Part shown: piece after piece, positions 1 through 64,000 of the stretch
Layout of the letters: the number at the start of each line of letters is the position of its first letter
Numbering within the stretch: the stretch's first letter is position 1
Origin: Paenibacillus sp. FSL M7-0420
GTDB taxonomy: Bacteria; Bacillota; Bacilli; Paenibacillales; Paenibacillaceae
Direction of reading: 5' to 3'
NCBI RefSeq assembly: GCF_038002345.1
Contig: NZ_JBBOCJ010000001.1
Coordinates: 3,100,001-3,164,000 of the forward strand
Length of the DNA stretch: 64,000 nt
Translations under genes and position numbers: made by a program
The notes under the pieces: model-generated
Databases searched by the model: none
Told to the model about the DNA's origin: nothing
The model's input: the letters and a program-made list of their open reading frames with translations, nothing else

Positions 1-86
1 TAAGATAGATAAAATAATAGTATTGCGTGTTTTTTCGATATTAAGAATAAAGATCATACTTGAAAAGAAACAGAGAGGGTGACAGG

Positions 87-1157
87 ATGGAGCGCCTTTT
101 AGAGGTAAAAGACCTGGCTATATCATTCAGAACACGCGGAGGAGAAGTTCAAGCAATCCGTGGTGTCAGCTTTCATGTAAATAAAGGGGAGACACTGGCG
201 ATTGTTGGCGAATCCGGTTCCGGTAAGAGCGTAACCTCGCAAGCCGTCATGAAGCTGGTTCCTCAGCCTGCGGGCGAATATAAGCGTGGACAGATTCTGT
301 TCGATGGACAAGATCTGATCGGCAAGAGTGAGAAGCAGATGCAAAAAATCCGCGGCAAAGAAATCGGGATGATCTTCCAAGATCCGATGACTTCACTCAA
401 CCCGATGATGAAGGTTGGCCGGCAGATTACGGAAGTGCTGTTCAAGCATGAGAATATCACGAAGGAAGCTGCTTACAAACGTGGTGTTGAATTGCTCAAT
501 CTGGTAGGTATTCCGTCACCGGAGCGCCGTTTCCAGCAGTATCCGCATGAATTCAGCGGCGGGATGCGCCAACGTGTTGTAATCGCTATGGCACTGGCTG
601 CTAACCCTAAGCTCCTGATTGCCGATGAGCCGACAACCGCTCTTGACGTAACGATTCAGGCACAGATCCTTGATCTGATGAAGGACCTGCAAAAGAAGAT
701 TGATACTGCGATCATTTTCATCACCCATGACCTTGGGGTTGTGGCAAGAATGGCTGACCGTGTAGCTGTAATGTATGCCGGACAGATCGTTGAAATGGGT
801 ACCGCAGAAGAGATCTTCTACGATCCAAGACATCCGTACACTTGGGGCCTGCTGGCTTCCATGCCAAGTCTGGAGAGCAAAGGCTCGATGCTTACAGCGA
901 TCCCGGGCACACCTCCTGACTTGATCAAGCCGCCTAAGGGGGATGCTTTCGCCCTGCGCAGCACGTATGCAATGGCGATTGACATGGAGAAGGAACCGCC
1001 AATGTACAAGGTATCGGACTCCCATCTTGTGAAGTCCTGGCTGATGCATCCGATGGCACCAGCGGTAGAGCCGCCGGATGTCGTGAAGAAGCAGCGCCGC
1101 GTGTTGAGCAATGCCTATCCAGAGCCGGTACTTGTCGGCAACAGCAGCGAATACTAA
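87..1157 (+). CDS. oppD: Oligopeptide ABC transporter ATP-binding protein (OppD/DppD family)
   Basis: Cytoplasmic ATPase that powers a peptide importer. Visible motifs are Walker A GESGSGKS, the ABC signature FSGGMRQR, Walker [13 protein letters not shown] and the switch His in FITHDLGVV, followed by the OppD C-terminal extension ([16 protein letters not shown]). I start at ATG 87 because GAGAGGG lies just upstream; an in-frame TTG at 60 has no such site. The C-terminal segment reads [19 protein letters not shown], so the cysteines many OppD proteins carry there are absent; from memory this is common in Firmicutes. A terminator follows directly, so no OppF gene is downstream; the permeases, if linked, lie before the window. 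Peptide specificity cannot be told. Confidence 0.9.
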
Positions 1158-1171
1158 GTTTGATTAGATCA

Positions 1172-1207
1172 GCGTCAGGCCATAATCGGCCTGGCGTTTT
1201 TTGTTTT
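1172..1207 (+). terminator. Rho-independent terminator of the oppD-like gene
   Basis: The stem GCGTCAGGCC pairs with GGCCTGGCG (one G-U) around a short loop and runs into six Ts. It lies 14 bases after the stop codon, so it closes the peptide-transporter transcript. Confidence 0.85.
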
Positions 1208-1325
1208 ATGGGGTGTTATGTTTCATATAAACATAAAACAAAACTAACTAATATAAATAAAAGTATTGACTTAATCTCATTTGCGCAGCAAAATGTAAGG
1301 GTATACATAGGGAGGTTATGATGAG

Positions 1326-2759
1326 ATGAGAAAAAGATCCTTAACGGCGTTGATATCCTTATCCCTGCTGTCGGCATGCGGTGGAGGGAATCCGGAAGGA
1401 CCGCCGAAGTTCGGGAATGTATCTGTACACGATCCCTCTGTGATTAAGGTGGAGGATACGTATTACGTGTTCGGTTCGCATCTGGCCTCGGCCAAATCCA
1501 AGGATCTGATGGCGTGGACGCAGATTTCTTCCGGTGTGACGGACGATAATGTGCTGATACCGAATGTAACGGAGGAGCTTAACGAGACGCTTAGTTGGGC
1601 CCAGTCGGATACGCTGTGGGCACCGGATGTCATTCAGCTGGCAGACGGCAAGTTCTACATGTATTACGATGCCTGTAAGGGAGATTCCCCGCTGTCTGCG
1701 CTAGGTATTGCCGTAGCCGATAAGATTGAAGGTCCGTACAAGAATAAAGGCATTATTCTGAAGTCGGGGATGTCCGGCATCGGGGATGACGGAGAGGTCT
1801 ATGATGCTACACAAAAGCCGAATGTAGTGGACCCGGATGTGTTTTGGGATAAAGACGGCAAGCTGTGGATGGTCTACGGCTCCTACTCGGGCGGCATCTT
1901 CATCCTGGAGCTGGACCCGGCTACGGGCTTCCCGCTGGAGGGTCAGGGTTACGGCAAGAAGCTGCTCGGAGGGAATCATGCGCGGATTGAAGGGCCGTAT
2001 ATGCTATACAGCCCGGAGACCGATTATTACTATCTATTCCTCTCCTACGGAGGGCTTGATGCGAATGGCGGCTATAATATCCGTGTAGCACGTTCCAAGC
2101 ATCCGGCTGGCCCGTTCGAGGACTCGGAAGGCAAGGCTATGCTGGATGCGCAGGGGACGCCTGGAGTGCTGTTCGATGATCCGGCCTACGCACCATACGG
2201 CGTTAAGCTGATGGGGAATCATGAATTTGTGAATACCGATGAAGAAGCGGCCGGAGCGGGTACAGGCTATGTCTCCCCGGGACATAATTCGGCGTACTAC
2301 GATGAGACAAGCGGGCAGTATTATCTGATCTTCCATACCCGTTTCCCGGGTCTTGGGGAGCAGCATGAGGTTCGGGTTCATCAGATGTTTATGAATGAAG
2401 CAGGCTGGCCAGTGGTCGCACCCCACCGTTATGGAGGGGAGAAGATCGGCAAGTACACAGCCAAGGATGTGGCGGGTGCTTACAAGCTGGTGAACCACGG
2501 CAAGGAGATTACGGCTGAGCTGGCGGAGTCGCAATTGGTGGAGTTGAACACAGACGGCACGATAAGCGGAGCAGCAACAGGTACATGGACCTTGAGCAAT
2601 GACCATATGGCGAAGCTGACGATAGAGGGTGCGGAGTACAGCGGGGTGTTCCTGCGGGAATGGAATGAAGCGGCTTCAAGCGAGGTAATGACCTTCACGG
2701 CACTTTCAGCGGAAGGCGTTGCAGTCTGGGGCAGCCATGTGTCTCCGGAGAAAAAGTAA
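1326..2759 (+). CDS. Secreted lipoprotein arabinanase, glycoside hydrolase family 43
   Basis: Predicted endo-1,5-alpha-L-arabinanase anchored outside the cell. The N-terminus is a lipoprotein signal ending in LLSAC, with the lipidated Cys at residue 18. The five-bladed GH43 domain starts with HDPSVI (catalytic Asp36), then APDVIQL, NVVDPDVFWD (second Asp, near residue 170) and RIEGPYM (Glu, near residue 220). After about residue 375 a small beta-barrel domain (GAYKLVNHGK onwards) matches the C-terminal domain of Abn2-type arabinanases, and the 477-residue length fits. GGAGG at 1311-1315 sets the ATG at 1326; two ATGs just before it hit a stop immediately. It is a single-gene unit. Substrate is inferred from the domain layout; other GH43 activities are possible. 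Confidence 0.85.
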   Translation: MRKRSLTALISLSLLSACGGGNPEGPPKFGNVSVHDPSVIKVEDTYYVFGSHLASAKSKDLMAWTQISSGVTDDNVLIPNVTEELNETLSWAQSDTLWAPDVIQLADGKFYMYYDACKGDSPLSALGIAVADKIEGPYKNKGIILKSGMSGIGDDGEVYDATQKPNVVDPDVFWDKDGKLWMVYGSYSGGIFILELDPATGFPLEGQGYGKKLLGGNHARIEGPYMLYSPETDYYYLFLSYGGLDANGGYNIRVARSKHPAGPFEDSEGKAMLDAQGTPGVLFDDPAYAPYGVKLMGNHEFVNTDEEAAGAGTGYVSPGHNSAYYDETSGQYYLIFHTRFPGLGEQHEVRVHQMFMNEAGWPVVAPHRYGGEKIGKYTAKDVAGAYKLVNHGKEITAELAESQLVELNTDGTISGAATGTWTLSNDHMAKLTIEGAEYSGVFLREWNEAASSEVMTFTALSAEGVAVWGSHVSPEKK

Positions 2760-2804
2760 GCTGATCCCGTGAATCCCTTATCGCGGCATGTCCATAACAA
2801 TAAC

Positions 2805-2841
2805 AAATAGCGGATCTCCGTATACCGGGGATTCGCTATTT
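2805..2841. terminator. Bidirectional hairpin between convergent genes
   Basis: AAATAGCGGATCTCCG pairs with CGGGGATTCGCTATTT, with two non-Watson-Crick positions. It has A-rich flanks on the left and T-rich on the right and lies between the arabinanase gene and the convergent fabF-like gene, so it could end both transcripts. Confidence 0.6.
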
Positions 2842-2894
2842 GCTGTTCACGGGCCTTTCACGGAAAAGCGGGCTGCTGCGGAAATGAGCCTGGT

Positions 2895-4133
2895 TTATGC
2901 TTCATACTTGCGCAGAACAATTACAGCGTTGTGGCCGCCGAAGCCAAAGGAATTGGAGATCCCGATCTTCAGCTCCGCTTGGCGGGCTACGTTAGGGACA
3001 TAATCCAGATCGCAGGACTCGTCCGGCTGCTCCAGATTAATGGTCGGCGGGATGAGCCCTTCTTGCAAACTCAGCAGCAGGGCAATAGCTTCCAGACCGC
3101 CGGCTGCGCCGAGGGCATGTCCGGTCATCGATTTGTTCGCCGTGACCGGAATCCGGTAGGCCTGCTCTCCGAACAGCTTCTTAATAGCCAGAGTCTCCGA
3201 ACGGTCTCCGACGATTGTGCTGGTCGCGTGCGCGCTGATGACATCTACTTCCCCAGGTGTAATTCCGGCCTCGCTTAGTGCCAGCTTCATTGCCTGATAG
3301 GCTCCTATCCCCTCAGGATGGGTGGCTACCATATGATAAGCGTCCGAGCTGGCGCCATATCCGGTGACCTCGCCATAGATGACGGCATCTCTGCGCAGGG
3401 CATGGGAGAGGGATTCGAGGATCACAATAGCTCCGCCCTCCGCAATGACAAATCCGTCCCTGTTCCGGTCAAAAGGCCGGCTGGCCCCCTGCGGCTCCCC
3501 ATTCCGGGTAGACAAGGCTGTCGCATTCCCGAAGCTGGCCAGGGCAATCTCGGTCACCGCCGCTTCTGCCCCTCCGGCGATGATTACATCGGCCCCGCCG
3601 TAACGGATCAGGCGGAAGGCTTCGCCAATGGCCGTGTTCCCGATGGAACAGGCAGTCACCGGCGAGAGTGTCGGCCCCTGAGTCCCCAGCTTGATGCTGA
3701 TCATCGCAGCCGCCATATTGGAGATCAGCATCGGGATCAGGGTAGGGCTTACCCGCTCCGGTCCCCGGGAACGCAGCAGCTCGCCCTGGTCCATCAATGT
3801 CTGGATACCGCCAACGCCGGAGCCGACATAGACACCCAGCCGTTCCCGGTCCAGCTCCTCCAGACGAAGACCGGAATGCGTCCAGGCCTCCTCTGCGGCA
3901 GCAAGCGCGAACTGGCTGAACCGGTCCATCCGCCGGGTCTCCTTGCGGCCGAATCTGGCATCCGGGTCGAAGGCCTGTACCGAGCCGGCAATCTTGGTTT
4001 TGAAATGGGTGGTATCAAAAGAATCAATCGGCGTAATCCCCGATTCTCCTGCCGTAAGGCGGCTCCAGAACTGGTCCACGGTATTGCCTAGCGGGGAGAT
4101 GACACCCATTCCTGTAATCACGACACGTTCCAT
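2895..4133 (-). CDS. fabF: Beta-ketoacyl-ACP synthase II (FabF-like)
   Basis: Condensing enzyme that elongates acyl-ACP with malonyl-ACP in fatty-acid synthesis. The thiolase-fold triad is visible: Cys162 in TACSIGN, His302 in SAHATST and His339 in KSMTGHALGAAGG, with Lys334. It is a full-length 412-residue protein. AGGAGG lies 7 bases before the ATG at 4133. It stands alone, without fabD, fabG, fabH or acpP, and is divergent from an Xre-type regulator. The TACSIG and HATST variants (the usual forms are TACATG and HGTST) suggest a secondary paralogue rather than the housekeeping enzyme; this is inference. A ketosynthase for a specialised lipid is the alternative. Confidence 0.85.
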   Translation of the reverse strand: MERVVITGMGVISPLGNTVDQFWSRLTAGESGITPIDSFDTTHFKTKIAGSVQAFDPDARFGRKETRRMDRFSQFALAAAEEAWTHSGLRLEELDRERLGVYVGSGVGGIQTLMDQGELLRSRGPERVSPTLIPMLISNMAAAMISIKLGTQGPTLSPVTACSIGNTAIGEAFRLIRYGGADVIIAGGAEAAVTEIALASFGNATALSTRNGEPQGASRPFDRNRDGFVIAEGGAIVILESLSHALRRDAVIYGEVTGYGASSDAYHMVATHPEGIGAYQAMKLALSEAGITPGEVDVISAHATSTIVGDRSETLAIKKLFGEQAYRIPVTANKSMTGHALGAAGGLEAIALLLSLQEGLIPPTINLEQPDESCDLDYVPNVARQAELKIGISNSFGFGGHNAVIVLRKYEA

Positions 4134-4188
4134 CTGCTATTCCTCCTGTTAGTCTGAATAAGCTTATTTTTTCATGTTGCTTATCCTA

Positions 4189-4217
4189 TTACAAGTTGTA
4201 GTTTATACTAGTATAAT
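4189..4217 (+). promoter_or_regulatory. Promoter and palindromic operator between fabF and the Xre gene
   Basis: TTACAA (4189-4194), a 17-bp spacer and TATAAT (4212-4217) form a sigma-A promoter reading toward the Xre gene. The -10 overlaps a perfect 14-bp palindrome, TTATACTAGTATAA (4203-4216), well placed for autorepression and for control of the divergent fabF-like gene. Ten bases (AGTTTATACT, 4200-4209) recur before the citrate synthase gene at 5172-5181. Confidence 0.6.
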
Positions 4218-4262
4218 TACTACTACACTAACAGGCAGACGAACTGTAAGGCAGGAGGAAGC

Positions 4263-5108
4263 ATGATGTCCAATCAGAACAGGCTTCAAGCATTATCGGA
4301 ATTCCTGAAAGCAAGACGCGCGGCCATCACCCCGGCAGCGGCGGGGCTCCCGGAGGGTACCCGCAGGCGGACGCCCGGGCTCCGGCGCGAGGAAGTGGCG
4401 CAGCTCTCCGGAGTTAGCAGCACCTGGTATACCTGGCTGGAGCAGGGGCGGGATATTAAAGTATCTCCATCCGTTCTTGATTGTATTGCCGCAACACTTC
4501 AGCTGACGAAGGATGAGCGGAGTTATTTGTTCGCTCTGGCGCTGGAGAAAGGGCCGGGAGTCACAGACTATACCCAAGAGGAGCATTCGGTGATTCATCC
4601 GTCTCTGCAGAAGATATTGCAGGAGCTGAAGACCTGCCCGACCATTATCTCGGACCGGCACTGCGGCATTGTGGGCTGGAATGAGGCAGCAGCGCATGTA
4701 TTTCTTGATTTCGCCAAGCTGGCTCCGCAGCAGCGTAATATGATCTCACTGCTGTTCGAGCGCAAGGAGTTCAGGCGGCTGGCGGTGAACTGGGAGCAGT
4801 TCGTGCGGGGATACTTATCGATCTTCCGCGCCTACTATGGGCAATACCTGGAGGACCGCTGGTATGACGAATTCATTGCGGAGATGAAGGAGGGGCATCC
4901 GGAATTCAATCATTTATGGGAAGAGAGCCGGGTCAGCTCCGCGCCGGATGTTGTACTGGAATTCCGGCATGCCAAAGCCGGCAAAATGCTGTTCCATCTG
5001 ACCTCCCTGCAAGTACAAGGTACAGCAGATCTGCGCTGTAGCATCTACACGCCAGCCGGTGACTCTGGAACAGAAGCCAAGCTGAAGCAGCTCATGGAAC
5101 CTAAGTAA
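4263..5108 (+). CDS. Xre-family regulator with MmyB-like C-terminal domain
   Basis: DNA-binding regulator of 281 residues. Residues 10-75 hold a helix-turn-helix with the subfamily signature RRTPGLRREEVAQLSGVSS followed by TWLEQGRD; residues 100-270 form the MmyB-like ligand domain (PTIISDRHCGIVGWNEAA, LLFERKEFR, FRHAKAGKMLFHL). From memory such proteins are often linked to fatty-acid or lipid metabolism genes, which fits the divergent fabF-like neighbour. AGGAGG at 4253-4258 serves ATG 4263 or ATG 4266. It is flanked by two 14-bp palindromes (4203-4216 and 5128-5141), candidate operators. The ligand is unknown. Confidence 0.85.
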   Translation: MMSNQNRLQALSEFLKARRAAITPAAAGLPEGTRRRTPGLRREEVAQLSGVSSTWYTWLEQGRDIKVSPSVLDCIAATLQLTKDERSYLFALALEKGPGVTDYTQEEHSVIHPSLQKILQELKTCPTIISDRHCGIVGWNEAAAHVFLDFAKLAPQQRNMISLLFERKEFRRLAVNWEQFVRGYLSIFRAYYGQYLEDRWYDEFIAEMKEGHPEFNHLWEESRVSSAPDVVLEFRHAKAGKMLFHLTSLQVQGTADLRCSIYTPAGDSGTEAKLKQLMEPK

Positions 5109-5127
5109 TACAGGTGATAGATTTTTC

Positions 5128-5141
5128 TTATGAATTCATAA
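5128..5141. promoter_or_regulatory. Second 14-bp palindrome, before the citrate synthase gene
   Basis: TTATGAATTCATAA is a perfect palindrome between T-rich and A-rich flanks. It has the same TTAT-N6-ATAA layout as 4203-4216. It lies between the Xre stop and the citA-like gene and may be an operator or part of a weak terminator. Confidence 0.4.
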
Positions 5142-5171
5142 AAAACTATAAATATGCAATATCGATTTTGC

Positions 5172-5189
5172 AGTTTATACTCCTAATAT
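5172..5189 (+). promoter_or_regulatory. Shared AGTTTATACT element before the citrate synthase gene
   Basis: AGTTTATACT is identical to 4200-4209 in the fabF/Xre promoter, and both are preceded by TG and one pyrimidine. TATACT or the later TAATAT (5184-5189) could be the -10. The repeat suggests one regulator for both promoters. Confidence 0.45.
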
Positions 5190-5236
5190 GATGAATTTCT
5201 TCCTGCGGGAAGGACCGGAAAAGGGGTAAAGGTATA

Positions 5237-6343
5237 ATGGCTAAAGTAACGGGATTAGAAGGCGTAGTTGCCGGAGAGACAGCAATCGGATTGGTAGATG
5301 GGGAGAAAGGCTATCTGGTGTACCGCGGATATTGGGCCAAGGAGCTTGCGGTGAGCAAAAGCTATGAGGAAGTTGCCTATTTGCTCTGGAACGGACATCT
5401 GCCTGATGCGGAGGAACTGGCGCAGCTCAGGGCGCAAATGGCAGCGGAGAGAGTGATTCCTGAATATCTCTGCAAGATGCTTGACCTGTATCCCGCTTCT
5501 GTACCGCTAATGCTGGTATTGCAAAGTGCAGTGGCTGCACTTGGGGATGAGGAGAACGCTACCTGGCCGCCCACGCTTAAGCAGGCAGTGCGGCTGACGG
5601 CAATGCTTCCGGCGATCATTGCTTACAGGTACCGCAGCCTTCAAGGCTTGGCGCCGCTGAAATCGCTTCCTGAGCTTGGCCATGCCGCGAATTATCTGTA
5701 TTTGCTCACAGGCCAGCTGCCGGAGGAGGCTCATGTGCAGGCGCTCAGCGCCTATATGATCCTTTGTATGGAGCATGGCATGAATGCCTCGACTTTTGCC
5801 GGGCGGGTGGTGCTGTCCACGGAATCGGATATCTGTGCGGCTGTAGCCGGTTCGATCGGGGCCATGAAGGGTCCGCTGCATGGCGGCGCCCCGTATGAAG
5901 TGATATCGATGCTGGAGGAGATCGGGACGAAGGAACGCGCGGAGCCTTGGCTGAGACGGAAGCTTGAGGCCGGAGAGAAGCTGATGGGCTTCGGGCACCG
6001 GATCTACAAGACCAAGGACCCGCGGGCGGAAGCCTTGCAGATTGCGACACTTACGATGATCGGCAAGGATGCTTCCTTTGATCTTGCGCTTCATGTGGAG
6101 GCTACAGCGGTAGCGCTTCTGGAGGAATATAAGCCGGGCCGCCGCCTGTTCACCAATGTTGAGTTCTATGCTGCGGCTATTCTGAAGGCGCTGCAGCTGG
6201 CGCCGGAGATCTTCACGCCTACGTTCACAGCGGGAAGAATTGTCGGCTGGACGGCCCATCTCTTGGAGCAGTCAGCCCATAACCGGATTTTCCGGCCACA
6301 ATCTACTTATATCGGATCGATGCCTGAATCAGAGACAGTCTGA
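5237..6343 (+). CDS. citA: Citrate synthase, CitA-type
   Basis: Condenses acetyl-CoA (or a related acyl-CoA) with oxaloacetate at the entry of the TCA or methylcitrate cycle. Catalytic His residues are in GPLHGGAP (about 215) and MGFGHRIYK (about 253). The third catalytic position reads NVEFYAAA, with Glu where many enzymes have Asp; from memory Bacillus CitA has the same NVEFYAAA, so this is a subfamily trait. The C-terminus GWTAHLLEQ and the 368-residue length fit CitA. No isocitrate or malate dehydrogenase gene is nearby, so this is probably the secondary citrate synthase. The AAAGGGG-type ribosome site precedes ATG 5237. Use as 2-methylcitrate synthase is an alternative. Confidence 0.85.
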   Translation: MAKVTGLEGVVAGETAIGLVDGEKGYLVYRGYWAKELAVSKSYEEVAYLLWNGHLPDAEELAQLRAQMAAERVIPEYLCKMLDLYPASVPLMLVLQSAVAALGDEENATWPPTLKQAVRLTAMLPAIIAYRYRSLQGLAPLKSLPELGHAANYLYLLTGQLPEEAHVQALSAYMILCMEHGMNASTFAGRVVLSTESDICAAVAGSIGAMKGPLHGGAPYEVISMLEEIGTKERAEPWLRRKLEAGEKLMGFGHRIYKTKDPRAEALQIATLTMIGKDASFDLALHVEATAVALLEEYKPGRRLFTNVEFYAAAILKALQLAPEIFTPTFTAGRIVGWTAHLLEQSAHNRIFRPQSTYIGSMPESETV

Positions 6344-6373
6344 TTAGCAACAGCTTCTCTATTGAACATGCAA

Positions 6374-6408
6374 AAGCACCCCCGGCCGTCTACCAGCCGG
6401 AGATGCTT
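6374..6408. terminator. Hairpin between convergent genes
   Basis: AAGCACCCCCGGC pairs with GCCGGAGATGCTT at 11 of 13 positions. Ts follow only on the minus-strand side (TTTT), so it may serve the small minus-strand gene better than the citrate synthase gene. Confidence 0.5.
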
Positions 6409-6458
6409 AACAAGGGAATGTTAATGAGAGAGTATGAGGGGGATACTCTTACATTAGA

Positions 6459-6746
6459 TTAGAAATCAGAGGTTGCCACTTCGATTGTGCCGAAGACTGC
6501 CCCGGCAGCTGTGCTGAGAAGTCCAGCGACAAGCAGTGCATGAACAGATAGAGTGAGACTGTTAAATGCAGGGATAATATAAGTGACCACTGGAGCGTTG
6601 ACGCGGTAAATAACGAGATCCACGGGGAACCCGGAATTGTTGTTTACCGTCACAGCTGCGTTGATGCCACCTGCCAGATTTTCATAGTAAGATTTACCTA
6701 CAGATGCCGGCAGGTTGAAGAATTGTTGCGGTAATAAGATAGCCAT
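6459..6746 (-). CDS. Small beta-rich protein, possibly endospore-appendage (Ena/DUF3992)-like
   Basis: A 95-residue protein whose function I do not firmly recognise. The start is ATG 6746, preceded by GAGGA; a longer frame to 6833 has no ribosome site. The body alternates hydrophobic and small polar residues (AAVTVNNNSGFPVDLVIYR, VVTYIIPAFNSLTLSVHALL, GTIEVATSD), the pattern of a single jelly-roll domain as in Ena spore-appendage subunits. It has no Cys, although the Ena proteins I know use N-terminal Cys for lateral bonds, and no signal peptide. It is monocistronic between convergent citA and divergent exoA. Other structural or coat roles are equally possible. Confidence 0.6.
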   Translation of the reverse strand: MAILLPQQFFNLPASVGKSYYENLAGGINAAVTVNNNSGFPVDLVIYRVNAPVVTYIIPAFNSLTLSVHALLVAGLLSTAAGAVFGTIEVATSDF

Positions 6747-6921
6747 TGTAATGTCCTCCTTTTCCTTGTGATAGGATAGTATATTCGGCAAAACTATGAT
6801 TGCTGTAACGTGTGCCATGGGAGATTCACACATTTCAATAGGATGCCGGCAGATTCATATACAACCCGGATCTATGGTAGACTAGATGTAATCTAGTGAC
6901 AGGTAAGGGGAAATGACAACG

Positions 6922-7689
6922 ATGAAGCTGGTGTCTTGGAATGTGAATGGTCTGAGAGCTTGTGTGAATAAAGGGTTTAACGAGTATTTCCGGGAGGTTG
7001 ACGCTGATATCTTCTGTGTGCAGGAGACGAAGCTCCAGGAGGGGCAGATTGTTCTGGACCACGGGGAGGAATATGCAGGATACTGGAATTATGCGCTCAA
7101 AAAAGGATATTCGGGTACGGCTGTATTCACTAGAATCAAGCCGCTATCCGTACGATATGGACTGGAGCAGGAGACGGAGGACGAGGGGCGGATCATCACC
7201 CTGGAATTCCCGGATTTCTATCTGGTGAATGTGTATACCCCGAATGCCAAGCGAGATTTGACGAGACTGGACTACCGGATGGAGTGGGAGGACCGGTTCC
7301 GTGCCTACTTGCTGAAGCTGGATGCGCATAAGCCGGTTGTGGTGTGCGGGGATCTGAATGTGGCGCATCAGGAGATTGACCTGAAGAATGCGAGATCGAA
7401 CCGGGGGAATTCAGGCTTCACCGACGAAGAACGCGGCAAAATGACCACGCTGCTCGCAGCCGGCTTCGTGGATACCTTCAGATGGTTCTATCCTGAGCTG
7501 GAGGGTGCCTATAGCTGGTGGTCCTATATGCCCAAGGTCAGAGAGAAGAATGTGGGCTGGCGGATCGATTATTTTCTAGCATCGGAGCGCTTGACCCCGC
7601 GTATGCTGGACGCCGGAATTGAATGCAATGTCCTTGGCAGTGATCATTGCCCGGTGGTCCTGCATCTGGCGGATACGGGGGAAGCATAG
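6922..7689 (+). CDS. exoA: Exodeoxyribonuclease III / AP endonuclease
   Basis: Mg-dependent base-excision-repair nuclease that incises abasic DNA and removes 3'-blocked ends. Motifs in order: SWNVNGLRA, the metal Glu in CVQETKL, GDLNVAHQEIDL, WRIDYFL and SDHCPVVLHL with the catalytic Asp-His. The 255 residues match the Bacillus ExoA size. GGGG ends 11 bases before ATG 6922, whose product starts MKLVSWNVNG as in the family; ATG 6913 is too close to that site. It is a single gene with a strong hairpin after it. Confidence 0.93.
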   Translation: MKLVSWNVNGLRACVNKGFNEYFREVDADIFCVQETKLQEGQIVLDHGEEYAGYWNYALKKGYSGTAVFTRIKPLSVRYGLEQETEDEGRIITLEFPDFYLVNVYTPNAKRDLTRLDYRMEWEDRFRAYLLKLDAHKPVVVCGDLNVAHQEIDLKNARSNRGNSGFTDEERGKMTTLLAAGFVDTFRWFYPELEGAYSWWSYMPKVREKNVGWRIDYFLASERLTPRMLDAGIECNVLGSDHCPVVLHLADTGEA

Positions 7690-7715
7690 ACAGAGAGTAT
7701 ATCTATGATATAAAA

Positions 7716-7750
7716 AGAGGCGGTATCCCGGAGTTCGGGATACCGCCTCT
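7716..7750. terminator. Perfect 15-bp hairpin between exoA and the amidase gene
   Basis: AGAGGCGGTATCCCG and CGGGATACCGCCTCT pair perfectly around GAGTT. Five Ts follow on the minus strand, so it terminates the amidase transcript; it may also stop exoA reads. Confidence 0.85.
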
Positions 7751-7787
7751 TGTGGTTGTGTCAGCGGCTGAGCGGAGGCTAACCGGG

Positions 7788-9293
7788 TTATTCTGACGAA
7801 CTGCCTGGCTCCAGCACCGGCGGTCGCCGGTGCTTCGTGGCCTGTTCGTAACTATACGCAATCCCTAGCAGCATAGCTTCACTATGGGCTGAGGCACAGA
7901 AGGTGATACCTTGCGGTCCCTTGGTCAGATAGCCGCCTGGTGCAACAATACCCGAGCAGGTATAGCCGGCAGGAACTGTAATCAGCGGATAACCCGCTCT
8001 TGCCGCTACTTCACATCCGTGATCTCCGGGGAACAGGAGCGCATCCAGAGCGTAATGCTCCAGGGCATAATCGATTCCCTGCTTACCGGCTAGTGAACGG
8101 GAGGAATGCAGCTGCTCCAGATATTCCTTCTCTGTAATATCATCCCCGGAGGTGTTCAGCCATTCCAGTGTTCCTTGGCCATATTTCAGCGCCTGTTCGC
8201 TATGCTGCTGGTTGAAATCAAGCAGCTGCTGCAGAGATTGCACAGGAGCCGACTCCGACAGGCTTCCCAGATAGCGGTTCAAGCCGTGCTTGAACTCGTA
8301 TTGTAGAATCGTAGGGTTCCATTCAGCATTCTGACAGGGAAGCTCCACGGGTTCAATGATTTCTGCCCCCAGCTCCCGCAGTACCGCTATGGCTGATTCC
8401 ATCATATCCAGAGCTTCATGATCCAGATTACTATAATAGAATCGTGGAATTCCGATCCGCTTGCCTGCCAGTGCATGAAGCTCCAGACCTGCCGAATAAT
8501 CCAGTACAGCAGAGGAAGAAGAGTCAGCGTTCCCGGCTAATACATTGAGCAGGAGTGCAGCGTCCTTGACCGTTCTGGCCATCGGACCGGCGCTGTCCTG
8601 GCTGCCGATTCCCGGTATAATGCCCTTATTGCTGACCAGTCCCCAGGTAGGCTTAAGGCCGACCAGGGAGTTATGGGCTGCCGGGCTGATGATGGAGCCG
8701 GAGGTCTCCGTGCCCACGGCGACGGTGACAAGGTTAGCGGCAACCGCAGCCGCACTTCCCGAGCTGGAGCCGCCAATGAACAGCTCTCCGGGTCCGTAAG
8801 GGTTCAGTACAAGCCCACCGCGCGAGCTGTATCCGGCCCACATCGAGGGCGACATGAAGTTGGCCCATTCGGTCATATTGGCTTTGCCCAGAATCACTGC
8901 CCCGGCTGTCCTTAACCGTGTGACGACCTCAGCGTCTTCATTAGCTATGTAATCGGCAAGCGCCAAGGCTCCTGCACTGGTGTGCAGCTTATCTGCTGTG
9001 CCGATGTTATCTTTGACCAAGACGGGAATACCGTGCAGCGGTCCCTGGCTACCCTGATCCCTTCGTTCTTGGTCGAGTCTCGCGGCAATCGCAAGAGCCT
9101 CTGGATTCACCTCCAGTACGGAGCGGAGCAGACCGTCCAACCGGTTGATCCTTTCCAAATACCAGCTTACCAGTCCCTCGGAGGTTAGGCTCCCTTGAGC
9201 CATTTTCTCCTGAATGCTGGTGATGTCTGCTTCTATTAACCACTCTTGCTCATTTAGAGCAGGGGATATACGGGAAACGTCGTTATTACTCAT
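7788..9293 (-). CDS. Amidase-signature family hydrolase
   Basis: Hydrolyses an amide bond using a Ser-cisSer-Lys triad: Lys in PVLVKDNIGT, the cis-Ser in GGSSSGSAAAVAANL and the nucleophilic Ser in GTETSGSIISPAAHN. The GTETSGSI form, rather than GTDTGGSI, matches stand-alone amidases rather than GatA. It has 501 residues with no signal peptide. It is not next to gatB or gatC, so tRNA amidation is unlikely. It lies 15 bases after the VanZ/RDD gene on the same strand and is probably co-transcribed. The substrate cannot be read from sequence. Confidence 0.88.
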   Translation of the reverse strand: MSNNDVSRISPALNEQEWLIEADITSIQEKMAQGSLTSEGLVSWYLERINRLDGLLRSVLEVNPEALAIAARLDQERRDQGSQGPLHGIPVLVKDNIGTADKLHTSAGALALADYIANEDAEVVTRLRTAGAVILGKANMTEWANFMSPSMWAGYSSRGGLVLNPYGPGELFIGGSSSGSAAAVAANLVTVAVGTETSGSIISPAAHNSLVGLKPTWGLVSNKGIIPGIGSQDSAGPMARTVKDAALLLNVLAGNADSSSSAVLDYSAGLELHALAGKRIGIPRFYYSNLDHEALDMMESAIAVLRELGAEIIEPVELPCQNAEWNPTILQYEFKHGLNRYLGSLSESAPVQSLQQLLDFNQQHSEQALKYGQGTLEWLNTSGDDITEKEYLEQLHSSRSLAGKQGIDYALEHYALDALLFPGDHGCEVAARAGYPLITVPAGYTCSGIVAPGGYLTKGPQGITFCASAHSEAMLLGIAYSYEQATKHRRPPVLEPGSSSE

Positions 9294-9308
9294 AAGGATG
9301 TTGCACCT

Positions 9309-10454
9309 CTATTCATTGTTTGTAGTGTTGTCCATGGTCTCGCTTGCCGCTGCCTGATGCCGCTTCGGCCAGCTGATTACATTGCAGGTTCTGCTAAGCT
9401 CCTCGTAGATGAGCGGGCGGTCACGTTTGATCAGCCGCAGCACCAAATGAATGAAGAAGGCTACATCTGCCGCCAGGATGACCAATTTCACTACGGCAGC
9501 CAATGCTGTGCCGATGCTCAGGAAGACCGCGGAGTCAGGCGTCAGGGAATTCACTCCTCCGAGGACGCCATAGAGTAATCCATACCGTACCCATACCCTC
9601 CAGGGTCTGACCAGACTGCCGTCTTCACTCCTTAGCCGGATACGCACAACCCATTTGCCGAAGGTGCGTCCGCCAGTGAACAGAGGAATACTCAGGAAAT
9701 AGACCATACTAACTGCCCACAGCGAAATACGCAGTGAGAGCAGATTGAGGAGAATGGTCACCGCGAGCAGCAGGATGGAATCCAGCAGGAAAGCAAGGGC
9801 GCGGCGGGTGTAAGTCACTTTTTTGGCAGAAAGGTCCTCTTGGCTGTCAAGCTTCTCAATCCTCGGCAGCAGGCCGGAGATCCATAAGGAGAGCTTGAAT
9901 CCGATCATGCCGCCCAGCGTATTCGTGATCATGTCATCCACATCGAAGATCCGGTAGGGATGGTCGAAGAACCCGTAAATGCCGGTAATCTGCGTAATTT
10001 CGAACAACAGCGACAGCGCAAAGGACAGAACAATGCACACCACCCAGCGCGTGCGGAAGTAGTAGCCCAGGAACATACCGAAGGGCACCGTCAGCAGTAC
10101 ATTGAAGGCCGCCAGCAGAAAATCCGGTCCGGTCAGCACATTAAGGTAGCTGGAAGGGGCACTGCGCGTAATTGGCGTATTGTGCAGAATATCCTGGATG
10201 AACTGCAGCGGTACAAGCTGAATCATGCTCCCGGAGGGGGCTGCATTATGCCTGGAGTCAGGCAAGGGCAGAAGGACAAGGAAGAATGCGTTAAGCAGGT
10301 ACAGCAGCAGCAGATACAGCACCAGGGCCCGGATTTTATTGATATAGCCGTGCCGGCGGTATTGCACGATTAGAAACGGCAAGGTGAAGAACAGTGCCGC
10401 AACCGGAAAAGCCATGAATGCATAGGAAATCGGAAATAGATAAGTCTGAAACAT
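9309..10454 (-). CDS. VanZ-like plus RDD-domain integral membrane protein
   Basis: A 381-residue polytopic protein. Residues 1-190 have four to five membrane segments with VanZ-family features (LPLPDSR, LNVLTGPDFLLAAFNVLLT, ITQITG, FDVDDMITNTLGGMIGF). Residues 210-340 form an RDD domain (KVTYTRRALAFLLDSILLL, FTGGRTFGKWVVRIRL). VanZ proteins are tied to glycopeptide tolerance and envelope traits in some species, but their biochemical role is unsettled, and RDD domains are of unknown transport or assembly function. It is the first gene of a probable two-gene unit with the amidase. No van resistance genes are nearby, so I do not infer resistance. Confidence 0.82.
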   Translation of the reverse strand: MFQTYLFPISYAFMAFPVAALFFTLPFLIVQYRRHGYINKIRALVLYLLLLYLLNAFFLVLLPLPDSRHNAAPSGSMIQLVPLQFIQDILHNTPITRSAPSSYLNVLTGPDFLLAAFNVLLTVPFGMFLGYYFRTRWVVCIVLSFALSLLFEITQITGIYGFFDHPYRIFDVDDMITNTLGGMIGFKLSLWISGLLPRIEKLDSQEDLSAKKVTYTRRALAFLLDSILLLAVTILLNLLSLRISLWAVSMVYFLSIPLFTGGRTFGKWVVRIRLRSEDGSLVRPWRVWVRYGLLYGVLGGVNSLTPDSAVFLSIGTALAAVVKLVILAADVAFFIHLVLRLIKRDRPLIYEELSRTCNVISWPKRHQAAASETMDNTTNNE

Positions 10455-10587
10455 GGGTTCACCTGCTGTCTAGGTTTTGTCACAACGACTTCATTATAGA
10501 AGTAAACATAAACCATCTCAACAGAATTAATCATTCTAACCGTTCTTTCCTGCATAGACATGTTAGGAGAGGAGCGTGAGGACTATT

Positions 10588-10935
10588 ATGGAAAAGAAGG
10601 TTCAACAGTATTACAAGCTCAAGGCGAAGCAGAAGGAGCTGGAAAAGGACCTGGCTGGACTCCGGCAGGAGATTCTTGCCCATATCAATGAAGCGGGGCA
10701 GACTGAGGCGGTGTTCGGCAGCTACAAGGTGAAGCTGGTCACTCAGAACCGCAAGGAATATGATGATGACAAGCTCTATCAAACCTTATCCGACCCCGAG
10801 CTGTGGAGGCTGCTCTCCCGGGCAGACCCGGCCAAGGTGGCCAGCCTGACGAAGCTGAAAGTGATTGCGGAAGAGAAAATCGCCCATACGTACGAGGTGA
10901 AGAACATTCAGCTGCTGCAGGTGGATAAGCAGTAG
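10588..10935 (+). CDS. Small coiled-coil hypothetical protein
   Basis: A 115-residue soluble protein that I do not recognise. Residues 1-35 are a charged heptad-rich helix (QQYYKLKAKQKELEKDLAGL), followed by a short strand-rich part (EAVFGSYKVKLVTQNRKEYD) and another helix (DPAKVASLTKLKVIAEEK). ATG 10588 has GAGGA 5 bases upstream; an in-frame GTG at 10576 sits behind AGGAG and would add four residues. The arrangement recalls small phage-type nuclease-inhibitor or host-factor proteins, but only in shape. It is divergent from the VanZ/RDD gene and followed by a long hairpin. Confidence 0.65.
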   Translation: MEKKVQQYYKLKAKQKELEKDLAGLRQEILAHINEAGQTEAVFGSYKVKLVTQNRKEYDDDKLYQTLSDPELWRLLSRADPAKVASLTKLKVIAEEKIAHTYEVKNIQLLQVDKQ

Positions 10936-10947
10936 AGGAAGCGCTGC

Positions 10948-10984
10948 CGGAAGCGGAGGCGTTACGTCATGCTCAGCTTCCGGT
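10948..10984 (+). terminator. Candidate hairpin after the small coiled-coil gene
   Basis: CCGGAAGCGGAGGC pairs with GCTCAGCTTCCGG around a 10-base loop, 12 bases after the stop. No T-run follows, so termination is uncertain. Further on, GTGCCA (11006) and TATAAT (11029-11034), 17 bp apart, form the likely promoter of the aminopeptidase gene. Confidence 0.4.
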
Positions 10985-11069
10985 TGTACATAGAGCATAG
11001 ATTACGTGCCATCTTCACGGTCTTCCGCTATAATTATACAGAGACAGTGAAGATATGGAGGAAGAGGAA

Positions 11070-12302
11070 ATGAAGGATTTTGAGCAGATGCTGGAGAAAT
11101 ACGCAGAGCTGGTAGTGAAGGTCGGTGTGAATGTGCAGCCGGGACAAGTGCTGATGGTTCACGCCCCGCTGGAGACAGCGGAGCTTACCCGGCTGATTGT
11201 AGGCAAGGCCTATGACGCAGGAGCGAAATACGTGCTTGTAGACTGGGATGATGAAGCGGTCACACGCATCCGTTACGAGAAGGCTCCGGAGGAATCATTC
11301 GGGTATTATCCGCAGTGGCATGCCGATATGCTGGAGGGATTCGCTGAAGAAGGCGGGGCTATATTACATATAAAGGTGCCGGACCCGGAATTATTCCGCG
11401 GGATCGATTCGGCCAAGGTATCCACTGCCGTTAAGGCGGCTGCGGTTGCGCGCAAGAAATACCAGGCCTACACCCGCAACAGCAGAATCAGCTGGTCGCT
11501 GATCAAGGCACCGACACGTGCCTGGGCGGACAAGGTGTTCGCAGATCTGCCGGAGGAAGAACGGATCGATGCGATGTGGGAAGCGGTGTTCCAGATGAAC
11601 CGTGTGAACAGCGAAGACCCGGTAGCCGCCTGGCGCAGTCATATCGGCGAACTGAAGCAGAGCCAGGACCGCATGAATGCCAAGCGCTACAAAAGCCTGC
11701 ATTACCGAGCTCCGGGCACGGATCTGCGTGTCGAGCTGCCGGAAGGACATCTGTGGCGTGGCGGCGGCGGGGAGAACGCGCGTGGCGTTTATTTTGTAGC
11801 CAATATGCCTACAGAAGAAATCTATACGATGCCTCATCGCACCGGCGTGAATGGCACCGTCAAGAGTACGCTCCCGCTGAACCTGAACGGGCGGCTCGTC
11901 GACGGAATTACCGTTACCTTCACAGACGGCAAGGTTACAGCTTATGACGCTGAATCCGGCCGCGAGCACCTGACTTCCCTGCTGGATACGGATGAAGGAG
12001 CCTCCTACCTCGGAGAAGTGGCCTTGGTGCCGCATGATTCCCCGATCTCCCGGCTGAACAGAGTATTCTACAACACGGGAATTGACGAGAATGCTTCCTG
12101 TCATTTCGCGCTGGGCAGTGCCTATCCGGTGAATATTGAAGGAGGCACCTCCATGACAAGCGAGGAGCTGCTGGCCAGAGGGGCCAACGTCAGCCTCACG
12201 CATGTCGATTTCATGGTCGGCTCCGATGCGCTTGATATTGACGGAGAACTGGCTGACGGCACGATTGAGCCGGTGTTCCGTAAGGGGAATTGGGTGCTTT
12301 AA
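11070..12302 (+). CDS. Aminopeptidase, M29 family
   Basis: Metal-dependent cytosolic aminopeptidase of the thermophilic AmpS/AmpT family (M29). Visible features are the N-terminal LLEKYAELVVKVGVNVQPGQ-like segment, NMPTEEIYTMPHR with metal-ligand Glu and His, CHFALGSAYP and HVDFMVGSDALDIDG near the C-terminus. The 410 residues are normal for the family. ATG 11070 has GGAGG and GAGG directly upstream; an ATG at 11055 lies inside that site. It is a single gene with its own promoter and is followed by a repeat array and a terminator. Confidence 0.9.
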   Translation: MKDFEQMLEKYAELVVKVGVNVQPGQVLMVHAPLETAELTRLIVGKAYDAGAKYVLVDWDDEAVTRIRYEKAPEESFGYYPQWHADMLEGFAEEGGAILHIKVPDPELFRGIDSAKVSTAVKAAAVARKKYQAYTRNSRISWSLIKAPTRAWADKVFADLPEEERIDAMWEAVFQMNRVNSEDPVAAWRSHIGELKQSQDRMNAKRYKSLHYRAPGTDLRVELPEGHLWRGGGGENARGVYFVANMPTEEIYTMPHRTGVNGTVKSTLPLNLNGRLVDGITVTFTDGKVTAYDAESGREHLTSLLDTDEGASYLGEVALVPHDSPISRLNRVFYNTGIDENASCHFALGSAYPVNIEGGTSMTSEELLARGANVSLTHVDFMVGSDALDIDGELADGTIEPVFRKGNWVL

Positions 12303-12321
12303 GTGCGTCCTATACGGAACT

Positions 12322-12343
12322 AATTCATCCTAACGGATGAATT
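12322..12343. repeat. Short perfect hairpin before the repeat array
   Basis: AATTCATCC and GGATGAATT are perfect 9-bp arms around TAAC, 19 bases after the aminopeptidase stop. There is no T-run. It sits just before the 51-52-bp array but is not in its spacing phase. Confidence 0.6.
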
Positions 12344-12362
12344 GGATTACCTTCGCACCAGT

Positions 12363-12570
12363 ACAATGTATACTGTTTTCCGCATACATTTGGGCCATAC
12401 GCCCGCGCGCAGCACAATGTATGCTGTTATCCACATACATTCGGTCCATATGCCTGCTTGCGAACACATTGTATACTGTTTTTCACATACATTCAGGCCG
12501 AGTGCCTGCTTGGGAGCACAACGTATGCTGTTTTTCACATACATTTGGTCCAATACGCCTTCTCCACAGC
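12363..12570. repeat. Intergenic tandem array, four units of 51-52 bp with palindromic core
   Basis: Units start at 12363, 12414, 12466 and 12518. Each begins with ACAATGTATRCTG (small variations) and contains arms such as AATGTATG and CATACATT around a 10-base loop, then a variable GC-rich tail containing CCATA/GCC and GC. The second unit has perfect 8-bp arms. The fourth unit's tail decays near 12560. The units drift at several positions, so the array is not very recent. Short frames cross it but show no coding character. Confidence 0.85.
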
Positions 12571-12599
12571 AGCAGGAAACTATAGTTTCCTATATAACA

Positions 12600-12643
12600 A
12601 GAAAAGCCGCAATATTCCCGGCAGCGGGGATTGCGGCTTTTCT
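12600..12643. terminator. Perfect 14-bp terminator hairpin
   Basis: AGAAAAGCCGCAAT and ATTGCGGCTTTTCT pair perfectly around a GC-rich loop, with a T-rich 3' arm. It separates the aminopeptidase and repeat region from the sigma-factor operon. Confidence 0.75.
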
Positions 12644-12680
12644 GTTGTTGAAGGCGGGTTATAAAATATTTGCCGCAGAC

Positions 12681-12710
12681 TAAAACTGTTTGCATAACCT
12701 CTCCGTCTAA
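12681..12710 (+). promoter_or_regulatory. ECF-type promoter, probable autoregulation
   Basis: TAAAAC (12681-12686), 17 bp, then CGTCTAA (12704-12710). The AAC -35 and CGTC -10 are the hallmarks of promoters read by extracytoplasmic-function sigma factors, and the next gene encodes such a factor. Spacing and position (33 bases before the start codon) fit positive autoregulation. Confidence 0.7.
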
Positions 12711-12743
12711 TTCATGTAAAAGTGATGGAGAGGAGAGGGAGAG

Positions 12744-13280
12744 ATGACGATGTCCGGGGCAGAGATGAAGCGGGTAACTGCCGCCGTGCCGCTCGAGGAG
12801 ACGGATTGGGTCAAAGCGGTGATGGAGCACAGCGACCAGTTATATTCTATTGCCTACAGTTATCTGGGCAATCGCCATGACGCACTGGAAGCGCTCCAGG
12901 AGACCACCTGCCGGGCCTGGTTGAAGCGGCGAACCCTGAAGGACCCCAGCGCGTTCAAAACCTGGCTGATCCGAATATTAATCTATGTCTGCATAGACGA
13001 GCAGCGCAGAAGAAAAAGGGCGGTCCCTACAGCCGCAGAGAATATGCAGGAGGGGGTCACCCAGAATAGTACGGATGCCATGGAAATGCAGTGGGCGCTC
13101 TCGCAGGTGAAGGTGAAATACCGCCATGTGCTGCTGCTCAAATATTATAATGATCTGACCCTGGCCGAGATTGCAGTCCTGCTAGGCAAGCCGGAAGGAA
13201 CCGTCAAAACCTGGCAGCACAAAGGCCTGAAGCAGCTGAGGGAAATTATGAAGAACCGGGGTGAATGGAATGAACAGTAG
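12744..13280 (+). CDS. RNA polymerase sigma factor, ECF (sigma-70 family)
   Basis: A 178-residue alternative sigma factor. Region 2 covers residues 20-85 (LYSIAYSYLGNRHDALEALQ, then CRAWLKR and FKTWLIRILI), with a short linker, and region 4 covers 110-170 (LLLKYYNDLTLAEIAVLLGK, then PEGTVKTWQHKGLKQLR). GGAGAGG-type sites precede ATG 12744; ATG 12750 is an alternative. It overlaps the next gene, which encodes a membrane DUF4179 protein, the usual partner arrangement for an anti-sigma factor. A matching ECF promoter lies upstream at 12681-12710. The activating stress is unknown. Confidence 0.92.
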   Translation: MTMSGAEMKRVTAAVPLEETDWVKAVMEHSDQLYSIAYSYLGNRHDALEALQETTCRAWLKRRTLKDPSAFKTWLIRILIYVCIDEQRRRKRAVPTAAENMQEGVTQNSTDAMEMQWALSQVKVKYRHVLLLKYYNDLTLAEIAVLLGKPEGTVKTWQHKGLKQLREIMKNRGEWNEQ

Positions 13281-14409
13281 CAGAGAAGAGCAGGCGATGC
13301 TGTCCGATGCGATACGTATCCGTGAGGAGGTGCGGGTAGACTGCGGGGGCAATGAGATCAGAGGGGCGGTTCAGGCGGGAATCGAGCGCGGACGCAGGAG
13401 AAGCTGGCAGTGCATACTCACCAAAGGCTCCTTCCTCGGATTAGCCGCAGCCGCGGTTGCCGCAATAATCCTGTTCCTCATTCCGGTCATTCATGATACA
13501 GCACCGCAACCTGCCGGACCTGCCGGAGAAGTGAACTGGGGCGGGCTGGAAATGTTCAAGCGGCTCCATGAATTCGATTTAGAAGCGCCTACACTGGATA
13601 CGGCCATCCGGCACGGCTATATTCAGGAAATTAATCAAAGCGCAGCCAGCGGGGATTACCGGATTACCTTGAATGCGGTAACGGCGGATGAGAACAAAAT
13701 CATCTTTTTGTATACAGCGAATGTCGCGAAAGGACAGGAGATCTATGGTATTAGCAGTGCGAGAATCAAAAATCTGGAAACCGGATATGATCTTGAGAAC
13801 GGGGGCGGGATCGGCGCCCATGCTAAAAACAATGGACACGATGATAAGCGTATTTTCTACGGGCAAGGCGCTGTCTATCTGGACCGGAGCAAGCCGTTCC
13901 CGGAGCAGGTTGAAGCCAATTTCCTGATTGCCTCGATGAATGAAGGGAAAATGAAAGATCTGGGGAAGAGCAAGGGTGTGAATTTAGCCGATGTGCATTA
14001 CTCCCCGAGACTTAAGATCAGCTTCAAGCTTGACCCGAAATTCAAACAGCAGAAGACCGTCATTATCCAGCCGGAGGAAGATTTCATGCTGGAGGGCGTT
14101 CAGGTGATGCTGCAGCAGGTTGAACTCTCCCCCTTGATGATCCGCACTGTAGTCAAAATTAAAAATGAGTCTGAGGTTACATGGGAGAACAGGCAAAAGA
14201 TATTTGGCGCCGCATACGGGGAAAAAATTCTGTCGATAACGAAGTACGGGGACAACGAGATCGGGTCGTCGCTCGGCTCTGGCACCCATGAAGGCTTTGT
14301 ACAGAATTTCGGCAGCAATCTGCTGGATAAGCCGAAGTCAATCCATTTGATGATGAAGACAGGTACAGGCAAGAATACCAGAGAGATTAACTTGCCGATT
14401 CTGCCGTGA
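13270..14409 (+). CDS. DUF4179 membrane protein, likely anti-sigma factor
   Basis: A 379-residue protein with one membrane segment at about residues 54-74 (FLGLAAAAVAAIILFLIPVI), a cytoplasmic N-terminus of about 50 residues and a large outside domain of DUF4179 type (FLYTANVAKGQEIYG, PEEDFMLEGVQVMLQQVELS, MMKTGTGKNTREINLPI). The gene overlaps the end of the sigma gene by 11 bases. I prefer ATG 13270, six bases after GGGGTG; GTG 13261 lies within that site. By context it should hold the sigma factor at the membrane; direct evidence is absent and an effector role is possible. Confidence 0.85.
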   Translation: MNSSREEQAMLSDAIRIREEVRVDCGGNEIRGAVQAGIERGRRRSWQCILTKGSFLGLAAAAVAAIILFLIPVIHDTAPQPAGPAGEVNWGGLEMFKRLHEFDLEAPTLDTAIRHGYIQEINQSAASGDYRITLNAVTADENKIIFLYTANVAKGQEIYGISSARIKNLETGYDLENGGGIGAHAKNNGHDDKRIFYGQGAVYLDRSKPFPEQVEANFLIASMNEGKMKDLGKSKGVNLADVHYSPRLKISFKLDPKFKQQKTVIIQPEEDFMLEGVQVMLQQVELSPLMIRTVVKIKNESEVTWENRQKIFGAAYGEKILSITKYGDNEIGSSLGSGTHEGFVQNFGSNLLDKPKSIHLMMKTGTGKNTREINLPILP

Positions 14410-14433
14410 ATCCCTTTATCTATTCCCATCTCT

Positions 14434-14473
14434 AAAAAAAAGCCGAAACTTCCGATATCGGAAATTCCGGCTT
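14434..14473. terminator. Shared terminator of DUF4179 and DUF5050 genes
   Basis: On the minus strand AAGCCGGAATTTCCGA pairs with TCGGAAGTTTCGGCTT and runs into eight Ts, a strong terminator for the DUF5050 gene. On the plus strand it lies 24 bases after the DUF4179 stop. Confidence 0.85.
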
Positions 14474-14487
14474 ATTCTCTCAGTATA

Positions 14488-15789
14488 TTACTTCGCGGAG
14501 ACCAGTGCTAAGTAGCTAACCGGACCAGTGGACAGCTTGATTTTGGTTTTGCCGTCATTGCTGTACCGGTACAGACAATCGTTATCCAGACCATTGATGT
14601 AATACAAGCCGGGAATATTGTCTGTAATTACAGAGTAATCAGACTCAACGCCCGTCATTTTGGTCAAGGATGAATCGGCATTCAGGACGTAAGCATCGGC
14701 TGCGGTGAACAATACGGTGGTGAGTGCGGCTCCATTCTTAACCGTTCTGATATCTTGAACATTCGTCAGCGGCAGCGCCTTGGAGGAGGTGATTTTGCCG
14801 TTGGCCAGCGTGCTGATGTAGGCTTTGCCTTTCGAATCTGCATAGACCAGCTTATTCGCGGCAATCTCGCTGATGCTGATCACGCTGTTCTGGCTGAGCT
14901 GCAGGATTTTCCCGTTCTTATCGATCAGGAAGCCCTTGCCGGTGTTATAGTCCAGCTCATCGCCGGTGGCGTCGACTTTAATGCCTTTGTTGAACAGAAA
15001 ATAATGGTCGGACCAGGTACCGGCAATAGCGGCGTTGGATTGAAGCGGATTATTGGCATTGGCTGCTTTGGGAGCTCCACCGGTAAGGGGGAGGGTATAG
15101 AGCACCATGGAGTTCAGAGAATACTCGGTTTCGGCAGGTTTGTTGTCAATCATAAGGTTAATACTTGTAGCGTATGGATGATAAAATTTGCTCTTCTGAA
15201 TAGCTCCGCTGGCAATCCACTGAATGACCCCGCTCCCGTCGCGGGACCTCGAAGCAACCCAGGTTGTGTTGTTCTTCAGCGCATTGTAGTAGATCCGCCC
15301 GCTCAAGACGTCGAAGGTCCGGAAATTCACATCGGCATTGTCTGCTATCAGTGTAAGCTGTGAATCATCGTCAGCGTCGGCCAAGGTGCGGTAGATGTGG
15401 CCTGTATCATCCAGGAAGTACAGATAAGGACCATCGAACAGGTAATAGAGGATATTCCGGTCCCCGAGGAAGTTAGTAATTAAAGCATCAGGATCGCTGA
15501 GGGACAGACGCTGTATCCCCATAGCGCCATCATAGTAAAAATACAGATATTTCCCGGTCGAGTCTAATCCGTTGCCGTCATAGTTCTCTGCGATCTTCTG
15601 TGTCTCACTTCCATCTGTCGTTACACGGTATAGAACATCGTTAGAGACATAATACACATATGATTTCGTAGAAGCAGCCGCTGCCGCCGTGTGTGACGGT
15701 CTGCCTCCCCCAACTGTACCGAGTGACGCCAGTAGCAGTACAAGCAGAAGGACACCTGTTTTTCTGGATAGTAAGTGTAAAGCCTTCAT
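14488..15789 (-). CDS. Secreted DUF5050 / beta-propeller-like protein
   Basis: A 433-residue exported protein. The signal peptide covers about residues 1-36 (LLVLLLASLGTVGGG, then HTAAAAAS). The mature part repeats short blocks such as YYVSNDVLYRVTTDGSE, LYFYYDGAMGIQRLSL and YLYFLDDTGHIYRTL, the DUF5050/WD-like pattern of a beta-propeller. ATG 15789 is 8 bases from AAGGGGAG; the ATG at 15795 is too close. No catalytic residues are evident, so a structural or binding role on the cell surface is most likely. It is monocistronic. Confidence 0.78.
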   Translation of the reverse strand: MKALHLLSRKTGVLLLVLLLASLGTVGGGRPSHTAAAAASTKSYVYYVSNDVLYRVTTDGSETQKIAENYDGNGLDSTGKYLYFYYDGAMGIQRLSLSDPDALITNFLGDRNILYYLFDGPYLYFLDDTGHIYRTLADADDDSQLTLIADNADVNFRTFDVLSGRIYYNALKNNTTWVASRSRDGSGVIQWIASGAIQKSKFYHPYATSINLMIDNKPAETEYSLNSMVLYTLPLTGGAPKAANANNPLQSNAAIAGTWSDHYFLFNKGIKVDATGDELDYNTGKGFLIDKNGKILQLSQNSVISISEIAANKLVYADSKGKAYISTLANGKITSSKALPLTNVQDIRTVKNGAALTTVLFTAADAYVLNADSSLTKMTGVESDYSVITDNIPGLYYINGLDNDCLYRYSNDGKTKIKLSTGPVSYLALVSAK

Positions 15790-15949
15790 AGTCATTCTCC
15801 CCTTCAGCCAATGTGGTGAACATACGAACAAATCCTGTTCTAATAAGATATCGGAGAAACCCGCCGTTTCGAATATACAGCTTAAGCCCTAAAAGGCTTG
15901 CATGAAAGAGAAAATAAACCGTTGCGCTGGGACTCGTGGTCCGGTAGCA

Positions 15950-16798
15950 TCAATGGGATAAGCAATAGATCAGGGTGGCCTGCTGAAGATAGATCAGGCT
16001 TTTCTTGAACCCGAATCCGGCAAAATATGGCGAAGCAATCACCTCTTCACTGACCTCCTCATTGCGGAAGAAGGGAGGACAGGGGTTCAGCAGCGCTCCG
16101 GGTCTTGTCTGCTTCATCCGGTCCAGTGTAATTTGATAGGCGCTGATATACTCCGGCGTGAGGAAATCCTTGGGCAATGAATCGGTAAGAATCACATCGC
16201 TCTCCGCTAACACGCTGTCCAGGCTCGTATGAAAGGTATAGCCCGGGTGACTGCCGCTGGCCATCTCATGACCTGGCGTGCAGACATGATGGAAGGATAG
16301 ATTCAGGGCTTGCGCCGCCTCCAGCCAAGTTCTTGATATATTGCCGGGCGGTCCAACGAAGGTGTAGGTCAACTCCCGGTAGTTGTCCCGGAGGGTGCGC
16401 AGAGCATACAGGTCAGCCATAATCTCGCAGGGATGATTATGTGCGGTCATTGCATTAATAACGGGAACAGAGGCGTGTGAAGACAGCTCCTCCAGTTTGC
16501 ACAGATCCGGGATTCTGGCAATGATGCCATCCCCCCAGTTCTCCAGGTAGCGGACGATATCGCCCGGCGCTTCTTTCTTGTCAAGCGTCTCCGGCGGAAA
16601 GGTAATGCAGGCCCCGCCCAGATCACTGATGCCTTTCTCGAAGCTGACCCTTGTACGCAGACTGGTCTGCGGGAAGAAGAGAATCATGGTTTTGTCTGCG
16701 AGCAGCGGTTCTGATTTTCGCAGACGAAGCCGGTCGGTTAATTCAAAGATATCCAGAATCTGCTCTGAAGTAAGCTGGTTGATATTCAAAAAATGCAT
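15950..16798 (-). CDS. Divergent carbamoyltransferase (ornithine/aspartate transcarbamoylase superfamily)
   Basis: A 282-residue transcarbamoylase homologue. The carbamoyl-phosphate loop is SLRTR (residues 46-50, against the usual STRTR). HPCE (122-125) replaces HPCQ of ornithine enzymes, and NPCPP (238-242) stands where ornithine carbamoyltransferases have HCLP. The DSLP-like segment and the C-terminal helix are present. ATG 16798 follows GGGGGA; the longer frame to 16882 would add a hydrophobic stretch without a ribosome site. No arginine or pyrimidine genes are nearby. The substrate-side changes make ornithine uncertain; another amine acceptor, or a non-canonical role, is possible. Confidence 0.75.
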   Translation of the reverse strand: MHFLNINQLTSEQILDIFELTDRLRLRKSEPLLADKTMILFFPQTSLRTRVSFEKGISDLGGACITFPPETLDKKEAPGDIVRYLENWGDGIIARIPDLCKLEELSSHASVPVINAMTAHNHPCEIMADLYALRTLRDNYRELTYTFVGPPGNISRTWLEAAQALNLSFHHVCTPGHEMASGSHPGYTFHTSLDSVLAESDVILTDSLPKDFLTPEYISAYQITLDRMKQTRPGALLNPCPPFFRNEEVSEEVIASPYFAGFGFKKSLIYLQQATLIYCLSH

Positions 16799-16988
16799 CG
16801 GTGTATCCCCCGGTAGATGAGAAATCAGCAATAATTGCCGGTTGAATAAATATACAATAATCAGGAATAATATACAACCCATTTAATGTTAAAGAGTACA
16901 TTCTACCGGCAGTTGAATTCAGAGGGGATGCGGCTGTTCAACCAGCGATTGATAGGAATATGTATACTGAAATGCTATGCTGTTTTCA

Positions 16989-17002
16989 ACAGTGCGCACT
17001 GT
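16989..17002. promoter_or_regulatory. 14-bp perfect palindrome, candidate operator
   Basis: ACAGTGCGCACTGT is a perfect palindrome 26 bases before the start of the Xre-repeat gene. TATGCT lies just upstream as a possible -10, so binding here would block transcription. It probably serves autoregulation by the downstream regulator. Confidence 0.5.
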
Positions 17003-17028
17003 ACATTTTATGATCTTGGAGGGATAGC

Positions 17029-17952
17029 ATGCTCGACTTGCGTAGAATTGGGGCTTATATATCGCGGCTTCGCAAAGACCAGGACTGGACCCAGCTGGAG
17101 CTTGCCGATCAACTGAATGTTAGTCATCAGGCGGTATCGAAATGGGAGCGGGGCGACTCGCTGCCGGATATTGGAACACTTCCGCAGGTTGCTAGGTTAT
17201 TCGGCAGAACGGTAGACGATATTCTGAATGCAGGAGACCACGCAGACAGCCGGGAGCACCCGCACATAGGCTTGATTGTTGAGAAGTTCGCAGAGAACAG
17301 GCCGGGCCAGGTGGCAGAGCTGGTCAATACCGGTAAGCTGGAGATGGATGAGCTGGTAGAAGTAGCGCCGTTTGTAAAAGCAAGTACTCTGCAAAAGGTT
17401 ACAGAAGGCATAGACAGCAGCGTGATTAAGCTAGAGGTGATCATGCGGCTGGCTCCTTTCCTTGGAACAGGTACACTAGATGAACTGGTTCATCAGGCGG
17501 AAAAGGAAGAAGTGACATGGAGTGCCATTACCGGGCTCGCTCCGTTCGTTAGCAGAGCCACCTTAAGCCGGCTGGTGGATACATCAATTGACGATTTCTC
17601 AGAGGTAGACGATCTGGTTGGCATTGCCCCGTTTCTTGAAAGAGAACATCTGGACCGGCTGGTTCAACAAACAGAAGGGCGCAGTCCAAGCTGGCAGTCC
17701 ATTCAAGAGCTGGCTCCCTTTATAAGCAGGGGAACGTTAGGCAGCTTGGTAGACCGGGTTGCGGATGGCACTGCCGATGCACACCAGATCATGAGTCTTG
17801 CCCCTTTTCTGGACAGGGTTGGCCTGGAGAAGCTGCTGGACGGAGTCGAAGCTGAATATCTTAGCCCGGAGCTGCTGGCGAGCCTGGCTCCATTCCTTGA
17901 TCAAGGAACATTGAGCAGAATGGTTACAAGCTTATTAAATAAAGCAAAGTAG
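17029..17952 (+). CDS. Xre-type regulator with seven exact 29-residue helical repeats
   Basis: A 307-residue protein. Residues 5-62 are a classic Cro/cI helix-turn-helix (RLRKDQDWTQLELADQLNVS, then SHQAVSKWERGDSLPD). From residue 110 a motif of the form (L/I/V)APF(L/V/I)xxxxLxxLV recurs, with the Ala at 113, 142, 171, 200, 229, 258 and 287: a period of exactly 29. An eighth, degenerate unit may lie at 81-109. This suggests an alpha-helical solenoid used for ligand or protein binding or for multimerisation. GGAGGG precedes ATG 17029. The gene is divergent from the carbamoyltransferase. The regulated genes are unknown. Confidence 0.85.
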   Translation: MLDLRRIGAYISRLRKDQDWTQLELADQLNVSHQAVSKWERGDSLPDIGTLPQVARLFGRTVDDILNAGDHADSREHPHIGLIVEKFAENRPGQVAELVNTGKLEMDELVEVAPFVKASTLQKVTEGIDSSVIKLEVIMRLAPFLGTGTLDELVHQAEKEEVTWSAITGLAPFVSRATLSRLVDTSIDDFSEVDDLVGIAPFLEREHLDRLVQQTEGRSPSWQSIQELAPFISRGTLGSLVDRVADGTADAHQIMSLAPFLDRVGLEKLLDGVEAEYLSPELLASLAPFLDQGTLSRMVTSLLNKAK

Positions 17953-17960
17953 ACATAAGT

Positions 17961-18001
17961 GGAAACGGCTTTGCCGTCCTTTTAAAGGACGGTACCGTTT
18001 C
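17961..18001 (+). terminator. Hairpin after the Xre-repeat gene
   Basis: GAAACGG and CCGTTTC form an outer stem, with GCCGTCCTTTTAAAGGACGG as an inner perfect stem. It is 8 bases after the stop. Only a short T stretch lies in the 3' arm. Confidence 0.65.
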
Positions 18002-18043
18002 AGCGAGAAATAGAAGAATAAGTTATCGTGTCACACATATTTG

Positions 18044-18084
18044 CAAAAAACAGAGCACCGGCCTATCCTGCGCCGGGCTCTGTT
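18044..18084 (-). terminator. Terminator of the TelA operon
   Basis: AACAGAGC with CCGGC pairs with GCCGG and GCTCTGTT; six Ts follow on the minus strand. It lies 25 bases after the telA stop. Confidence 0.8.
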
Positions 18085-18109
18085 CTGCGTTAAATCTGGA
18101 GAAGCGTTG

Positions 18110-19249
18110 CTACAGCCCGAGCGTATTGCCCTTTTCCAGCCGCTGAATCTGCTGTTCGCCGTTATCTGCCAGCTCCCGGAACTGGATAATCGTCTCACGC
18201 ATCTTGGGGAGCGCCTCCTGCTTGTAGGTGCTGATCGAATCCAGGGCAGAGAGGACGTCGGTGAAGGCCTGCTTCAGCGTATCGACCGAAATACTGGTTT
18301 CGAGCGATTGCTTGTGGATAGCTGCACCCTGCTCCTTTAGCATTCTGGAGGTGCCGCTGATCAGATTGTCGGTGGTCTGGTTCAGCAGCTCGATTTTTTG
18401 GAGGACGATCTTCTGGTTATACAAGGCGCTGGCCACTGTAACCGAAATTTTGAGCGCAGATACCGTAACATTCCTGGCTCTGTCGACTCCGCGGATCAGT
18501 TCCTTGTTGTTGCGGATGACAACCTCAATAGCCATAATGCCCTGCTGATTGACCACGAGCATCTGCTGCAGATCCATCACCCGCTGGCGCAGCGGGAACA
18601 GGACCTCCTCCGTAATGAACCGCACCTTATCCTCATCTTCACTGCGCTGCTTGGCCGCTTCAATCTGCTTCTCGATTTCCTCATCCATCAGGATGCCGAG
18701 CTGAATCTCCTTCTTAAGCCGCTTGGTCAGCTCCCGCAGGGTCTGCTGTTCAATCTCAAGGGTTGTGTTGTCATTCTTCAGCACGGCTTTGCCTTTATCC
18801 AGGGATAGAATAATATCTGAGATGACGGCATCAGCCTTTTGATATTTGGCGAAATAATTACGCAGGGGGTGGAAAAACTTGCCGAGGAACCCGCTTTTGG
18901 CGAAATCGACCGCGCTGGGGTCCAGATCCTTGAGTTGCTGATGCAGCTCGGTTAATCCCTTGGCGACCTGGCCGCCTTCATCCCCGGTCTTGGACAGATT
19001 GCCCACCGATACCTGAAGCAGGGAGTTCTTCTCCGACGAGGAGCGCATGGTGCCCATCCCGAAGCTGTCAATCGACTGCAGCACGGCCTTGCGTTTCTCG
19101 AGAGACTCGAAGTCCAGCTCCAGGATACTGGAGACATTATTAATCGCCTGCTCCTTAAGCCGGGTGACTTCCTCCGGCTCCGGCTGGACCTGCTCCTCGA
19201 TGACCGATTTCAGCTTCTCGGGGCTGGGAATTTCCATGGTGAATGACAT
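18110..19249 (-). CDS. telA: Toxic anion resistance protein TelA/YaaN family
   Basis: A 379-residue cytoplasmic protein, almost wholly helical. The family pattern is clear: FGMGTMRSSSEKNSLLQV, LTELHQQLKDLDPSAVDF, KSGFLGKFFHPLRNYFAKY, GILMDEEIEKQIEAA and LQQMLVVNQQGIMAIEVVI. In other bacteria TelA proteins are linked to tellurite and cell-envelope stress tolerance; the mechanism is unknown. It is the last gene of a three-gene operon with a membrane-anchored VWA protein (26 bases upstream) and an XpaC-like protein. The order resembles Bacillus xpaC-yaaN with a VWA gene inserted. Confidence 0.88.
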   Translation of the reverse strand: MSFTMEIPSPEKLKSVIEEQVQPEPEEVTRLKEQAINNVSSILELDFESLEKRKAVLQSIDSFGMGTMRSSSEKNSLLQVSVGNLSKTGDEGGQVAKGLTELHQQLKDLDPSAVDFAKSGFLGKFFHPLRNYFAKYQKADAVISDIILSLDKGKAVLKNDNTTLEIEQQTLRELTKRLKKEIQLGILMDEEIEKQIEAAKQRSEDEDKVRFITEEVLFPLRQRVMDLQQMLVVNQQGIMAIEVVIRNNKELIRGVDRARNVTVSALKISVTVASALYNQKIVLQKIELLNQTTDNLISGTSRMLKEQGAAIHKQSLETSISVDTLKQAFTDVLSALDSISTYKQEALPKMRETIIQFRELADNGEQQIQRLEKGNTLGL

Positions 19250-19275
19250 ATGAACCCTCCTTCAGAATATAAAGT

Positions 19276-20961
19276 CTACATTTGCACGTTGAGCAGGTTT
19301 CCGATTTTGTAAACTACATCCTCTGTGTCAGCGTTGATATTGGCCGCCTCGTTGATGCTGGAAATGCTCTCCAGTGCCTTGATATTGGCATTATACCCGA
19401 TGGTGTATACCGGAATTTTGTAAGTCTCGATCAGGCCCCGGATATCATCCAGGGAATGGCCTTCGTTGGTCTCCCCGTCGCTAAGCACGAAGATCAGGGG
19501 CTTCATATCCGGGTTCACCGCCAGCTCATCCTTCAGCATCTTCATCGCAACCACCAACCCGTCGAAGGTAGCCGTGCCGCCCACAGGCTGAAGGCTGTTA
19601 ATCGCTCCTACGAACATGGACTGCTGATTGGTGTCATACTTGCCGATGGGCAGATTGATGGTCACATCACTGGAATAGGAGACAAAGCCGATGCTGTTGT
19701 CCTTGCCGAGGAATTTCTGGCCCTTCAGCAGAGACTCCTTGAGACGGTTCAGCGGCTCGCCGGCCATGCTGCCTGAGACATCGGCTACGAACACTGCAGC
19801 AATCGGTTTGCTGCCGTTCTTTTTCTCCTTCCAAAGCTTCTGGGCTGAGGAGAGAATGGAGCCGTCAACCGGTGCCAGCTCGGAGACGTAGTCCGCCAGG
19901 CCGTTGAAGCCCTTGTCCGCAGCCGTCTTCTGGTACTTATCCTGCTGGACGAATTCGCCGAACTTCTTGATGATCGCCAGCTTCTCCGGCGGCAGCTGCC
20001 CGAGTGCATACAGCGGGCTGTCATGTCTTACCCCGAACGGGGTGAATACATAGCCGCTGGTCAGATCCTTCGCATTGACGAAGGTCTGATACTCAAGGAC
20101 GAAGGCATCCAGCATGCCGGATTTCGCCGCTTCCCGCATTTGCAGGGTGGTGGAGGCGATGAAGGGCACGTTGGCCTGGAACTTCTCGAAGCCTTGAACC
20201 GCCTTGTCTCCCAGCAGATCCGTACTGTCGAACGTACTCAGTGCGGTGACCAGGAAATTAAGCCCCGTGGAGCTGGCAAAAGGATCGGTGTACCCCATCG
20301 CCAGCTCATTAGCCGCAATGGCATCAGTAATCGTCTTCACGTTGATCGAGCCGTATTTATCGACCAGCTGATCGTATTTCTGTTTGCTCATTACCACTCC
20401 GGCTACGTTGCCGGTCAGGCGCTTCGTAACCAATTCGGCCTGCACGCCGCTGGCTTTGACCATCTCGCCCCATAGCTCATTAGAGGGGGTGAAGGCGTCA
20501 GGCACATATTTGCCGGAGCGGATATAATCGGCGGCCGTTCCTGAAGCGATATTGCGGATGGCGACAGAGACCGGCTTGCCGTCGACCACGGGATTGGAAG
20601 CGTTGAAATCAGCGGCGACCTCATTCAGCCAGCCGTCATTGCCTGTTCCTGACTTCTCCGTGGAGGAGAAAATCTCGACGAAGCTGTCCGTGGTGCTCTC
20701 TATGGAGATGGGGAACTTGGAGATATCGGGCAATGAATCGCCGATGGATGCCGGATCAAGATCGATCTGCCCTTTTACAGGCTCAGCACTGGTCACGTTG
20801 ATATCCTTATAGATGCGGTTCAGTCTTTTGTCGGCGTCTTCGGCAGAGATTTCTGTCTTGGATTTGCCCAGATTGGACGTTAAGGTAATGCCGAAATAGA
20901 CAAGTGCGAAGACGGAGGCGGCGATAATGCCGAGTATGAGCAGTGTTTTGCCTTTCCTCAT
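19276..20961 (-). CDS. Membrane-anchored solute-binding-like plus VWA-domain protein
   Basis: A 561-residue protein with an N-terminal signal-anchor (residues 5-28, LLILGIIAASVFALVYFGI). Residues 75-370 resemble a periplasmic-binding-protein fold (FVEIFSSTEKS, IASGTAADYIRSGKYVPD, MGYTDPFASSTGLNFLV). Residues 385-560 are a von Willebrand factor A domain with a complete MIDAS: DVSGSMAG, a Thr in GGTATFDG and Asp in LSDGETNEG. It probably sits outside the membrane and binds a metal-dependent partner. It lies between the telA and XpaC-like genes (18-26-base gaps), so it is part of the same stress unit. The ligand is unknown. Confidence 0.82.
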   Translation of the reverse strand: MRKGKTLLILGIIAASVFALVYFGITLTSNLGKSKTEISAEDADKRLNRIYKDINVTSAEPVKGQIDLDPASIGDSLPDISKFPISIESTTDSFVEIFSSTEKSGTGNDGWLNEVAADFNASNPVVDGKPVSVAIRNIASGTAADYIRSGKYVPDAFTPSNELWGEMVKASGVQAELVTKRLTGNVAGVVMSKQKYDQLVDKYGSINVKTITDAIAANELAMGYTDPFASSTGLNFLVTALSTFDSTDLLGDKAVQGFEKFQANVPFIASTTLQMREAAKSGMLDAFVLEYQTFVNAKDLTSGYVFTPFGVRHDSPLYALGQLPPEKLAIIKKFGEFVQQDKYQKTAADKGFNGLADYVSELAPVDGSILSSAQKLWKEKKNGSKPIAAVFVADVSGSMAGEPLNRLKESLLKGQKFLGKDNSIGFVSYSSDVTINLPIGKYDTNQQSMFVGAINSLQPVGGTATFDGLVVAMKMLKDELAVNPDMKPLIFVLSDGETNEGHSLDDIRGLIETYKIPVYTIGYNANIKALESISSINEAANINADTEDVVYKIGNLLNVQM

Positions 20962-20979
20962 AGGTTCATCTCCCTTTCC

Positions 20980-21720
20980 TTACTGATAGAGTTTCGTCTG
21001 CCCGATGAGGGCGGTCAATTCCTGCATGCATGGCATGTCTTCCACATTGGTATAATCTGCGCTGCCCAGCTGGGTAATCTCCAGCAGCAGCTGATCCAGC
21101 TTCAGCAGAATTTCCTCATTGGCCCCGAGGCTGCCTTTGACATAGGAGAGATATTCGTTGTATAACGCGGTTTTCTTCTGAATCAGGGAGCTGGAAAACC
21201 GGGTTGAAGCGTTACTGGCACTGAATCTGGCGAACTCCGCGGCATCGAATACACTGAGCTTGCCCAGCAGCCCCCGGATATTCAGGTAGAAGAGCTTCTC
21301 AACCTCCATAATGACGGAATGAAACTTGCGGAAGCTGAGCTCAGCCGGATCGAACCTGCGGCCCAGCACTTGGAGCAGGGCGGACTTCTTCTTCTCAATC
21401 CGCTCGATCTGATCCAGGGCGAGGAAGATATCGTCCTTCAGCACCTTCACATTCCGGTGGCGGCTCAGGCCGGCAATATAGTCCTCCCGCGTCTCTAATT
21501 GCACGCTGGCGGGCGTGGCAGCCGGAGGTCTGAAGAGCAAGGTGTAACTCCCGTATAGGACGACCAGCAGACTGATGATTAGCAGGGTTACTGCCGATGC
21601 CGTTTCCAGCGGACTTCCACCGATCTCGATACCGAGCAGGCCGGGAGATAGAACGATGACATTTAAGATGACAACTCCGGCAATCATGCCGAGGAGCTTA
21701 ACGGGCCCGGATCTGTTCAG
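20980..21720 (-). CDS. XpaC-like membrane coiled-coil protein, probable CTG start
   Basis: A 246-residue protein if CTG 21720 is used. GGAGGAGG lies 6-8 bases before that CTG, while ATG 21687 has no ribosome site at all. The CTG start adds LNRSGPVKLLG, a positive N-terminus suited to the following membrane helices (residues 12-32 and 40-62). After that come about 180 residues of helical, coiled-coil sequence (DDIFLALDQIERIEKKKSAL). Its position before telA suggests the XpaC family of Bacillus (xpaC-yaaN); I cannot confirm this by motif. It is the first gene of the operon. Confidence 0.65.
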   Translation of the reverse strand: MNRSGPVKLLGMIAGVVILNVIVLSPGLLGIEIGGSPLETASAVTLLIISLLVVLYGSYTLLFRPPAATPASVQLETREDYIAGLSRHRNVKVLKDDIFLALDQIERIEKKKSALLQVLGRRFDPAELSFRKFHSVIMEVEKLFYLNIRGLLGKLSVFDAAEFARFSASNASTRFSSSLIQKKTALYNEYLSYVKGSLGANEEILLKLDQLLLEITQLGSADYTNVEDMPCMQELTALIGQTKLYQ

Positions 21721-21831
21721 GATCTACACCTCCTCCATAGAAGTATATTTGGGGATAGCAGCTTGAATCACATGAATTGGGTTGGAATGAAGGCTATTAC
21801 AGACTGCTACGTATCGAAACTTGTCAATGTT

Positions 21832-21876
21832 TCAAATTTTTACGATCGCGCCGGATTGAGGACGGGTCTTCACCAT
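21832..21876 (-). CDS. Possible 14-residue peptide upstream of the XpaC/TelA operon
   Basis: ATG 21876 follows AAAGGAG at a good spacing and encodes MVKTRPQSGAIVKI before TGA. It lies about 110 bases before the operon's ribosome site on the same strand. A leader peptide is possible, but the frame is very short and unsupported except by its ribosome site. An AT-rich stretch with TAAAAT and TATAAC lies upstream as a possible promoter. Confidence 0.25.
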   Translation of the reverse strand: MVKTRPQSGAIVKI

Positions 21877-22098
21877 ATGTAAGGCTCCTTTCGAATGATC
21901 TGCTGAATTGAGTTATATTTTATCATAATTTGGGAGAGCAGGTTCTGCCTTTGTTATTGTTCATGGCTGGAGAATTGATTAAACAGAGGTCTATGTCCCC
22001 TGAATTTCAAATTTAAAAGAATTAAGGCTTGACGCCAGCTTACTTGGCGTGTAACATATGAAGAGTCGTCAACCCGGCACTTAACTCATAACTCTATA

Positions 22099-22184
22099 TT
22101 GTTCTCGTATAACCCCGCAGCTATTCAGCTTTCACAGGGCGGGGGTTTCTACAGGAAGCCTACTCTTCCTAACTACGATGATAA
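22099..22184 (+). promoter_or_regulatory. Purine-type riboswitch aptamer (guanine-like core, expanded P2 loop)
   Basis: P1 is TCGTA (22105-22109) with TACGA (22174-22178), extendable past one C-U mismatch to 22099/22184. J1/2 continues TAA. P2 is CCCCGC (22113-22118) with GCGGGG (22139-22144). J2/3 is the diagnostic GTTTCTAC (22145-22152). P3 is AGGAAG (22153-22158) with CTTCCT (22165-22170). J3/1 is AACT, placing C at the specificity position (22173) and U at the position equivalent to 51 (22150), the guanine-type combination. The P2 loop is 20 bases instead of about 7, with a small internal AGCT-AGCT hairpin; loop 3 is CCTACT, and its CCT could pair with AGG (22135-22137) in loop 2. The general fold is known; the loop form is unusual. 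Confidence 0.8.
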
Positions 22185-22227
22185 GGACCATGAACCAGTG
22201 GTCCCTGTCCCGGAGTTAGGATTTTTT
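22167..22227 (+). terminator. Riboswitch-controlled terminator before the EamA gene
   Basis: TCCTAACT (22167-22174), the 3' arm of P3 plus J3/1, pairs perfectly with AGTTAGGA (22214-22221), followed at once by six Ts. An inner hairpin GGACCA/TGGTCC sits at 22185-22204. The terminator therefore competes directly with the aptamer: ligand binding should keep TCCTAACT in the aptamer and allow readthrough (ON switch), as in the adenine switch of pbuE. Confidence 0.78.
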
Positions 22228-22287
22228 GCGTGTTGCGGCTGTAATTCAAGTTCAGACGAAACAGAAGATTCAGGAGGCATAACAGAC

Positions 22288-23253
22288 ATGAAAGATATGA
22301 AATACTTAATCTCCGTACTTGTAGGGGCTATGAGCTACGGCATTTTATCAACGATTGTTGTATTGGCCTACGGGCAGGGTTACAAGCTGGGAGAGGTGGT
22401 CGGCACCCAGCTCTTAACCGGCTGTATTCTCGCCTGGCTGCTTGCGTTATATACCAAGCTCAGAGCGAACCGCAAACAACGCGGCACAGCGAACGTTACG
22501 GCACCCGCCAAGGCGGTTCCCACCCGGCTGACCTGGAAGCACAGAGTGCTGCTGATGCTGGCCGGTGCGCCAACCGTGGTTACCGGTCTGCTGTATTACC
22601 AGTCGCTCCGGTATATTCCGGCTTCGCTGGCGATTATCCTGCTGTTCCAGTTCACCTGGATCAGTGTGCTGATTCAGGCGGTCAGCAAACGTCAACGCCC
22701 TGACAAAATCACGGTGCTGACGCTGATCCTGCTGTTCGGCGGAACCCTGCTGGCTGCAGGTATTCTGAATCAGGGCGCTGCCGAGTTTAACCTGCTGGGG
22801 CTGATGCTCGGACTACTATCGGCAGTAAGCTACTCCATGTTTATTATCTTCAGCGGCAAAGCCGTTCCATCGGCCCATCCGGCCTACCGGAGCGCCTGGA
22901 TGGTCACTGGCGGCCTGGTGCTGCTGTGTATCCTGTTCCCGCCGACCTTCCTGTTTAACGGCATGCTATGGGGACCGCTGCTGCTGTTCGGCTTCCTGCT
23001 GGGCTTGTTCGGCGCCTTTATCCCGCCGCTGCTGTTCGCTATCGGGGTTCCGCATATCGGCGGCGGTATGGCCGGTATTCTGGGCGCCGTCGAACTGCCT
23101 GTGGCTGTCTTAATGTCCTCGTTCGTATTGCAAGAGCATGTAAGTCTTCTGCAATGGACCGGAGTGGTGCTGGTGCTGCTGGGTGTGGTATTGCCGGAGC
23201 TGTATAAGCTGCGGTGGGGTAATGCTCAGAGCATGAGTTCGTCATCGGTCTGA
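22288..23253 (+). CDS. EamA/DMT-family transporter under a purine-type riboswitch
   Basis: A 321-residue inner-membrane protein with ten predicted helices in two EamA repeats (VLVGAMSYGILSTIVVLAYG, PTVVTGLLYYQSLRYIPASL, then ALSAVSYSMF-like and FGAFIPPLLFAIGVPHIGGG). DMT proteins are mostly exporters of metabolites. AGGAGG at 22272-22277 sets ATG 22288; the open frame extends further up but only across the riboswitch. The riboswitch architecture predicts induction by a purine, so the simplest reading is purine or purine-analogue efflux. The cargo is inference only; nucleoside or amino-acid export is possible. A terminator follows. Confidence 0.88.
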   Translation: MKDMKYLISVLVGAMSYGILSTIVVLAYGQGYKLGEVVGTQLLTGCILAWLLALYTKLRANRKQRGTANVTAPAKAVPTRLTWKHRVLLMLAGAPTVVTGLLYYQSLRYIPASLAIILLFQFTWISVLIQAVSKRQRPDKITVLTLILLFGGTLLAAGILNQGAAEFNLLGLMLGLLSAVSYSMFIIFSGKAVPSAHPAYRSAWMVTGGLVLLCILFPPTFLFNGMLWGPLLLFGFLLGLFGAFIPPLLFAIGVPHIGGGMAGILGAVELPVAVLMSSFVLQEHVSLLQWTGVVLVLLGVVLPELYKLRWGNAQSMSSSSV

Positions 23254-23268
23254 GTTCAGGCGACAGGA

Positions 23269-23306
23269 AGAGGAGTGTTCCCTGTGAATAGGGGGCACTC
23301 CTCTTT
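23269..23306 (+). terminator. Terminator of the EamA gene
   Basis: AGAGGAGTGTTCCCT pairs with AGGGGGCACTCCTCT around GTGAAT, followed by TT. It is 15 bases after the stop. Confidence 0.8.
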
Positions 23307-23322
23307 GCAGGTTGATAGATTA

Positions 23323-23372
23323 TGTAAGCGCAAACATTTTTGTTGCCAAAAGTGTAATTCAGTGCTATTCTG
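23323..23372 (+). promoter_or_regulatory. cre site and promoter of the licT-bglP operon
   Basis: TGTAAGCGCAAACA (23323-23336) matches the CcpA operator pattern TGNAANCGNWNNCA. It precedes TTGCCA (23344-23349), 17 bp and TATTCT (23367-23372). The cre ends about 8 bases before the -35, so CcpA could affect polymerase binding. This fits glucose control of a beta-glucoside operon. Confidence 0.7.
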
Positions 23373-23378
23373 AATTTG

Positions 23379-23442
23379 GGATTGTTACTGCAAAGGCAAA
23401 ACCCAAAACATGGTCACGTGTTTTGGGTTTTGCCTTTCTTTA
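23379..23442 (+). promoter_or_regulatory. RAT antiterminator and terminator before licT
   Basis: GGATTGTTACTG followed by GGCAAAACC is the ribonucleic antiterminator (RAT) bound by LicT/SacT proteins. It overlaps the 5' arm of a terminator: 23396-23411 pairs with 23420-23435, followed by TTTCTTT. Between the two RAT halves this copy is about four bases shorter than the copy at 24386. Confidence 0.88.
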
Positions 23443-23540
23443 TGTTAAGGACCCTGCGGGACGCCGTAAGGATTCCTTGACCCGTCTAACATCCTGTAAG
23501 CAGTGCCAAATGAAATTCGGGGTAAAGGAGGGCAGCTTGG

Positions 23541-27895
<4,355 letters not shown>

Positions 27896-27997
27896 TCTGC
27901 GTCTGCCGTCAGCTCACTTTTACAAATATCTGTCTGCTGTTTCAGTCCGTCATCCCTACGGTATATGATTATTAATAAACATTAAAGGGGATTTCCT

Positions 27998-28321
27998 ATG
28001 ATCATAAAAGGGATCGAGAACATGGACGGCGGCAATATAATGAGCCAGATTCAGCAAGGCGGCAAATTCGTGATCTACACGTATTGCTTCTCTGTTGTCC
28101 TGATGACGTTCAGACGTAGCTCGGGCATCTATTTCATCAAGGCGGGCGAGGGCTCCGTCAAAAAAGGATTGAAGTACTCCCTGCTGACCTTCTTTGTGGG
28201 CTGGTGGGGGATTCCCTGGGGACCGATCTATTCCATCGGCGCGTTTATCACTAACTTCAAGGGCGGCAAGGACGTCACGAATGAAGTGTTAGCCGCCCTG
28301 TCGAATCAGAACGCTTCATAA
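27998..28321 (+). CDS. Small membrane protein of unknown function
   Basis: A 107-residue protein that I do not recognise as a named family. It has two likely membrane-associated segments (VIYTYCFSVVLMTF and YSLLTFFVGWWGIPWGPIYS) and a conserved-looking GWWGIPWGPIYS motif that often marks small interfacial proteins. AAAGGGG lies 9 bases before ATG 27998. It is a separate unit about 100 bases after bglH and is followed by a strong hairpin. Confidence 0.7.
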   Translation: MIIKGIENMDGGNIMSQIQQGGKFVIYTYCFSVVLMTFRRSSGIYFIKAGEGSVKKGLKYSLLTFFVGWWGIPWGPIYSIGAFITNFKGGKDVTNEVLAALSNQNAS

Positions 28322-28337
28322 TAAAAGTACACATAGG

Positions 28338-28385
28338 AGAAGCTGTCCCGCAAGCCGTGAAATATGGCTGGTTGGGACAGCTTCT
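28338..28385. terminator. Bidirectional terminator with 12-bp perfect stem
   Basis: AGAAGCTGTCCC pairs with GGGACAGCTTCT, with a second smaller stem in the loop. It lies between the small membrane gene and the convergent methyltransferase gene. Confidence 0.75.
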
Positions 28386-28389
28386 TGTG

Positions 28390-29151
28390 TTAATCATTTT
28401 TGCTGCTGCATACTGCGATATAATTCAGGTCCTTGCCTGTGGTGTTGAAGAAGGTATACATTTTCTTAAACTGCGCGCGGTTCTCCTTTTTGAGAGCATT
28501 CTTGAAAATACGCAGCGTACCGGCCACCCCTTCATCCCGGATCATCCCCTTAATGCTCATCAGCGACATCGTTCCGGTTACATGCTCAACCCGTTTGAAG
28601 CCGGTCTTGTTGAACAGGCCTTCCCAGTCTGCTACAGGCAGCGGTTCTACGTTCACATGAATGGTTTTCCGCAGCTCTGCCAGCTCCTCCGCCATATTCT
28701 CCTTTGCAAAAGTGATGTCATGCGTAAGCAGCACACCGCCCGGCTTCAGGACACGGAAGTATTCGGCTACCGCTTTTTGCTTCGCCGCCTGGTTCAGCAT
28801 CGTCAGCATGGCTTCATTAATGACGACATCGAAGCTGTTATCTTCAAAAGGGAGCTTCATCGCATTCGCTTGTCTAACGTTAATGTACCCCTCCAGCTTC
28901 GCATCTCTGATGTTCTGCTCTGCCTTCGCAAGCGCCCTGGGGTCCATATCGATTCCAGTAATTTGGCATTTGTACTCCCGCGCAAGCTGGATAGAGGTGG
29001 TGCACATGTTGCAGGCTACTTCCAGTACCCGGCTGTCCTTATTTAGCTTCGCATGCCGGATCAACCAGTTCGTAGCAGCGACACCGCCGGGCCGCAGCCG
29101 CTTTTTACCGAGCTTGGCGAGGAAATTATGACCGACTTCCTTTTTCAACAT
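28390..29151 (-). CDS. SAM-dependent methyltransferase, class I, with altered motif I
   Basis: A 253-residue Rossmann-fold methyltransferase. The motif I position reads VLEVACNMCTTS (residues 42-53) rather than a Gly-rich ExGxGxG loop; ITGIDMD follows as motif II, then FDVVINEAMLTML and the post-motif LKPGGVLLTHD, so the fold is otherwise intact. Some Firmicute enzymes share such a loop from memory, but the target cannot be told. The start overlaps the end of the cupin gene by 26 bases, so translational coupling is likely. It is third in an operon of two cupins and this gene. Confidence 0.82.
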   Translation of the reverse strand: MLKKEVGHNFLAKLGKKRLRPGGVAATNWLIRHAKLNKDSRVLEVACNMCTTSIQLAREYKCQITGIDMDPRALAKAEQNIRDAKLEGYINVRQANAMKLPFEDNSFDVVINEAMLTMLNQAAKQKAVAEYFRVLKPGGVLLTHDITFAKENMAEELAELRKTIHVNVEPLPVADWEGLFNKTGFKRVEHVTGTMSLMSIKGMIRDEGVAGTLRIFKNALKKENRAQFKKMYTFFNTTGKDLNYIAVCSSKND

Positions 29152-29515
29152 GTCTCAATCCTTTCATCTCCGGCTTCACTACGATCAACAGCATTTGGAA
29201 GGCTTCTGTTGCATACAACGCGTGGGGAATATTGGCGGGTAAAATAAGGGTCTCCCCTGCCCGTACTGTATAAGGCTTGTCGTCAATCGTAATCCGTGCT
29301 TCGCCTGACAGAATATTGACCATGGCATCGCCGGGAGAGGAATGTCCGCCAATCGATGAACCTGTATCTACAGAGATCAGTGTCATGGCAAGGCTTGAGC
29401 GCTGAACCAGGGTCAGGCTGGATACCTGCTCCTGCTCTACAGTAATGATTTTGCGCAGATCCATGACTTCCGCTTGCGGGAGTCTTTTAATAAATTGCTC
29501 TTGTTCTTGTTCCAT
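29126..29515 (-). CDS. Cupin-domain protein, second of two
   Basis: A 129-residue single-domain cupin. The beta-barrel motifs read GSSIGGHSSPGDAMVNILSG and LPANIPHALYAT; one His of each motif is retained. It could bind a metal and act as a sensor, an isomerase or a small-molecule binder. It overlaps the methyltransferase gene by 26 bases and follows the first cupin gene after 15 bases. The operon is divergent from a Crp-like regulator and has a Fur-like box in the intergenic region. Confidence 0.8.
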   Translation of the reverse strand: MEQEQEQFIKRLPQAEVMDLRKIITVEQEQVSSLTLVQRSSLAMTLISVDTGSSIGGHSSPGDAMVNILSGEARITIDDKPYTVRAGETLILPANIPHALYATEAFQMLLIVVKPEMKGLRHVEKGSRS

Positions 29516-29530
29516 ATGATTACCTCCAGG

Positions 29531-29869
29531 TTAAATGCTGATTTGCAGGAATTTGCAGCTGCTCTGTGCATTGAACTCATGCCAGGTGCCGGCCTGCACG
29601 ATGACTGCTGCCCCGGCGGTTAATGCACAGGACTGGTCAGCGACAAGCATGTGAAGCTCACCCTCCAGAACGTGGATGATCTTGGATCTGGGCGAGGTCT
29701 CCGAGCTGATGGATTCGCCGGTGTCCATGCCGTACAGCACCCAGTCCTGGGCTTCCGCAGTGGTGGCAGCACCTTCAGGGAAGTGAAGTGTTCTGCTGGA
29801 AATCTGATAGGGCCGGATACTGATCATGTGACTGAAATGAACGACCGTTCCTTCCTTGATTTCACTCAT
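29531..29869 (-). CDS. Cupin-domain protein, first of two
   Basis: A 112-residue cupin: ESISSETSPRSKIIHVLEGE, then the C-terminal half VIVQAGTWHEFNAQSSC. Metal-binding His residues are fewer than in typical enzymes (TSPRSKIIHV replaces the HxH pair), suggesting a binding rather than catalytic role. AGGAGGA precedes the ATG at 29869. It is first in the operon with a second cupin and a methyltransferase, and is divergent from the Crp-like gene. Confidence 0.8.
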   Translation of the reverse strand: MSEIKEGTVVHFSHMISIRPYQISSRTLHFPEGAATTAEAQDWVLYGMDTGESISSETSPRSKIIHVLEGELHMLVADQSCALTAGAAVIVQAGTWHEFNAQSSCKFLQISI

Positions 29870-29912
29870 AATGTCCTCCTGTATATTGCTTGATACTTAA
29901 CATTTGATATAA

Positions 29913-29939
29913 TGAGAATTAAAGTGAGAATCGTTCTCA
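29913..29939. promoter_or_regulatory. Fur-like box between the cupin operon and the Crp-like gene
   Basis: TGAGAATCGTTCTCA (29925-29939) is a 6-3-6 inverted repeat of the TGAtAAT-type used by Fur-family repressors, and another TGAGAAT half lies at 29913-29919. It sits in the only intergenic space, so it may control both directions. A Crp-type site is an alternative. Confidence 0.5.
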
Positions 29940-30003
29940 TTTATTGAATTGTAGCAGAGTTTCTAAGATGACTCTGTTGCCATGGCAACAGGAGGCGATA
30001 AAT

Positions 30004-30687
30004 TTGCAGCAATATATGAACAAAATTCAAAATACAGTCCTGTTCAAAGGATTCCGGGGCAGCGAGGTGCAGCAGGCGCTCGGTTGTCTGCAGGGGTCGA
30101 TTAAGGATTTCGGCAGGAAGGATTTCATATTCAGGCAGGAGGAGTACCTGGAGGCGGCGGGCATCATTCTGGAGGGGAATGTCCTGCTCTGCAAGGAGAA
30201 CAGCTCCGGCACGCGCTTCATCTTCTCAGAGCTTGCGGACGGGGAGATTATCGGGGAGACAGCGCTTCGTCAGGAGCAGGAGCCCAGCGGCTATGAGGCG
30301 ATAGCCGGGTCGGCATGCCGGATTCTGTTCATCCGAATGAACAACATCATCCGTCCGGGGCACACGACCTGCCATCTTCGCGGCCGGATTATTGAGAATA
30401 TGCTGGCACTGCTGCTGGAGAATAACCGCTCGATGTATCAGAAGCTTGACCTGGTCTCCCACAAATCGCTACGGGAGCGGATCATTCACTACCTGAGCAT
30501 TCAGGCCCGCAAAAACAATTCGCCCGCCTTCGAGATCCCGTTCAGCAGAAGTGACCTGGCGGATTATCTGACGGTGGACAGAAGCGCCTTATCCCGGGAG
30601 CTGCAGCGGATGGCGCAGGACGGGCTGATCCGGTTCACGCGGAATCAGTTTGAGCTGCTTACGGTAGACTATGAGCTAAGGTGGTGA
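30004..30687 (+). CDS. Crp/Fnr-family transcriptional regulator
   Basis: A 227-residue regulator. An N-terminal cyclic-nucleotide-binding-like beta-roll (residues 15-120: GRKDFIFRQEEYLEAAGII, FSELADGEIIGETAL) is followed by a long dimer helix and a C-terminal winged helix (FSRSDLADYLTVDRSALSRE). I start at TTG 30004, 8 bases after AGGAGG at 29990-29995; ATG 30016 is too far away and a TTG at 29944 has no site. There are no clustered Cys for an Fe-S cluster, so an Fnr-type oxygen sensor is unlikely. It is divergent from the cupin-methyltransferase operon, its probable target. Confidence 0.87.
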   Translation: MQQYMNKIQNTVLFKGFRGSEVQQALGCLQGSIKDFGRKDFIFRQEEYLEAAGIILEGNVLLCKENSSGTRFIFSELADGEIIGETALRQEQEPSGYEAIAGSACRILFIRMNNIIRPGHTTCHLRGRIIENMLALLLENNRSMYQKLDLVSHKSLRERIIHYLSIQARKNNSPAFEIPFSRSDLADYLTVDRSALSRELQRMAQDGLIRFTRNQFELLTVDYELRW

Positions 30688-30793
30688 TCTGTGGTATCCT
30701 CACTGGAATAACCACTTAATTATTGATAGCACCTTATAATATGTTATAATGAATTTCTGATTTCATACTAAGTAGAATAGAGGTCGCCAAAGG

Positions 30794-31093
30794 ATGAAAG
30801 TAAAAATTAACCGCAATGCAGCTAAGGTTCTAAAAGATATGTTGAACAGCCCGGAAGCGGAAGGCAAGAAAATCCGCGTGGTCATCACCCAGAATCACGG
30901 AGATCACGGACACTATGATGTAGCGCTGGATACACCTACTGAGCACGATGAAGTGGTCGCTACAGATAAGGATATCGAGATTCTGCTGGATACGCGCGAA
31001 CCGCTGCTAGACGGCGTCTGGATTCAGTATTTCTATGTTCCGCAGGAAGGCTTCTTCATCACCAATCCGTCTACCGGATTCCTGGAGAAATAA
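30794..31093 (+). CDS. HesB-like fold protein without cysteine
   Basis: A 99-residue protein of the HesB/IscA-like (Fe-S biosynthesis) fold: RVVITQNHGDHGHYDVALD, DIEILLDTREPLLDGVWIQY and FFITNPSTGFLEK. A-type Fe-S carriers need three Cys, and this protein has none, so it cannot hold a cluster in the usual way. It resembles the HesB-like proteins annotated in Bacillus that also lack them (from memory). The His-rich stretch NHGDHGHY could bind a metal. It is a single gene with its own terminator. Confidence 0.7.
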   Translation: MKVKINRNAAKVLKDMLNSPEAEGKKIRVVITQNHGDHGHYDVALDTPTEHDEVVATDKDIEILLDTREPLLDGVWIQYFYVPQEGFFITNPSTGFLEK

Positions 31094-31128
31094 GCGGCAG
31101 TTAACTATGATCTGTGCTGCCTTAGGGG

Positions 31129-31180
31129 CGGCACTGTCTGAAACAGCCTCATCCGGCTGGTCAGACGGTGCCGTCTTTTT
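31129..31180 (+). terminator. Terminator of the HesB-like gene
   Basis: CGGCACTGTCTG pairs with CAGACGGTGCCG, an inner AGCC/GGCT stem fills the loop, and TCTTTTT follows. Confidence 0.85.
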
Positions 31181-31305
31181 GTGCTGGGCGAAAAGTCGTT
31201 GCAAAAGTATGCATTATCGTTGAATGCCTATATTAGCGGAGCGCGGATTTTTTATTATACTGTTCTTGTAAGCGATTACACACATATAGCTGGGGGGAAA
31301 TTCTA

Positions 31306-32886
31306 GTGAATAAGAAAAAAGCAATGACACTGATGTCCAGTATCCTGATGGTCTCTCTGCTTAGCGCGTGCGGAGGCAGTAACGGCAATGCCGGCTCGGA
31401 GCCGAAGGCCTCAGCCGCAGCAACGGAAGCTACAGGAACGAATGCCCAGCCAGCCAAGGACGCCGGTGCAGTGGATACATCCCAGCCTGTAACCCTGAAG
31501 ATGATCTTCGTAGGTCCGAAGCCGGTTGATTACGATCAGGTATTCGGGGAGATCAATAAGAAGCTCAAGGAGAAAATCAACGCCACACTGGAAGCCGAAT
31601 TCCTGGACTGGTCCGACTGGGCGCAGAAATATCCGCTTAAGCTGGCGGCTAACGAGGACTTCGATCTGATCTATGCCGCCAACTGGGCAGGCTATAACGA
31701 CCAGGCACTCAAGGGAGGGTTCCTGGAGCTGACGAACGAGCTGCTGGAGAAATATGCTCCGATGACCTGGAAGGCGATGCCTGAGGTAGCCTGGGGTCAG
31801 GCGAAGGTGAACGGCAAGCTGTATATGGTGCCTCAGAACCGCGGCGAAACCGTGGAGAAGCTGATTCTGTACCGCGAAGACCTGCGCAAAAAATATAATC
31901 TGCCGGAGATCAACAGCCCGGAGGCGTACGCCAACTATCTCAAGACTATATCCGGAAAAGAGAAGGGAGTTACTCCATTCGTACCGGAGACTGGCGACTG
32001 GAAGCTGCATAATCTGGACCGGATTCTGCTCAAGCAGCAGAACGAATGGAATCTGTTCGACCTCGATCTGCCGATGGGCTTCAAGCTGGATGATCCGGCC
32101 GGTAAAGTGTTCAACTTATATGAGACTCCTGAATTCAAGGAGCTTGTCTACTATTATAAAGATCTGGCCGAGAATAACGCCTGGTCGAAGAGCGCACTGA
32201 ACAGCAAGCTGGATCATCAGCAGGAATTCAAGGCCGGCAAGGCAGCCTCCATCACCCACAATCTGGGTACGCTTGGCGCCTTGATGACCGATATGCGGGA
32301 GAAGAACTCTCCGTATGAGCTGGCTCTAGCCGATATCAATCCGGATAAGAAAAAATCGGTGGCCGTCTCTACGCAGAACGGCGTAGCGATTCACTCCACC
32401 TCCAAGCAGCCGGAACGTGCGCTGATGATGATCGATCTGCTCCAGAACGATAAGGAACTGCATGATCTGATCATGAACGGCATCACGGCTGTACACTATA
32501 ATCCGGTCGGCGAAGATAAATTCACGAACGCCGAGAAGAATGCCAACTACACCGGCTTCTCGAACTGGGGCTTCAACTCCCCGCTGAACCGGGATAATGC
32601 CTCCTTCCCAGATGAAGCGAACGCCCTGACTGACAAATGGGAGAAGGAGGTCTATCACTATCCGCTGGAGACCTTCGTCTTCGACAACAGCAAGGTGAAG
32701 ACAGAGGTGGCCAATGTCGGCAATGTGATGCTGCAATACGGCATTCCGCTGGAATACGGAACGGTGAAGGATGTAGACGCGGGTCTGGCCAAGCTCCAGC
32801 AGCAGGTTAAGGCCGCCGGTATCGATACCATCATCGCAGAGGTGCAGCGTCAGATTGATGAATTCCTGGCGAACTCAGGCCAATAA
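31306..32886 (+). CDS. Extracellular solute-binding lipoprotein with DUF3502-type C-terminus (orphan)
   Basis: A 526-residue ABC-type sugar-binding lipoprotein. The start is GTG 31306 behind a G-rich site (GGGGGG). The signal ends in SLLSACGG, giving lipidation on Cys22. A Ser/Ala-rich linker precedes the binding domain (AANEDFDLIYAANWAGYNDQ, SYAMVPQNRGETVEKLILYR-like). The C-terminal part (VFDNSKVKTEVANVGNV, then LQQQVKAAGIDTIIAEVQRQ) matches DUF3502, seen in many Paenibacillus binding proteins. No permease or ATPase gene is adjacent, so it must share components or act in sensing. The ligand is unknown, probably an oligosaccharide. Confidence 0.88.
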   Translation: MNKKKAMTLMSSILMVSLLSACGGSNGNAGSEPKASAAATEATGTNAQPAKDAGAVDTSQPVTLKMIFVGPKPVDYDQVFGEINKKLKEKINATLEAEFLDWSDWAQKYPLKLAANEDFDLIYAANWAGYNDQALKGGFLELTNELLEKYAPMTWKAMPEVAWGQAKVNGKLYMVPQNRGETVEKLILYREDLRKKYNLPEINSPEAYANYLKTISGKEKGVTPFVPETGDWKLHNLDRILLKQQNEWNLFDLDLPMGFKLDDPAGKVFNLYETPEFKELVYYYKDLAENNAWSKSALNSKLDHQQEFKAGKAASITHNLGTLGALMTDMREKNSPYELALADINPDKKKSVAVSTQNGVAIHSTSKQPERALMMIDLLQNDKELHDLIMNGITAVHYNPVGEDKFTNAEKNANYTGFSNWGFNSPLNRDNASFPDEANALTDKWEKEVYHYPLETFVFDNSKVKTEVANVGNVMLQYGIPLEYGTVKDVDAGLAKLQQQVKAAGIDTIIAEVQRQIDEFLANSGQ

Positions 32887-32922
32887 CCTGACAGCTCGGT
32901 TATAGCTTATACGAACAATAGG

Positions 32923-32966
32923 ACAGCGGTTCTCCCGTCTTGGGGAACCGCTGTTTCATGTTTTTT
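32923..32966 (+). terminator. Terminator of the orphan solute-binding gene
   Basis: ACAGCGGTTCTCCC pairs with GGGGAACCGCTGT; a T-rich run (TTTCATGTTTTTT) follows. Confidence 0.85.
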
Positions 32967-32994
32967 AGGCCCGTTCATTTTGCCGGGCCGTCAT

Positions 32995-34347
32995 TCAGCT
33001 TGTGGTGCGGGCCGGCGGGATGCTCTGCGGGTTGTTGAACACATTGCCGGGATCATATTTCGCCTTGACTCTGCGTAATCTGGCATAGTTCGTTCCGTAA
33101 TAGACCGGGCCGGAAGGCTTGATGCCCTGGTCAGGCACGTTGATGTAGCTTCCTACGATGAACGGCTGCAGCTTGCGGCGGGTGTTGCGGACGTAGAATA
33201 TATTTTTGGCGGCGTCCGATTTCTTGACCCAGGAGCTGTTCCACTCCACATAGAATTTGGCCTTGCGCCAGTAGAAGGCGGTAGATTTAGGAGATTTACG
33301 GCTTACCGCCCCACCCCAATTGAGGAAAAAGAACCCGGCGTCCTTCCCCTCCACCTTCTCCAGGAACTCACGCATCGGCTTGAATGCCTGATCCGGGAAC
33401 GGTTTCCTGCCGAAGCCGCTGGAGAACTGGTTACTGACCCGCTGGGTCTGCACCGGATCGGGAGCGAGCATGAAGCTGACCACCTGCGGATAAGGCAGGG
33501 AACGGATCGTTTGGACCGTGGGCGTTCCTACACTTGTAATGGGCTTCAAGAGGCGGACAGCCTCAGCCTTAGATCCGAGGAACAGTCCCAGCATGCTGAC
33601 ATTTCCACCCTTTTTGGGACCGATGGATAATTCGCTGCCCAGTCTCGTATTCACTGCGGGAGCCCAGCGCTGCCAGGTCTTAAGGACCTTCTCGAACTGG
33701 CCCCAGGGCCAGGTGATGCGGAATACCGTTGCTGTGGCAGGAGCCGGGCGTACTTTGAATTTGTAACGGGTGTACACGCCGAAGTTGCCTCCGCCGCCGC
33801 CACGGGAAGCCCAGAGCAGATCGGCATTCCTTTTCTTATTTGCAATAATGATTCTGCCCTTGGCATCGACCATTTCAAGCTCCACCAGATTATCGCTGAC
33901 CAGCCCCAGAGTACGCTGAAGCGGGCCGATGCCGCCGCCTAGTGTAATGCCCCCGATTCCAACGGTAGGACTGTCCCCATAAGGTGACATATACCCTTTC
34001 CGGGCCAGCGTATGGGCGATTCTCCCGACCGTATTTCCGGCTCCGACGACGGCTGTCCCGGTTGTGCGGCTTAGCTTAATGCTGTTCATTTCACTGACAT
34101 CAATGACGATGCCGCCGTTCACCTGGGACAGATTGACCTCCAGCGCATGTCTGCCGCCTCTGGGACGGATGGGAATCCCACGTTCGTTGGCCCATTTGAT
34201 AGCATTCACTACATCCTGGGTCTTCTTGGCGAACACGAATACTTTGGGGAATCGGTCGGTATGCGGGTCCCAATTTTTGCGCGCGGCCTCATAACCCGGA
34301 TCACCTTTGTAGATGACGCGTCCGGTAAGCTTCGTTGCTGAGTTCAC
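32995..34347 (-). CDS. FAD-linked oxidase, berberine-bridge-like family
   Basis: A 450-residue flavoprotein oxidase. The PCMH-type FAD domain covers residues 30-210, with His67 in RPRGGRHALEVN as the probable covalent FAD site; the Cys that forms a second bond in many family members is absent (GDSPTVGIGG), so single linkage is predicted. The substrate domain follows, and the C-terminal berberine-like motif YYGTNYARLRRVKAKYDPGN ends with NVFNNPQSI. There is no clear signal peptide. It is divergent from the AraC/lipoprotein gene, whose Fur-like box lies about 105 bases upstream. The substrate is unknown, probably a sugar or aromatic alcohol. Confidence 0.85.
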   Translation of the reverse strand: MNSATKLTGRVIYKGDPGYEAARKNWDPHTDRFPKVFVFAKKTQDVVNAIKWANERGIPIRPRGGRHALEVNLSQVNGGIVIDVSEMNSIKLSRTTGTAVVGAGNTVGRIAHTLARKGYMSPYGDSPTVGIGGITLGGGIGPLQRTLGLVSDNLVELEMVDAKGRIIIANKKRNADLLWASRGGGGGNFGVYTRYKFKVRPAPATATVFRITWPWGQFEKVLKTWQRWAPAVNTRLGSELSIGPKKGGNVSMLGLFLGSKAEAVRLLKPITSVGTPTVQTIRSLPYPQVVSFMLAPDPVQTQRVSNQFSSGFGRKPFPDQAFKPMREFLEKVEGKDAGFFFLNWGGAVSRKSPKSTAFYWRKAKFYVEWNSSWVKKSDAAKNIFYVRNTRRKLQPFIVGSYINVPDQGIKPSGPVYYGTNYARLRRVKAKYDPGNVFNNPQSIPPARTTS

Positions 34348-34453
34348 TGGTTTCCAGCTCCTTTTGAGCGAATATGGGCATAGATATGACTTTGACTAGG
34401 TTAATGTATGCGGGGCTTTAGTCTATGGAGTGGGCTATAATACGGGCTATTAA

Positions 34454-34468
34454 TGAGAATGGTTATCA
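34454..34468. promoter_or_regulatory. Fur-like box upstream of the AraC-lipoprotein gene
   Basis: TGAGAATGGTTATCA is a 7-1-7 match to TGATAATNATTATCA with few mismatches, 59 bases before ATG 34528. It predicts iron control of the regulator gene. It resembles the internal box at 35445-35459. Confidence 0.6.
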
Positions 34469-34527
34469 ATTATAATGTGATTAACCGTCAAAGGATACAG
34501 CGGAATAAAGATAAACGGGGAATAGTG

Positions 34528-36534
34528 ATGAAGCTGAACGAACATATACAGTGGTGGAACCATGCATCGGTCAGGATTATGGATATCCGCAGAGGGAGGC
34601 TTCCGGCAGGCTCGGCGCTTCCATATTATCAGCTGCCTTCGAGTGCGTTCCTGTATGCTGCTCAGGGACAGGCGCAAGTGCAGCTGGATGAGCTACAGAC
34701 TACCTTGAGACGTAATCAGCTTGTGCATGGCGGGCGGGGGGCTATTCTTGCGGTGCGTGCAGATGAAGCCTTCGAATACTTCCTGGTGCTGTACAAGGCA
34801 GTGCTGATGCTGCCCCAGTCCAACAGAGTGATAAGTCTGCTGGAGCAGGAGAATCCGGCCAGGCTTCAATACAGCTTCAGTCCCGCTTACACGCATCCCT
34901 TGCTGGACCGGCTTGAGCGGATGTACATAGAGTGGTTAACCGCAGATCCTCTGCAGCATCTCTATGTGAGATCGCTGTTTCTTCAATTTGTCCATGAAGT
35001 GCTGGTTCAGATGAAGCAGCAGGGGCTTGTTCCGGTTCAGCCGGACCTGCTGGCTCAAGCACTGCGGTACATGCGTGAGCATTACAGGGAGCCGATCACG
35101 CTGGACACTCTGGCTGAACAGTTTGATTGCAGCGTAAGCTATCTGAGCAAGCTGTTCAAGAGCCGGATGCAGGCAGGGCCCATCCGTGTACTGACACAGA
35201 TCCGCATGGAGAGAGCTGCGCATGATCTGCTGTATAGCGGATATACCGTGCAGGAGATTGCGGAACGGACAGGCTATCCCGATGCCCATACCTTCAGCCG
35301 GAATTTCAAGAAGCAGTATGGCTGCCCGCCGGTACAATTCAGAATGAACATGGACGCGGAGCTGCTTGTACAAGGATCGCCTGTCGTTCATCCGATTACT
35401 GCCCTTGTAGCTCATAATTCCAAGTGCTATAGTATCCAAAGTAGTGAGAACTATTATCATTTACAGCGAAAAGGGGGATTACCAGTGATGCGGGGAACGA
35501 AGACGGCATCTATGGCTACAGCGGTTCTATTATTGTGTGTAACCTTGCTGCTAAGCGCATGTTCGGGGTCTGGTGCAGGAACATCGGCGAATAACGGTGC
35601 GGCAGGTAACAAGGCGCCATCATCCTTGAGTACGGCCATTCCTGGGGGCGAAACGGCGGCTCCGGGCTCCAATACAGGCAGTACGGCTGCAGCAACGAAA
35701 GTTTATACTGACGGCAAGGGGGAGGTTACCATTCCGGTAAATCCGCAGCGGATTATTGATCTGACAGGCAGCGCCATCGGCAATCTGCTGGTGCTCGGTG
35801 TGAAGCCGGTCGCAGCTTCGGATGACTCCTTGAAGAATCCGTTCCATGCGGGTCAGCTGGATGATATCGTTAATATTGGAGCGGAACCGAATGCTGAGGC
35901 TATTCTGAAGCTGGACCCGGATCTGATTCTGACTTTTGACTATATCGAAGAAGCCCAGTATGAGCAGCTTGTCCAGATCGCTCCGGTGGTCCGGCTGAAA
36001 TACGGCGGGGGCACTCCGCAGGATCTGCTTCTGGAATTCGGCAAGATTACCGGCAAAGAGGCGGAGGCACAGCAGTGGATTGACGGGTGGAACGATAGAA
36101 TTGCTGAAGTGAAGCCGAAGATTACTGAAGTTGTCGGTGACCAGACAGTATCGATTCTCCAGCCTTATGCGAAGGGCATCTATGCCTGGGGCAACAAGGG
36201 AGGAAGAGGCGGTGAGATTCTGTACGGGGACCTCGGCCTTAAGGCACCGGAGATTATCCGGACCACTTTGATTGACGGGGAAGGCTTCGGCGGGAACTTG
36301 TCGCTTGAGCTGCTGCCGGAGTATGCGGGAGACTATATTTTCACCAGCAACTGGGGCTGGGATGACGGGGATGCGAATGTTGTGTATGGCAGCAAGGACT
36401 GGAAGTCACTCCCGGCTGTGAAGAATAATCGCGTCTATTTCATTGATGAGAAGGGCTCCTATTATAATGACCCGATCTCTCTGGAAGCACAGCTGAAATT
36501 CATTGTGGAGAGCTTTCTGGGAACGGGACAATAA
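34528..36534 (+). CDS. AraC regulator fused in frame to a siderophore-binding lipoprotein
   Basis: A single open frame of 668 residues. Residues 1-160 form an AraC-type sensing region; about 175-280 is the AraC helix-turn-helix pair (YLSKLFKSRM, HTFSRNFKKQYGCPPVQF). Residues 281-320 translate what looks like a promoter region. Residues 321-345 are a full lipoprotein signal (VLLLCVTLLLSAC, Cys345). Residues 385-668 are a FecB/FepB-type siderophore-binding domain (PQRIIDLTGSAIGNLLVLGV, EAILKLDPDLILTFDY). ATG 34528 has ACGGGGAA upstream. An internal ribosome site, promoter and Fur-like box precede ATG 35488, so the lipoprotein can also be made alone. Bacillus Btr joins the same two domains without a signal peptide, so this arrangement is unusual. 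No FecCD permease is nearby. Confidence 0.82.
   Translation: MKLNEHIQWWNHASVRIMDIRRGRLPAGSALPYYQLPSSAFLYAAQGQAQVQLDELQTTLRRNQLVHGGRGAILAVRADEAFEYFLVLYKAVLMLPQSNRVISLLEQENPARLQYSFSPAYTHPLLDRLERMYIEWLTADPLQHLYVRSLFLQFVHEVLVQMKQQGLVPVQPDLLAQALRYMREHYREPITLDTLAEQFDCSVSYLSKLFKSRMQAGPIRVLTQIRMERAAHDLLYSGYTVQEIAERTGYPDAHTFSRNFKKQYGCPPVQFRMNMDAELLVQGSPVVHPITALVAHNSKCYSIQSSENYYHLQRKGGLPVMRGTKTASMATAVLLLCVTLLLSACSGSGAGTSANNGAAGNKAPSSLSTAIPGGETAAPGSNTGSTAAATKVYTDGKGEVTIPVNPQRIIDLTGSAIGNLLVLGVKPVAASDDSLKNPFHAGQLDDIVNIGAEPNAEAILKLDPDLILTFDYIEEAQYEQLVQIAPVVRLKYGGGTPQDLLLEFGKITGKEAEAQQWIDGWNDRIAEVKPKITEVVGDQTVSILQPYAKGIYAWGNKGGRGGEILYGDLGLKAPEIIRTTLIDGEGFGGNLSLELLPEYAGDYIFTSNWGWDDGDANVVYGSKDWKSLPAVKNNRVYFIDEKGSYYNDPISLEAQLKFIVESFLGTGQ
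35405..35490 (+). promoter_or_regulatory. Internal promoter, Fur-like box and ribosome site inside the AraC-lipoprotein gene
   Basis: TTGTAG (35405-35410), 17 bp and TATAGT (35428-35433) form a plausible promoter. TGAGAACTATTATCA (35445-35459) is a Fur-like box over the expected start of transcription. AAGGGGG (35471-35477) lies 10 bases before ATG 35488, in frame with the upstream AraC part, giving a 348-residue lipoprotein. Confidence 0.65.
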
Positions 36535-36580
36535 TCCGGGTGTTGCGCATGAACGCGTAAGTAAGCCGGAATGATAAGGG

Positions 36581-36617
36581 GATCAATAGGCTCTTTGGAG
36601 CATGTTGATCTTTTTTT
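36581..36617 (+). terminator. Terminator of the AraC-lipoprotein gene
   Basis: GATCAA...GCTC pairs with GAGC...TTGATC, then seven Ts. It is a strong intrinsic terminator 47 bases after the stop. Confidence 0.9.
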
Positions 36618-36730
36618 CGGAGACAGAGCTGCTGTACAACTTAATATTTACATTTCGTGTAATGTATATATACTTAACTTTTGAAGGATTCATATCTCCG
36701 GGTTAACCGGCAAGGGAGGATATTACAGAC

Positions 36731-37714
36731 ATGACATCAACCATTAAAGTAGGCATCGTCGGATACGGAAATTTGGGTAAAGGGGTACAGCAGGCTATTG
36801 AGCAGAACTCCGATATGGAGCTGGTAGCCATATTCACCCGCAGAGATCCGCAGCAGCTGGCAGACATCACAGGAACGCGCACCGAGCACATCTCAGCCGC
36901 CGAGCAGTACATAGGCAAGATTGATGTAATGATTCTGTGCGGCGGTTCCGCAACAGATCTGCCGGAGCAGACTCCGCAGCTGGCCCGGTTATTCAACACG
37001 GTGGACAGCTTTGACACTCATGCCAAAATCCCTGATTTCTTCGCTGCGGTGGACAAGTCTGCCCGCGAAGGCGGCAGCGTAAGTGTGATCTCCACCGGCT
37101 GGGACCCGGGCATGTTCTCCATGAACCGGCTGCTGATGCAGTCCATCCTGCCGGTAGGCGAGGATTATACGTTCTGGGGTACAGGAGTCAGCCAAGGGCA
37201 TTCGGATGCGATCCGCCGGGTTCCCGGTGTGAAGGCAGGCGTGCAATATACCGTGCCGGTCCAGGAGGTTATTGACAGCATTCGCGGAGGCGAGACTCCG
37301 CAGCTGTCCACCCGCGAGAAGCACCGCCGGGAATGCTACGTAGTGGCTGAAGCAGGAGCAGACCGCGATGCCATTACCCGGACGATTGTGGAGATGCCGA
37401 ACTATTTCGCCGATTACGACACAACGGTTCAATTCATTACGGACGAGGAGCTTGCTGCTGAGCATTCAGGGATGCCGCATGGCGGCTTCGTCATCCGCAG
37501 CGGAGTGACCGGAGGCGGAAGCAAGCAGATCGCCGAATTCGGGCTGAAGCTGGACAGCAACCCGGAATTCACCGCCAGCGTGCTGGCAGCCTATGCCCGT
37601 GCTGCTGTACGGCTGAAGCAGGAAGGCCAGACAGGAGCTAAGACTGTATTCGACATTCCGCTCGGCCACCTGTCCCCGAGATCGGCTGAGGAGCTGCGGC
37701 GCGAGCTGCTGTAG
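36731..37714 (+). CDS. ddh: meso-Diaminopimelate D-dehydrogenase
   Basis: NADP-dependent enzyme that reductively aminates tetrahydrodipicolinate to meso-diaminopimelate in one step, feeding peptidoglycan and lysine. The Rossmann motif VGIVGYGNLGKGV is at the N-terminus. Family blocks follow: FTRRDPQQL, ILCGGSATDLPEQTP, NTVDSFDTHAKIPDFF, STGWDPGMFSMNRL and GTGVSQGHSDAIRRVPGV. It is a complete 327-residue protein. CAAGGGAGG precedes ATG 36731. No dap genes are nearby. It is followed by a 51-bp palindromic repeat array. Confidence 0.95.
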   Translation: MTSTIKVGIVGYGNLGKGVQQAIEQNSDMELVAIFTRRDPQQLADITGTRTEHISAAEQYIGKIDVMILCGGSATDLPEQTPQLARLFNTVDSFDTHAKIPDFFAAVDKSAREGGSVSVISTGWDPGMFSMNRLLMQSILPVGEDYTFWGTGVSQGHSDAIRRVPGVKAGVQYTVPVQEVIDSIRGGETPQLSTREKHRRECYVVAEAGADRDAITRTIVEMPNYFADYDTTVQFITDEELAAEHSGMPHGGFVIRSGVTGGGSKQIAEFGLKLDSNPEFTASVLAAYARAAVRLKQEGQTGAKTVFDIPLGHLSPRSAEELRRELL

Positions 37715-37726
37715 GCTACAAGGAGA

Positions 37727-38046
37727 GGGATAAATCCCGTTGATGGGGCCGGAAGTTGGCTGGATGGCTGAAGGAGAGGGATAAATCCCATTGGTGAGGC
37801 CGAAAGTTGGCTGGAGGGCTGAATTAAAGGGATTTATCCCATTGGTGGGGCCGGAAGTTGGCTGGATGGCTGAATTAAAAGGATTTATCCCGTTGATGAG
37901 GTCGAAAGTTGGCTGGATGGCTGAATTAGAGGGATAAATCCCATTGGTGAGGTCGAGTACGGCTGAGCGAGAGTAATGAGGAGCATTAGTGCACCTGAAT
38001 TCACCGGAAGTCGGCTATATGAGCGAATGAGGAGCACAAGTGCTCC
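37727..38046. repeat. Seven-unit intergenic array with exact 51-bp phase and changing palindromic core
   Basis: Core centres lie at 37732.5, 37783.5, 37834.5, 37885.5, 37936.5, 37987.5 and 38038.5, exactly 51 bp apart. Units 1, 2 and 5 have GGGATAAATCCC; units 3 and 4 have the opposite centre (GGGATTTATCCC and AGGATTTATCCC). Units 6 and 7 have a different core, GGAGCATTAGTGCACC and GGAGCACAAGTGCTCC. The spacers stay related: for example CCGGAAGTTGGCTGGATGGC in unit 3 and CCGGAAGTCGGCTATATGAG in unit 6. It fills the space between ddh and gdhA, with no gene inside. Confidence 0.92.
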
Positions 38047-38153
38047 TGTTAGTACCTGAATCTGCTATTCGTACGCATACGTCCAACCGGATGCCCTCAG
38101 CATAACTACTAGCGAGCACAGGATCACCAACAAACCAATTGCTCAACCTAAAA

Positions 38154-38192
38154 AAGAGGTGTCCCCAGCCAAATGGCTTAGGGACACCTCTT
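38154..38192 (-). terminator. Terminator of gdhA
   Basis: AAGAGGTGTCCC pairs perfectly with GGGACACCTCTT around a loop. On the minus strand it is followed by TTT, then further Ts, ending the gdhA transcript. Confidence 0.85.
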
Positions 38193-38217
38193 CTTGTATC
38201 ATTTAAGTCTATAACAG

Positions 38218-39657
<1,440 letters not shown>

Positions 39658-39661
39658 TTAA

Positions 39662-39742
39662 AAGAATTCTATAAAACCTTACATCAATTTGCCAATCAAT
39701 TATTTTTGGCATAGTCATTAAGAAATTCTATGAACCTTACAT
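39662..39742. repeat. Direct repeats upstream of gdhA
   Basis: AGAATTCTATAAAACCTTACAT (from 39663) and AGAAATTCTATGAACCTTACAT (from 39721) share almost all bases, spaced about 57 bp. A TTGCCAAT/ATTTTTGGCA inverted element lies between them. They could be regulator sites for gdhA or for the divergent DUF2625 gene. Confidence 0.6.
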
Positions 39743-39869
39743 ACTATGCCAGCTATATGCGGCAGAATGTTAATAAACCTCTGGTCAATTCAAGATTGCA
39801 GCTCCCCCTGAATAGGGTATATATAAATATTGGAAACAGTATAAAGCATTGAGAGAGAGGCGTAAGCAT

Positions 39870-40532
39870 ATGCACTTATTAACTGTAGCAGAATTAGTAG
39901 ATGTGGAGAACCACGCCTGGGAAGAGATCAGGGAGCTGCTGAGTCAGGGATCGCGCACCTACCGGCTGGAGGCGGCAGAAGCGGAACAGGCGGTACAGAC
40001 GCTGGTCCGCTTGCAGGTCAGCACGAAATCCTATCTGGGAGCGATAGCCTACGAGACAGGAGGAATTGTGTTCGAGCATGGCTGGATTACGCTGCTTGGC
40101 GCGGGAGCCGAAGGCATCTTCGGAAGCCTGACCTCATGGAATGGCCTGTCTACAGCGGACAATATTCCTCCCCTGCCGGGAATGCTGATTGTGGCCTACG
40201 ATGCGGCAGGCGGCTTCTTCGGCCTCGATACGGGGCGGTTCGGGCAGACAGGTCATATCTATTATTATGCCCCGGATGTCCTGAAGTGGGAGACAACGGA
40301 GCTGACCTATTCAGGCTTCATCGGCTGGCTGGCAGAAGGGGACTTGGATCTGTTCTACGAAACCTTCCGCTGGGAGGGCTGGGAAGAGGAGGTCCAGCAG
40401 CTTGAGCCGGGCCAGGTCATGGGCTATTACCCGCCGCTGTGGACGAAGGAAGGCAGCGGCCGGCTTAGCAGCAAAGAGCCAGTATCTATTCTGGAGGCCT
40501 GGCATTCAGCGGGAAGTGAGGGCACGGAATGA
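39870..40532 (+). CDS. DUF2625-type protein
   Basis: A 220-residue cytosolic protein of the DUF2625 pattern (VAELVDVENHAWEEIRELLS, GGIVFEHGWITLLGAGAEGI, PGMLIVAYDAAGGFFGLDTG, and HIYYYAPDVLKWETTELTYS). The function of the family is unknown to me. GAGAGAGG precedes ATG 39870; a TTG at 39849 lies before the site. It overlaps the phosphoesterase gene by 4 bases, so the two are co-translated. It is divergent from gdhA. Confidence 0.8.
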   Translation: MHLLTVAELVDVENHAWEEIRELLSQGSRTYRLEAAEAEQAVQTLVRLQVSTKSYLGAIAYETGGIVFEHGWITLLGAGAEGIFGSLTSWNGLSTADNIPPLPGMLIVAYDAAGGFFGLDTGRFGQTGHIYYYAPDVLKWETTELTYSGFIGWLAEGDLDLFYETFRWEGWEEEVQQLEPGQVMGYYPPLWTKEGSGRLSSKEPVSILEAWHSAGSEGTE

Positions 40533-41377
40533 AGAAGAGTAAGGCGGGCAGAGAAAGGCTTAAGGTCGTCACGATTGCCGAAGAACCGCTGGAATGGATA
40601 CCATATGTCACTGCAGCACGTGGAAGCCAGGATATTGTATATGAACGGCTACCAATATACCGGGGGGAGATTCTGGGGTTGCCGAAGGAGGTGGAGGCGC
40701 TGATTATAGCCTCTGACCTTCAGGGAATGGCTCTTCATGACAACGGCGAATACGGCGGCTCTCTGGTGGGTGAGAAGCTTCCGGAGACGCTGGAGCATCT
40801 GCTTCAGCTCCATCTGCCGGACGTCAATCAGGATAAGGTGCTGGTATGTTTATGCGGGGATTTATACGGGGATACTGCCGTAAGAGGTTCGAGCGGCGAC
40901 CCGCTCCCGGTATGGAGAGCCTTCCGCAGCAGGTTCCAGGCGGTGCTGGGTGTGAACGGCAACCATGATGACCTGTCCCCTGAAGGAGAAGCTGAGCTTG
41001 CATCTACAGGGGGAATTCACCTGTTCTCTAAGCCGTCAGTCCTGTTGCACAAGGGATTGATGGTAGCGGGACTAGGAGGAGTTACGGGAAGAGGAGACCG
41101 GCCCAACCGCACCCCGGAACCTGAATATTTGGAGACGCTGGGACACCTGCTCCAGCGCGGGCCCCATATTCTGCTGCTGCATCAGGGGCCGGAGGTGCCC
41201 GCAGCAGGACTTCATGGACATTCAGCGACCCTCGCACAATTGGAAGCTGGACCGGAGCTTCTGGTCTGCTGCGGACATATTCATTGGCACCAGCCGCTAG
41301 CTGAGCTAGGGAACGGTACACAGGTGCTTAACACGGACGGAAGGGTGCTGATCTTCACCGCTGCCAGCCCGGACTGA
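40529..41377 (+). CDS. Metallophosphoesterase, calcineurin-like
   Basis: A 282-residue two-metal phosphoesterase. Motifs: ASDLQGMAL (metal Asp), LCGDLYGDTA (GD), GVNGNHDDLS (GNHD), LLLHQGPEV (His) and CCGHIHWHQP (GHxH), a complete set. There is no signal peptide. ATG 40529 overlaps the DUF2625 stop, an ATGA junction suggesting coupled translation. The substrate is unknown. Confidence 0.85.
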   Translation: MKKSKAGRERLKVVTIAEEPLEWIPYVTAARGSQDIVYERLPIYRGEILGLPKEVEALIIASDLQGMALHDNGEYGGSLVGEKLPETLEHLLQLHLPDVNQDKVLVCLCGDLYGDTAVRGSSGDPLPVWRAFRSRFQAVLGVNGNHDDLSPEGEAELASTGGIHLFSKPSVLLHKGLMVAGLGGVTGRGDRPNRTPEPEYLETLGHLLQRGPHILLLHQGPEVPAAGLHGHSATLAQLEAGPELLVCCGHIHWHQPLAELGNGTQVLNTDGRVLIFTAASPD

Positions 41378-41433
41378 CATGAGCCGCCGCCGGGAACAAA
41401 TGCTTCTATTTTGTCCAAGTCTTGTCCGTAAAC

Positions 41434-41524
41434 TTTACAAACAGCATCGGAATAGATATAATTTAGGTATAACTTTCAGGGTTTGAAACAACAGAAAGGG
41501 GCCTAACGCCATTAGGCTCCTTTT
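41434..41524 (+). promoter_or_regulatory. Promoter followed at once by a terminator-like hairpin, upstream of the Usp-mrp region
   Basis: TTTACA (41434-41439), 17 bp and TATAAT (41457-41462) form a near-consensus promoter. About 30 bases after the expected start, AAAGGGGCCTAA (41495-41506) pairs with TTAGGCTCCTTT (41512-41523) and ends in TTTT. Early termination here would leave a transcript of about 55 nt, so this may be an attenuator or a small RNA in front of the antiporter region. Confidence 0.6.
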
Positions 41525-41578
41525 GTATTTCCGGCCCATGTTAACAGGAGGGCGAAAGTCATTCACAAGGAAAAGATT

Positions 41579-42187
41579 ATGGTATGTGTTCATTACGGCC
41601 CGCATGGCGAGCGTTTGATCCGGCGTGGAGTCCAGTTATCCGAGTTGATCGGGGCACCGCTGTATGTGCTCAATGTGGATAGTTCAGACAGTGATGAATA
41701 TAATCAAAGCAAAGAAATGTATATGGCGGTCTGGAAGCGTCTGGCTGAAGAAGCCGGTGCTGAATTCATGGTGCGCAAGCGCCGCGGCCGCAAGACCACG
41801 GATGTGATCGTTGAAGCGGCAGAAGAACATGAAGTCACTCAGGTTATTATCGGGCAATCGGCCCAGACCTTATGGCAGGAGCTGACTAAACGCAACTTCG
41901 TCAATGAACTGATCAGCAAGATGAAGATGATGGATCTGCATGTAGTGGCAGTTCAGCGTATGCGCGCCGGTCTTGAAGAGACCCATGAAGAAGGGGTAAC
42001 CGCTTATTTGGTGAAGAACGACGGAATGTATCAGCTCAGCGATGAGCCGGAAGGTTCAGACTTCATCAAAGGCAAATTCTTCCACGAATTACACACTGAA
42101 TTTGAGAATGGCTTGTTCAAAATTGAGCAAGATGGTAAAGCAAGATATTTGCATATCTGTGAAGGCAACTTGGCAGATCCACTATAA
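41579..42187 (+). CDS. Universal-stress-like protein upstream of the mrp operon
   Basis: A 202-residue protein with a UspA/KdpD-type nucleotide-binding fold: VHYGPHGERLIRRGVQLSEL, LYVLNVDSSDSDEYN and VTQVIIGQSAQTLWQEL. I use ATG 41579, whose site is AAGGAAAAG. A stronger site, AGGAGGG (41546-41552), points to an ATT codon at 41561 that would add IHKEKI. It lies 72 bases before mrpAB, suggesting a role in sodium or pH homeostasis, perhaps as a sensor of the antiporter state. The promoter and hairpin at 41434-41524 precede it. Confidence 0.75.
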   Translation: MVCVHYGPHGERLIRRGVQLSELIGAPLYVLNVDSSDSDEYNQSKEMYMAVWKRLAEEAGAEFMVRKRRGRKTTDVIVEAAEEHEVTQVIIGQSAQTLWQELTKRNFVNELISKMKMMDLHVVAVQRMRAGLEETHEEGVTAYLVKNDGMYQLSDEPEGSDFIKGKFFHELHTEFENGLFKIEQDGKARYLHICEGNLADPL

Positions 42188-42259
42188 TTAGTCTTGTTGA
42201 CAGGAAGTAAGTACCAGTGTTCACAACCTATATCACTGAAGGGAAAAGGAGGCTTGCCT

Positions 42260-45118
42260 TTGCTGCATATAACCGTTCTTGTTCCGTTTCTTATGGCCCT
42301 GCTGATAGCGCTTCTACGCGGGAGGGTACGCAAGCTCCACAGAGGATGGCTTGTACTGGCCGCACCGCTGATGTTATTTATCTACTTCTTTACCCGTATT
42401 CCGGTCATCAAGGGAGGGGATCTCGGATATGAGACATTGCCATGGATTCCTTCCCTTGGGATTGATCTGGTCTTCCATCTCGATGGATTAAGCCTGCTGT
42501 TCGCCTTGTTAATCACGGGAATGGGCACCCTGGTCTTTATCTATTCCATCTTTTATCTGGACAAACGCAAGGAAGAGCTGACTCCTTTCTATGTGTATCT
42601 GCTGCTGTTCATGGGAGCTATGCTGGGAGTCGTCCTATCCGATAACCTGATGGTGTTATACGGATTCTGGGAGCTTACGAGTGTCTCATCTTTCCTTCTG
42701 ATTGCCTACTGGCACCGGAGACAGAAATCACGCTACGGCGCGCAAAAGTCGATGCTGATCACTGTCTTCGGCGGTCTGGCGATGTTCGCAGGCTTCCTGA
42801 TGCTGTATGTGATGACAGGTACCTTCAGCATCCGCGAGATCTGGAGCCAGGTGGGCGACATCAGCGGACAAACGCTGTTCATCCCCGCAATGCTGCTTAT
42901 TCTGCTGGGTGCCTTCACCAAATCGGCCCAGTTTCCGTTCCACATCTGGCTGCCTGATGCAATGGAAGCGCCGACTCCGGTCAGTGCGTATCTGCATTCA
43001 GCAACCATGGTCAAAGCCGGTTTATATCTGGTAGCACGGTTCAGCCCGGTGTTTGCGGGGCAACATGAGTGGTTTTGGATAGTGTCGGGCGTCGGCCTGA
43101 TCACCTTGATCTATGGATCGATCCAGGCGATGAAGCAGACGGACCTGAAGGCTCTGTTAGCTTATTCTACAATCAGCCAGCTCGGTCTGATTATGGGATT
43201 ACTCGGCATGGGATCGGCAGCTTCCTTTTATACAGGGGAACAGGCTGTATTCTATACCGCCGCAACAACGGCAGCACTCTTTCATTTAATTAATCATGCC
43301 ATATTCAAAGGTTCGCTCTTCATGGTGGTCGGAATTGTCGACCATGAGACGAATACCCGTGATCTGCGCAAGCTGGGGGGGCTGGTGTCCCTGATGCCGG
43401 TAACCTTCACGTTAGCGCTGATCGGCAGCTTCTCAATGGCGGGCCTTCCGCCGTTTGCCGGATTCCTGAGCAAGGAAATGTTCTTCACGGCTGTGCTGAA
43501 TATCAGACAGCTGGATATCTTCAGCCCCGGGGCCTTCTTTACAATATTCCCGGTGCTGGCGTGGATTGCAAGCATATTTACCTTTGCATACAGCATGATT
43601 ATGGTCTTCCATACCTTCTTTGGCAAATATCAGCCGGAGAAGCTGGACAAAAAACCGCATGAAGCGCCCCTCGGCCTTCTGCTTCCGCCAGTAATTCTGG
43701 CACTGCTGGCCGTGATCACCGGCTTCTTCCCGAACATACTGTCGGGGACACTGATCGTGCCGGGGATGAATGCCATTCATCCGGAGCTTGCAGCCAGCTC
43801 GCCTTTTTACGTCAACATCTATTTCTGGCACGGGTTCACCGCCGAGGTCTGGATGACGCTGGGAGTGATCCTTCTCGGGATTATCGTATACCGCGTATAT
43901 GGCCGGTTCAGCCTTGTGGATAAGGAATGGCGCAGCGGCCTCACGCTGACACAGGTATATGACGGGAGTATCCGGCTCGTGGAGGGACTGTCCCGTGCGG
44001 TGACAGGGCTATACATGACCGGTTCGATGCGTCATTATCTGATGTATATTTTCACCCTGATTATCGCCGTAGTAGGCGGTACTATGCTTTATTCGGAGGG
44101 CATTACGTTTGGCCAGGGGAGCTACGCTCCGGTCACCTTCTTTGAAGTTGTTGCCGTACTGGTCCTGCTGACCGGTGCGCTCGCTATACCATTCGCGAAG
44201 TCCAGAGTCTCGGCGATTCTGCTTACCGGAATGGTCGGTTACATGGTGACGCTATTGTTCATCCTGTTCCGCGCACCCGATCTGGCCCTCACCCAGATGA
44301 TTGTTGAAGTGGTCTCGGTCACGCTGTTCCTGCTCTGCTTCCGGCATCTGCCGAAGCTGAAGCGGGAGAAGGTCAGGCTGCGGGTCAAGGTGCCGAGGCT
44401 GATCATCGCCTTAGGCTTCGGGATCACGATGACGCTGGTGGCGCTGGCCGCGCTAGGCAGCAGTCCGTTCGAGTCTATCTCAACCTACTATGTGGAGAAT
44501 AGTTATAAGCTTGGCGGCGGCAAGAACATCGTCAATGTCCTGCTGGTGGATTTCCGCGGCTTCGATACCATGTTCGAAATTACGGTGCTGGGGCTGGCGT
44601 CGCTGGCCATCTACTCGATGATCAAGCTGCAGCTGGAGCAGGATCATACGCCTGTTCTGACCAGAAACAAACCGGAGGAGAGCACGCGCCGCTATACCCG
44701 CAGCAATGATGTGTTGCTGCAATCGGTGGCAAAAGTAGCCTTCGTGATCATCATCACTTTCTCCCTGTATCTGTTCTTCGCGGGTCATAATCAGCCGGGC
44801 GGCGGCTTTATCGGAGCCTTGATGGCTGCTGCGGCGCTGGTGCTGGTCGCGATTGCCTTCGGTACGGAGTTTGTGGAGAAGGTGCTGCCGGTCGATTACC
44901 GCAAGTTAATCGCAGTCGGGATTATGATCGCTTTTCTCACCGGAATCGGTTCCTTTGTCTTCGATGCTCCGTTCCTGACCCAGGCCTTCGGTTACTTTGA
45001 ACTGCCGGTCATGGGCAAGACGGAGCTAACCACGGCGATGCTGTTCGATCTGGGAGTCTACCTCTCGGTGATTGGTGTCACGATGAATATTATCTTTACG
45101 ATCGGGAGGGATAACTAA
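42260..45118 (+). CDS. mrpA: Na+/H+ antiporter subunits MrpA and MrpB, fused
   Basis: A 952-residue membrane protein. Residues 1-790 are MrpA, a NuoL-like ion-channel subunit with many helices (LVLYGFWELTSVSSFLLIAY-like, QFPFHIWLPDAMEAPTPVSA, THSATMVKAGLYLVARF-like). From about residue 815 to 952 is the MrpB domain (NDVLLQSVAKVAFVIIITFS, GGGFIGALMAAAALVLVAIA). Bacillus has these as separate mrpA and mrpB genes; here they are fused with no stop or frameshift. AAGGAGG at 42246-42252 sets TTG 42260. It is the first gene of an mrpAB-C-D-E-F-G operon and works with the others in sodium efflux and alkali tolerance. Confidence 0.93.
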   Translation: MLHITVLVPFLMALLIALLRGRVRKLHRGWLVLAAPLMLFIYFFTRIPVIKGGDLGYETLPWIPSLGIDLVFHLDGLSLLFALLITGMGTLVFIYSIFYLDKRKEELTPFYVYLLLFMGAMLGVVLSDNLMVLYGFWELTSVSSFLLIAYWHRRQKSRYGAQKSMLITVFGGLAMFAGFLMLYVMTGTFSIREIWSQVGDISGQTLFIPAMLLILLGAFTKSAQFPFHIWLPDAMEAPTPVSAYLHSATMVKAGLYLVARFSPVFAGQHEWFWIVSGVGLITLIYGSIQAMKQTDLKALLAYSTISQLGLIMGLLGMGSAASFYTGEQAVFYTAATTAALFHLINHAIFKGSLFMVVGIVDHETNTRDLRKLGGLVSLMPVTFTLALIGSFSMAGLPPFAGFLSKEMFFTAVLNIRQLDIFSPGAFFTIFPVLAWIASIFTFAYSMIMVFHTFFGKYQPEKLDKKPHEAPLGLLLPPVILALLAVITGFFPNILSGTLIVPGMNAIHPELAASSPFYVNIYFWHGFTAEVWMTLGVILLGIIVYRVYGRFSLVDKEWRSGLTLTQVYDGSIRLVEGLSRAVTGLYMTGSMRHYLMYIFTLIIAVVGGTMLYSEGITFGQGSYAPVTFFEVVAVLVLLTGALAIPFAKSRVSAILLTGMVGYMVTLLFILFRAPDLALTQMIVEVVSVTLFLLCFRHLPKLKREKVRLRVKVPRLIIALGFGITMTLVALAALGSSPFESISTYYVENSYKLGGGKNIVNVLLVDFRGFDTMFEITVLGLASLAIYSMIKLQLEQDHTPVLTRNKPEESTRRYTRSNDVLLQSVAKVAFVIIITFSLYLFFAGHNQPGGGFIGALMAAAALVLVAIAFGTEFVEKVLPVDYRKLIAVGIMIAFLTGIGSFVFDAPFLTQAFGYFELPVMGKTELTTAMLFDLGVYLSVIGVTMNIIFTIGRDN

Positions 45119-45453
45119 TGGAGATCCTTATTGCCCTGGCGATCGGTGTCTTGTTTACCGTAGGTGTCTATCTGGTCCTGTCCAAAAGTCTGCTCCGCAT
45201 CCTGCTCGGGACGACGCTGCTGACGCACGGCGTTCATCTGCTGCTGCTGACGATGGCAGGCCTGAAGACGGGCGCTTCACCTCTGCTTGGCGAGAAGGCG
45301 GACAGTTATGTCGATCCGCTGCCGCAGGCGCTTATCCTGACTTCCATTGTAATCAGCTTTGGGGTATCCGCGTTCTTCATCGTTCTGGCCTACCGGGCTT
45401 ACCGCTCGGCGGGGACGGATGATGTGGAAGGAAGCAAGGGGGAGAGACCATGA
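45118..45453 (+). CDS. mrpC: Na+/H+ antiporter subunit MrpC
   Basis: A 111-residue protein with three membrane helices (VLFTVGVYLVLSKSLLRILL, GTTLLTHGVHLLLLTMAGLK, ALILTSIVISFGVSAFFIVL), homologous to NuoK. It overlaps the mrpAB stop by one base (TAATG) and the mrpD start by four bases, so translation is coupled. Length and motifs match MrpC. Confidence 0.93.
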   Translation: MEILIALAIGVLFTVGVYLVLSKSLLRILLGTTLLTHGVHLLLLTMAGLKTGASPLLGEKADSYVDPLPQALILTSIVISFGVSAFFIVLAYRAYRSAGTDDVEGSKGERP

Positions 45454-46928
45454 ACAACCTGCTTGTACTGCCTTTGCTGATCCCGGCCTTTACGGCGGTC
45501 ATCCTGATTTTTCTCAAGGAACGAATTAAGCTGCAGCGTATCCTCAGTGCCATCAGTGTGCTGGTGAATATCGCAGTAGCGCTTATCATTATGTACCAGG
45601 TCCATACAGATGGGATTCAGACGCTGTATATGGGAGGATGGATTCCGCCTTACGGCATCGTCTTCGTAGCTGATATGTTCGCAGCGCTGCTCGTCTTGAC
45701 GGCTGCGGTGGTAGGGGCAGCTTGCCTGTTCTTCTCCTTCGCCAGCATTGGAGAGGAGCGGGAGCGGTTCTACTACTATACATTCTTCCATTTCCTGCTC
45801 ACCGGTGTGTTCGGCTCGTTCCTGACAGGTGACCTGTTCAACCTGTTTGTCTGCTTCGAGGTGCTGCTGGTTGCCTCCTACGCCATGATTGTTCTGGGTG
45901 GAACCCGGATACAGCTGCGTGAGACGCTCAAGTATATCCTTGTCAACGTAATTTCCTCCACCTTGTTCGTAGCGGCGATTGCTTATCTGTACGCGGCGAC
46001 AGGCACGCTGAATATGGCTCATCTGGCCATCCGTGTGGGAGAGGCCGGGCAGGGCGGAGTCATGAATGTGATTGCTGTACTCCTGCTGCTGGTGTTCTCG
46101 CTCAAAGCAGGCCTGCTGCTATTCTTCTGGCTGCCGGATTCGTACAGTGCTCCTCCGCAGGCGGTAAGGGCATTGTTCGGCGCACTGCTTACCAAGGTGG
46201 GGCTGTATGCCATCACCAGAACGTTCTCGCTGATTTTTGTCCATGACATGGGCCTGACCCATTCGCTGATCGGCTGGATGGCAGGGGCCACTATGATTCT
46301 TGGAGCCATAGGGGCACTCGCCTATAATGATCTAAGCCGGATCTTCAATTATAATATTGTCATCAGTGTCGGCTTCATCGCCTTCGGTATCTCCGTGGCT
46401 ACCCAGGATTCGCTGAGCGGGGTGGTATTCTATCTGATGCACGATATGGTTGCCAAGGCACTGCTGTTCTTCCTGGGCGGTCTGATTGTCGCAGCTTCGG
46501 GGACGGAGCAGCTGAGGCTGATGGGCGGTCTGATCCGCCGGTATCCGTGGACGGGCTGGATGTTCTTCGTCCTGACGCTGGCGCTGGTCGGCGTTCCTCC
46601 GCTTAGCGGTTTTGCCGGGAAGGTCATGATGGTCCGCAGCGGCTTCGGGGAGCAGCATACCGCGCTTGCGCTTATCGCTCTGGCTTCCAGCTTCGTCGTC
46701 TTATATTCACTGATCAAAGTCTTCCAGCAGGTATTCTGGGGAGGCGAGAAGAGCGATGAAGAGATCCGTCCTCTGCGCTACAAAGCTATGATGGTACCGG
46801 CTGCGGCACTGTTTGTGCTCGTCATCCTGATGGGTATCGGCGCCGAGTGGGTGAACGGCTATGTGGGGCAGGCAGGCGCAGTCCTCGCTGATCCGGCAGC
46901 GTACATTAATGCTGTCATGAAGGAGTAG
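45450..46928 (+). CDS. mrpD: Na+/H+ antiporter subunit MrpD
   Basis: A 492-residue NuoM/N-like subunit with about 14 helices (FLLTGVFGSFLTGDLFNLFV, DLFNLFVCFEVLLVASYAMI, FFWLPDSYSAPPQAVRALFG, GALLTKVGLYAITRTFSLIF). The glutamate and lysine positions expected of the proton-channel core are visible in this part. ATG 45450 overlaps mrpC by four bases, with an AAGGGGGAG site. Confidence 0.93.
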   Translation: MNNLLVLPLLIPAFTAVILIFLKERIKLQRILSAISVLVNIAVALIIMYQVHTDGIQTLYMGGWIPPYGIVFVADMFAALLVLTAAVVGAACLFFSFASIGEERERFYYYTFFHFLLTGVFGSFLTGDLFNLFVCFEVLLVASYAMIVLGGTRIQLRETLKYILVNVISSTLFVAAIAYLYAATGTLNMAHLAIRVGEAGQGGVMNVIAVLLLLVFSLKAGLLLFFWLPDSYSAPPQAVRALFGALLTKVGLYAITRTFSLIFVHDMGLTHSLIGWMAGATMILGAIGALAYNDLSRIFNYNIVISVGFIAFGISVATQDSLSGVVFYLMHDMVAKALLFFLGGLIVAASGTEQLRLMGGLIRRYPWTGWMFFVLTLALVGVPPLSGFAGKVMMVRSGFGEQHTALALIALASSFVVLYSLIKVFQQVFWGGEKSDEEIRPLRYKAMMVPAAALFVLVILMGIGAEWVNGYVGQAGAVLADPAAYINAVMKE

Positions 46929-46934
46929 ATGAAG

Positions 46935-47414
46935 ATGGCCTTTCAAATATTGTTGAATCTCATGATCGCCTTCCTGTGGATGTTCCTGAATAATGACTGG
47001 ACGGCCTCCGGCTTCATCGTCGGTTATGTGCTGGGGGTGGCCGTACTGGTGGTCATGCGGCGCTTCTTCGACGGACGGCTGTACCTGGGCAAAATATGGG
47101 CGATTCTGAAGCTGATGGCCTTGCTGCTCCGGGAGCTGGTGGCCTCCAGTTATGTAGTGGTGAAGGCGGTTCTTCGCCCGAATCTCAATATCCGCCCGGC
47201 TATCCTGATGTACCATACGGAGCTGGAATCGGACTGGGAGGTGGCGGTGCTGATTACTATGCTCTGCCTCACGCCGGGTTCAGTCGTGCTGGAGGTGTCC
47301 AAAGACAACCGGACCTTATACATTCATGCCATGGACATACAGGATGTGAAGCAGTTCGATGCGAATATCCGTAATACCTTTGAGCGCGCGATTCTGGAGG
47401 TGACCCGTTCATGA
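46935..47414 (+). CDS. mrpE: Na+/H+ antiporter subunit MrpE
   Basis: A 159-residue subunit with short N-terminal helices (QILLNLMIAFLWMFLNNDW, GFIVGYVLGVAVLVVMRRFF) and a cytosolic C-terminal domain (CLTPGSVVLEVSKDNRTLYI). I start at ATG 46935, as AAGGAG lies about 10 bases upstream; the product then begins MAFQILLNL, as in Bacillus MrpE (from memory). ATG 46929 is too close to the site. It overlaps mrpF by four bases. Confidence 0.9.
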   Translation: MAFQILLNLMIAFLWMFLNNDWTASGFIVGYVLGVAVLVVMRRFFDGRLYLGKIWAILKLMALLLRELVASSYVVVKAVLRPNLNIRPAILMYHTELESDWEVAVLITMLCLTPGSVVLEVSKDNRTLYIHAMDIQDVKQFDANIRNTFERAILEVTRS

Positions 47415-47704
47415 TTCAATCGATTCTCATGGTGGCGCTGTCGATCATGGTCATCTCCATAGCTATCTGTGCCTGGAGGCTGGTCAAGGGGCCGTCACTG
47501 CCTGACCGGGTAGCCGCACTCGATACCATCGGTATCAATCTGCTGGCGATGGTCGCCGTCCTCTCGGTGCTGTTCAAGACGCAAGCCTTTATAGAATATA
47601 TTCTGCTGATTGGAATCCTCTCTTTTATCGGGACGATGGCCTTGGCCAGATATATCGAAAGGGGGGTGGTGTTTGAACATGGACATGATCAAGACGGTCA
47701 TTGA
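47411..47704 (+). CDS. mrpF: Na+/H+ antiporter subunit MrpF
   Basis: A 97-residue small membrane subunit with three helices (ILMVALSIMVISIAICAWRL, KGPSLPDRVAALDTIGINLL, ILLIGILSFIGTMALARYIE). It overlaps mrpE by four bases at its start and mrpG at its end. The motifs are family-typical. Confidence 0.9.
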   Translation: MIQSILMVALSIMVISIAICAWRLVKGPSLPDRVAALDTIGINLLAMVAVLSVLFKTQAFIEYILLIGILSFIGTMALARYIERGVVFEHGHDQDGH

Positions 47705-48068
47705 GTATGTGTTTGTCCTGCTGATTCTGACCGGAGCCTTGCTTAGCGCAGTCAGCTCTGTAGGTCTGATCCGCTTGCCCGATGTATACCTGAGATCACA
47801 TGCCGCCGCCAAAAGTGCTACGCTCGGTGTGCTCTGTGTACTCAGCGGCGCATTCCTCTATTTCGCCTTCTTCCTCGATTTCATCAGTGCGAAGCTGCTG
47901 CTCGGAATCGTGTTCGTATTCATGACTTCTCCGCTCTCCGCGCATCTGACCGGCCGGGCGGCCTACCGCTCCGGGGTTCCGCTCTGGAGCCGCCGCGTCC
48001 AGGATGATCTCAAGGAGGCGCTGGAGAAGGAGCAGGAACAGGTGAAGACCGATTCATCCTCATCATAG
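47679..48068 (+). CDS. mrpG: Na+/H+ antiporter subunit MrpG
   Basis: A 129-residue subunit with three helices (YVFVLLILTGALLSAVSSVG, LIRLPDVYLRSHAAAKSATL, CVLSGAFLYFAFFLDFISAK). ATG 47679 and an in-frame TTG 47673 both follow AAAGGGGGG; I use the ATG. It overlaps the end of mrpF by 26 bases. It is the last gene of the operon; a bidirectional terminator follows. Confidence 0.9.
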   Translation: MDMIKTVIEYVFVLLILTGALLSAVSSVGLIRLPDVYLRSHAAAKSATLGVLCVLSGAFLYFAFFLDFISAKLLLGIVFVFMTSPLSAHLTGRAAYRSGVPLWSRRVQDDLKEALEKEQEQVKTDSSSS

Positions 48069-48084
48069 ATTAGTATAAAAGCAC

Positions 48085-48133
48085 AAACAGGGATGCTCAA
48101 CGGCCGTAATGGGTCCGAGGGGCATCCCTGTTT
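48085..48133. terminator. Bidirectional terminator after mrpG
   Basis: AAACAGGGATGC pairs perfectly with GCATCCCTGTTT around a long GC-rich loop. It separates mrpG and the convergent MFS gene. Confidence 0.75.
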
Positions 48134-48135
48134 AC

Positions 48136-49389
48136 TTACTGCTGAGCTTGCTGCGGAATAGTGTCTTTGTACGCCGTCCGTCTGCGGTACAGGTGCAGCA
48201 GCAGATACGAGGCGACGAACGCTGCGGTTACCAGCCACAGCGGAATTCGCGGGTCGAGCTTGTATGCCCAGCCTCCGATAATGCCCGCAGGTGCGGTGAA
48301 GACCAGGATCAGGACTGACAGCATGGAGAAGACCTTGGCCCGCTTCTCATCCTCAATGGCGTTCTGCACGGCTGCCTCCAGATAAGGAGAGCTGATCATC
48401 AGGCCTACGGCGGCCAGGATGGTGCTCAGCCCGATCCAGACAAAGCTCGCTGACGGGTAGACAACCAGCATGGCATTCGACAGAGCAGATAAGCCGAAGC
48501 CAGCCATCATGGCACGGCTTGCGCTCTGATCCGGTATTCTGGGCATCAAGAGCCACAGGGTCAGCAGCATGATGACAGAGGATACCGCCGGGAACATAGA
48601 CAGGATGCCGCTGTCCAGATGGATGTAATCTGCCAGATACAGGTACAGGTAGGTGCTTTTCAGCGTAGCCTGGAAGTTGAACAGAATGTATACGCCGAAG
48701 ATCAGCAGCAGATTGCGCTCAGCCCCCAGATCACGGAAGGCGCCGCCGTATTCAATCATACTCTCTCTAAGGCCAAGCTCCCGGGTCTCCTGCCTTTTGC
48801 GGATGCCTGCCTCGGTCTCCCGGGTAGTCAGATGACGGCCCACGAACTGGAAGGTCATGAAGAGGAAGGCCAGCACGTACATGATCCTCATGCCCGTGAC
48901 CATGCCATACTGGTGGACAAGCAGACCGCCCAGCGGTGCGAACAGGCCTCCGATCACCCCGATGATCTGCAGCAATGTGAATACATAGGTCCGGTCAGCG
49001 GGCCGGGTATCTTCAACAATCAGGCAGTAAAAGGCGATATGCGGCACACGCTGGAAGCCGTTAATCACTGCAGCTGCGGCGAAAAACCACAGGTTCTGGG
49101 AGAAGGCCCATAACAAGGTGGCAAGGCTCCAGCTAAGCAGGTCAAAATACAGAATAGCCCGCTTGCGTCCCAGCCGGTCCGTCAAATAACCGCTGAGCAA
49201 AGAGGAGAATACCTGTACGATGAGTCCGATGGTCGTTATCCACCCGATGTTCACCTCGGTCAATCCAAGCTCATACATGTACAGGGTGGCATAGGTAGAG
49301 AACATGCTGTAGGGAATCAGGAAAAAAGGCTCAAAGGTCAAGCAGCCCCGGCTGTTTCCCTCCAGCCGCGGAAAGAAAGGTTTTGCCAT
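48136..49389 (-). CDS. Major facilitator superfamily transporter
   Basis: A 417-residue permease with twelve predicted helices. The conserved loop after helix 2 reads SGYLTDRLGRKRAILYFDLL. There is no clear resistance or sugar-transport signature, so substrate and direction are unknown. GGAGGATTTCATC precedes the ATG at 49389. It is a single gene, convergent with mrpG. Confidence 0.85.
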   Translation of the reverse strand: MAKPFFPRLEGNSRGCLTFEPFFLIPYSMFSTYATLYMYELGLTEVNIGWITTIGLIVQVFSSLLSGYLTDRLGRKRAILYFDLLSWSLATLLWAFSQNLWFFAAAAVINGFQRVPHIAFYCLIVEDTRPADRTYVFTLLQIIGVIGGLFAPLGGLLVHQYGMVTGMRIMYVLAFLFMTFQFVGRHLTTRETEAGIRKRQETRELGLRESMIEYGGAFRDLGAERNLLLIFGVYILFNFQATLKSTYLYLYLADYIHLDSGILSMFPAVSSVIMLLTLWLLMPRIPDQSASRAMMAGFGLSALSNAMLVVYPSASFVWIGLSTILAAVGLMISSPYLEAAVQNAIEDEKRAKVFSMLSVLILVFTAPAGIIGGWAYKLDPRIPLWLVTAAFVASYLLLHLYRRRTAYKDTIPQQAQQ

Positions 49390-49603
49390 GATGAAATCCT
49401 CCAGGGAACCGTTTCAGGTCAGTTTATTTTCCATAATGGAATAGATGCTTTCTATATTGGAATTGTTTGTATGGCGACCGCGCGTTGAAGCTGTGCAATA
49501 GTCATGGGTGATCATCCTATCTGAATGTATAGTGGATTCTGAAGTAGAGTGGTGTATCGCGACCTTTATATATTAACAAAAATAGTTCCAAGAAGGAGTA
49601 CAA

Positions 49604-49774
49604 ATGAGGAAAAAGAATGTAAAGAAGATGCTGTCGGTTATGCTGTTGGTGTCGGACCCTATACAGGATCTGCGAACGGGAAAAACGGTGCAGTGCAGGT
49701 GGAAGTTACCTTCTCGGAGCATGCCATCGACGCTGAAGCTGTCAGCAGAGGCAGTGGCGGATGAACTTAAATAA
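49604..49774 (+). pseudogene. Remnant of an FMN-binding-domain lipoprotein
   Basis: AAGGAG precedes ATG 49604, whose frame gives MRKKNVKKMLSVMLLV, the start of a lipoprotein signal. The next frame then reads GPYTGSANGKNGAVQVEVTF and SEHAIDAEAV, which fit the beginning of an FMN-binding (PF04205-type) domain. The signal peptide's end, the lipobox and the C-terminal half of the domain are missing, so a deletion plus a frameshift is the best explanation. An open 56-residue frame remains. The bases from 49390 to 49603 and from 49775 to 49853 hold nothing else I can call. Confidence 0.6.
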
Positions 49775-49853
49775 GCCCGGCTGTCCCTATAGTGGAAAAG
49801 ACCAAGTTGCCATGAGATAATATGTTATCCGAAAATTAGATAAGGTGGTTAAC

Positions 49854-50966
49854 ATGTTTATCATCATTGGGCTAGTATTCATTGCTTTATACGCGTTAAT
49901 TGTCTTCTATATTGGCTGGAGCGGCTGGGGCTGGATCAAGCCGGTCGTCTCCGGACGGTTCCGGCTGTTCTACATCATTGCGCTGATCTTCCTGGCCAGC
50001 TCGCTGATCCTCTCCAGAGTGGTGGCGGGGTCAGCGGTCTTAAGCGTCATTGGCAGTTACTGGCTGGCCGTATTCAGCCTGCTGCTCATGCTGCTGCCGC
50101 TAGTGCACCTTACGGTCTGGCTGACGAAGCTGGTCAGGCTGCCACGCCGGGCCGTTCAGAAATGGTCCGGTATTCTAACGCTGGTGGCGCTGGTGAGCCT
50201 GCTCGGGTATGGAAGCTATAATGCATACAGCCCGGTTGTGCGTTCCTACGAGGTACAGATTGACAAGCCGGGTCCGGCCAGCGGTAAGCTTCATCTCGTG
50301 ATGGCTTCGGATATGCATTTCGGTTATTTATCCGGCAAACGCCATGCGGAGCGGATGGTACAGGAGATTAACGCCTTGCACCCCGATCTGATACTGCTCC
50401 CGGGCGATATCGTGGATGATGATGTCAGGCCGTATAAGGAGAAGGGACTCGGCGCTGTGCTGGCGAAGCTTGAAGCTCCGCTCGGAGTGTATGCTTCCCT
50501 GGGAAATCATGACCGGTTCAAGGGCGGGACGGAGGAGATCATCAGCCTGCTGAAGGAGAGCGGGATGCAGGTGCTTTATGATGAAGACGTCGAGGTGGGC
50601 GGCTGGCTGACGCTGATTGGACGGAAGGACTACAGCGATAAGGAGCGGGCCAAGCTGGCTGATCTGACCAAGGACATAGACCATTCCAAGCCGGTGTTCA
50701 TGCTGGAGCATCAGCCGGTGGAGTTCGGGATTGCTCAGGAGCAGGGTGTGGATCTGATGGTCTCCGGCCATACCCACCGCGGGCAGATCGCGCCGGCCAA
50801 TCTGATCACCTCCAGAGTGTTCGAGAATGACTGGGGCTATCTGCAGAAGGGGCAGCTTCATACCATCGTGTCTTCAGGCTATGGCTTCTGGGGTCCGCCG
50901 ATCCGCATCGGGTCGCGCTCAGAGATCGTGTCCATTCAAGTGCAGTTTTCTAACGCAGACCAGTAA
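49854..50966 (+). CDS. Membrane-bound metallophosphoesterase
   Basis: A 370-residue protein. About four N-terminal helices (VFIALYALIVFYIGWSG, FYIIALIFLASSLILSRVVA, LAVFSLLLMLLPLVHLTVWL, GILTLVALVSLLGYGSYNAY) precede a calcineurin-like phosphoesterase domain with the full motif set: MASDMHFGY, LPGDIVDDD, LGNHDRF, MLEHQP and VSGHTHRGQ. It resembles the Bacillus YkuE/YkoQ type. ATG 49854 has AAGGTGG upstream. A terminator follows. Substrates are unknown, perhaps membrane phosphate esters. Confidence 0.87.
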   Translation: MFIIIGLVFIALYALIVFYIGWSGWGWIKPVVSGRFRLFYIIALIFLASSLILSRVVAGSAVLSVIGSYWLAVFSLLLMLLPLVHLTVWLTKLVRLPRRAVQKWSGILTLVALVSLLGYGSYNAYSPVVRSYEVQIDKPGPASGKLHLVMASDMHFGYLSGKRHAERMVQEINALHPDLILLPGDIVDDDVRPYKEKGLGAVLAKLEAPLGVYASLGNHDRFKGGTEEIISLLKESGMQVLYDEDVEVGGWLTLIGRKDYSDKERAKLADLTKDIDHSKPVFMLEHQPVEFGIAQEQGVDLMVSGHTHRGQIAPANLITSRVFENDWGYLQKGQLHTIVSSGYGFWGPPIRIGSRSEIVSIQVQFSNADQ

Positions 50967-50972
50967 GTTGAC

Positions 50973-51005
50973 AGGGCTGACCCGACATGGGTTAGCTCTT
51001 TTTTT
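50973..51005 (+). terminator. Terminator of the phosphoesterase gene
   Basis: AGGGCTGACCC pairs with GGGTTAGCTCT through some G-U pairs and runs into seven Ts, seven bases after the stop. Confidence 0.8.
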
Positions 51006-51014
51006 GGATAAAGA

Positions 51015-51057
51015 TTTACAAATACCTGTAGATCAGCTATATTGTACTGGTACAATA
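51015..51057 (+). promoter_or_regulatory. Promoter and palindromic operator of the GntR operon
   Basis: TTTACA (51015-51020), 17 bp, TATATT (51038-51043). An 18-bp inverted repeat, TATTGTACTGGTACAATA (51040-51057), overlaps the -10 and start region, 8-bp perfect arms around TG. A GntR-type regulator follows, so this should be its autorepression site. Confidence 0.75.
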
Positions 51058-51086
51058 AGTACACTGTTCACGCAAGGAGGCAGCGT

Positions 51087-51473
51087 GTGGAGATCATCAT
51101 CAGTAGTAACAGGAACAAGCCCATTTATGAGCAGATCACCTCGCAGATCAAAGGCAAGATTATGAGCGGAGAGCTTCAGGCAGGAGATCCCATACCTTCG
51201 ATGCGTGCCTTGGCCAAATCCATTCAAGTCAGTGTCATCACCGTACAGAAGGCGTATGAGGATTTACAGCGCGACGGCTTCATTGAGACTACGGTGGGCC
51301 GGGGGAGCTTCGTTTCCGCCGTGAGCCAGGCCCTGTTTCAGGAAGAGCAGCAGAAGCAAGTGGAGGAGCATCTGATCACAGCGGCCGAGATCGCCCGCGC
51401 AAGCGGAATCAAACTGGAAAAGATGGTGGACATGCTGACTGTCTTTTATACGGAGGGTAATCATGAATCTTAG
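51087..51473 (+). CDS. GntR-family regulator (YtrA-like)
   Basis: A 128-residue repressor. The winged helix is in residues 10-75 (NKPIYEQITSQIKGKIMSGE, PSMRALAKSIQVSVITVQKA), and only a short tail follows, as in the YtrA subfamily that lacks a large ligand domain. AAGGAGG precedes GTG 51087. It overlaps the ABC ATPase gene by 11 bases and controls the unit through the palindrome at 51040-51057. From memory such regulators respond to cell-wall antibiotics in Bacillus; no ligand can be assigned here. Confidence 0.9.
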   Translation: MEIIISSNRNKPIYEQITSQIKGKIMSGELQAGDPIPSMRALAKSIQVSVITVQKAYEDLQRDGFIETTVGRGSFVSAVSQALFQEEQQKQVEEHLITAAEIARASGIKLEKMVDMLTVFYTEGNHES

Positions 51474-52326
51474 TTTGGAAATCACCGGACTGACCAAGTC
51501 CTATGCCGACTCCGGCTTTATGCTGGACAATGTATCATTAGCAATTCCCAGCGGAACCATTATGGGGTTCGTGGGTGAGAATGGAGCAGGGAAGACGACA
51601 ACAATCAAGTCTATTCTGAACACGGTTCATAGAGACAGCGGGACGATCCGGCTGTTAGGCCAGGAGATGACGGATAGGGATACTGCATTACGCGAAGACA
51701 TCGGGGTTGTGCTTGATTCAGCTAATTTCTCGGCGATATTGACCCCCGGCAAGCTTGCTAAGGTAATGCGCGGAATCTACCGGCAATGGGATCAGGAGGT
51801 CTATGTGAAGCTCACGGAGAAGTTCGGCCTGCCTATGGACCGCAGGATCAAGGAATTCTCCCGGGGCATGACGATGAAGCTTGCCATAGCCGCCGCCATG
51901 TCGCATCATCCCAAGCTGCTGATTCTCGATGAGGCTACCTCGGGACTCGACCCCATTACCAGAGAGGAGATTCTGGAGGTATTCCTGGAGTTCGTTGAGG
52001 ACGAGCATCACGCTATACTGATGTCTTCTCATATCACAAGCGATCTGGAGAAGATCGCCGATTATATCACCTTTATTCATCGAGGGAAGATCATTCTGAC
52101 TGCGATGAAAGATGAGCTGATCTATGACTATGGTGTGGCCCGCTGCACCAGCGACCAGTTCCGGCGTATTGCTGAAGGTGACAGGCTGGCTTACCGGGTG
52201 AAGGAGCATCAGACCGATGTGCTGGTGAAGGACAGAAGAGGCTTCGGGCAACAATACAGCGGGATTACGGTGGATCAGGTATCCATTGATGAGATTCTGC
52301 TGCTGCTCGTAAAGGGGGAGAAATAA
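51463..52326 (+). CDS. ABC transporter ATP-binding protein (BcrA/YtrB-like)
   Basis: A 287-residue ATPase: Walker A GENGAGKTT, signature EFSRGMTMK, Walker B LLILDEATSGLD and switch His in LMSSHITSD. A short C-terminal extension follows (about 215-287). It overlaps the GntR gene by 11 bases and precedes a permease by one base, so the three form a GntR-ATPase-permease unit. Cargo unknown, most likely envelope-stress-related efflux. Confidence 0.9.
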   Translation: MNLSLEITGLTKSYADSGFMLDNVSLAIPSGTIMGFVGENGAGKTTTIKSILNTVHRDSGTIRLLGQEMTDRDTALREDIGVVLDSANFSAILTPGKLAKVMRGIYRQWDQEVYVKLTEKFGLPMDRRIKEFSRGMTMKLAIAAAMSHHPKLLILDEATSGLDPITREEILEVFLEFVEDEHHAILMSSHITSDLEKIADYITFIHRGKIILTAMKDELIYDYGVARCTSDQFRRIAEGDRLAYRVKEHQTDVLVKDRRGFGQQYSGITVDQVSIDEILLLLVKGEK

Positions 52327-52327
52327 T

Positions 52328-52966
52328 ATGCACGGGCTGCTGTTAAATAATTATTACTCACTGCAAAATAACATCAAATCCTCCCTCGGCATTGCGCTGC
52401 TTCTGTCGCTGGTTTCCTTTGCCGGGGTGGATCACAGTGTACTGAATGCAGTCATCGCGGTGCAGATTTGGATTTTTGTGTTGAGCATCGGGGCCTCCCT
52501 GCAGATGGATGAGGCTTCTAAATGGAACCGGTTTGAACTCACCATGCCGATCAGAAGGAGAACGGTCATCCATGCGAAGTACCTGTCCTTCCTGATGTTA
52601 ATCCTCATGGGCACCGCTGTAAGTCTGGTTACTCTGGCATTAACCTATGTAAGCAAGGGAGACATAGCACATTTGAACCTGTCCACCGGGTATACCTTCG
52701 GTTTATCTTTATCTATCTCCACCCTGGCGATCTATTATCCGGTCATTCTTAAATTCGGTGTGGAAAAAAGCGAGCAGATGGTGATGATTTCGGCAGGTCT
52801 ATCGGTGGGCCTTCGTTTCCTGGTGTGGATGCTGCTGAACCTGTATATGAACGATGTGAACTATAATGGTCCTGAGACCGGGTATGCCACCCTGCTCCTT
52901 GCTGTTCTCATGTTCGCGGTGTCCTATCTGATTTCCGTGCGGATTCATCGGAATAAAGAATTCTGA
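52328..52966 (+). CDS. ABC-2 type permease partner
   Basis: A 212-residue membrane protein with about six helices (SLGIALLLSLVSFAGV, AVIAVQIWIFVLSIGASLQM, YLSFLMLILMGTAVSLVTLA, GYTFGLSLSISTLAIYYPVI) and the ABC-2 permease pattern DEASKWNRFELTMPIRRRTV. It lies one base after the ATPase gene and is therefore its permease. It is short, so it probably works as a homodimer. Confidence 0.85.
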   Translation: MHGLLLNNYYSLQNNIKSSLGIALLLSLVSFAGVDHSVLNAVIAVQIWIFVLSIGASLQMDEASKWNRFELTMPIRRRTVIHAKYLSFLMLILMGTAVSLVTLALTYVSKGDIAHLNLSTGYTFGLSLSISTLAIYYPVILKFGVEKSEQMVMISAGLSVGLRFLVWMLLNLYMNDVNYNGPETGYATLLLAVLMFAVSYLISVRIHRNKEF

Positions 52967-53000
52967 TGATCACCGGATTCCGATTGCGATTGGGAGACTA

Positions 53001-54359
53001 TCAGCCTTGCCGGCTCTGCATAATCCCCTTATAAACTTCTATAGCGAACGCCCGGGACCGCTTCAGATCTACTATGGCATCTTCATCGGGGAGGTGAATG
53101 TCTTTGTCAGACCAGTCCGCGCGTTCCGGCAGCCAGGTACGGATATAGCTGCCGCCCGGATCATGGGTCTGGGATTGGGTGACCGGATTCATCACCCGGA
53201 AATAGGGAGAGGCATCAAAGCCGAGCGAAGAGCTCCATAGCCAGCCGCCACGGTTCTGGGCGTTGTCGTAATCGCTTAGCTTCAGCCGGAAATAACGCTC
53301 GCCATAGATGAAGGGACAGCCCAGATTCTTCGTCAGGAACATGGCCGTTATCATCCGCAGCCGATTAGGCATCCAGCCGGTCTCATTCAGTTGGCGCATG
53401 GCAGCATCGATGACCGGAATGCCGGTCTTGCCCTGAGCCCAGGCCTCGAAGTGCCCGGTCCCTAGCGCAGAGAGATCATATACATTCTCATAGGTGAAAA
53501 AATCCTTGTCCAGCCGTGCCTGACCCAGATAGAAATCCCTCCAGGCTAATTGTCTCAGCCAGTCTTCGCCGATATCCTCTTCTTCAGTAAGCCTGCTGTA
53601 TAGGGTCCGTGCCGAGATCGCTCCCGTATTCAAATGTCTGCTGATCCGGCTGGTCCGTTCTTGCGCGTAATGATCGCGGTTGACCTTGTAATCCTGCAGA
53701 TCCGCATGCAGGAAACTCTCGAGCACATGATCCGGGTTCATCTGCTCTGCAGCGGGAGCCAGCGCTGTAAGCTCCCGGGCAATCTCTTCGGGAAGCTTGA
53801 AGGAATCTGCGAGCTGCGGGTGAAGATCAACGGTTCGCAGACGGCTTAGCCCGGCAGAGTAAGGCGGCTGGAACCGCTGCGCGAGAAAAGTACGCCAGCG
53901 GCGGTAGAAGGGAGTAAACACCTTGAACGGCTCACTCCGGCCGCACCAGTCCATGAATGCTTCCAGATCACAGAGCATGCTGTCATGCCGGGCATGGAAC
54001 CGGAGGTTCAGCGCATTGGCGGTGTCCTGCAGCAGCTGGTCGCGCTTAAGGGCATAAGGGGTATAGTCCGCATGTAGGCTGACCTCCTGAACAGGGTGGA
54101 ACTGTGCCAGCCGCCGGAGGATCACCTCCGGCTCCCCATACAGGAGATGGAGCAGCTTGCCTTCTTTCGCATATTCCTGCTGAAGCCGGGCAACATGCTG
54201 AAGGAAATTCTGTCCGCTATGCTCCAGATAACGCTTATTCCTTAGCAGAAACGGCTCCATTATTAATACATGCAGCGAGTCTTCCTGCGCCGAAGCGATG
54301 GCATCGAAGGCCGGCAGATCAGAAGTCCGCAGGTCCTTGCGGTGTATGAATAGAATCAT
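53001..54359 (-). CDS. phrB: Deoxyribodipyrimidine photo-lyase, class I
   Basis: A 452-residue flavoenzyme that repairs cyclobutane pyrimidine dimers using blue light. The antenna domain (residues 1-130, ILFIHRKDLRTSDLPAF) is followed by the FAD domain: WLRQLAWRDFYLGQA, TGIPVIDAAMRQLNETGWMP, NRLRMITAMFLTKNLGCPFI and NAQNRGGWLWSSSLGFDASP. The antenna cofactor (folate or deazaflavin) cannot be told. It is the distal gene on this strand after mepB, 34 bases apart. Confidence 0.92.
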   Translation of the reverse strand: MILFIHRKDLRTSDLPAFDAIASAQEDSLHVLIMEPFLLRNKRYLEHSGQNFLQHVARLQQEYAKEGKLLHLLYGEPEVILRRLAQFHPVQEVSLHADYTPYALKRDQLLQDTANALNLRFHARHDSMLCDLEAFMDWCGRSEPFKVFTPFYRRWRTFLAQRFQPPYSAGLSRLRTVDLHPQLADSFKLPEEIARELTALAPAAEQMNPDHVLESFLHADLQDYKVNRDHYAQERTSRISRHLNTGAISARTLYSRLTEEEDIGEDWLRQLAWRDFYLGQARLDKDFFTYENVYDLSALGTGHFEAWAQGKTGIPVIDAAMRQLNETGWMPNRLRMITAMFLTKNLGCPFIYGERYFRLKLSDYDNAQNRGGWLWSSSLGFDASPYFRVMNPVTQSQTHDPGGSYIRTWLPERADWSDKDIHLPDEDAIVDLKRSRAFAIEVYKGIMQSRQG

Positions 54360-54393
54360 AGATGTAGTTCCTTTCCGATGCAGATGTGATCTG

Positions 54394-54924
54394 TTAAATT
54401 CTAAACGGTATGGCTGGCAGATACAACTGGGTTAAACCCTGCATATGTTGATGGTTTATGGGATCAAATATTCCAAAATAAGGGATCTGCCACTTCTGTG
54501 TTGCTAAAGCCTGCTTATTCGTTACGGTATCCCAGGCTGGATATACCCGCATTGCCATTTTTCCCGGTGCATTATCGGTTGCCAGCACGCCATGTTTTTT
54601 CAGCAGGTCCTTAGGAAAGACAAACTGTCCAAGCTCCCCGCTAACGGGATGGAAGGTGTTAATGACCAAGAAATCAGGGGCATCGGCATAGGTGAAGGCC
54701 TGGTTTTTACGCTCGGCATTTTTTTCCCACATCGCGACAAATTGACCGGTCTTCGTGGGGGTGATTTTGGCCACCCGAAACCGGACCGACAGGGCACCCA
54801 GCTGGAATGTACCGGCTCCATATTCGGCATTCTGCGGTTCTTCACGTATGGAATCGGCAATGAAGCCGGCTGGTGCGTACAATGTTTCATTAATATAAGC
54901 TAATGTGGTGTGGAATTTATTCAT
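54394..54924 (-). CDS. mepB: MepB family protein
   Basis: A 176-residue protein of the MepB family (GAGTFQLGALSVRFRVAKIT, PTKTGQFVAMWEKNAERKNQ, FVFPKDLLKKHGVLAT, GKMAMRVYPAWDTVTNKQA). In Staphylococcus mepB lies in the mepRAB efflux operon, but its biochemical function is unknown; no MepA-type efflux pump or MepR-type regulator is beside it here. It is 34 bases before phrB on the same strand and divergent from the serine hydrolase gene. Confidence 0.85.
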   Translation of the reverse strand: MNKFHTTLAYINETLYAPAGFIADSIREEPQNAEYGAGTFQLGALSVRFRVAKITPTKTGQFVAMWEKNAERKNQAFTYADAPDFLVINTFHPVSGELGQFVFPKDLLKKHGVLATDNAPGKMAMRVYPAWDTVTNKQALATQKWQIPYFGIFDPINHQHMQGLTQLYLPAIPFRI

Positions 54925-55078
54925 GCACTGGCCCTTCTTCCATGAAGATAATCATGTTGCTTCTCCTAAAGATACTATCAGTGAAATCGCCCGAAAGGAA
55001 ATTTTCCGGTAATCGCAGAGGTTTTTTGTTAGAATAGGGGGACTGCAGGATTTTACTCGACTAAAGGAGAGATTATAT

Positions 55079-57004
55079 TTGTTGTTGAAAAAAGGATTTA
55101 CAGTTCTGCTATTGGCATTACTGCTGCTATCGGGCAGCATTACAGCATTTGCGGCTGAGCAAGGCAGCGTAGGAGCATGGGGAGCTACCCCATCCGGCAT
55201 TCCGCTGACCGGGCTGGAAGCTTTTGTAGACGATTATGTAAAAGAGTACATAGGAAAGCAGACCGTAGGCGCGTCCGTTGTGATGGTGAAGGATGGACAG
55301 GTCGTGCTGTCCAAGGGGTACGGCTACGCCGACGTGGAACAGCAGATCCCCGTTTCCCCGGATACGGTCATGGAATGGGGCTCTATCAGCAAGCTCGCCG
55401 TATGGACATCCGTAATGCAGCTGGCTGAGCAGGGCAAACTGGATCTGAATGAAGATATCCGTAAGCTGTTGCCGGAGCATTTCCTGACCAAGCTGGAGTA
55501 CGACGAGCCGATCACCATGCTGCACCTGATGAACCACAACGCCGGATTTGAAGAGTATATGTTCGATATGGCCTACCAGTCGCCTGAGGAAGTGCGGTCG
55601 CTGGAAGGGGGACTGAAGCTGGCTCAGCCAGCACAGATCTACAGACCGGGGGAGGTGGTCGCTTATTCGAACTACGGCAACTCACTGGCTGCCTTTATTG
55701 TGGAGAGAATCAGCGGGCAGCCTTATCATGAATACGTCCAGCAGCATATTTTTGAGCCGCTGGGCATGAAGCATTCGATGGCGTATTCTGTGGTGGAGGA
55801 CCGCCCGGAGCTGCTGAAGCACAAGGCCAAAGGGTATTTCTTCGCCGGACCAGGCTCCTTCAAGCAAGGCCCGTGGAATTATATGTCTATGTACCCTAAT
55901 GGCGGCAATAACGGGACTGCGGAGGATCTCGCCAAATTTGCCATGGCCCTCATGCCTGCAGCCGGAGAGCAATCTCCGCTGTTTCAGAAGTCAGGAACGT
56001 TGGCTACGATGCTGACCCGGAGTCATTCCGCTGCGGAAGGCATGCCTGGCATCGCCCACGGGTTCTGGGAGTATCCCGGGGCACACTGGACGCTGGGACA
56101 TGGCGGGAACACGATTGCTTTTGCCACCAACCTTATGCTTGTGCCTGAAGACCGGTTTGCAGTTGTCGTCATGACGAATCAGGCGGGTGAATCCCATATT
56201 GTTCATGGTCTGACCAAAGCAGTTGTGGGACAACGAGCGCAGACGGAGGCAGCGGTTCTGCCAGACGTGTCAGAGGTGGAAGGCCGATTCGTCGCGGCGC
56301 GCCGTCCCGGTCATGGCTTCATGAAGCTGTTCCCATATCTGACGATGATGAAGCTTGAGCCTCAGGGAGCAGATCAGCTTAAGGTGTCACTTGCCGGGAT
56401 GAGCGGAAGCTATCAGCAGGTTCAGCCTTACCTCTATGAGAAGACGGGTGGGGATTCAGGACTGGATGCCTGGCCGATGCTGTATGCCACAATGAAAGAA
56501 GGGAAGGTAGCGTCTGTCTCGGTGTACACCTCCGATTATCTGCCGTTGTCTCCGGGCCGGTCCATGCCTGTATTGCTGATCAGTGCAGCACTTGCGTTGC
56601 TGGCCATCATCTATTTTGTAATTGCTCCGTTTGTGTGGCTGGTACAGATGCTTATGGGCAAAAGGAGAGCACATCGTAACCGTCCTGCACCCCGATCCGC
56701 CAACCGGAAGCTGACGGCCGGACTGACCTTAACCGGTACCGGTCTGGTGGTGAACAATCTGGTGCTGGCCTTACGGATGCTTAGCAACAATGAACGTGCC
56801 TATGCGGAGGTGTATCCGCAGATTATAGTGAATATTGCGCTAACCGGACTGGCTGCACTGCTTATCGCTGCGCTGTTTATAACCTTGATGAAGCGCCGGT
56901 CCCCGTCTGTCTCACCGGCCCGTAACCATTGGCCGGCCATCGTGCCCATGGTGATGATGGCAATTCTGCTGGCCCAGCTGGTATTCTGGGAATTTTACAG
57001 TTAA
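55079..57004 (+). CDS. Secreted serine hydrolase (beta-lactamase class C / Pbp-type) with membrane C-terminus
   Basis: A 641-residue exported protein. TTG 55079 follows AAAGGAGA by 8 bases. A signal peptide (LLLALLLLSGSITAFAAE) leads to a beta-lactamase-fold domain: SISK (Ser102-Lys105), YSNYGN (about 197) and GHGGNT (about 341), the three catalytic motifs. After about residue 490 four membrane helices form the C-terminus (ISAALALLAIIYFVIAPFVW, GLTLTGTGLVVNNLVLAL, IVNIALTGLAALLIAALFIT, IVPMVMMAILLAQLVFW). The active site should face outward. It may act on peptidoglycan or D-amino-acid peptides; true beta-lactamase activity is unlikely to be its main role. Confidence 0.88.
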   Translation: MLLKKGFTVLLLALLLLSGSITAFAAEQGSVGAWGATPSGIPLTGLEAFVDDYVKEYIGKQTVGASVVMVKDGQVVLSKGYGYADVEQQIPVSPDTVMEWGSISKLAVWTSVMQLAEQGKLDLNEDIRKLLPEHFLTKLEYDEPITMLHLMNHNAGFEEYMFDMAYQSPEEVRSLEGGLKLAQPAQIYRPGEVVAYSNYGNSLAAFIVERISGQPYHEYVQQHIFEPLGMKHSMAYSVVEDRPELLKHKAKGYFFAGPGSFKQGPWNYMSMYPNGGNNGTAEDLAKFAMALMPAAGEQSPLFQKSGTLATMLTRSHSAAEGMPGIAHGFWEYPGAHWTLGHGGNTIAFATNLMLVPEDRFAVVVMTNQAGESHIVHGLTKAVVGQRAQTEAAVLPDVSEVEGRFVAARRPGHGFMKLFPYLTMMKLEPQGADQLKVSLAGMSGSYQQVQPYLYEKTGGDSGLDAWPMLYATMKEGKVASVSVYTSDYLPLSPGRSMPVLLISAALALLAIIYFVIAPFVWLVQMLMGKRRAHRNRPAPRSANRKLTAGLTLTGTGLVVNNLVLALRMLSNNERAYAEVYPQIIVNIALTGLAALLIAALFITLMKRRSPSVSPARNHWPAIVPMVMMAILLAQLVFWEFYS

Positions 57005-57179
57005 GTCGCAGGGGAAGGGAAGAAGCGGCTATCTGAGGACAAGAAGCCAGGGTGCGGGGGAGAGCGGGCGTACGTTTTTCCACTTGCCTGCTACTATAGA
57101 ATTACTTATTACATCCCACGTGTGCGACAATCATCTGTTCGTGGCGATGGACAGAATACCTTTCATTTTCTGTATAAAT

Positions 57180-57211
57180 GGCTACGCTGTCCTTAAGAGG
57201 ATGGCGTAGCC
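57180..57211. terminator. Hairpin after the serine hydrolase gene
   Basis: GGCTACGC pairs with GCGTAGCC around a partly self-pairing loop (CCTTAAGAGG), followed by a T-rich stretch. The 57005-57306 gap otherwise shows nothing I can name. Confidence 0.5.
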
Positions 57212-57306
57212 GTTCTCATTTCTGCAATAGGGCTAAGCAGCCTCTCACTTGAACTGTATCCCCAATTATTATTGATGTCTAACCTATGTACAATTTATTG
57301 GGTTCG

Positions 57307-57786
57307 TTAGCGATAGAAGTCCACCATATCTCCAAACAGCCGTTTAATAAATTCGAGCTCGCTTTCGTTATATCTTTCCAAAAATTCGTACATTCTTTGC
57401 TTTTCCTTCGCATGAAGCCCCTCATGAGCAGCAAATAGCTTTTTGCCGATAGGCGTTAGCCGAAAATACACTTCCTTTTTGTTGTCGTTGAACTGGGCTT
57501 TTCGCACCCAACCTGCCTTTAGTAATTTATTTGCGATCTTGGAGGTATTTCCTTTACTTAAATTGATTCTCTCCGCGATGGAAGTGAGATTGATCGGCTC
57601 CTGCTCTCCGATGCACGCAATGGTGTGCAGTTCCGTCATATTCAAGCTGAATTCTGATTCAATATGCTTCCGGATATCCTTCAGGTATGTGGCAGTTATT
57701 CGGGTTTCATATTGCTCTTTATGCTCAAGAAACTGAACGAAAAATTCATGAATGGCAGTTTTGTTTTTACTGGCAGTATCCATCAT
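57307..57786 (-). CDS. MarR-family regulator
   Basis: A 159-residue dimeric winged-helix regulator (LNMTELHTIACIGEQEPINL, SIAERINLSKGNTSKIANKL, FRLTPIGKKLFAAHEGLHAK). GAGGAG precedes ATG 57786, with a second ATG next to it; the longer frame to 57879 lacks a site. It is divergent from the RidA and flavin monooxygenase genes, its probable targets. Its DNA is more AT-rich than the neighbouring genes, as is the whole 57.3-60 kb block. Confidence 0.87.
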   Translation of the reverse strand: MMDTASKNKTAIHEFFVQFLEHKEQYETRITATYLKDIRKHIESEFSLNMTELHTIACIGEQEPINLTSIAERINLSKGNTSKIANKLLKAGWVRKAQFNDNKKEVYFRLTPIGKKLFAAHEGLHAKEKQRMYEFLERYNESELEFIKRLFGDMVDFYR

Positions 57787-57905
57787 TATGCTGGCTCCTC
57801 GACTTATTTGTTTTATTATAGCATAGATTGTTCTCTGAGAAACATACGGGCATACCCATATTGGGATTGGGGTTGACATGGTAAAGAGTAAACAAGTAGA
57901 ATGAT

Positions 57906-57989
57906 ATTGTTTCGTATGAAACTAAAATTGTATATAATTTTTATCACACTTGTTTTAACGGGCAATATAAAAGGTTCTAACGAAACAAT
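57906..57989. promoter_or_regulatory. Intergenic inverted repeats between the marR and RidA genes
   Basis: ATTGTTTCG (57906-57914) is repeated in inverse as CGAAACAAT (57981-57989), and GTTTC-GTAT-GAAAC forms a local palindrome at 57909-57922. TATAAT lies at 57933-57938 with a possible -35, TTGTTT (57908-57913), 19 bp upstream. These are candidate MarR binding sites and promoter for the RidA-monooxygenase unit. Confidence 0.5.
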
Positions 57990-58018
57990 AATTGATGAAG
58001 GAGGTTTGCCGGAAGTAC

Positions 58019-58474
58019 TTGTCCACTTTTCAAGAGGAAATTTATAAATATGGAAATGGAGCGTACCTGCCTATGGAAATCGCAAATCCGAAGACCTTGA
58101 ATGATAAGGTTACATCTGTAATTTCTCATGTCGTGGTAACTACTGCTTCCAAATGGGCCTTCATCTCAGGTCAGGTTGCTGTAGATGAAACAGGATCATT
58201 GGTCGGTTCAGGGGACTATTATGCGCAAGCGATTCAAGTGTTCACCAACCTTAAGTATGCATTGGAAGCCGTGCGAGCGGATCCCTTGTACATTGTAAAA
58301 ATGAATATTTTTGTTGTAAACCACAACCCGGAATTGATTTCGATTATTTTTGAGGCAGGATTTCATGTGTTTGGCCCTAACTGGCCGAAGACAGCAAGTA
58401 CCTATATAGGCGTTCAAGCACTAGCCGATCCTGAATGGCTTATCGAAATAGACGCTATCGTGATCTTCCCATAA
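58019..58474 (+). CDS. RidA family protein
   Basis: A 151-residue protein of the Rid/YjgF family, small trimeric enzymes that deaminate reactive enamines and imines or bind small molecules. Family blocks: WAFISGQVAVDETGSLVGSG, QAIQVFTNLKYALEAV and ADPEWLIEIDAIVIFP. AAGGAGG at 57998-58004 excludes a start at 57992; TTG 58019 and ATG 58073 (133 residues, the usual family length) are both possible. The usual catalytic Arg of RidA is not obvious, so this may be a Rid2-7-type member. It lies 24 bases before a flavin monooxygenase gene and is presumably co-transcribed. Confidence 0.78.
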   Translation: MSTFQEEIYKYGNGAYLPMEIANPKTLNDKVTSVISHVVVTTASKWAFISGQVAVDETGSLVGSGDYYAQAIQVFTNLKYALEAVRADPLYIVKMNIFVVNHNPELISIIFEAGFHVFGPNWPKTASTYIGVQALADPEWLIEIDAIVIFP

Positions 58475-58498
58475 TGTTTAAGAAAAGAGGGTTTTGAT

Positions 58499-59995
58499 AT
58501 GAAATATGAAGTCATCCTGATCGGTGGCGGGCCTGTCGGCATGATGCTGGCCGGGGAATTGGCATTAGCCGGTGTAAAGGTCTGCGTCATTGAGCGATTA
58601 AAAGAGACAACCCCTTATTCACGTGCGCTTACCGTACATCCTCGAACTCTTGAAATAATAGATATGCGTGGAGTGAAATCACAATTAATCAGTCAAGGCC
58701 GCTTACTTTCGAGAGGACATTTCGCCGGATTAGAAACTCCTTTGGATTTCACGGTGTTGGATTCTTCTTCCAATCACACTCTCTTTTTACCGCAGAGTGA
58801 GACGGAGAAGGTGTTGGAGGAATGGGCGCTTAGCCTTGGCGCAGAGGTCTGGAGAGAGGTTGAGGCTCTATCTGTAAACCAGGACGAGGATGGGGTTGAC
58901 GTTAAGATCGCAGGACCTCATGGAGAAACAACGTTAAGATCAGCTTATGTGGTAGGTACGGATGGAGCCAGAAGTTTGGTTCGCAAGCATGCAAATATAT
59001 CATATGAAGGTACAGATGCGACCTTCACGGCGATTCTGGGGGATGCCGTTCTATCTGATTTGGCTCCTATGAGTGTCATATCCCGGATTACAGAACAAGG
59101 ATTGGTCAGTATCATGCCGATCAATGATCATATGTATCGGGTCTTGATGATCGATATGGAGAGACGTAACATCTCTAAGGATGAGCCCGTTACATTGGAA
59201 GAGTTTCGTTCATCGCTCATCCGTACGACCGGAAGCGACCTGGGATTGAACGATGTGAAATGGATGTCCCGTTTCGGAAATGCGACGCGGCAAGCGGGAC
59301 GCTATCGGAATGGTCGATTGTTCTTGGCGGGAGATTCGGCGCACATTCATTTTCCCGCTGGTGGACAGGGAATGAACGTCGGCTTACAAGAAGCGATGAA
59401 CTTAGGTTGGAAGCTTGCAGGAGCAATCAAAGGCTGGGCTCCGGACTGGCTATTGGACAGTTATCATGCCGAGCGCTTTCCATGGAATACGGCCTTGCTC
59501 CGGAATACCGAGGTCCAAACCCTGCTTCTGGACGTGACTCCCCCTATCACGGAACTTCGAAGCATGTTAGCTAAACTGATTCAAATACCGGAGGCTAATT
59601 ATCAAATCGCCGCACAAGTTTCCGCAATGGATGTACATTATGATCCAGACGCCGAAGCGCCTCCCCATCCTTTAAACGGGAAACGTTTCAAGGATCTAAG
59701 CTTAAAGCTGAAAGGCGGGCCATTGATTAACGCCTATCCGTTACTACACAAAGGTACTTTTCTTCTGCTGCATTTTCATTCTAATGAACAGAATAGCGGT
59801 CAATGGGAAACGTATAGCAACCTTCAAGTTGTACATGCCTCTTTGGCTGAGGCTGACGAGGATTGGAACGACGTCCACACGGCGCTTATTCGTCCGGATG
59901 GACATATTGCCTGGGCGATTCCTCTATCCGTTCCAAATCCAATACAAAGCATAAATGAAGGAATCACTCGCTGGTGCGGAGACAGTACCGTGTAG
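58499..59995 (+). CDS. FAD-dependent aromatic monooxygenase (class A)
   Basis: A 498-residue flavin hydroxylase. The N-terminal Rossmann motif is ILIGGGPVGMMLAGELALAG, with ERLKETTPYSRALTVHPRTL and a GD motif in VVGTDGARSLVRKHA. The FAD-pyrophosphate block LFLAGDSAHIHFPAGGQGMN and the following NVGLQEAMNLGWKLAGA are typical. A short thioredoxin-like tail domain ends the protein. Members include aromatic hydroxylases, polyketide oxygenases and rifampicin monooxygenases; the substrate cannot be told. With the upstream MarR and RidA genes it looks like a small xenobiotic-response cassette. AAGAAAAGAGGG precedes ATG 58499. Base composition is more AT-rich than the flanks. Confidence 0.85.
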   Translation: MKYEVILIGGGPVGMMLAGELALAGVKVCVIERLKETTPYSRALTVHPRTLEIIDMRGVKSQLISQGRLLSRGHFAGLETPLDFTVLDSSSNHTLFLPQSETEKVLEEWALSLGAEVWREVEALSVNQDEDGVDVKIAGPHGETTLRSAYVVGTDGARSLVRKHANISYEGTDATFTAILGDAVLSDLAPMSVISRITEQGLVSIMPINDHMYRVLMIDMERRNISKDEPVTLEEFRSSLIRTTGSDLGLNDVKWMSRFGNATRQAGRYRNGRLFLAGDSAHIHFPAGGQGMNVGLQEAMNLGWKLAGAIKGWAPDWLLDSYHAERFPWNTALLRNTEVQTLLLDVTPPITELRSMLAKLIQIPEANYQIAAQVSAMDVHYDPDAEAPPHPLNGKRFKDLSLKLKGGPLINAYPLLHKGTFLLLHFHSNEQNSGQWETYSNLQVVHASLAEADEDWNDVHTALIRPDGHIAWAIPLSVPNPIQSINEGITRWCGDSTV

Positions 59996-60064
59996 TAATT
60001 CGTTCGAGGTGCGTAACTGATTCGCTACCACGTTCAAGGATCTAATGTATTAGGGCTTGCAATT

Positions 60065-60116
60065 ACAAACAAGCGACCCTCCAGAGGACGACAGCCCCGG
60101 TGGATCGCTTGTTTGT
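60065..60116. terminator. Bidirectional terminator after the monooxygenase and sugar ABC genes
   Basis: ACAAACAAGCGA pairs perfectly with TCGCTTGTTTGT, with a GC-rich loop. It lies 69 bases after the monooxygenase stop and 28 bases after the stop of the convergent ABC operon, so it serves both. Confidence 0.78.
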
Positions 60117-60144
60117 GTTAACGGTATTATTTGGCCCGTAAGAC

Positions 60145-61068
60145 TTAGCCTTTGACCCCGCCGACAACCATCCCTTTAACGAAATACTTCTGCAGGAACG
60201 GATAGACGATGATAATCGGCACACTCGCTACGATAGTCATCGTGGCACGGATAGAGGTCGGTGTAACGGTCGCTTTGTTGCCCTGCGCGTTCGCAAAGGC
60301 ATCGGCTGCCGAGGAGCTGGACATCGCGGTGTTGGATGTTGACAGCATCTTCATCAGCTCGTATTGCAGCGTACTCAGGCTTGGCGTGGAGGAGTTGTAC
60401 AGGAAGACGTCAAACCAGGAATTCCACTGATAGACCGCTACGAACAGGGAGACGGTAGCCAGCGCCGGAACGGTCAGCGGAAGCACAATGCGCGAGAAGG
60501 TGATGAAGTCGCCTGCGCCGTCGATTTTGGCCGATTCCATCAGTCCCTCAGGCAGTGCCTCAATGAAGGAGCGGATGACGATCATATTGAATACGCCGAT
60601 GATGCCCGGAATGATATAGACCCAGAAGCTGTTCAGCATGTTCAGCTCTTTGATCAGCAGGTAGCCTGGAATCAGACCACCGCTGAAGTACATGGTGAAA
60701 ATAAACGTGACGGACACAAACTTCTTCAGCTTATATTCCGGACGGCTTACCGTATAGGCCAGCATCGCTGTACAGAATACGGAGACCACAGTGCCGATGA
60801 CCGTCCGTGCTGCAGAGACAAACGTTGAAAAGAAGATGTTGGATTCACTGAATACATACTCGAAGTTGCGCAGCGTCCATTCACGAGGCCAGATATAAAT
60901 ATCCCCGCGGACAGAGTCATTCGCTTCATTGAACGATAGAGCAAACATATTCAGAAACGGATAGAGGGTAACAATAACCAAGAGAATCATGAAGATCGTA
61001 TTGCATATATCGAAGATTCGGTCACCAAGCGATGAATTCCGGTATGAATTGGTTTTGGATTTAGCCAT
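60145..61068 (-). CDS. Sugar ABC transporter permease, LplC/YtcP-type
   Basis: A 307-residue inner-membrane permease with six helices (IFDICNTIFMILLVIVTLYP, VFCTAMLAYTVSRPEYKLKK, FTMYFSGGLIPGYLLIKELN, NSFWVYIIPGIIGVFNMIVI). The coupling EAA-like loop reads EALPEGLMESAKIDGAGDF. It belongs to the ABC importer type common in Paenibacillus for plant polysaccharide fragments. It is the last gene of the operon, 17 bases after the partner permease gene. Confidence 0.9.
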   Translation of the reverse strand: MAKSKTNSYRNSSLGDRIFDICNTIFMILLVIVTLYPFLNMFALSFNEANDSVRGDIYIWPREWTLRNFEYVFSESNIFFSTFVSAARTVIGTVVSVFCTAMLAYTVSRPEYKLKKFVSVTFIFTMYFSGGLIPGYLLIKELNMLNSFWVYIIPGIIGVFNMIVIRSFIEALPEGLMESAKIDGAGDFITFSRIVLPLTVPALATVSLFVAVYQWNSWFDVFLYNSSTPSLSTLQYELMKMLSTSNTAMSSSSAADAFANAQGNKATVTPTSIRATMTIVASVPIIIVYPFLQKYFVKGMVVGGVKG

Positions 61069-61085
61069 TACTTGTGTCCTCCTTT

Positions 61086-62075
61086 CTAGTACAATCTGCT
61101 TTCGCCCATACGCTTGGCGATATTATTGGCTGCGATCAAGAAGATGAAGCTGACCAGCGTCTTGAACATACCCGCTGCGGTGGCAAGCCCGAAGTTGTTC
61201 ATCTGCATCCCGTACTTCAGTACGAAGATATCCAGATTCTCCGAGTAGTCGAGGTTCATCCCGTTACCTAACAGGTACTGCGCCTCGAAGCCGGACTCTA
61301 GAATATGGCCCAGGTTCATGATCAGAATCAGAACGATAACCGGCTTGATACCCGGCAGGGTAATATAGAACATTCTTTGCAGACGGGATGCCCCGTCAAT
61401 CTCAGCCGCTTCATATTGAGAAGGGTCGATGGAGGTGATGGCTGCCAGATAGATGATGGTATTCCAGCCGACATTCTTCCAGACTTCCGTAACCCCGAGT
61501 ATTCCCCAGAAGTACTTGCCTTCGCCCAGCCACAGAATTGGATGATCAATAAGCTGCGCTTTGACCAGCAGCACATTGATGATCCCTTCCGGTGCCAGTG
61601 CCATTTGCACAATATTGGCCGCTACGACCCAGGAAATGAAGTAAGGCAGGTAACTGATCGTCTGCACGGTGCGTTTGAAGAACACATTGCGCAGCTCATT
61701 CAGCAGCAGGGCCAGTACGATGGCTGTAACAAATCCGAGAACCAGGTTAATGGAGCTCATAACCAGAGTATTACGAAGGACGCGATAGAATTGCTGTTCC
61801 TGGAACAGGAATTTGAAATTGTCCCAGCCGACCCACTTCTGGTCGAACAGATCCTTGGCTGGCTTGAATTTCTGAAAAGCAATGGTCCATCCCCATAGCG
61901 GGAGGTATTTGAATATAATCACCCATAACAGAAAGGGCAATGACATCAGCATCAGCATTTTTTGTTTAGATAGCTCTTTAAAAAAGGTTTTGAAGCGCGA
62001 AGTACCGGTATTATTCGATTTTGCCAACTGCACAGCGGTTTTTCCCACCTGTACCGTCCCCTTTCCAAGCTCCAT
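61086..62075 (-). CDS. Sugar ABC transporter permease, LplB/YteP-type
   Basis: A 329-residue permease with a long cytosolic N-terminus and six helices (KMLMLMSLPFLLWVIIFKYL, LGFVTAIVLALLLNELRNVF, SYLPYFISWVVAANIVQMAL). The coupling loop reads SQYEAAEIDGASRLQ. It pairs with the downstream LplC-type permease. Between it and the solute-binding gene is a perfect 13-bp hairpin (62103-62134) that may set unequal expression of the two. Confidence 0.9.
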   Translation of the reverse strand: MELGKGTVQVGKTAVQLAKSNNTGTSRFKTFFKELSKQKMLMLMSLPFLLWVIIFKYLPLWGWTIAFQKFKPAKDLFDQKWVGWDNFKFLFQEQQFYRVLRNTLVMSSINLVLGFVTAIVLALLLNELRNVFFKRTVQTISYLPYFISWVVAANIVQMALAPEGIINVLLVKAQLIDHPILWLGEGKYFWGILGVTEVWKNVGWNTIIYLAAITSIDPSQYEAAEIDGASRLQRMFYITLPGIKPVIVLILIMNLGHILESGFEAQYLLGNGMNLDYSENLDIFVLKYGMQMNNFGLATAAGMFKTLVSFIFLIAANNIAKRMGESRLY

Positions 62076-62102
62076 ATTCTCTCTTTGCTAACAAGTGTAG
62101 AA

Positions 62103-62134
62103 GGGAAAAGTGAAGGCTGTGCTTCACTTTTCCC
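62103..62134 (-). other. Intercistronic stem-loop between the binding-protein and permease genes
   Basis: GGGAAAAGTGAAG and CTTCACTTTTCCC form a perfect 13-bp stem around GCTGTG. No T-run follows on the minus strand, so it is unlikely to be a full terminator. Such hairpins after solute-binding genes can protect the 5' part of the mRNA and give more binding protein than permease. Confidence 0.7.
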
Positions 62135-62166
62135 GGTTCATCATGCTGCATCTGGGAAGCGGACGC

Positions 62167-63849
62167 TTACCATTTGCCGTCGATGCGGTCCTTGATCTTG
62201 TTAGTCATGAATTCTTCGTAGCCCTTAGCATCGAGCTTGTTGTATTCGGCCAGGTATTCACTCCAGACCTTTTCAAATTGGCCAGGGGCAGCAAGCACCA
62301 TACGAGGATAGTACTTCTGCTGCAAATCGCCGGCTCTCTGGCTGAAGAGCTGCTCAGGGGAGCCAGGTTCTTTCTCAATACTCCAGGCAGGATACCATGG
62401 ACGCTCTACCGGCTCGGCATAGAAGTCGGAGAAGGTCTTCAGGTTGTATTTCTCCAGCAGTGTTTTGTCGCCATCTGTATAGTTGATCGCTGCAACTTCC
62501 GGCTGGTTGAACGGAACGTGGGCGTTGCCGTCATCATACACGGAATTGTCGCCATAACGCGGCCATTCATAATCGAAATATGCGAAGCCGAATTTACGTT
62601 TGAAATCATTGTCGTTGCGGTTTGTCAGCTGTTCTTCGCTCATCACCATACGGCCTTCAGCGTTCTTCGTGTAAGTTTCGCCTTCAATGCCCCACTCGAC
62701 AAGCTTCTGGTTCTCATCGGTCAGCAGGTTGTCAAAATACTTGATGATACGGACCGGATCTTTTGCGCTGACAGAGATACCCAGCCCGCGGTTGTTCACG
62801 AAGGACGGAGGATCAACATAAGCATCTTTAATGCCTTCGTCAAATACGATCGGAAGGGCAACGTAACGCAGATCGTCATTACCGGCGGATCTCAGATTGT
62901 TCGTGGCGTCGTTAATCTGCCAGGAATAGTTGACATATCCGAGTACACGGCCGGAGGTCAGCTTCGCCAGATACTGGTCTTTGTTCGCTGTGAACGTCTC
63001 AGGGTCAACCAGACCCTTGCCGTTCATTTCGTTCAATTTAGCCAGCCAGCGCTTCTCATCTTCGGTTCCCTGATACAGCTTGGCTTCATGAGACTCCATG
63101 TCCACCAGGACGCCGCCTTCATTCGGATAACCGGCCAGATGCATGGGCTGGTTGGTGATGGTGAAGAATTCACCGGCTGTACCGGCGAAAGTAGCGAAGC
63201 CGATGGTGTCTTTACCATCCACCTTAGGGTACTTAGCTTGGTATTTCTCAATCAAGTCAAAGTACTGGTCAAGCGTCTTCACTTCCGGGTAACCGAATTC
63301 CTTAAGGACGCGTCTCTGCATCCAGAAGGTGCTGCTTGGATCTGGCGGCGATAAGTATCCGTTTACATTTGCAGTGAAGGGAAGGATATAGATATTGCCT
63401 TCTTCATCCTTGATCTTGTTCATGTAGTCGCCATAGACACGCTTGATGTTAGGGCCATATTTCTCAATCAGATCATTAAGCGGAATGTATGCACCGGCAT
63501 CAAGCAGCTTGGCCAGCTCGCCGACTGGAGAGATGACATCAGGATAGTCGCCGCCGGCAATCATAACACCGGACTTGGTGCTTCCATCGCCAACTACGTA
63601 TTCCATTTTCCAGTCTACACCTGTCTGTTCCTGAAGCTTCTTACCGATGGTGGTATCACTGGCCATGGTATCCTTGTTGGCCCCGAAGCCGAAGTAAGTG
63701 AATGTTACCGGTTCTGTGCTGACTTCGCTGTTTTCTCCGCCGGACGCGCTGTTCTTTTCCCCTGAGTTGCCGTTGGAGCAGCCAACTACGAGGAGTGCGG
63801 ACGCCATAACAACAGCCAGTCCGGTTTGCAACCATTTCTTTGTACGCAT
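62167..63849 (-). CDS. Extracellular solute-binding lipoprotein, LipO/YtcQ-type
   Basis: A 560-residue ABC binding protein with a lipoprotein signal (LAVVMASALLVVGCSNG, lipidated Cys24) and a Ser/Glu/Asn linker. Mature features include FTYFGFGANKDTM, GGDYPDVISPVGELAKLLDA, GVDWKMEYVVGDGST, RGLGISVSAKDPVRIIKYF and a long C-terminal part with LEKYNLKTFSDFYAEPVERP. It is the first gene of an operon with the LplB- and LplC-type permeases; no ATPase is encoded, so a shared MsmX-type ATPase is likely. The ligand is probably a complex oligosaccharide, such as a pectin or xylan fragment. Confidence 0.92.
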   Translation of the reverse strand: MRTKKWLQTGLAVVMASALLVVGCSNGNSGEKNSASGGENSEVSTEPVTFTYFGFGANKDTMASDTTIGKKLQEQTGVDWKMEYVVGDGSTKSGVMIAGGDYPDVISPVGELAKLLDAGAYIPLNDLIEKYGPNIKRVYGDYMNKIKDEEGNIYILPFTANVNGYLSPPDPSSTFWMQRRVLKEFGYPEVKTLDQYFDLIEKYQAKYPKVDGKDTIGFATFAGTAGEFFTITNQPMHLAGYPNEGGVLVDMESHEAKLYQGTEDEKRWLAKLNEMNGKGLVDPETFTANKDQYLAKLTSGRVLGYVNYSWQINDATNNLRSAGNDDLRYVALPIVFDEGIKDAYVDPPSFVNNRGLGISVSAKDPVRIIKYFDNLLTDENQKLVEWGIEGETYTKNAEGRMVMSEEQLTNRNDNDFKRKFGFAYFDYEWPRYGDNSVYDDGNAHVPFNQPEVAAINYTDGDKTLLEKYNLKTFSDFYAEPVERPWYPAWSIEKEPGSPEQLFSQRAGDLQQKYYPRMVLAAPGQFEKVWSEYLAEYNKLDAKGYEEFMTNKIKDRIDGKW

Positions 63850-63890
63850 TTCATATCCCCTTTCTTTTCTTTGTGCTATTGAACATCCTC

Positions 63891-63920
63891 ATTATAAAAG
63901 AAAGCGTTTAACTTTGTTAC
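63891..63920 (-). promoter_or_regulatory. Promoter with possible cre element for the sugar ABC operon
   Basis: On the minus strand TATAAT (63896-63891) follows GTAACA (63920-63915) after 18 bp. Between them, AAACGCTTTC resembles a degenerate CcpA site. The -10 is convincing; the -35 and cre are weak matches. Confidence 0.45.
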
Positions 63921-64000
63921 AGGGCAAACCTTAGATCAGTCTTTGAATAATTAAGGTATACCCTATATTTATTTATTCTCCAGGGGCAGACGCAGCAAAA

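What the first reader, a model, noticed from the sequence alone, without database searches (positions are those of the whole stretch)
22099..23253. Purine-type riboswitch with expanded P2 loop and an ON-switch terminator before an EamA transporter
The three-way junction core is read directly: P1, GTTTCTAC J2/3, P3 and J3/1 with C at the specificity position (guanine type). Unlike canonical members, the P2 loop is 20 bases with its own AGCT-AGCT hairpin, and loop 3 is CCTACT, so the loop-loop contact must differ or be weakened. The 3' arm of P3 plus J3/1 (TCCTAACT) is exactly complementary to AGTTAGGA ahead of six Ts, so ligand should prevent termination. A guanine-type core in an ON switch driving a probable exporter is the opposite of the usual guanine OFF switches on uptake and synthesis genes; it recalls the adenine/pbuE case. 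It may report a purine or purine analogue that is toxic in excess.
Basis: partly seen in the sequence, partly recalled or inferred. Interest (0 to 1): 0.8.

Follow-up and report, generated by a model that had tools for sequence, protein, structure and literature searches.

The report
Purine riboswitch variant before EamA transporter
A guanine-type RNA sensor with one slightly shifted helix sits in front of the same membrane-transporter gene in many Paenibacillus-like bacteria and probably switches that transporter on when a purine builds up; it looks like a new variant of a known sensor, and its exact ligand still has to be measured.

Summary
Window 22105-22178 is a purine three-way-junction aptamer (RF00167 36.2 bits, cut-off 37) with guanine-type junction letters and C74. 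A competing terminator (TCCTAACT/AGTTAGGA, then T6) predicts an ON switch. Of 100 genus genomes, 45 carry this aptamer, and the same 45 carry the EamA orthologue, side by side. All 67 named-genome loci returned have it; 25 paralogue loci do not. P2 covaries and the terminator follows J3/1 changes in 13 of 17 rows. The long P2 loop is not the defining feature: it is 6-36 nt across relatives and folds no better than shuffles. GG-CC loop pairing is kept. More characteristic is a P3 helix shifted by one base: L3 one base shorter, J3/1 one longer. Guanine-II, the closest described variant (a likely copy precedes a phosphoribosyltransferase gene in this genome), differs, and ON guanine switches are already known. 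Best reading: a transcriptional ON riboswitch for guanine or a close 6-oxopurine, controlling a DMT-type exporter. Ligand and export are untested. New variant of a known kind.

The parts
22029..22057 (+). promoter-like site TTGACG-17-TAACAT
   Evidence: 3 such sites found in 1661 bases, 1.5 expected by chance, so weak alone; by reading, L049-L051 have TTGACA and TAATAT at the same place
22105..22178 (+). purine-type aptamer, P1 to P1'
   Evidence: RF00167 36.2 bits; family models R1 111.4 bits and R2 90.9 bits, the window belonging to both training sets
22113..22144 (+). P2 with 20-nt loop; GG 22137-22138 for the kissing pairs
   Evidence: P2 covariation; loop length variable
22145..22152 (+). 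J2/3 GUUUCUAC
   Evidence: GUNUCUAC in 61 of 61 aligned relatives
22153..22170 (+). P3 in the shifted register with 6-nt L3 (CC 22159-22160)
22171..22173 (+). J3/1 AAC: extra base, purine 73, C74
   Evidence: W-R-C-U in 61 of 61 aligned relatives
22167..22227 (+). intrinsic terminator that uses P3' and J3/1 as its 5' strand; inner hairpin 22185-22204; six T 22222-22227
22272..22277 (+). ribosome binding site AGGAGG
   Evidence: by reading
22288..23253 (+). EamA/DMT-family transporter, 321 aa
   Evidence: Pfam EamA 73.6 bits, cut-off 28.2; orthologues

Best explanation
A transcription-terminating purine riboswitch of guanine type acts as an ON switch for an EamA/DMT transporter. As the RNA emerges the aptamer folds first (computed). 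Without ligand the 3' strand of P3 plus J3/1 is captured by AGTTAGGA, the terminator forms and transcription stops (pairing and covariation shown; termination inferred). Guanine or a close 6-oxopurine pairs with C74, holds P3, J3/1 and P1 together and lets the gene be transcribed (inferred from the kept pocket letters U22, U51, C74). The transporter then probably exports that purine or a derivative (inferred from protein family and switch direction). Compared with ordinary guanine aptamers, P3 is shifted by one base, giving a 6-nt L3 and one extra base in J3/1.
For: 45 of 100 genus genomes have the aptamer and they are the 45 with the orthologue at 77-100% identity. 67 of 67 named-genome loci returned by the protein search have it upstream. 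71 of 71 loci fetched by RNA match in other genera and families have EamA downstream, 70 within 400 nt (L169 by hand). 0 of 25 EamA paralogue loci match. P2 changes: G-C to A-U in 25 rows, U-A to C-G in 16; cells changed on both sides 47 against 19.6 in shuffles. J1/2, J2/3 and C74 nearly invariant in 61 rows. Terminator complement of 7 or more bases with a T-rich tail in 60 of 65; matching change in 13 of 17 rows with altered J3/1. Prefix folding: aptamer as MFE from 22179 to 22215, terminator from 22219, final difference 7.3 kcal/mol.
Against: No binding or expression data. The window copy is just under the Rfam cut-off. P1 and P3 do not vary within the genus, so they lack covariation there. 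Two of the five covariation measures do not exceed shuffles (pairs with a two-sided change: 61 of 500 shuffles reach it; further pair types: 348 of 500). In 5 of 65 members the terminator complement was not found by the ungapped scan, and the same permissive scan also passes 3 of 6 other purine aptamers of this genome. The extra J3/1 base may alter specificity. The transporter's substrate and direction are unknown.
Confidence: 0.68

Rival explanations
1. Same ON mechanism, but the shifted P3 and extra J3/1 base make the pocket prefer another purine (xanthine, 8-oxoguanine, a methylated or deaza guanine, or a foreign analogue), and EamA is its dedicated exporter.
For: J3/1 insertions occur in xanthine-II and guanine-II (PMC9295807, read); strict link to one transporter and to no purine biosynthesis or salvage gene in the loci examined; several purine specificities are reported for this scaffold.
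Against: U22, U51 and C74, named as ligand contacts in PMC9295807, are kept in 61 of 61 rows; guanine-II has larger insertions and still binds guanine best (same paper).
Confidence: 0.22
2. It is guanine-II as already described, here with an EamA gene.
For: Same host group, U51 kept, J3/1 longer than canonical, predicted ON (PMC9295807).
Against: PRT-linked elements of this family (L264-L268, 5 of 5) have J3/1 CCAGGC and a 7-nt L3; the EamA family has W-R-C and mostly a 6-nt L3. The text of that paper does not hold the words transporter or EamA. Its figures and supplements were not seen.
Confidence: 0.07
3. A plain attenuator or protein-bound leader that only resembles a purine aptamer.
For: Window copy below the Rfam cut-off; no ligand tested.
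Against: 17 of 20 relatives tested exceed the cut-off; junction letters are kept across genera while loop 2 and flanks drift, which an attenuator would not need.
Confidence: 0.03

Closest known systems
Guanine-I riboswitch (RF00167)
   Same: Three-way junction, J1/2 UAUAA, J2/3 UNUCUAC, C74, GG/CC kissing loops
   Different: P3 shifted by one base, 6-nt L3, one extra J3/1 base; predicted ON; EamA gene
Guanine-II variant (Hamal Dhakal et al. 2022, PMC9295807)
   Same: Paenibacillus; U51 kept; longer J3/1; predicted ON
   Different: PRT-linked elements seen here have J3/1 CCAGGC and 7-nt L3; linked to phosphoribosyltransferase, not a transporter
Xanthine-II variant (same paper)
   Same: Longer J3/1; predicted ON; Paenibacillus
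   Different: Has U51G and longer J2/3; purine degradation genes
Adenine/pbuE riboswitch (recalled, not from a call)
   Same: ON logic in which the terminator invades P1'/J3/1/P3' ahead of a purine exporter gene
   Different: U74 for adenine, MFS-type exporter; here C74 and EamA
ykkC subtype 2d (PMC7266159, passages)
   Same: A riboswitch candidate controlling EamA transporters with unknown ligand
   Different: A different RNA scaffold (ykkC)

Membership tests
Purine riboswitch scaffold (RF00167) | P1-P3 three-way junction | tested here: met
   97.3% of cells paired over 61 rows, P2 covaries
Purine riboswitch scaffold (RF00167) | Junction letters, with C or U at position 74 | tested here: met
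   J1/2 UAA 59 and UAG 2, J2/3 GUNUCUAC 61, C74 61 of 61; L169, left out of A3, lacks one U in J2/3
Purine riboswitch scaffold (RF00167) | Rfam gathering score | tested here: inconclusive
   Window 36.2 against 37; 17 of 20 relatives tested pass
Purine riboswitch scaffold (RF00167) | GG/CC loop-loop pairs | tested here: met
   57 of 61 rows in the aligned columns; the other 4 have GG one base earlier by reading
Purine riboswitch scaffold (RF00167) | Binds a purine | not testable with these tools
   needs in-line probing or ITC
Guanine-I (canonical guanine riboswitch) | Canonical P3 register (7-nt L3, two-base J3/1 before U75) | tested here: not met
   Shifted register scores better in 66 of 67 and 69 of 71 EamA-linked loci (1 and 2 not parsed); canonical register in 30 of 30 top RF00167 loci
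Guanine-II | J2/3 one-base insertion and the J3/1 insertion seen in PRT-linked elements | tested here: not met
   J3/1 W-R-C against CCAGGC; J2/3 of canonical length if 54-72 pairs (A-U 30, G-U 24, G-C 2, unpaired 5 of 61). Published consensus figure not seen
Guanine-II | Mostly phosphoribosyltransferase genes | tested here: not met
   EamA in 71 of 71 fetched loci
Guanine-II | Predicted ON switch | tested here: met
Xanthine-II | U51G | tested here: not met
   U51 in 61 of 61
Adenine riboswitch | U74 | tested here: not met
   C74 in 61 of 61
8-oxoguanine variant | Pocket consensus of the 2023 paper | not tested
   Paper not held; the link to deaminase genes is recalled and does not fit here
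EamA/DMT transporter | Pfam EamA domain above the gathering score | tested here: met
   73.6 bits, cut-off 28.2
EamA/DMT transporter | Exports a purine | not testable with these tools
   no solved homologue by sequence at E 0.01, only generic names among those listed

The most novel reading that the evidence does not exclude
A separate purine riboswitch class of Paenibacillales: the one-base P3 shift and the extra J3/1 base reshape the pocket for a ligand other than guanine (a toxic, oxidised or foreign guanine-like purine), and the EamA protein is its dedicated exporter, which would give this orphan transporter group its first substrate.
Probability: 0.22. Interest if true: 0.75.

Novelty: new variant of a known kind. 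Interest (0 to 1): 0.5.

Why it matters
It gives a substrate hypothesis for a transporter group annotated only as EamA/DMT. It adds a widely spread structural variant to a well-studied aptamer scaffold, in a lineage already known for purine-riboswitch diversification. The ligand can be tested directly with standard assays. Many members score near or above the Rfam cut-off (17 of 20 tested), so the association may already sit unnoticed in public annotation.

Tried and rejected
Expanded P2 loop as the defining feature: rejected. Length 6-36 nt over 61 relatives; of 47 loops of 12 nt or more, mean z -0.22 against letter shuffles, 10 below -1, 25 no better than half of their shuffles.

Identity with guanine-II, xanthine-II or adenine switches: see the membership table. 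For guanine-II I used the elements before PRT orthologues (5 of 78 genomes searched had one), because the published figures and supplements were not available.

EamA paralogues as carriers: the 25 fetched loci of EamA matches at about 38-51% identity (L052-L076) have no R2 match at E 1 or better and no TTTCTAC in 450 nt upstream. The other paralogue matches were not fetched.

Operon partners as a ligand clue: downstream stretches of 14 loci, judged by reading, share no common gene, apart from L157 and L160, which look alike.

Solved structures by sequence: none at E 0.01. No protein fold was predicted.

The same variant before other genes: in 22 genomes the remaining R1 matches are at 40.1 bits or less. 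13 of these loci were looked at; 9 prefer the canonical P3 register, 1 ties, 3 were not parsed.

The P3 shift as a unique mark: weakened. Of 11 loci with mid scores and no EamA (L326-L331, L341-L345), 4 prefer the shifted register, 3 the canonical, 1 ties, 3 were not parsed. So the shift alone does not define the EamA group; the whole-aptamer score and the gene do.

Full report
WHAT IS THERE. The leader of the EamA gene at window 22288-23253 holds a purine three-way-junction aptamer at 22105-22178. Rfam's purine model scores it at 36.2 bits, E 2.6e-4, against a gathering score of 37, so the default search of the window lists nothing. The window lies in a 7.67-Mb genome in which one search finds six other purine aptamers, all over the cut-off. 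The close named relatives of the transporter are Paenibacillus species. The TTG ORF from 22099 given in the finding runs through the aptamer; the gene starts at ATG 22288 after AGGAGG.

A FAMILY, NOT A SINGLETON. One search found EamA matches at E 1e-20 in 86 of 100 genus genomes. In 45 of them the best match is an orthologue at 77-100% identity, and the aptamer stands upstream in 45 of 45. None of 25 fetched loci of more distant EamA matches (about 38-51%) has it. In the other direction, model R2 finds the aptamer at E 1e-15 or better in 45 of the same 100 genomes, once each. Comparing the two lists by reading, these are the same 45 genomes. In named genomes, 67 of 67 loci returned by the protein search (64 named Paenibacillus, 2 Cohnella, 1 named Bacillus) have it, at 54-113 bits. 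Starting from RNA matches in other genera and families, 71 of 71 fetched loci have EamA downstream: 69 within 400 nt by script, L169 within 400 nt by hand, L175 at 760 nt. These loci were picked by hand from lists capped at the best matches. The models were built from EamA-linked members, so high scorers resemble them, although the gene was not used in the search. R1 matched 225 of 295 family genomes at E 0.01, a count that includes ordinary purine aptamers. In samples of the order (246 genomes) and class (348 genomes) R2 scores fall from 72 bits to 66 or less. The 9 loci fetched above the gap from other families of the order all have EamA; none of the 11 fetched below it has.

ANATOMY. Across 61 diverse members (alignment A3) J2/3 is GUUUCUAC 43, GUCUCUAC 12, GUAUCUAC 6; J1/2 is UAA 59, UAG 2; J3/1 is AACU 46, UGCU 7, AGCU 4, UACU 4. 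P2 shows compensatory changes (G-C to A-U in 25 rows, U-A to C-G in 16). Over the structure 47 cells change on both sides against 19.6 in shuffles and 97.3% of cells pair, but the number of pairs with such a change (5) and of further pair types (17) is not above shuffles (61 and 348 of 500 reach it). Within the genus P1 and P3 never vary, as expected if their 3' strands also serve the terminator. The kissing pairs of solved purine aptamers (G37-C61, G38-C60; passage of PMC13374515) are kept: 57 of 61 rows in the aligned columns, and the other four have GG one base earlier by reading.

WHAT IS UNUSUAL. Not the P2 loop: it ranges from 6 to 36 nt and folds no better than shuffled letters. The unusual part is P3. 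Its 3' strand pairs one base earlier than in ordinary purine aptamers, so L3 has 6 bases where the consensus has 7 (5 in five of the 61 rows), and J3/1 gains one base. Scoring both registers, the shifted one wins in 66 of 67 named loci (1 not parsed) and 69 of 71 others (2 not parsed); a few of these were parsed at odd lengths. The canonical one wins in 30 of 30 top RF00167 loci. The shift is not unique: 4 of 11 mid-scoring loci without EamA also prefer it. The pair 54-72 is A-U 30, G-U 24, G-C 2 and unpaired in 5; where it is not formed, J2/3 gains a base as described for guanine-II.

MECHANISM. The 5' strand of the terminator is the 3' strand of P3 plus J3/1. Folding growing prefixes in steps of 4 nt gives the full aptamer as the best structure from 22179 to 22215 and the terminator from 22219 on; the final states differ by 7.3 kcal/mol. 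An ungapped complement of 7 or more bases (G-U allowed) followed by a T-rich tail lies downstream in 60 of 65 members; L169 (mis-parsed), L173, L174, L175 and L185 are the exceptions. This scan is permissive: 3 of the 6 other aptamers of this genome also pass it. Stronger evidence is that 13 of 17 rows with an altered J3/1 segment carry a terminator strand that pairs with the altered letters, two of them partly through G-U. The ON direction is thus supported by sequence evolution; termination and the effect of ligand are inferred.

LIGAND AND TRANSPORTER. The residues that PMC9295807 names as contacting guanine (U22, U51, C74) are kept in 61 of 61 rows, so guanine or a close 6-oxopurine is most likely. 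The extra J3/1 base leaves room for another ligand, because J3/1 insertions occur in xanthine-II and guanine-II. The transporter is EamA by Pfam, has no solved homologue by sequence at E 0.01, and the names listed for its relatives are generic (best 120 of 787). Export is inferred from family and ON direction.

COMPARISON. PMC9295807 (parts 1-4 of 6 of its text read, and passages) describes guanine-II in Paenibacillus: U51 kept, one-base J2/3 insertion, J3/1 insertion, mostly phosphoribosyltransferase genes, predicted ON. An element that fits this stands before a PRT-like gene in this genome (L006, same place as L264) and in 4 other genomes, with J3/1 CCAGGC and a 7-nt L3. The EamA family differs in both. 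The words transporter and EamA do not occur in that paper's text; its figures and supplements were not seen, so some EamA-linked members among its 55 sequences cannot be excluded. The guanine-II structure paper and the 8-oxoguanine paper are not held; what I say of the latter beyond PMC9295807's mention is recalled. Seven searches of open-licence papers showed no report of this association; I saw listings, plus passages of PMC5670726 and PMC7266159.

VERDICT. A real, well-conserved variant of the purine riboswitch, predicted ON, tied to one EamA transporter across sampled Paenibacillales. New variant of a known kind; ligand open.

Noticed in passing
L006 (G000:C1:5654564-5654666); L265-L268: Guanine-II-like aptamer (J3/1 CCAGGC, ON-type terminator) before a phosphoribosyltransferase-like gene, in the same genome as the window and in 4 other genomes.
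   Followed up: partly
L003; also L288, L296: Purine aptamer before an amidohydrolase; the L003 protein passes NCBIfam's 5'-deoxyadenosine deaminase cut-off and is below that for 8-oxoguanine deaminase. Possibly the 8-oxoguanine variant.
   Followed up: partly
L005, L290, L293, L295, L330, L341, L344, L345: Purine aptamers with C74 before a gene that reads like an FAD-dependent oxidoreductase; the L005 protein has no NCBIfam match at E 1e-20. Two of them (L341, L345) read as having a shifted P3. Target and ligand unclear.
   Followed up: no
L327-L329: Purine aptamers in other families of the class before genes that read like a 2Fe-2S xanthine-dehydrogenase small subunit; L329 scores slightly better in the shifted P3 register.
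   Followed up: no
window 23392-26382: A terminator-like hairpin (23392-23437) precedes a LicT antiterminator gene and a beta-glucoside PTS gene; probably a LicT-controlled operon unrelated to the riboswitch.
   Followed up: partly
L169:302-386: One EamA-linked copy lacks a U in J2/3 (GUUCUAC) and has a changed P1' (ACUGCGA); possibly a decaying switch.
   Followed up: no
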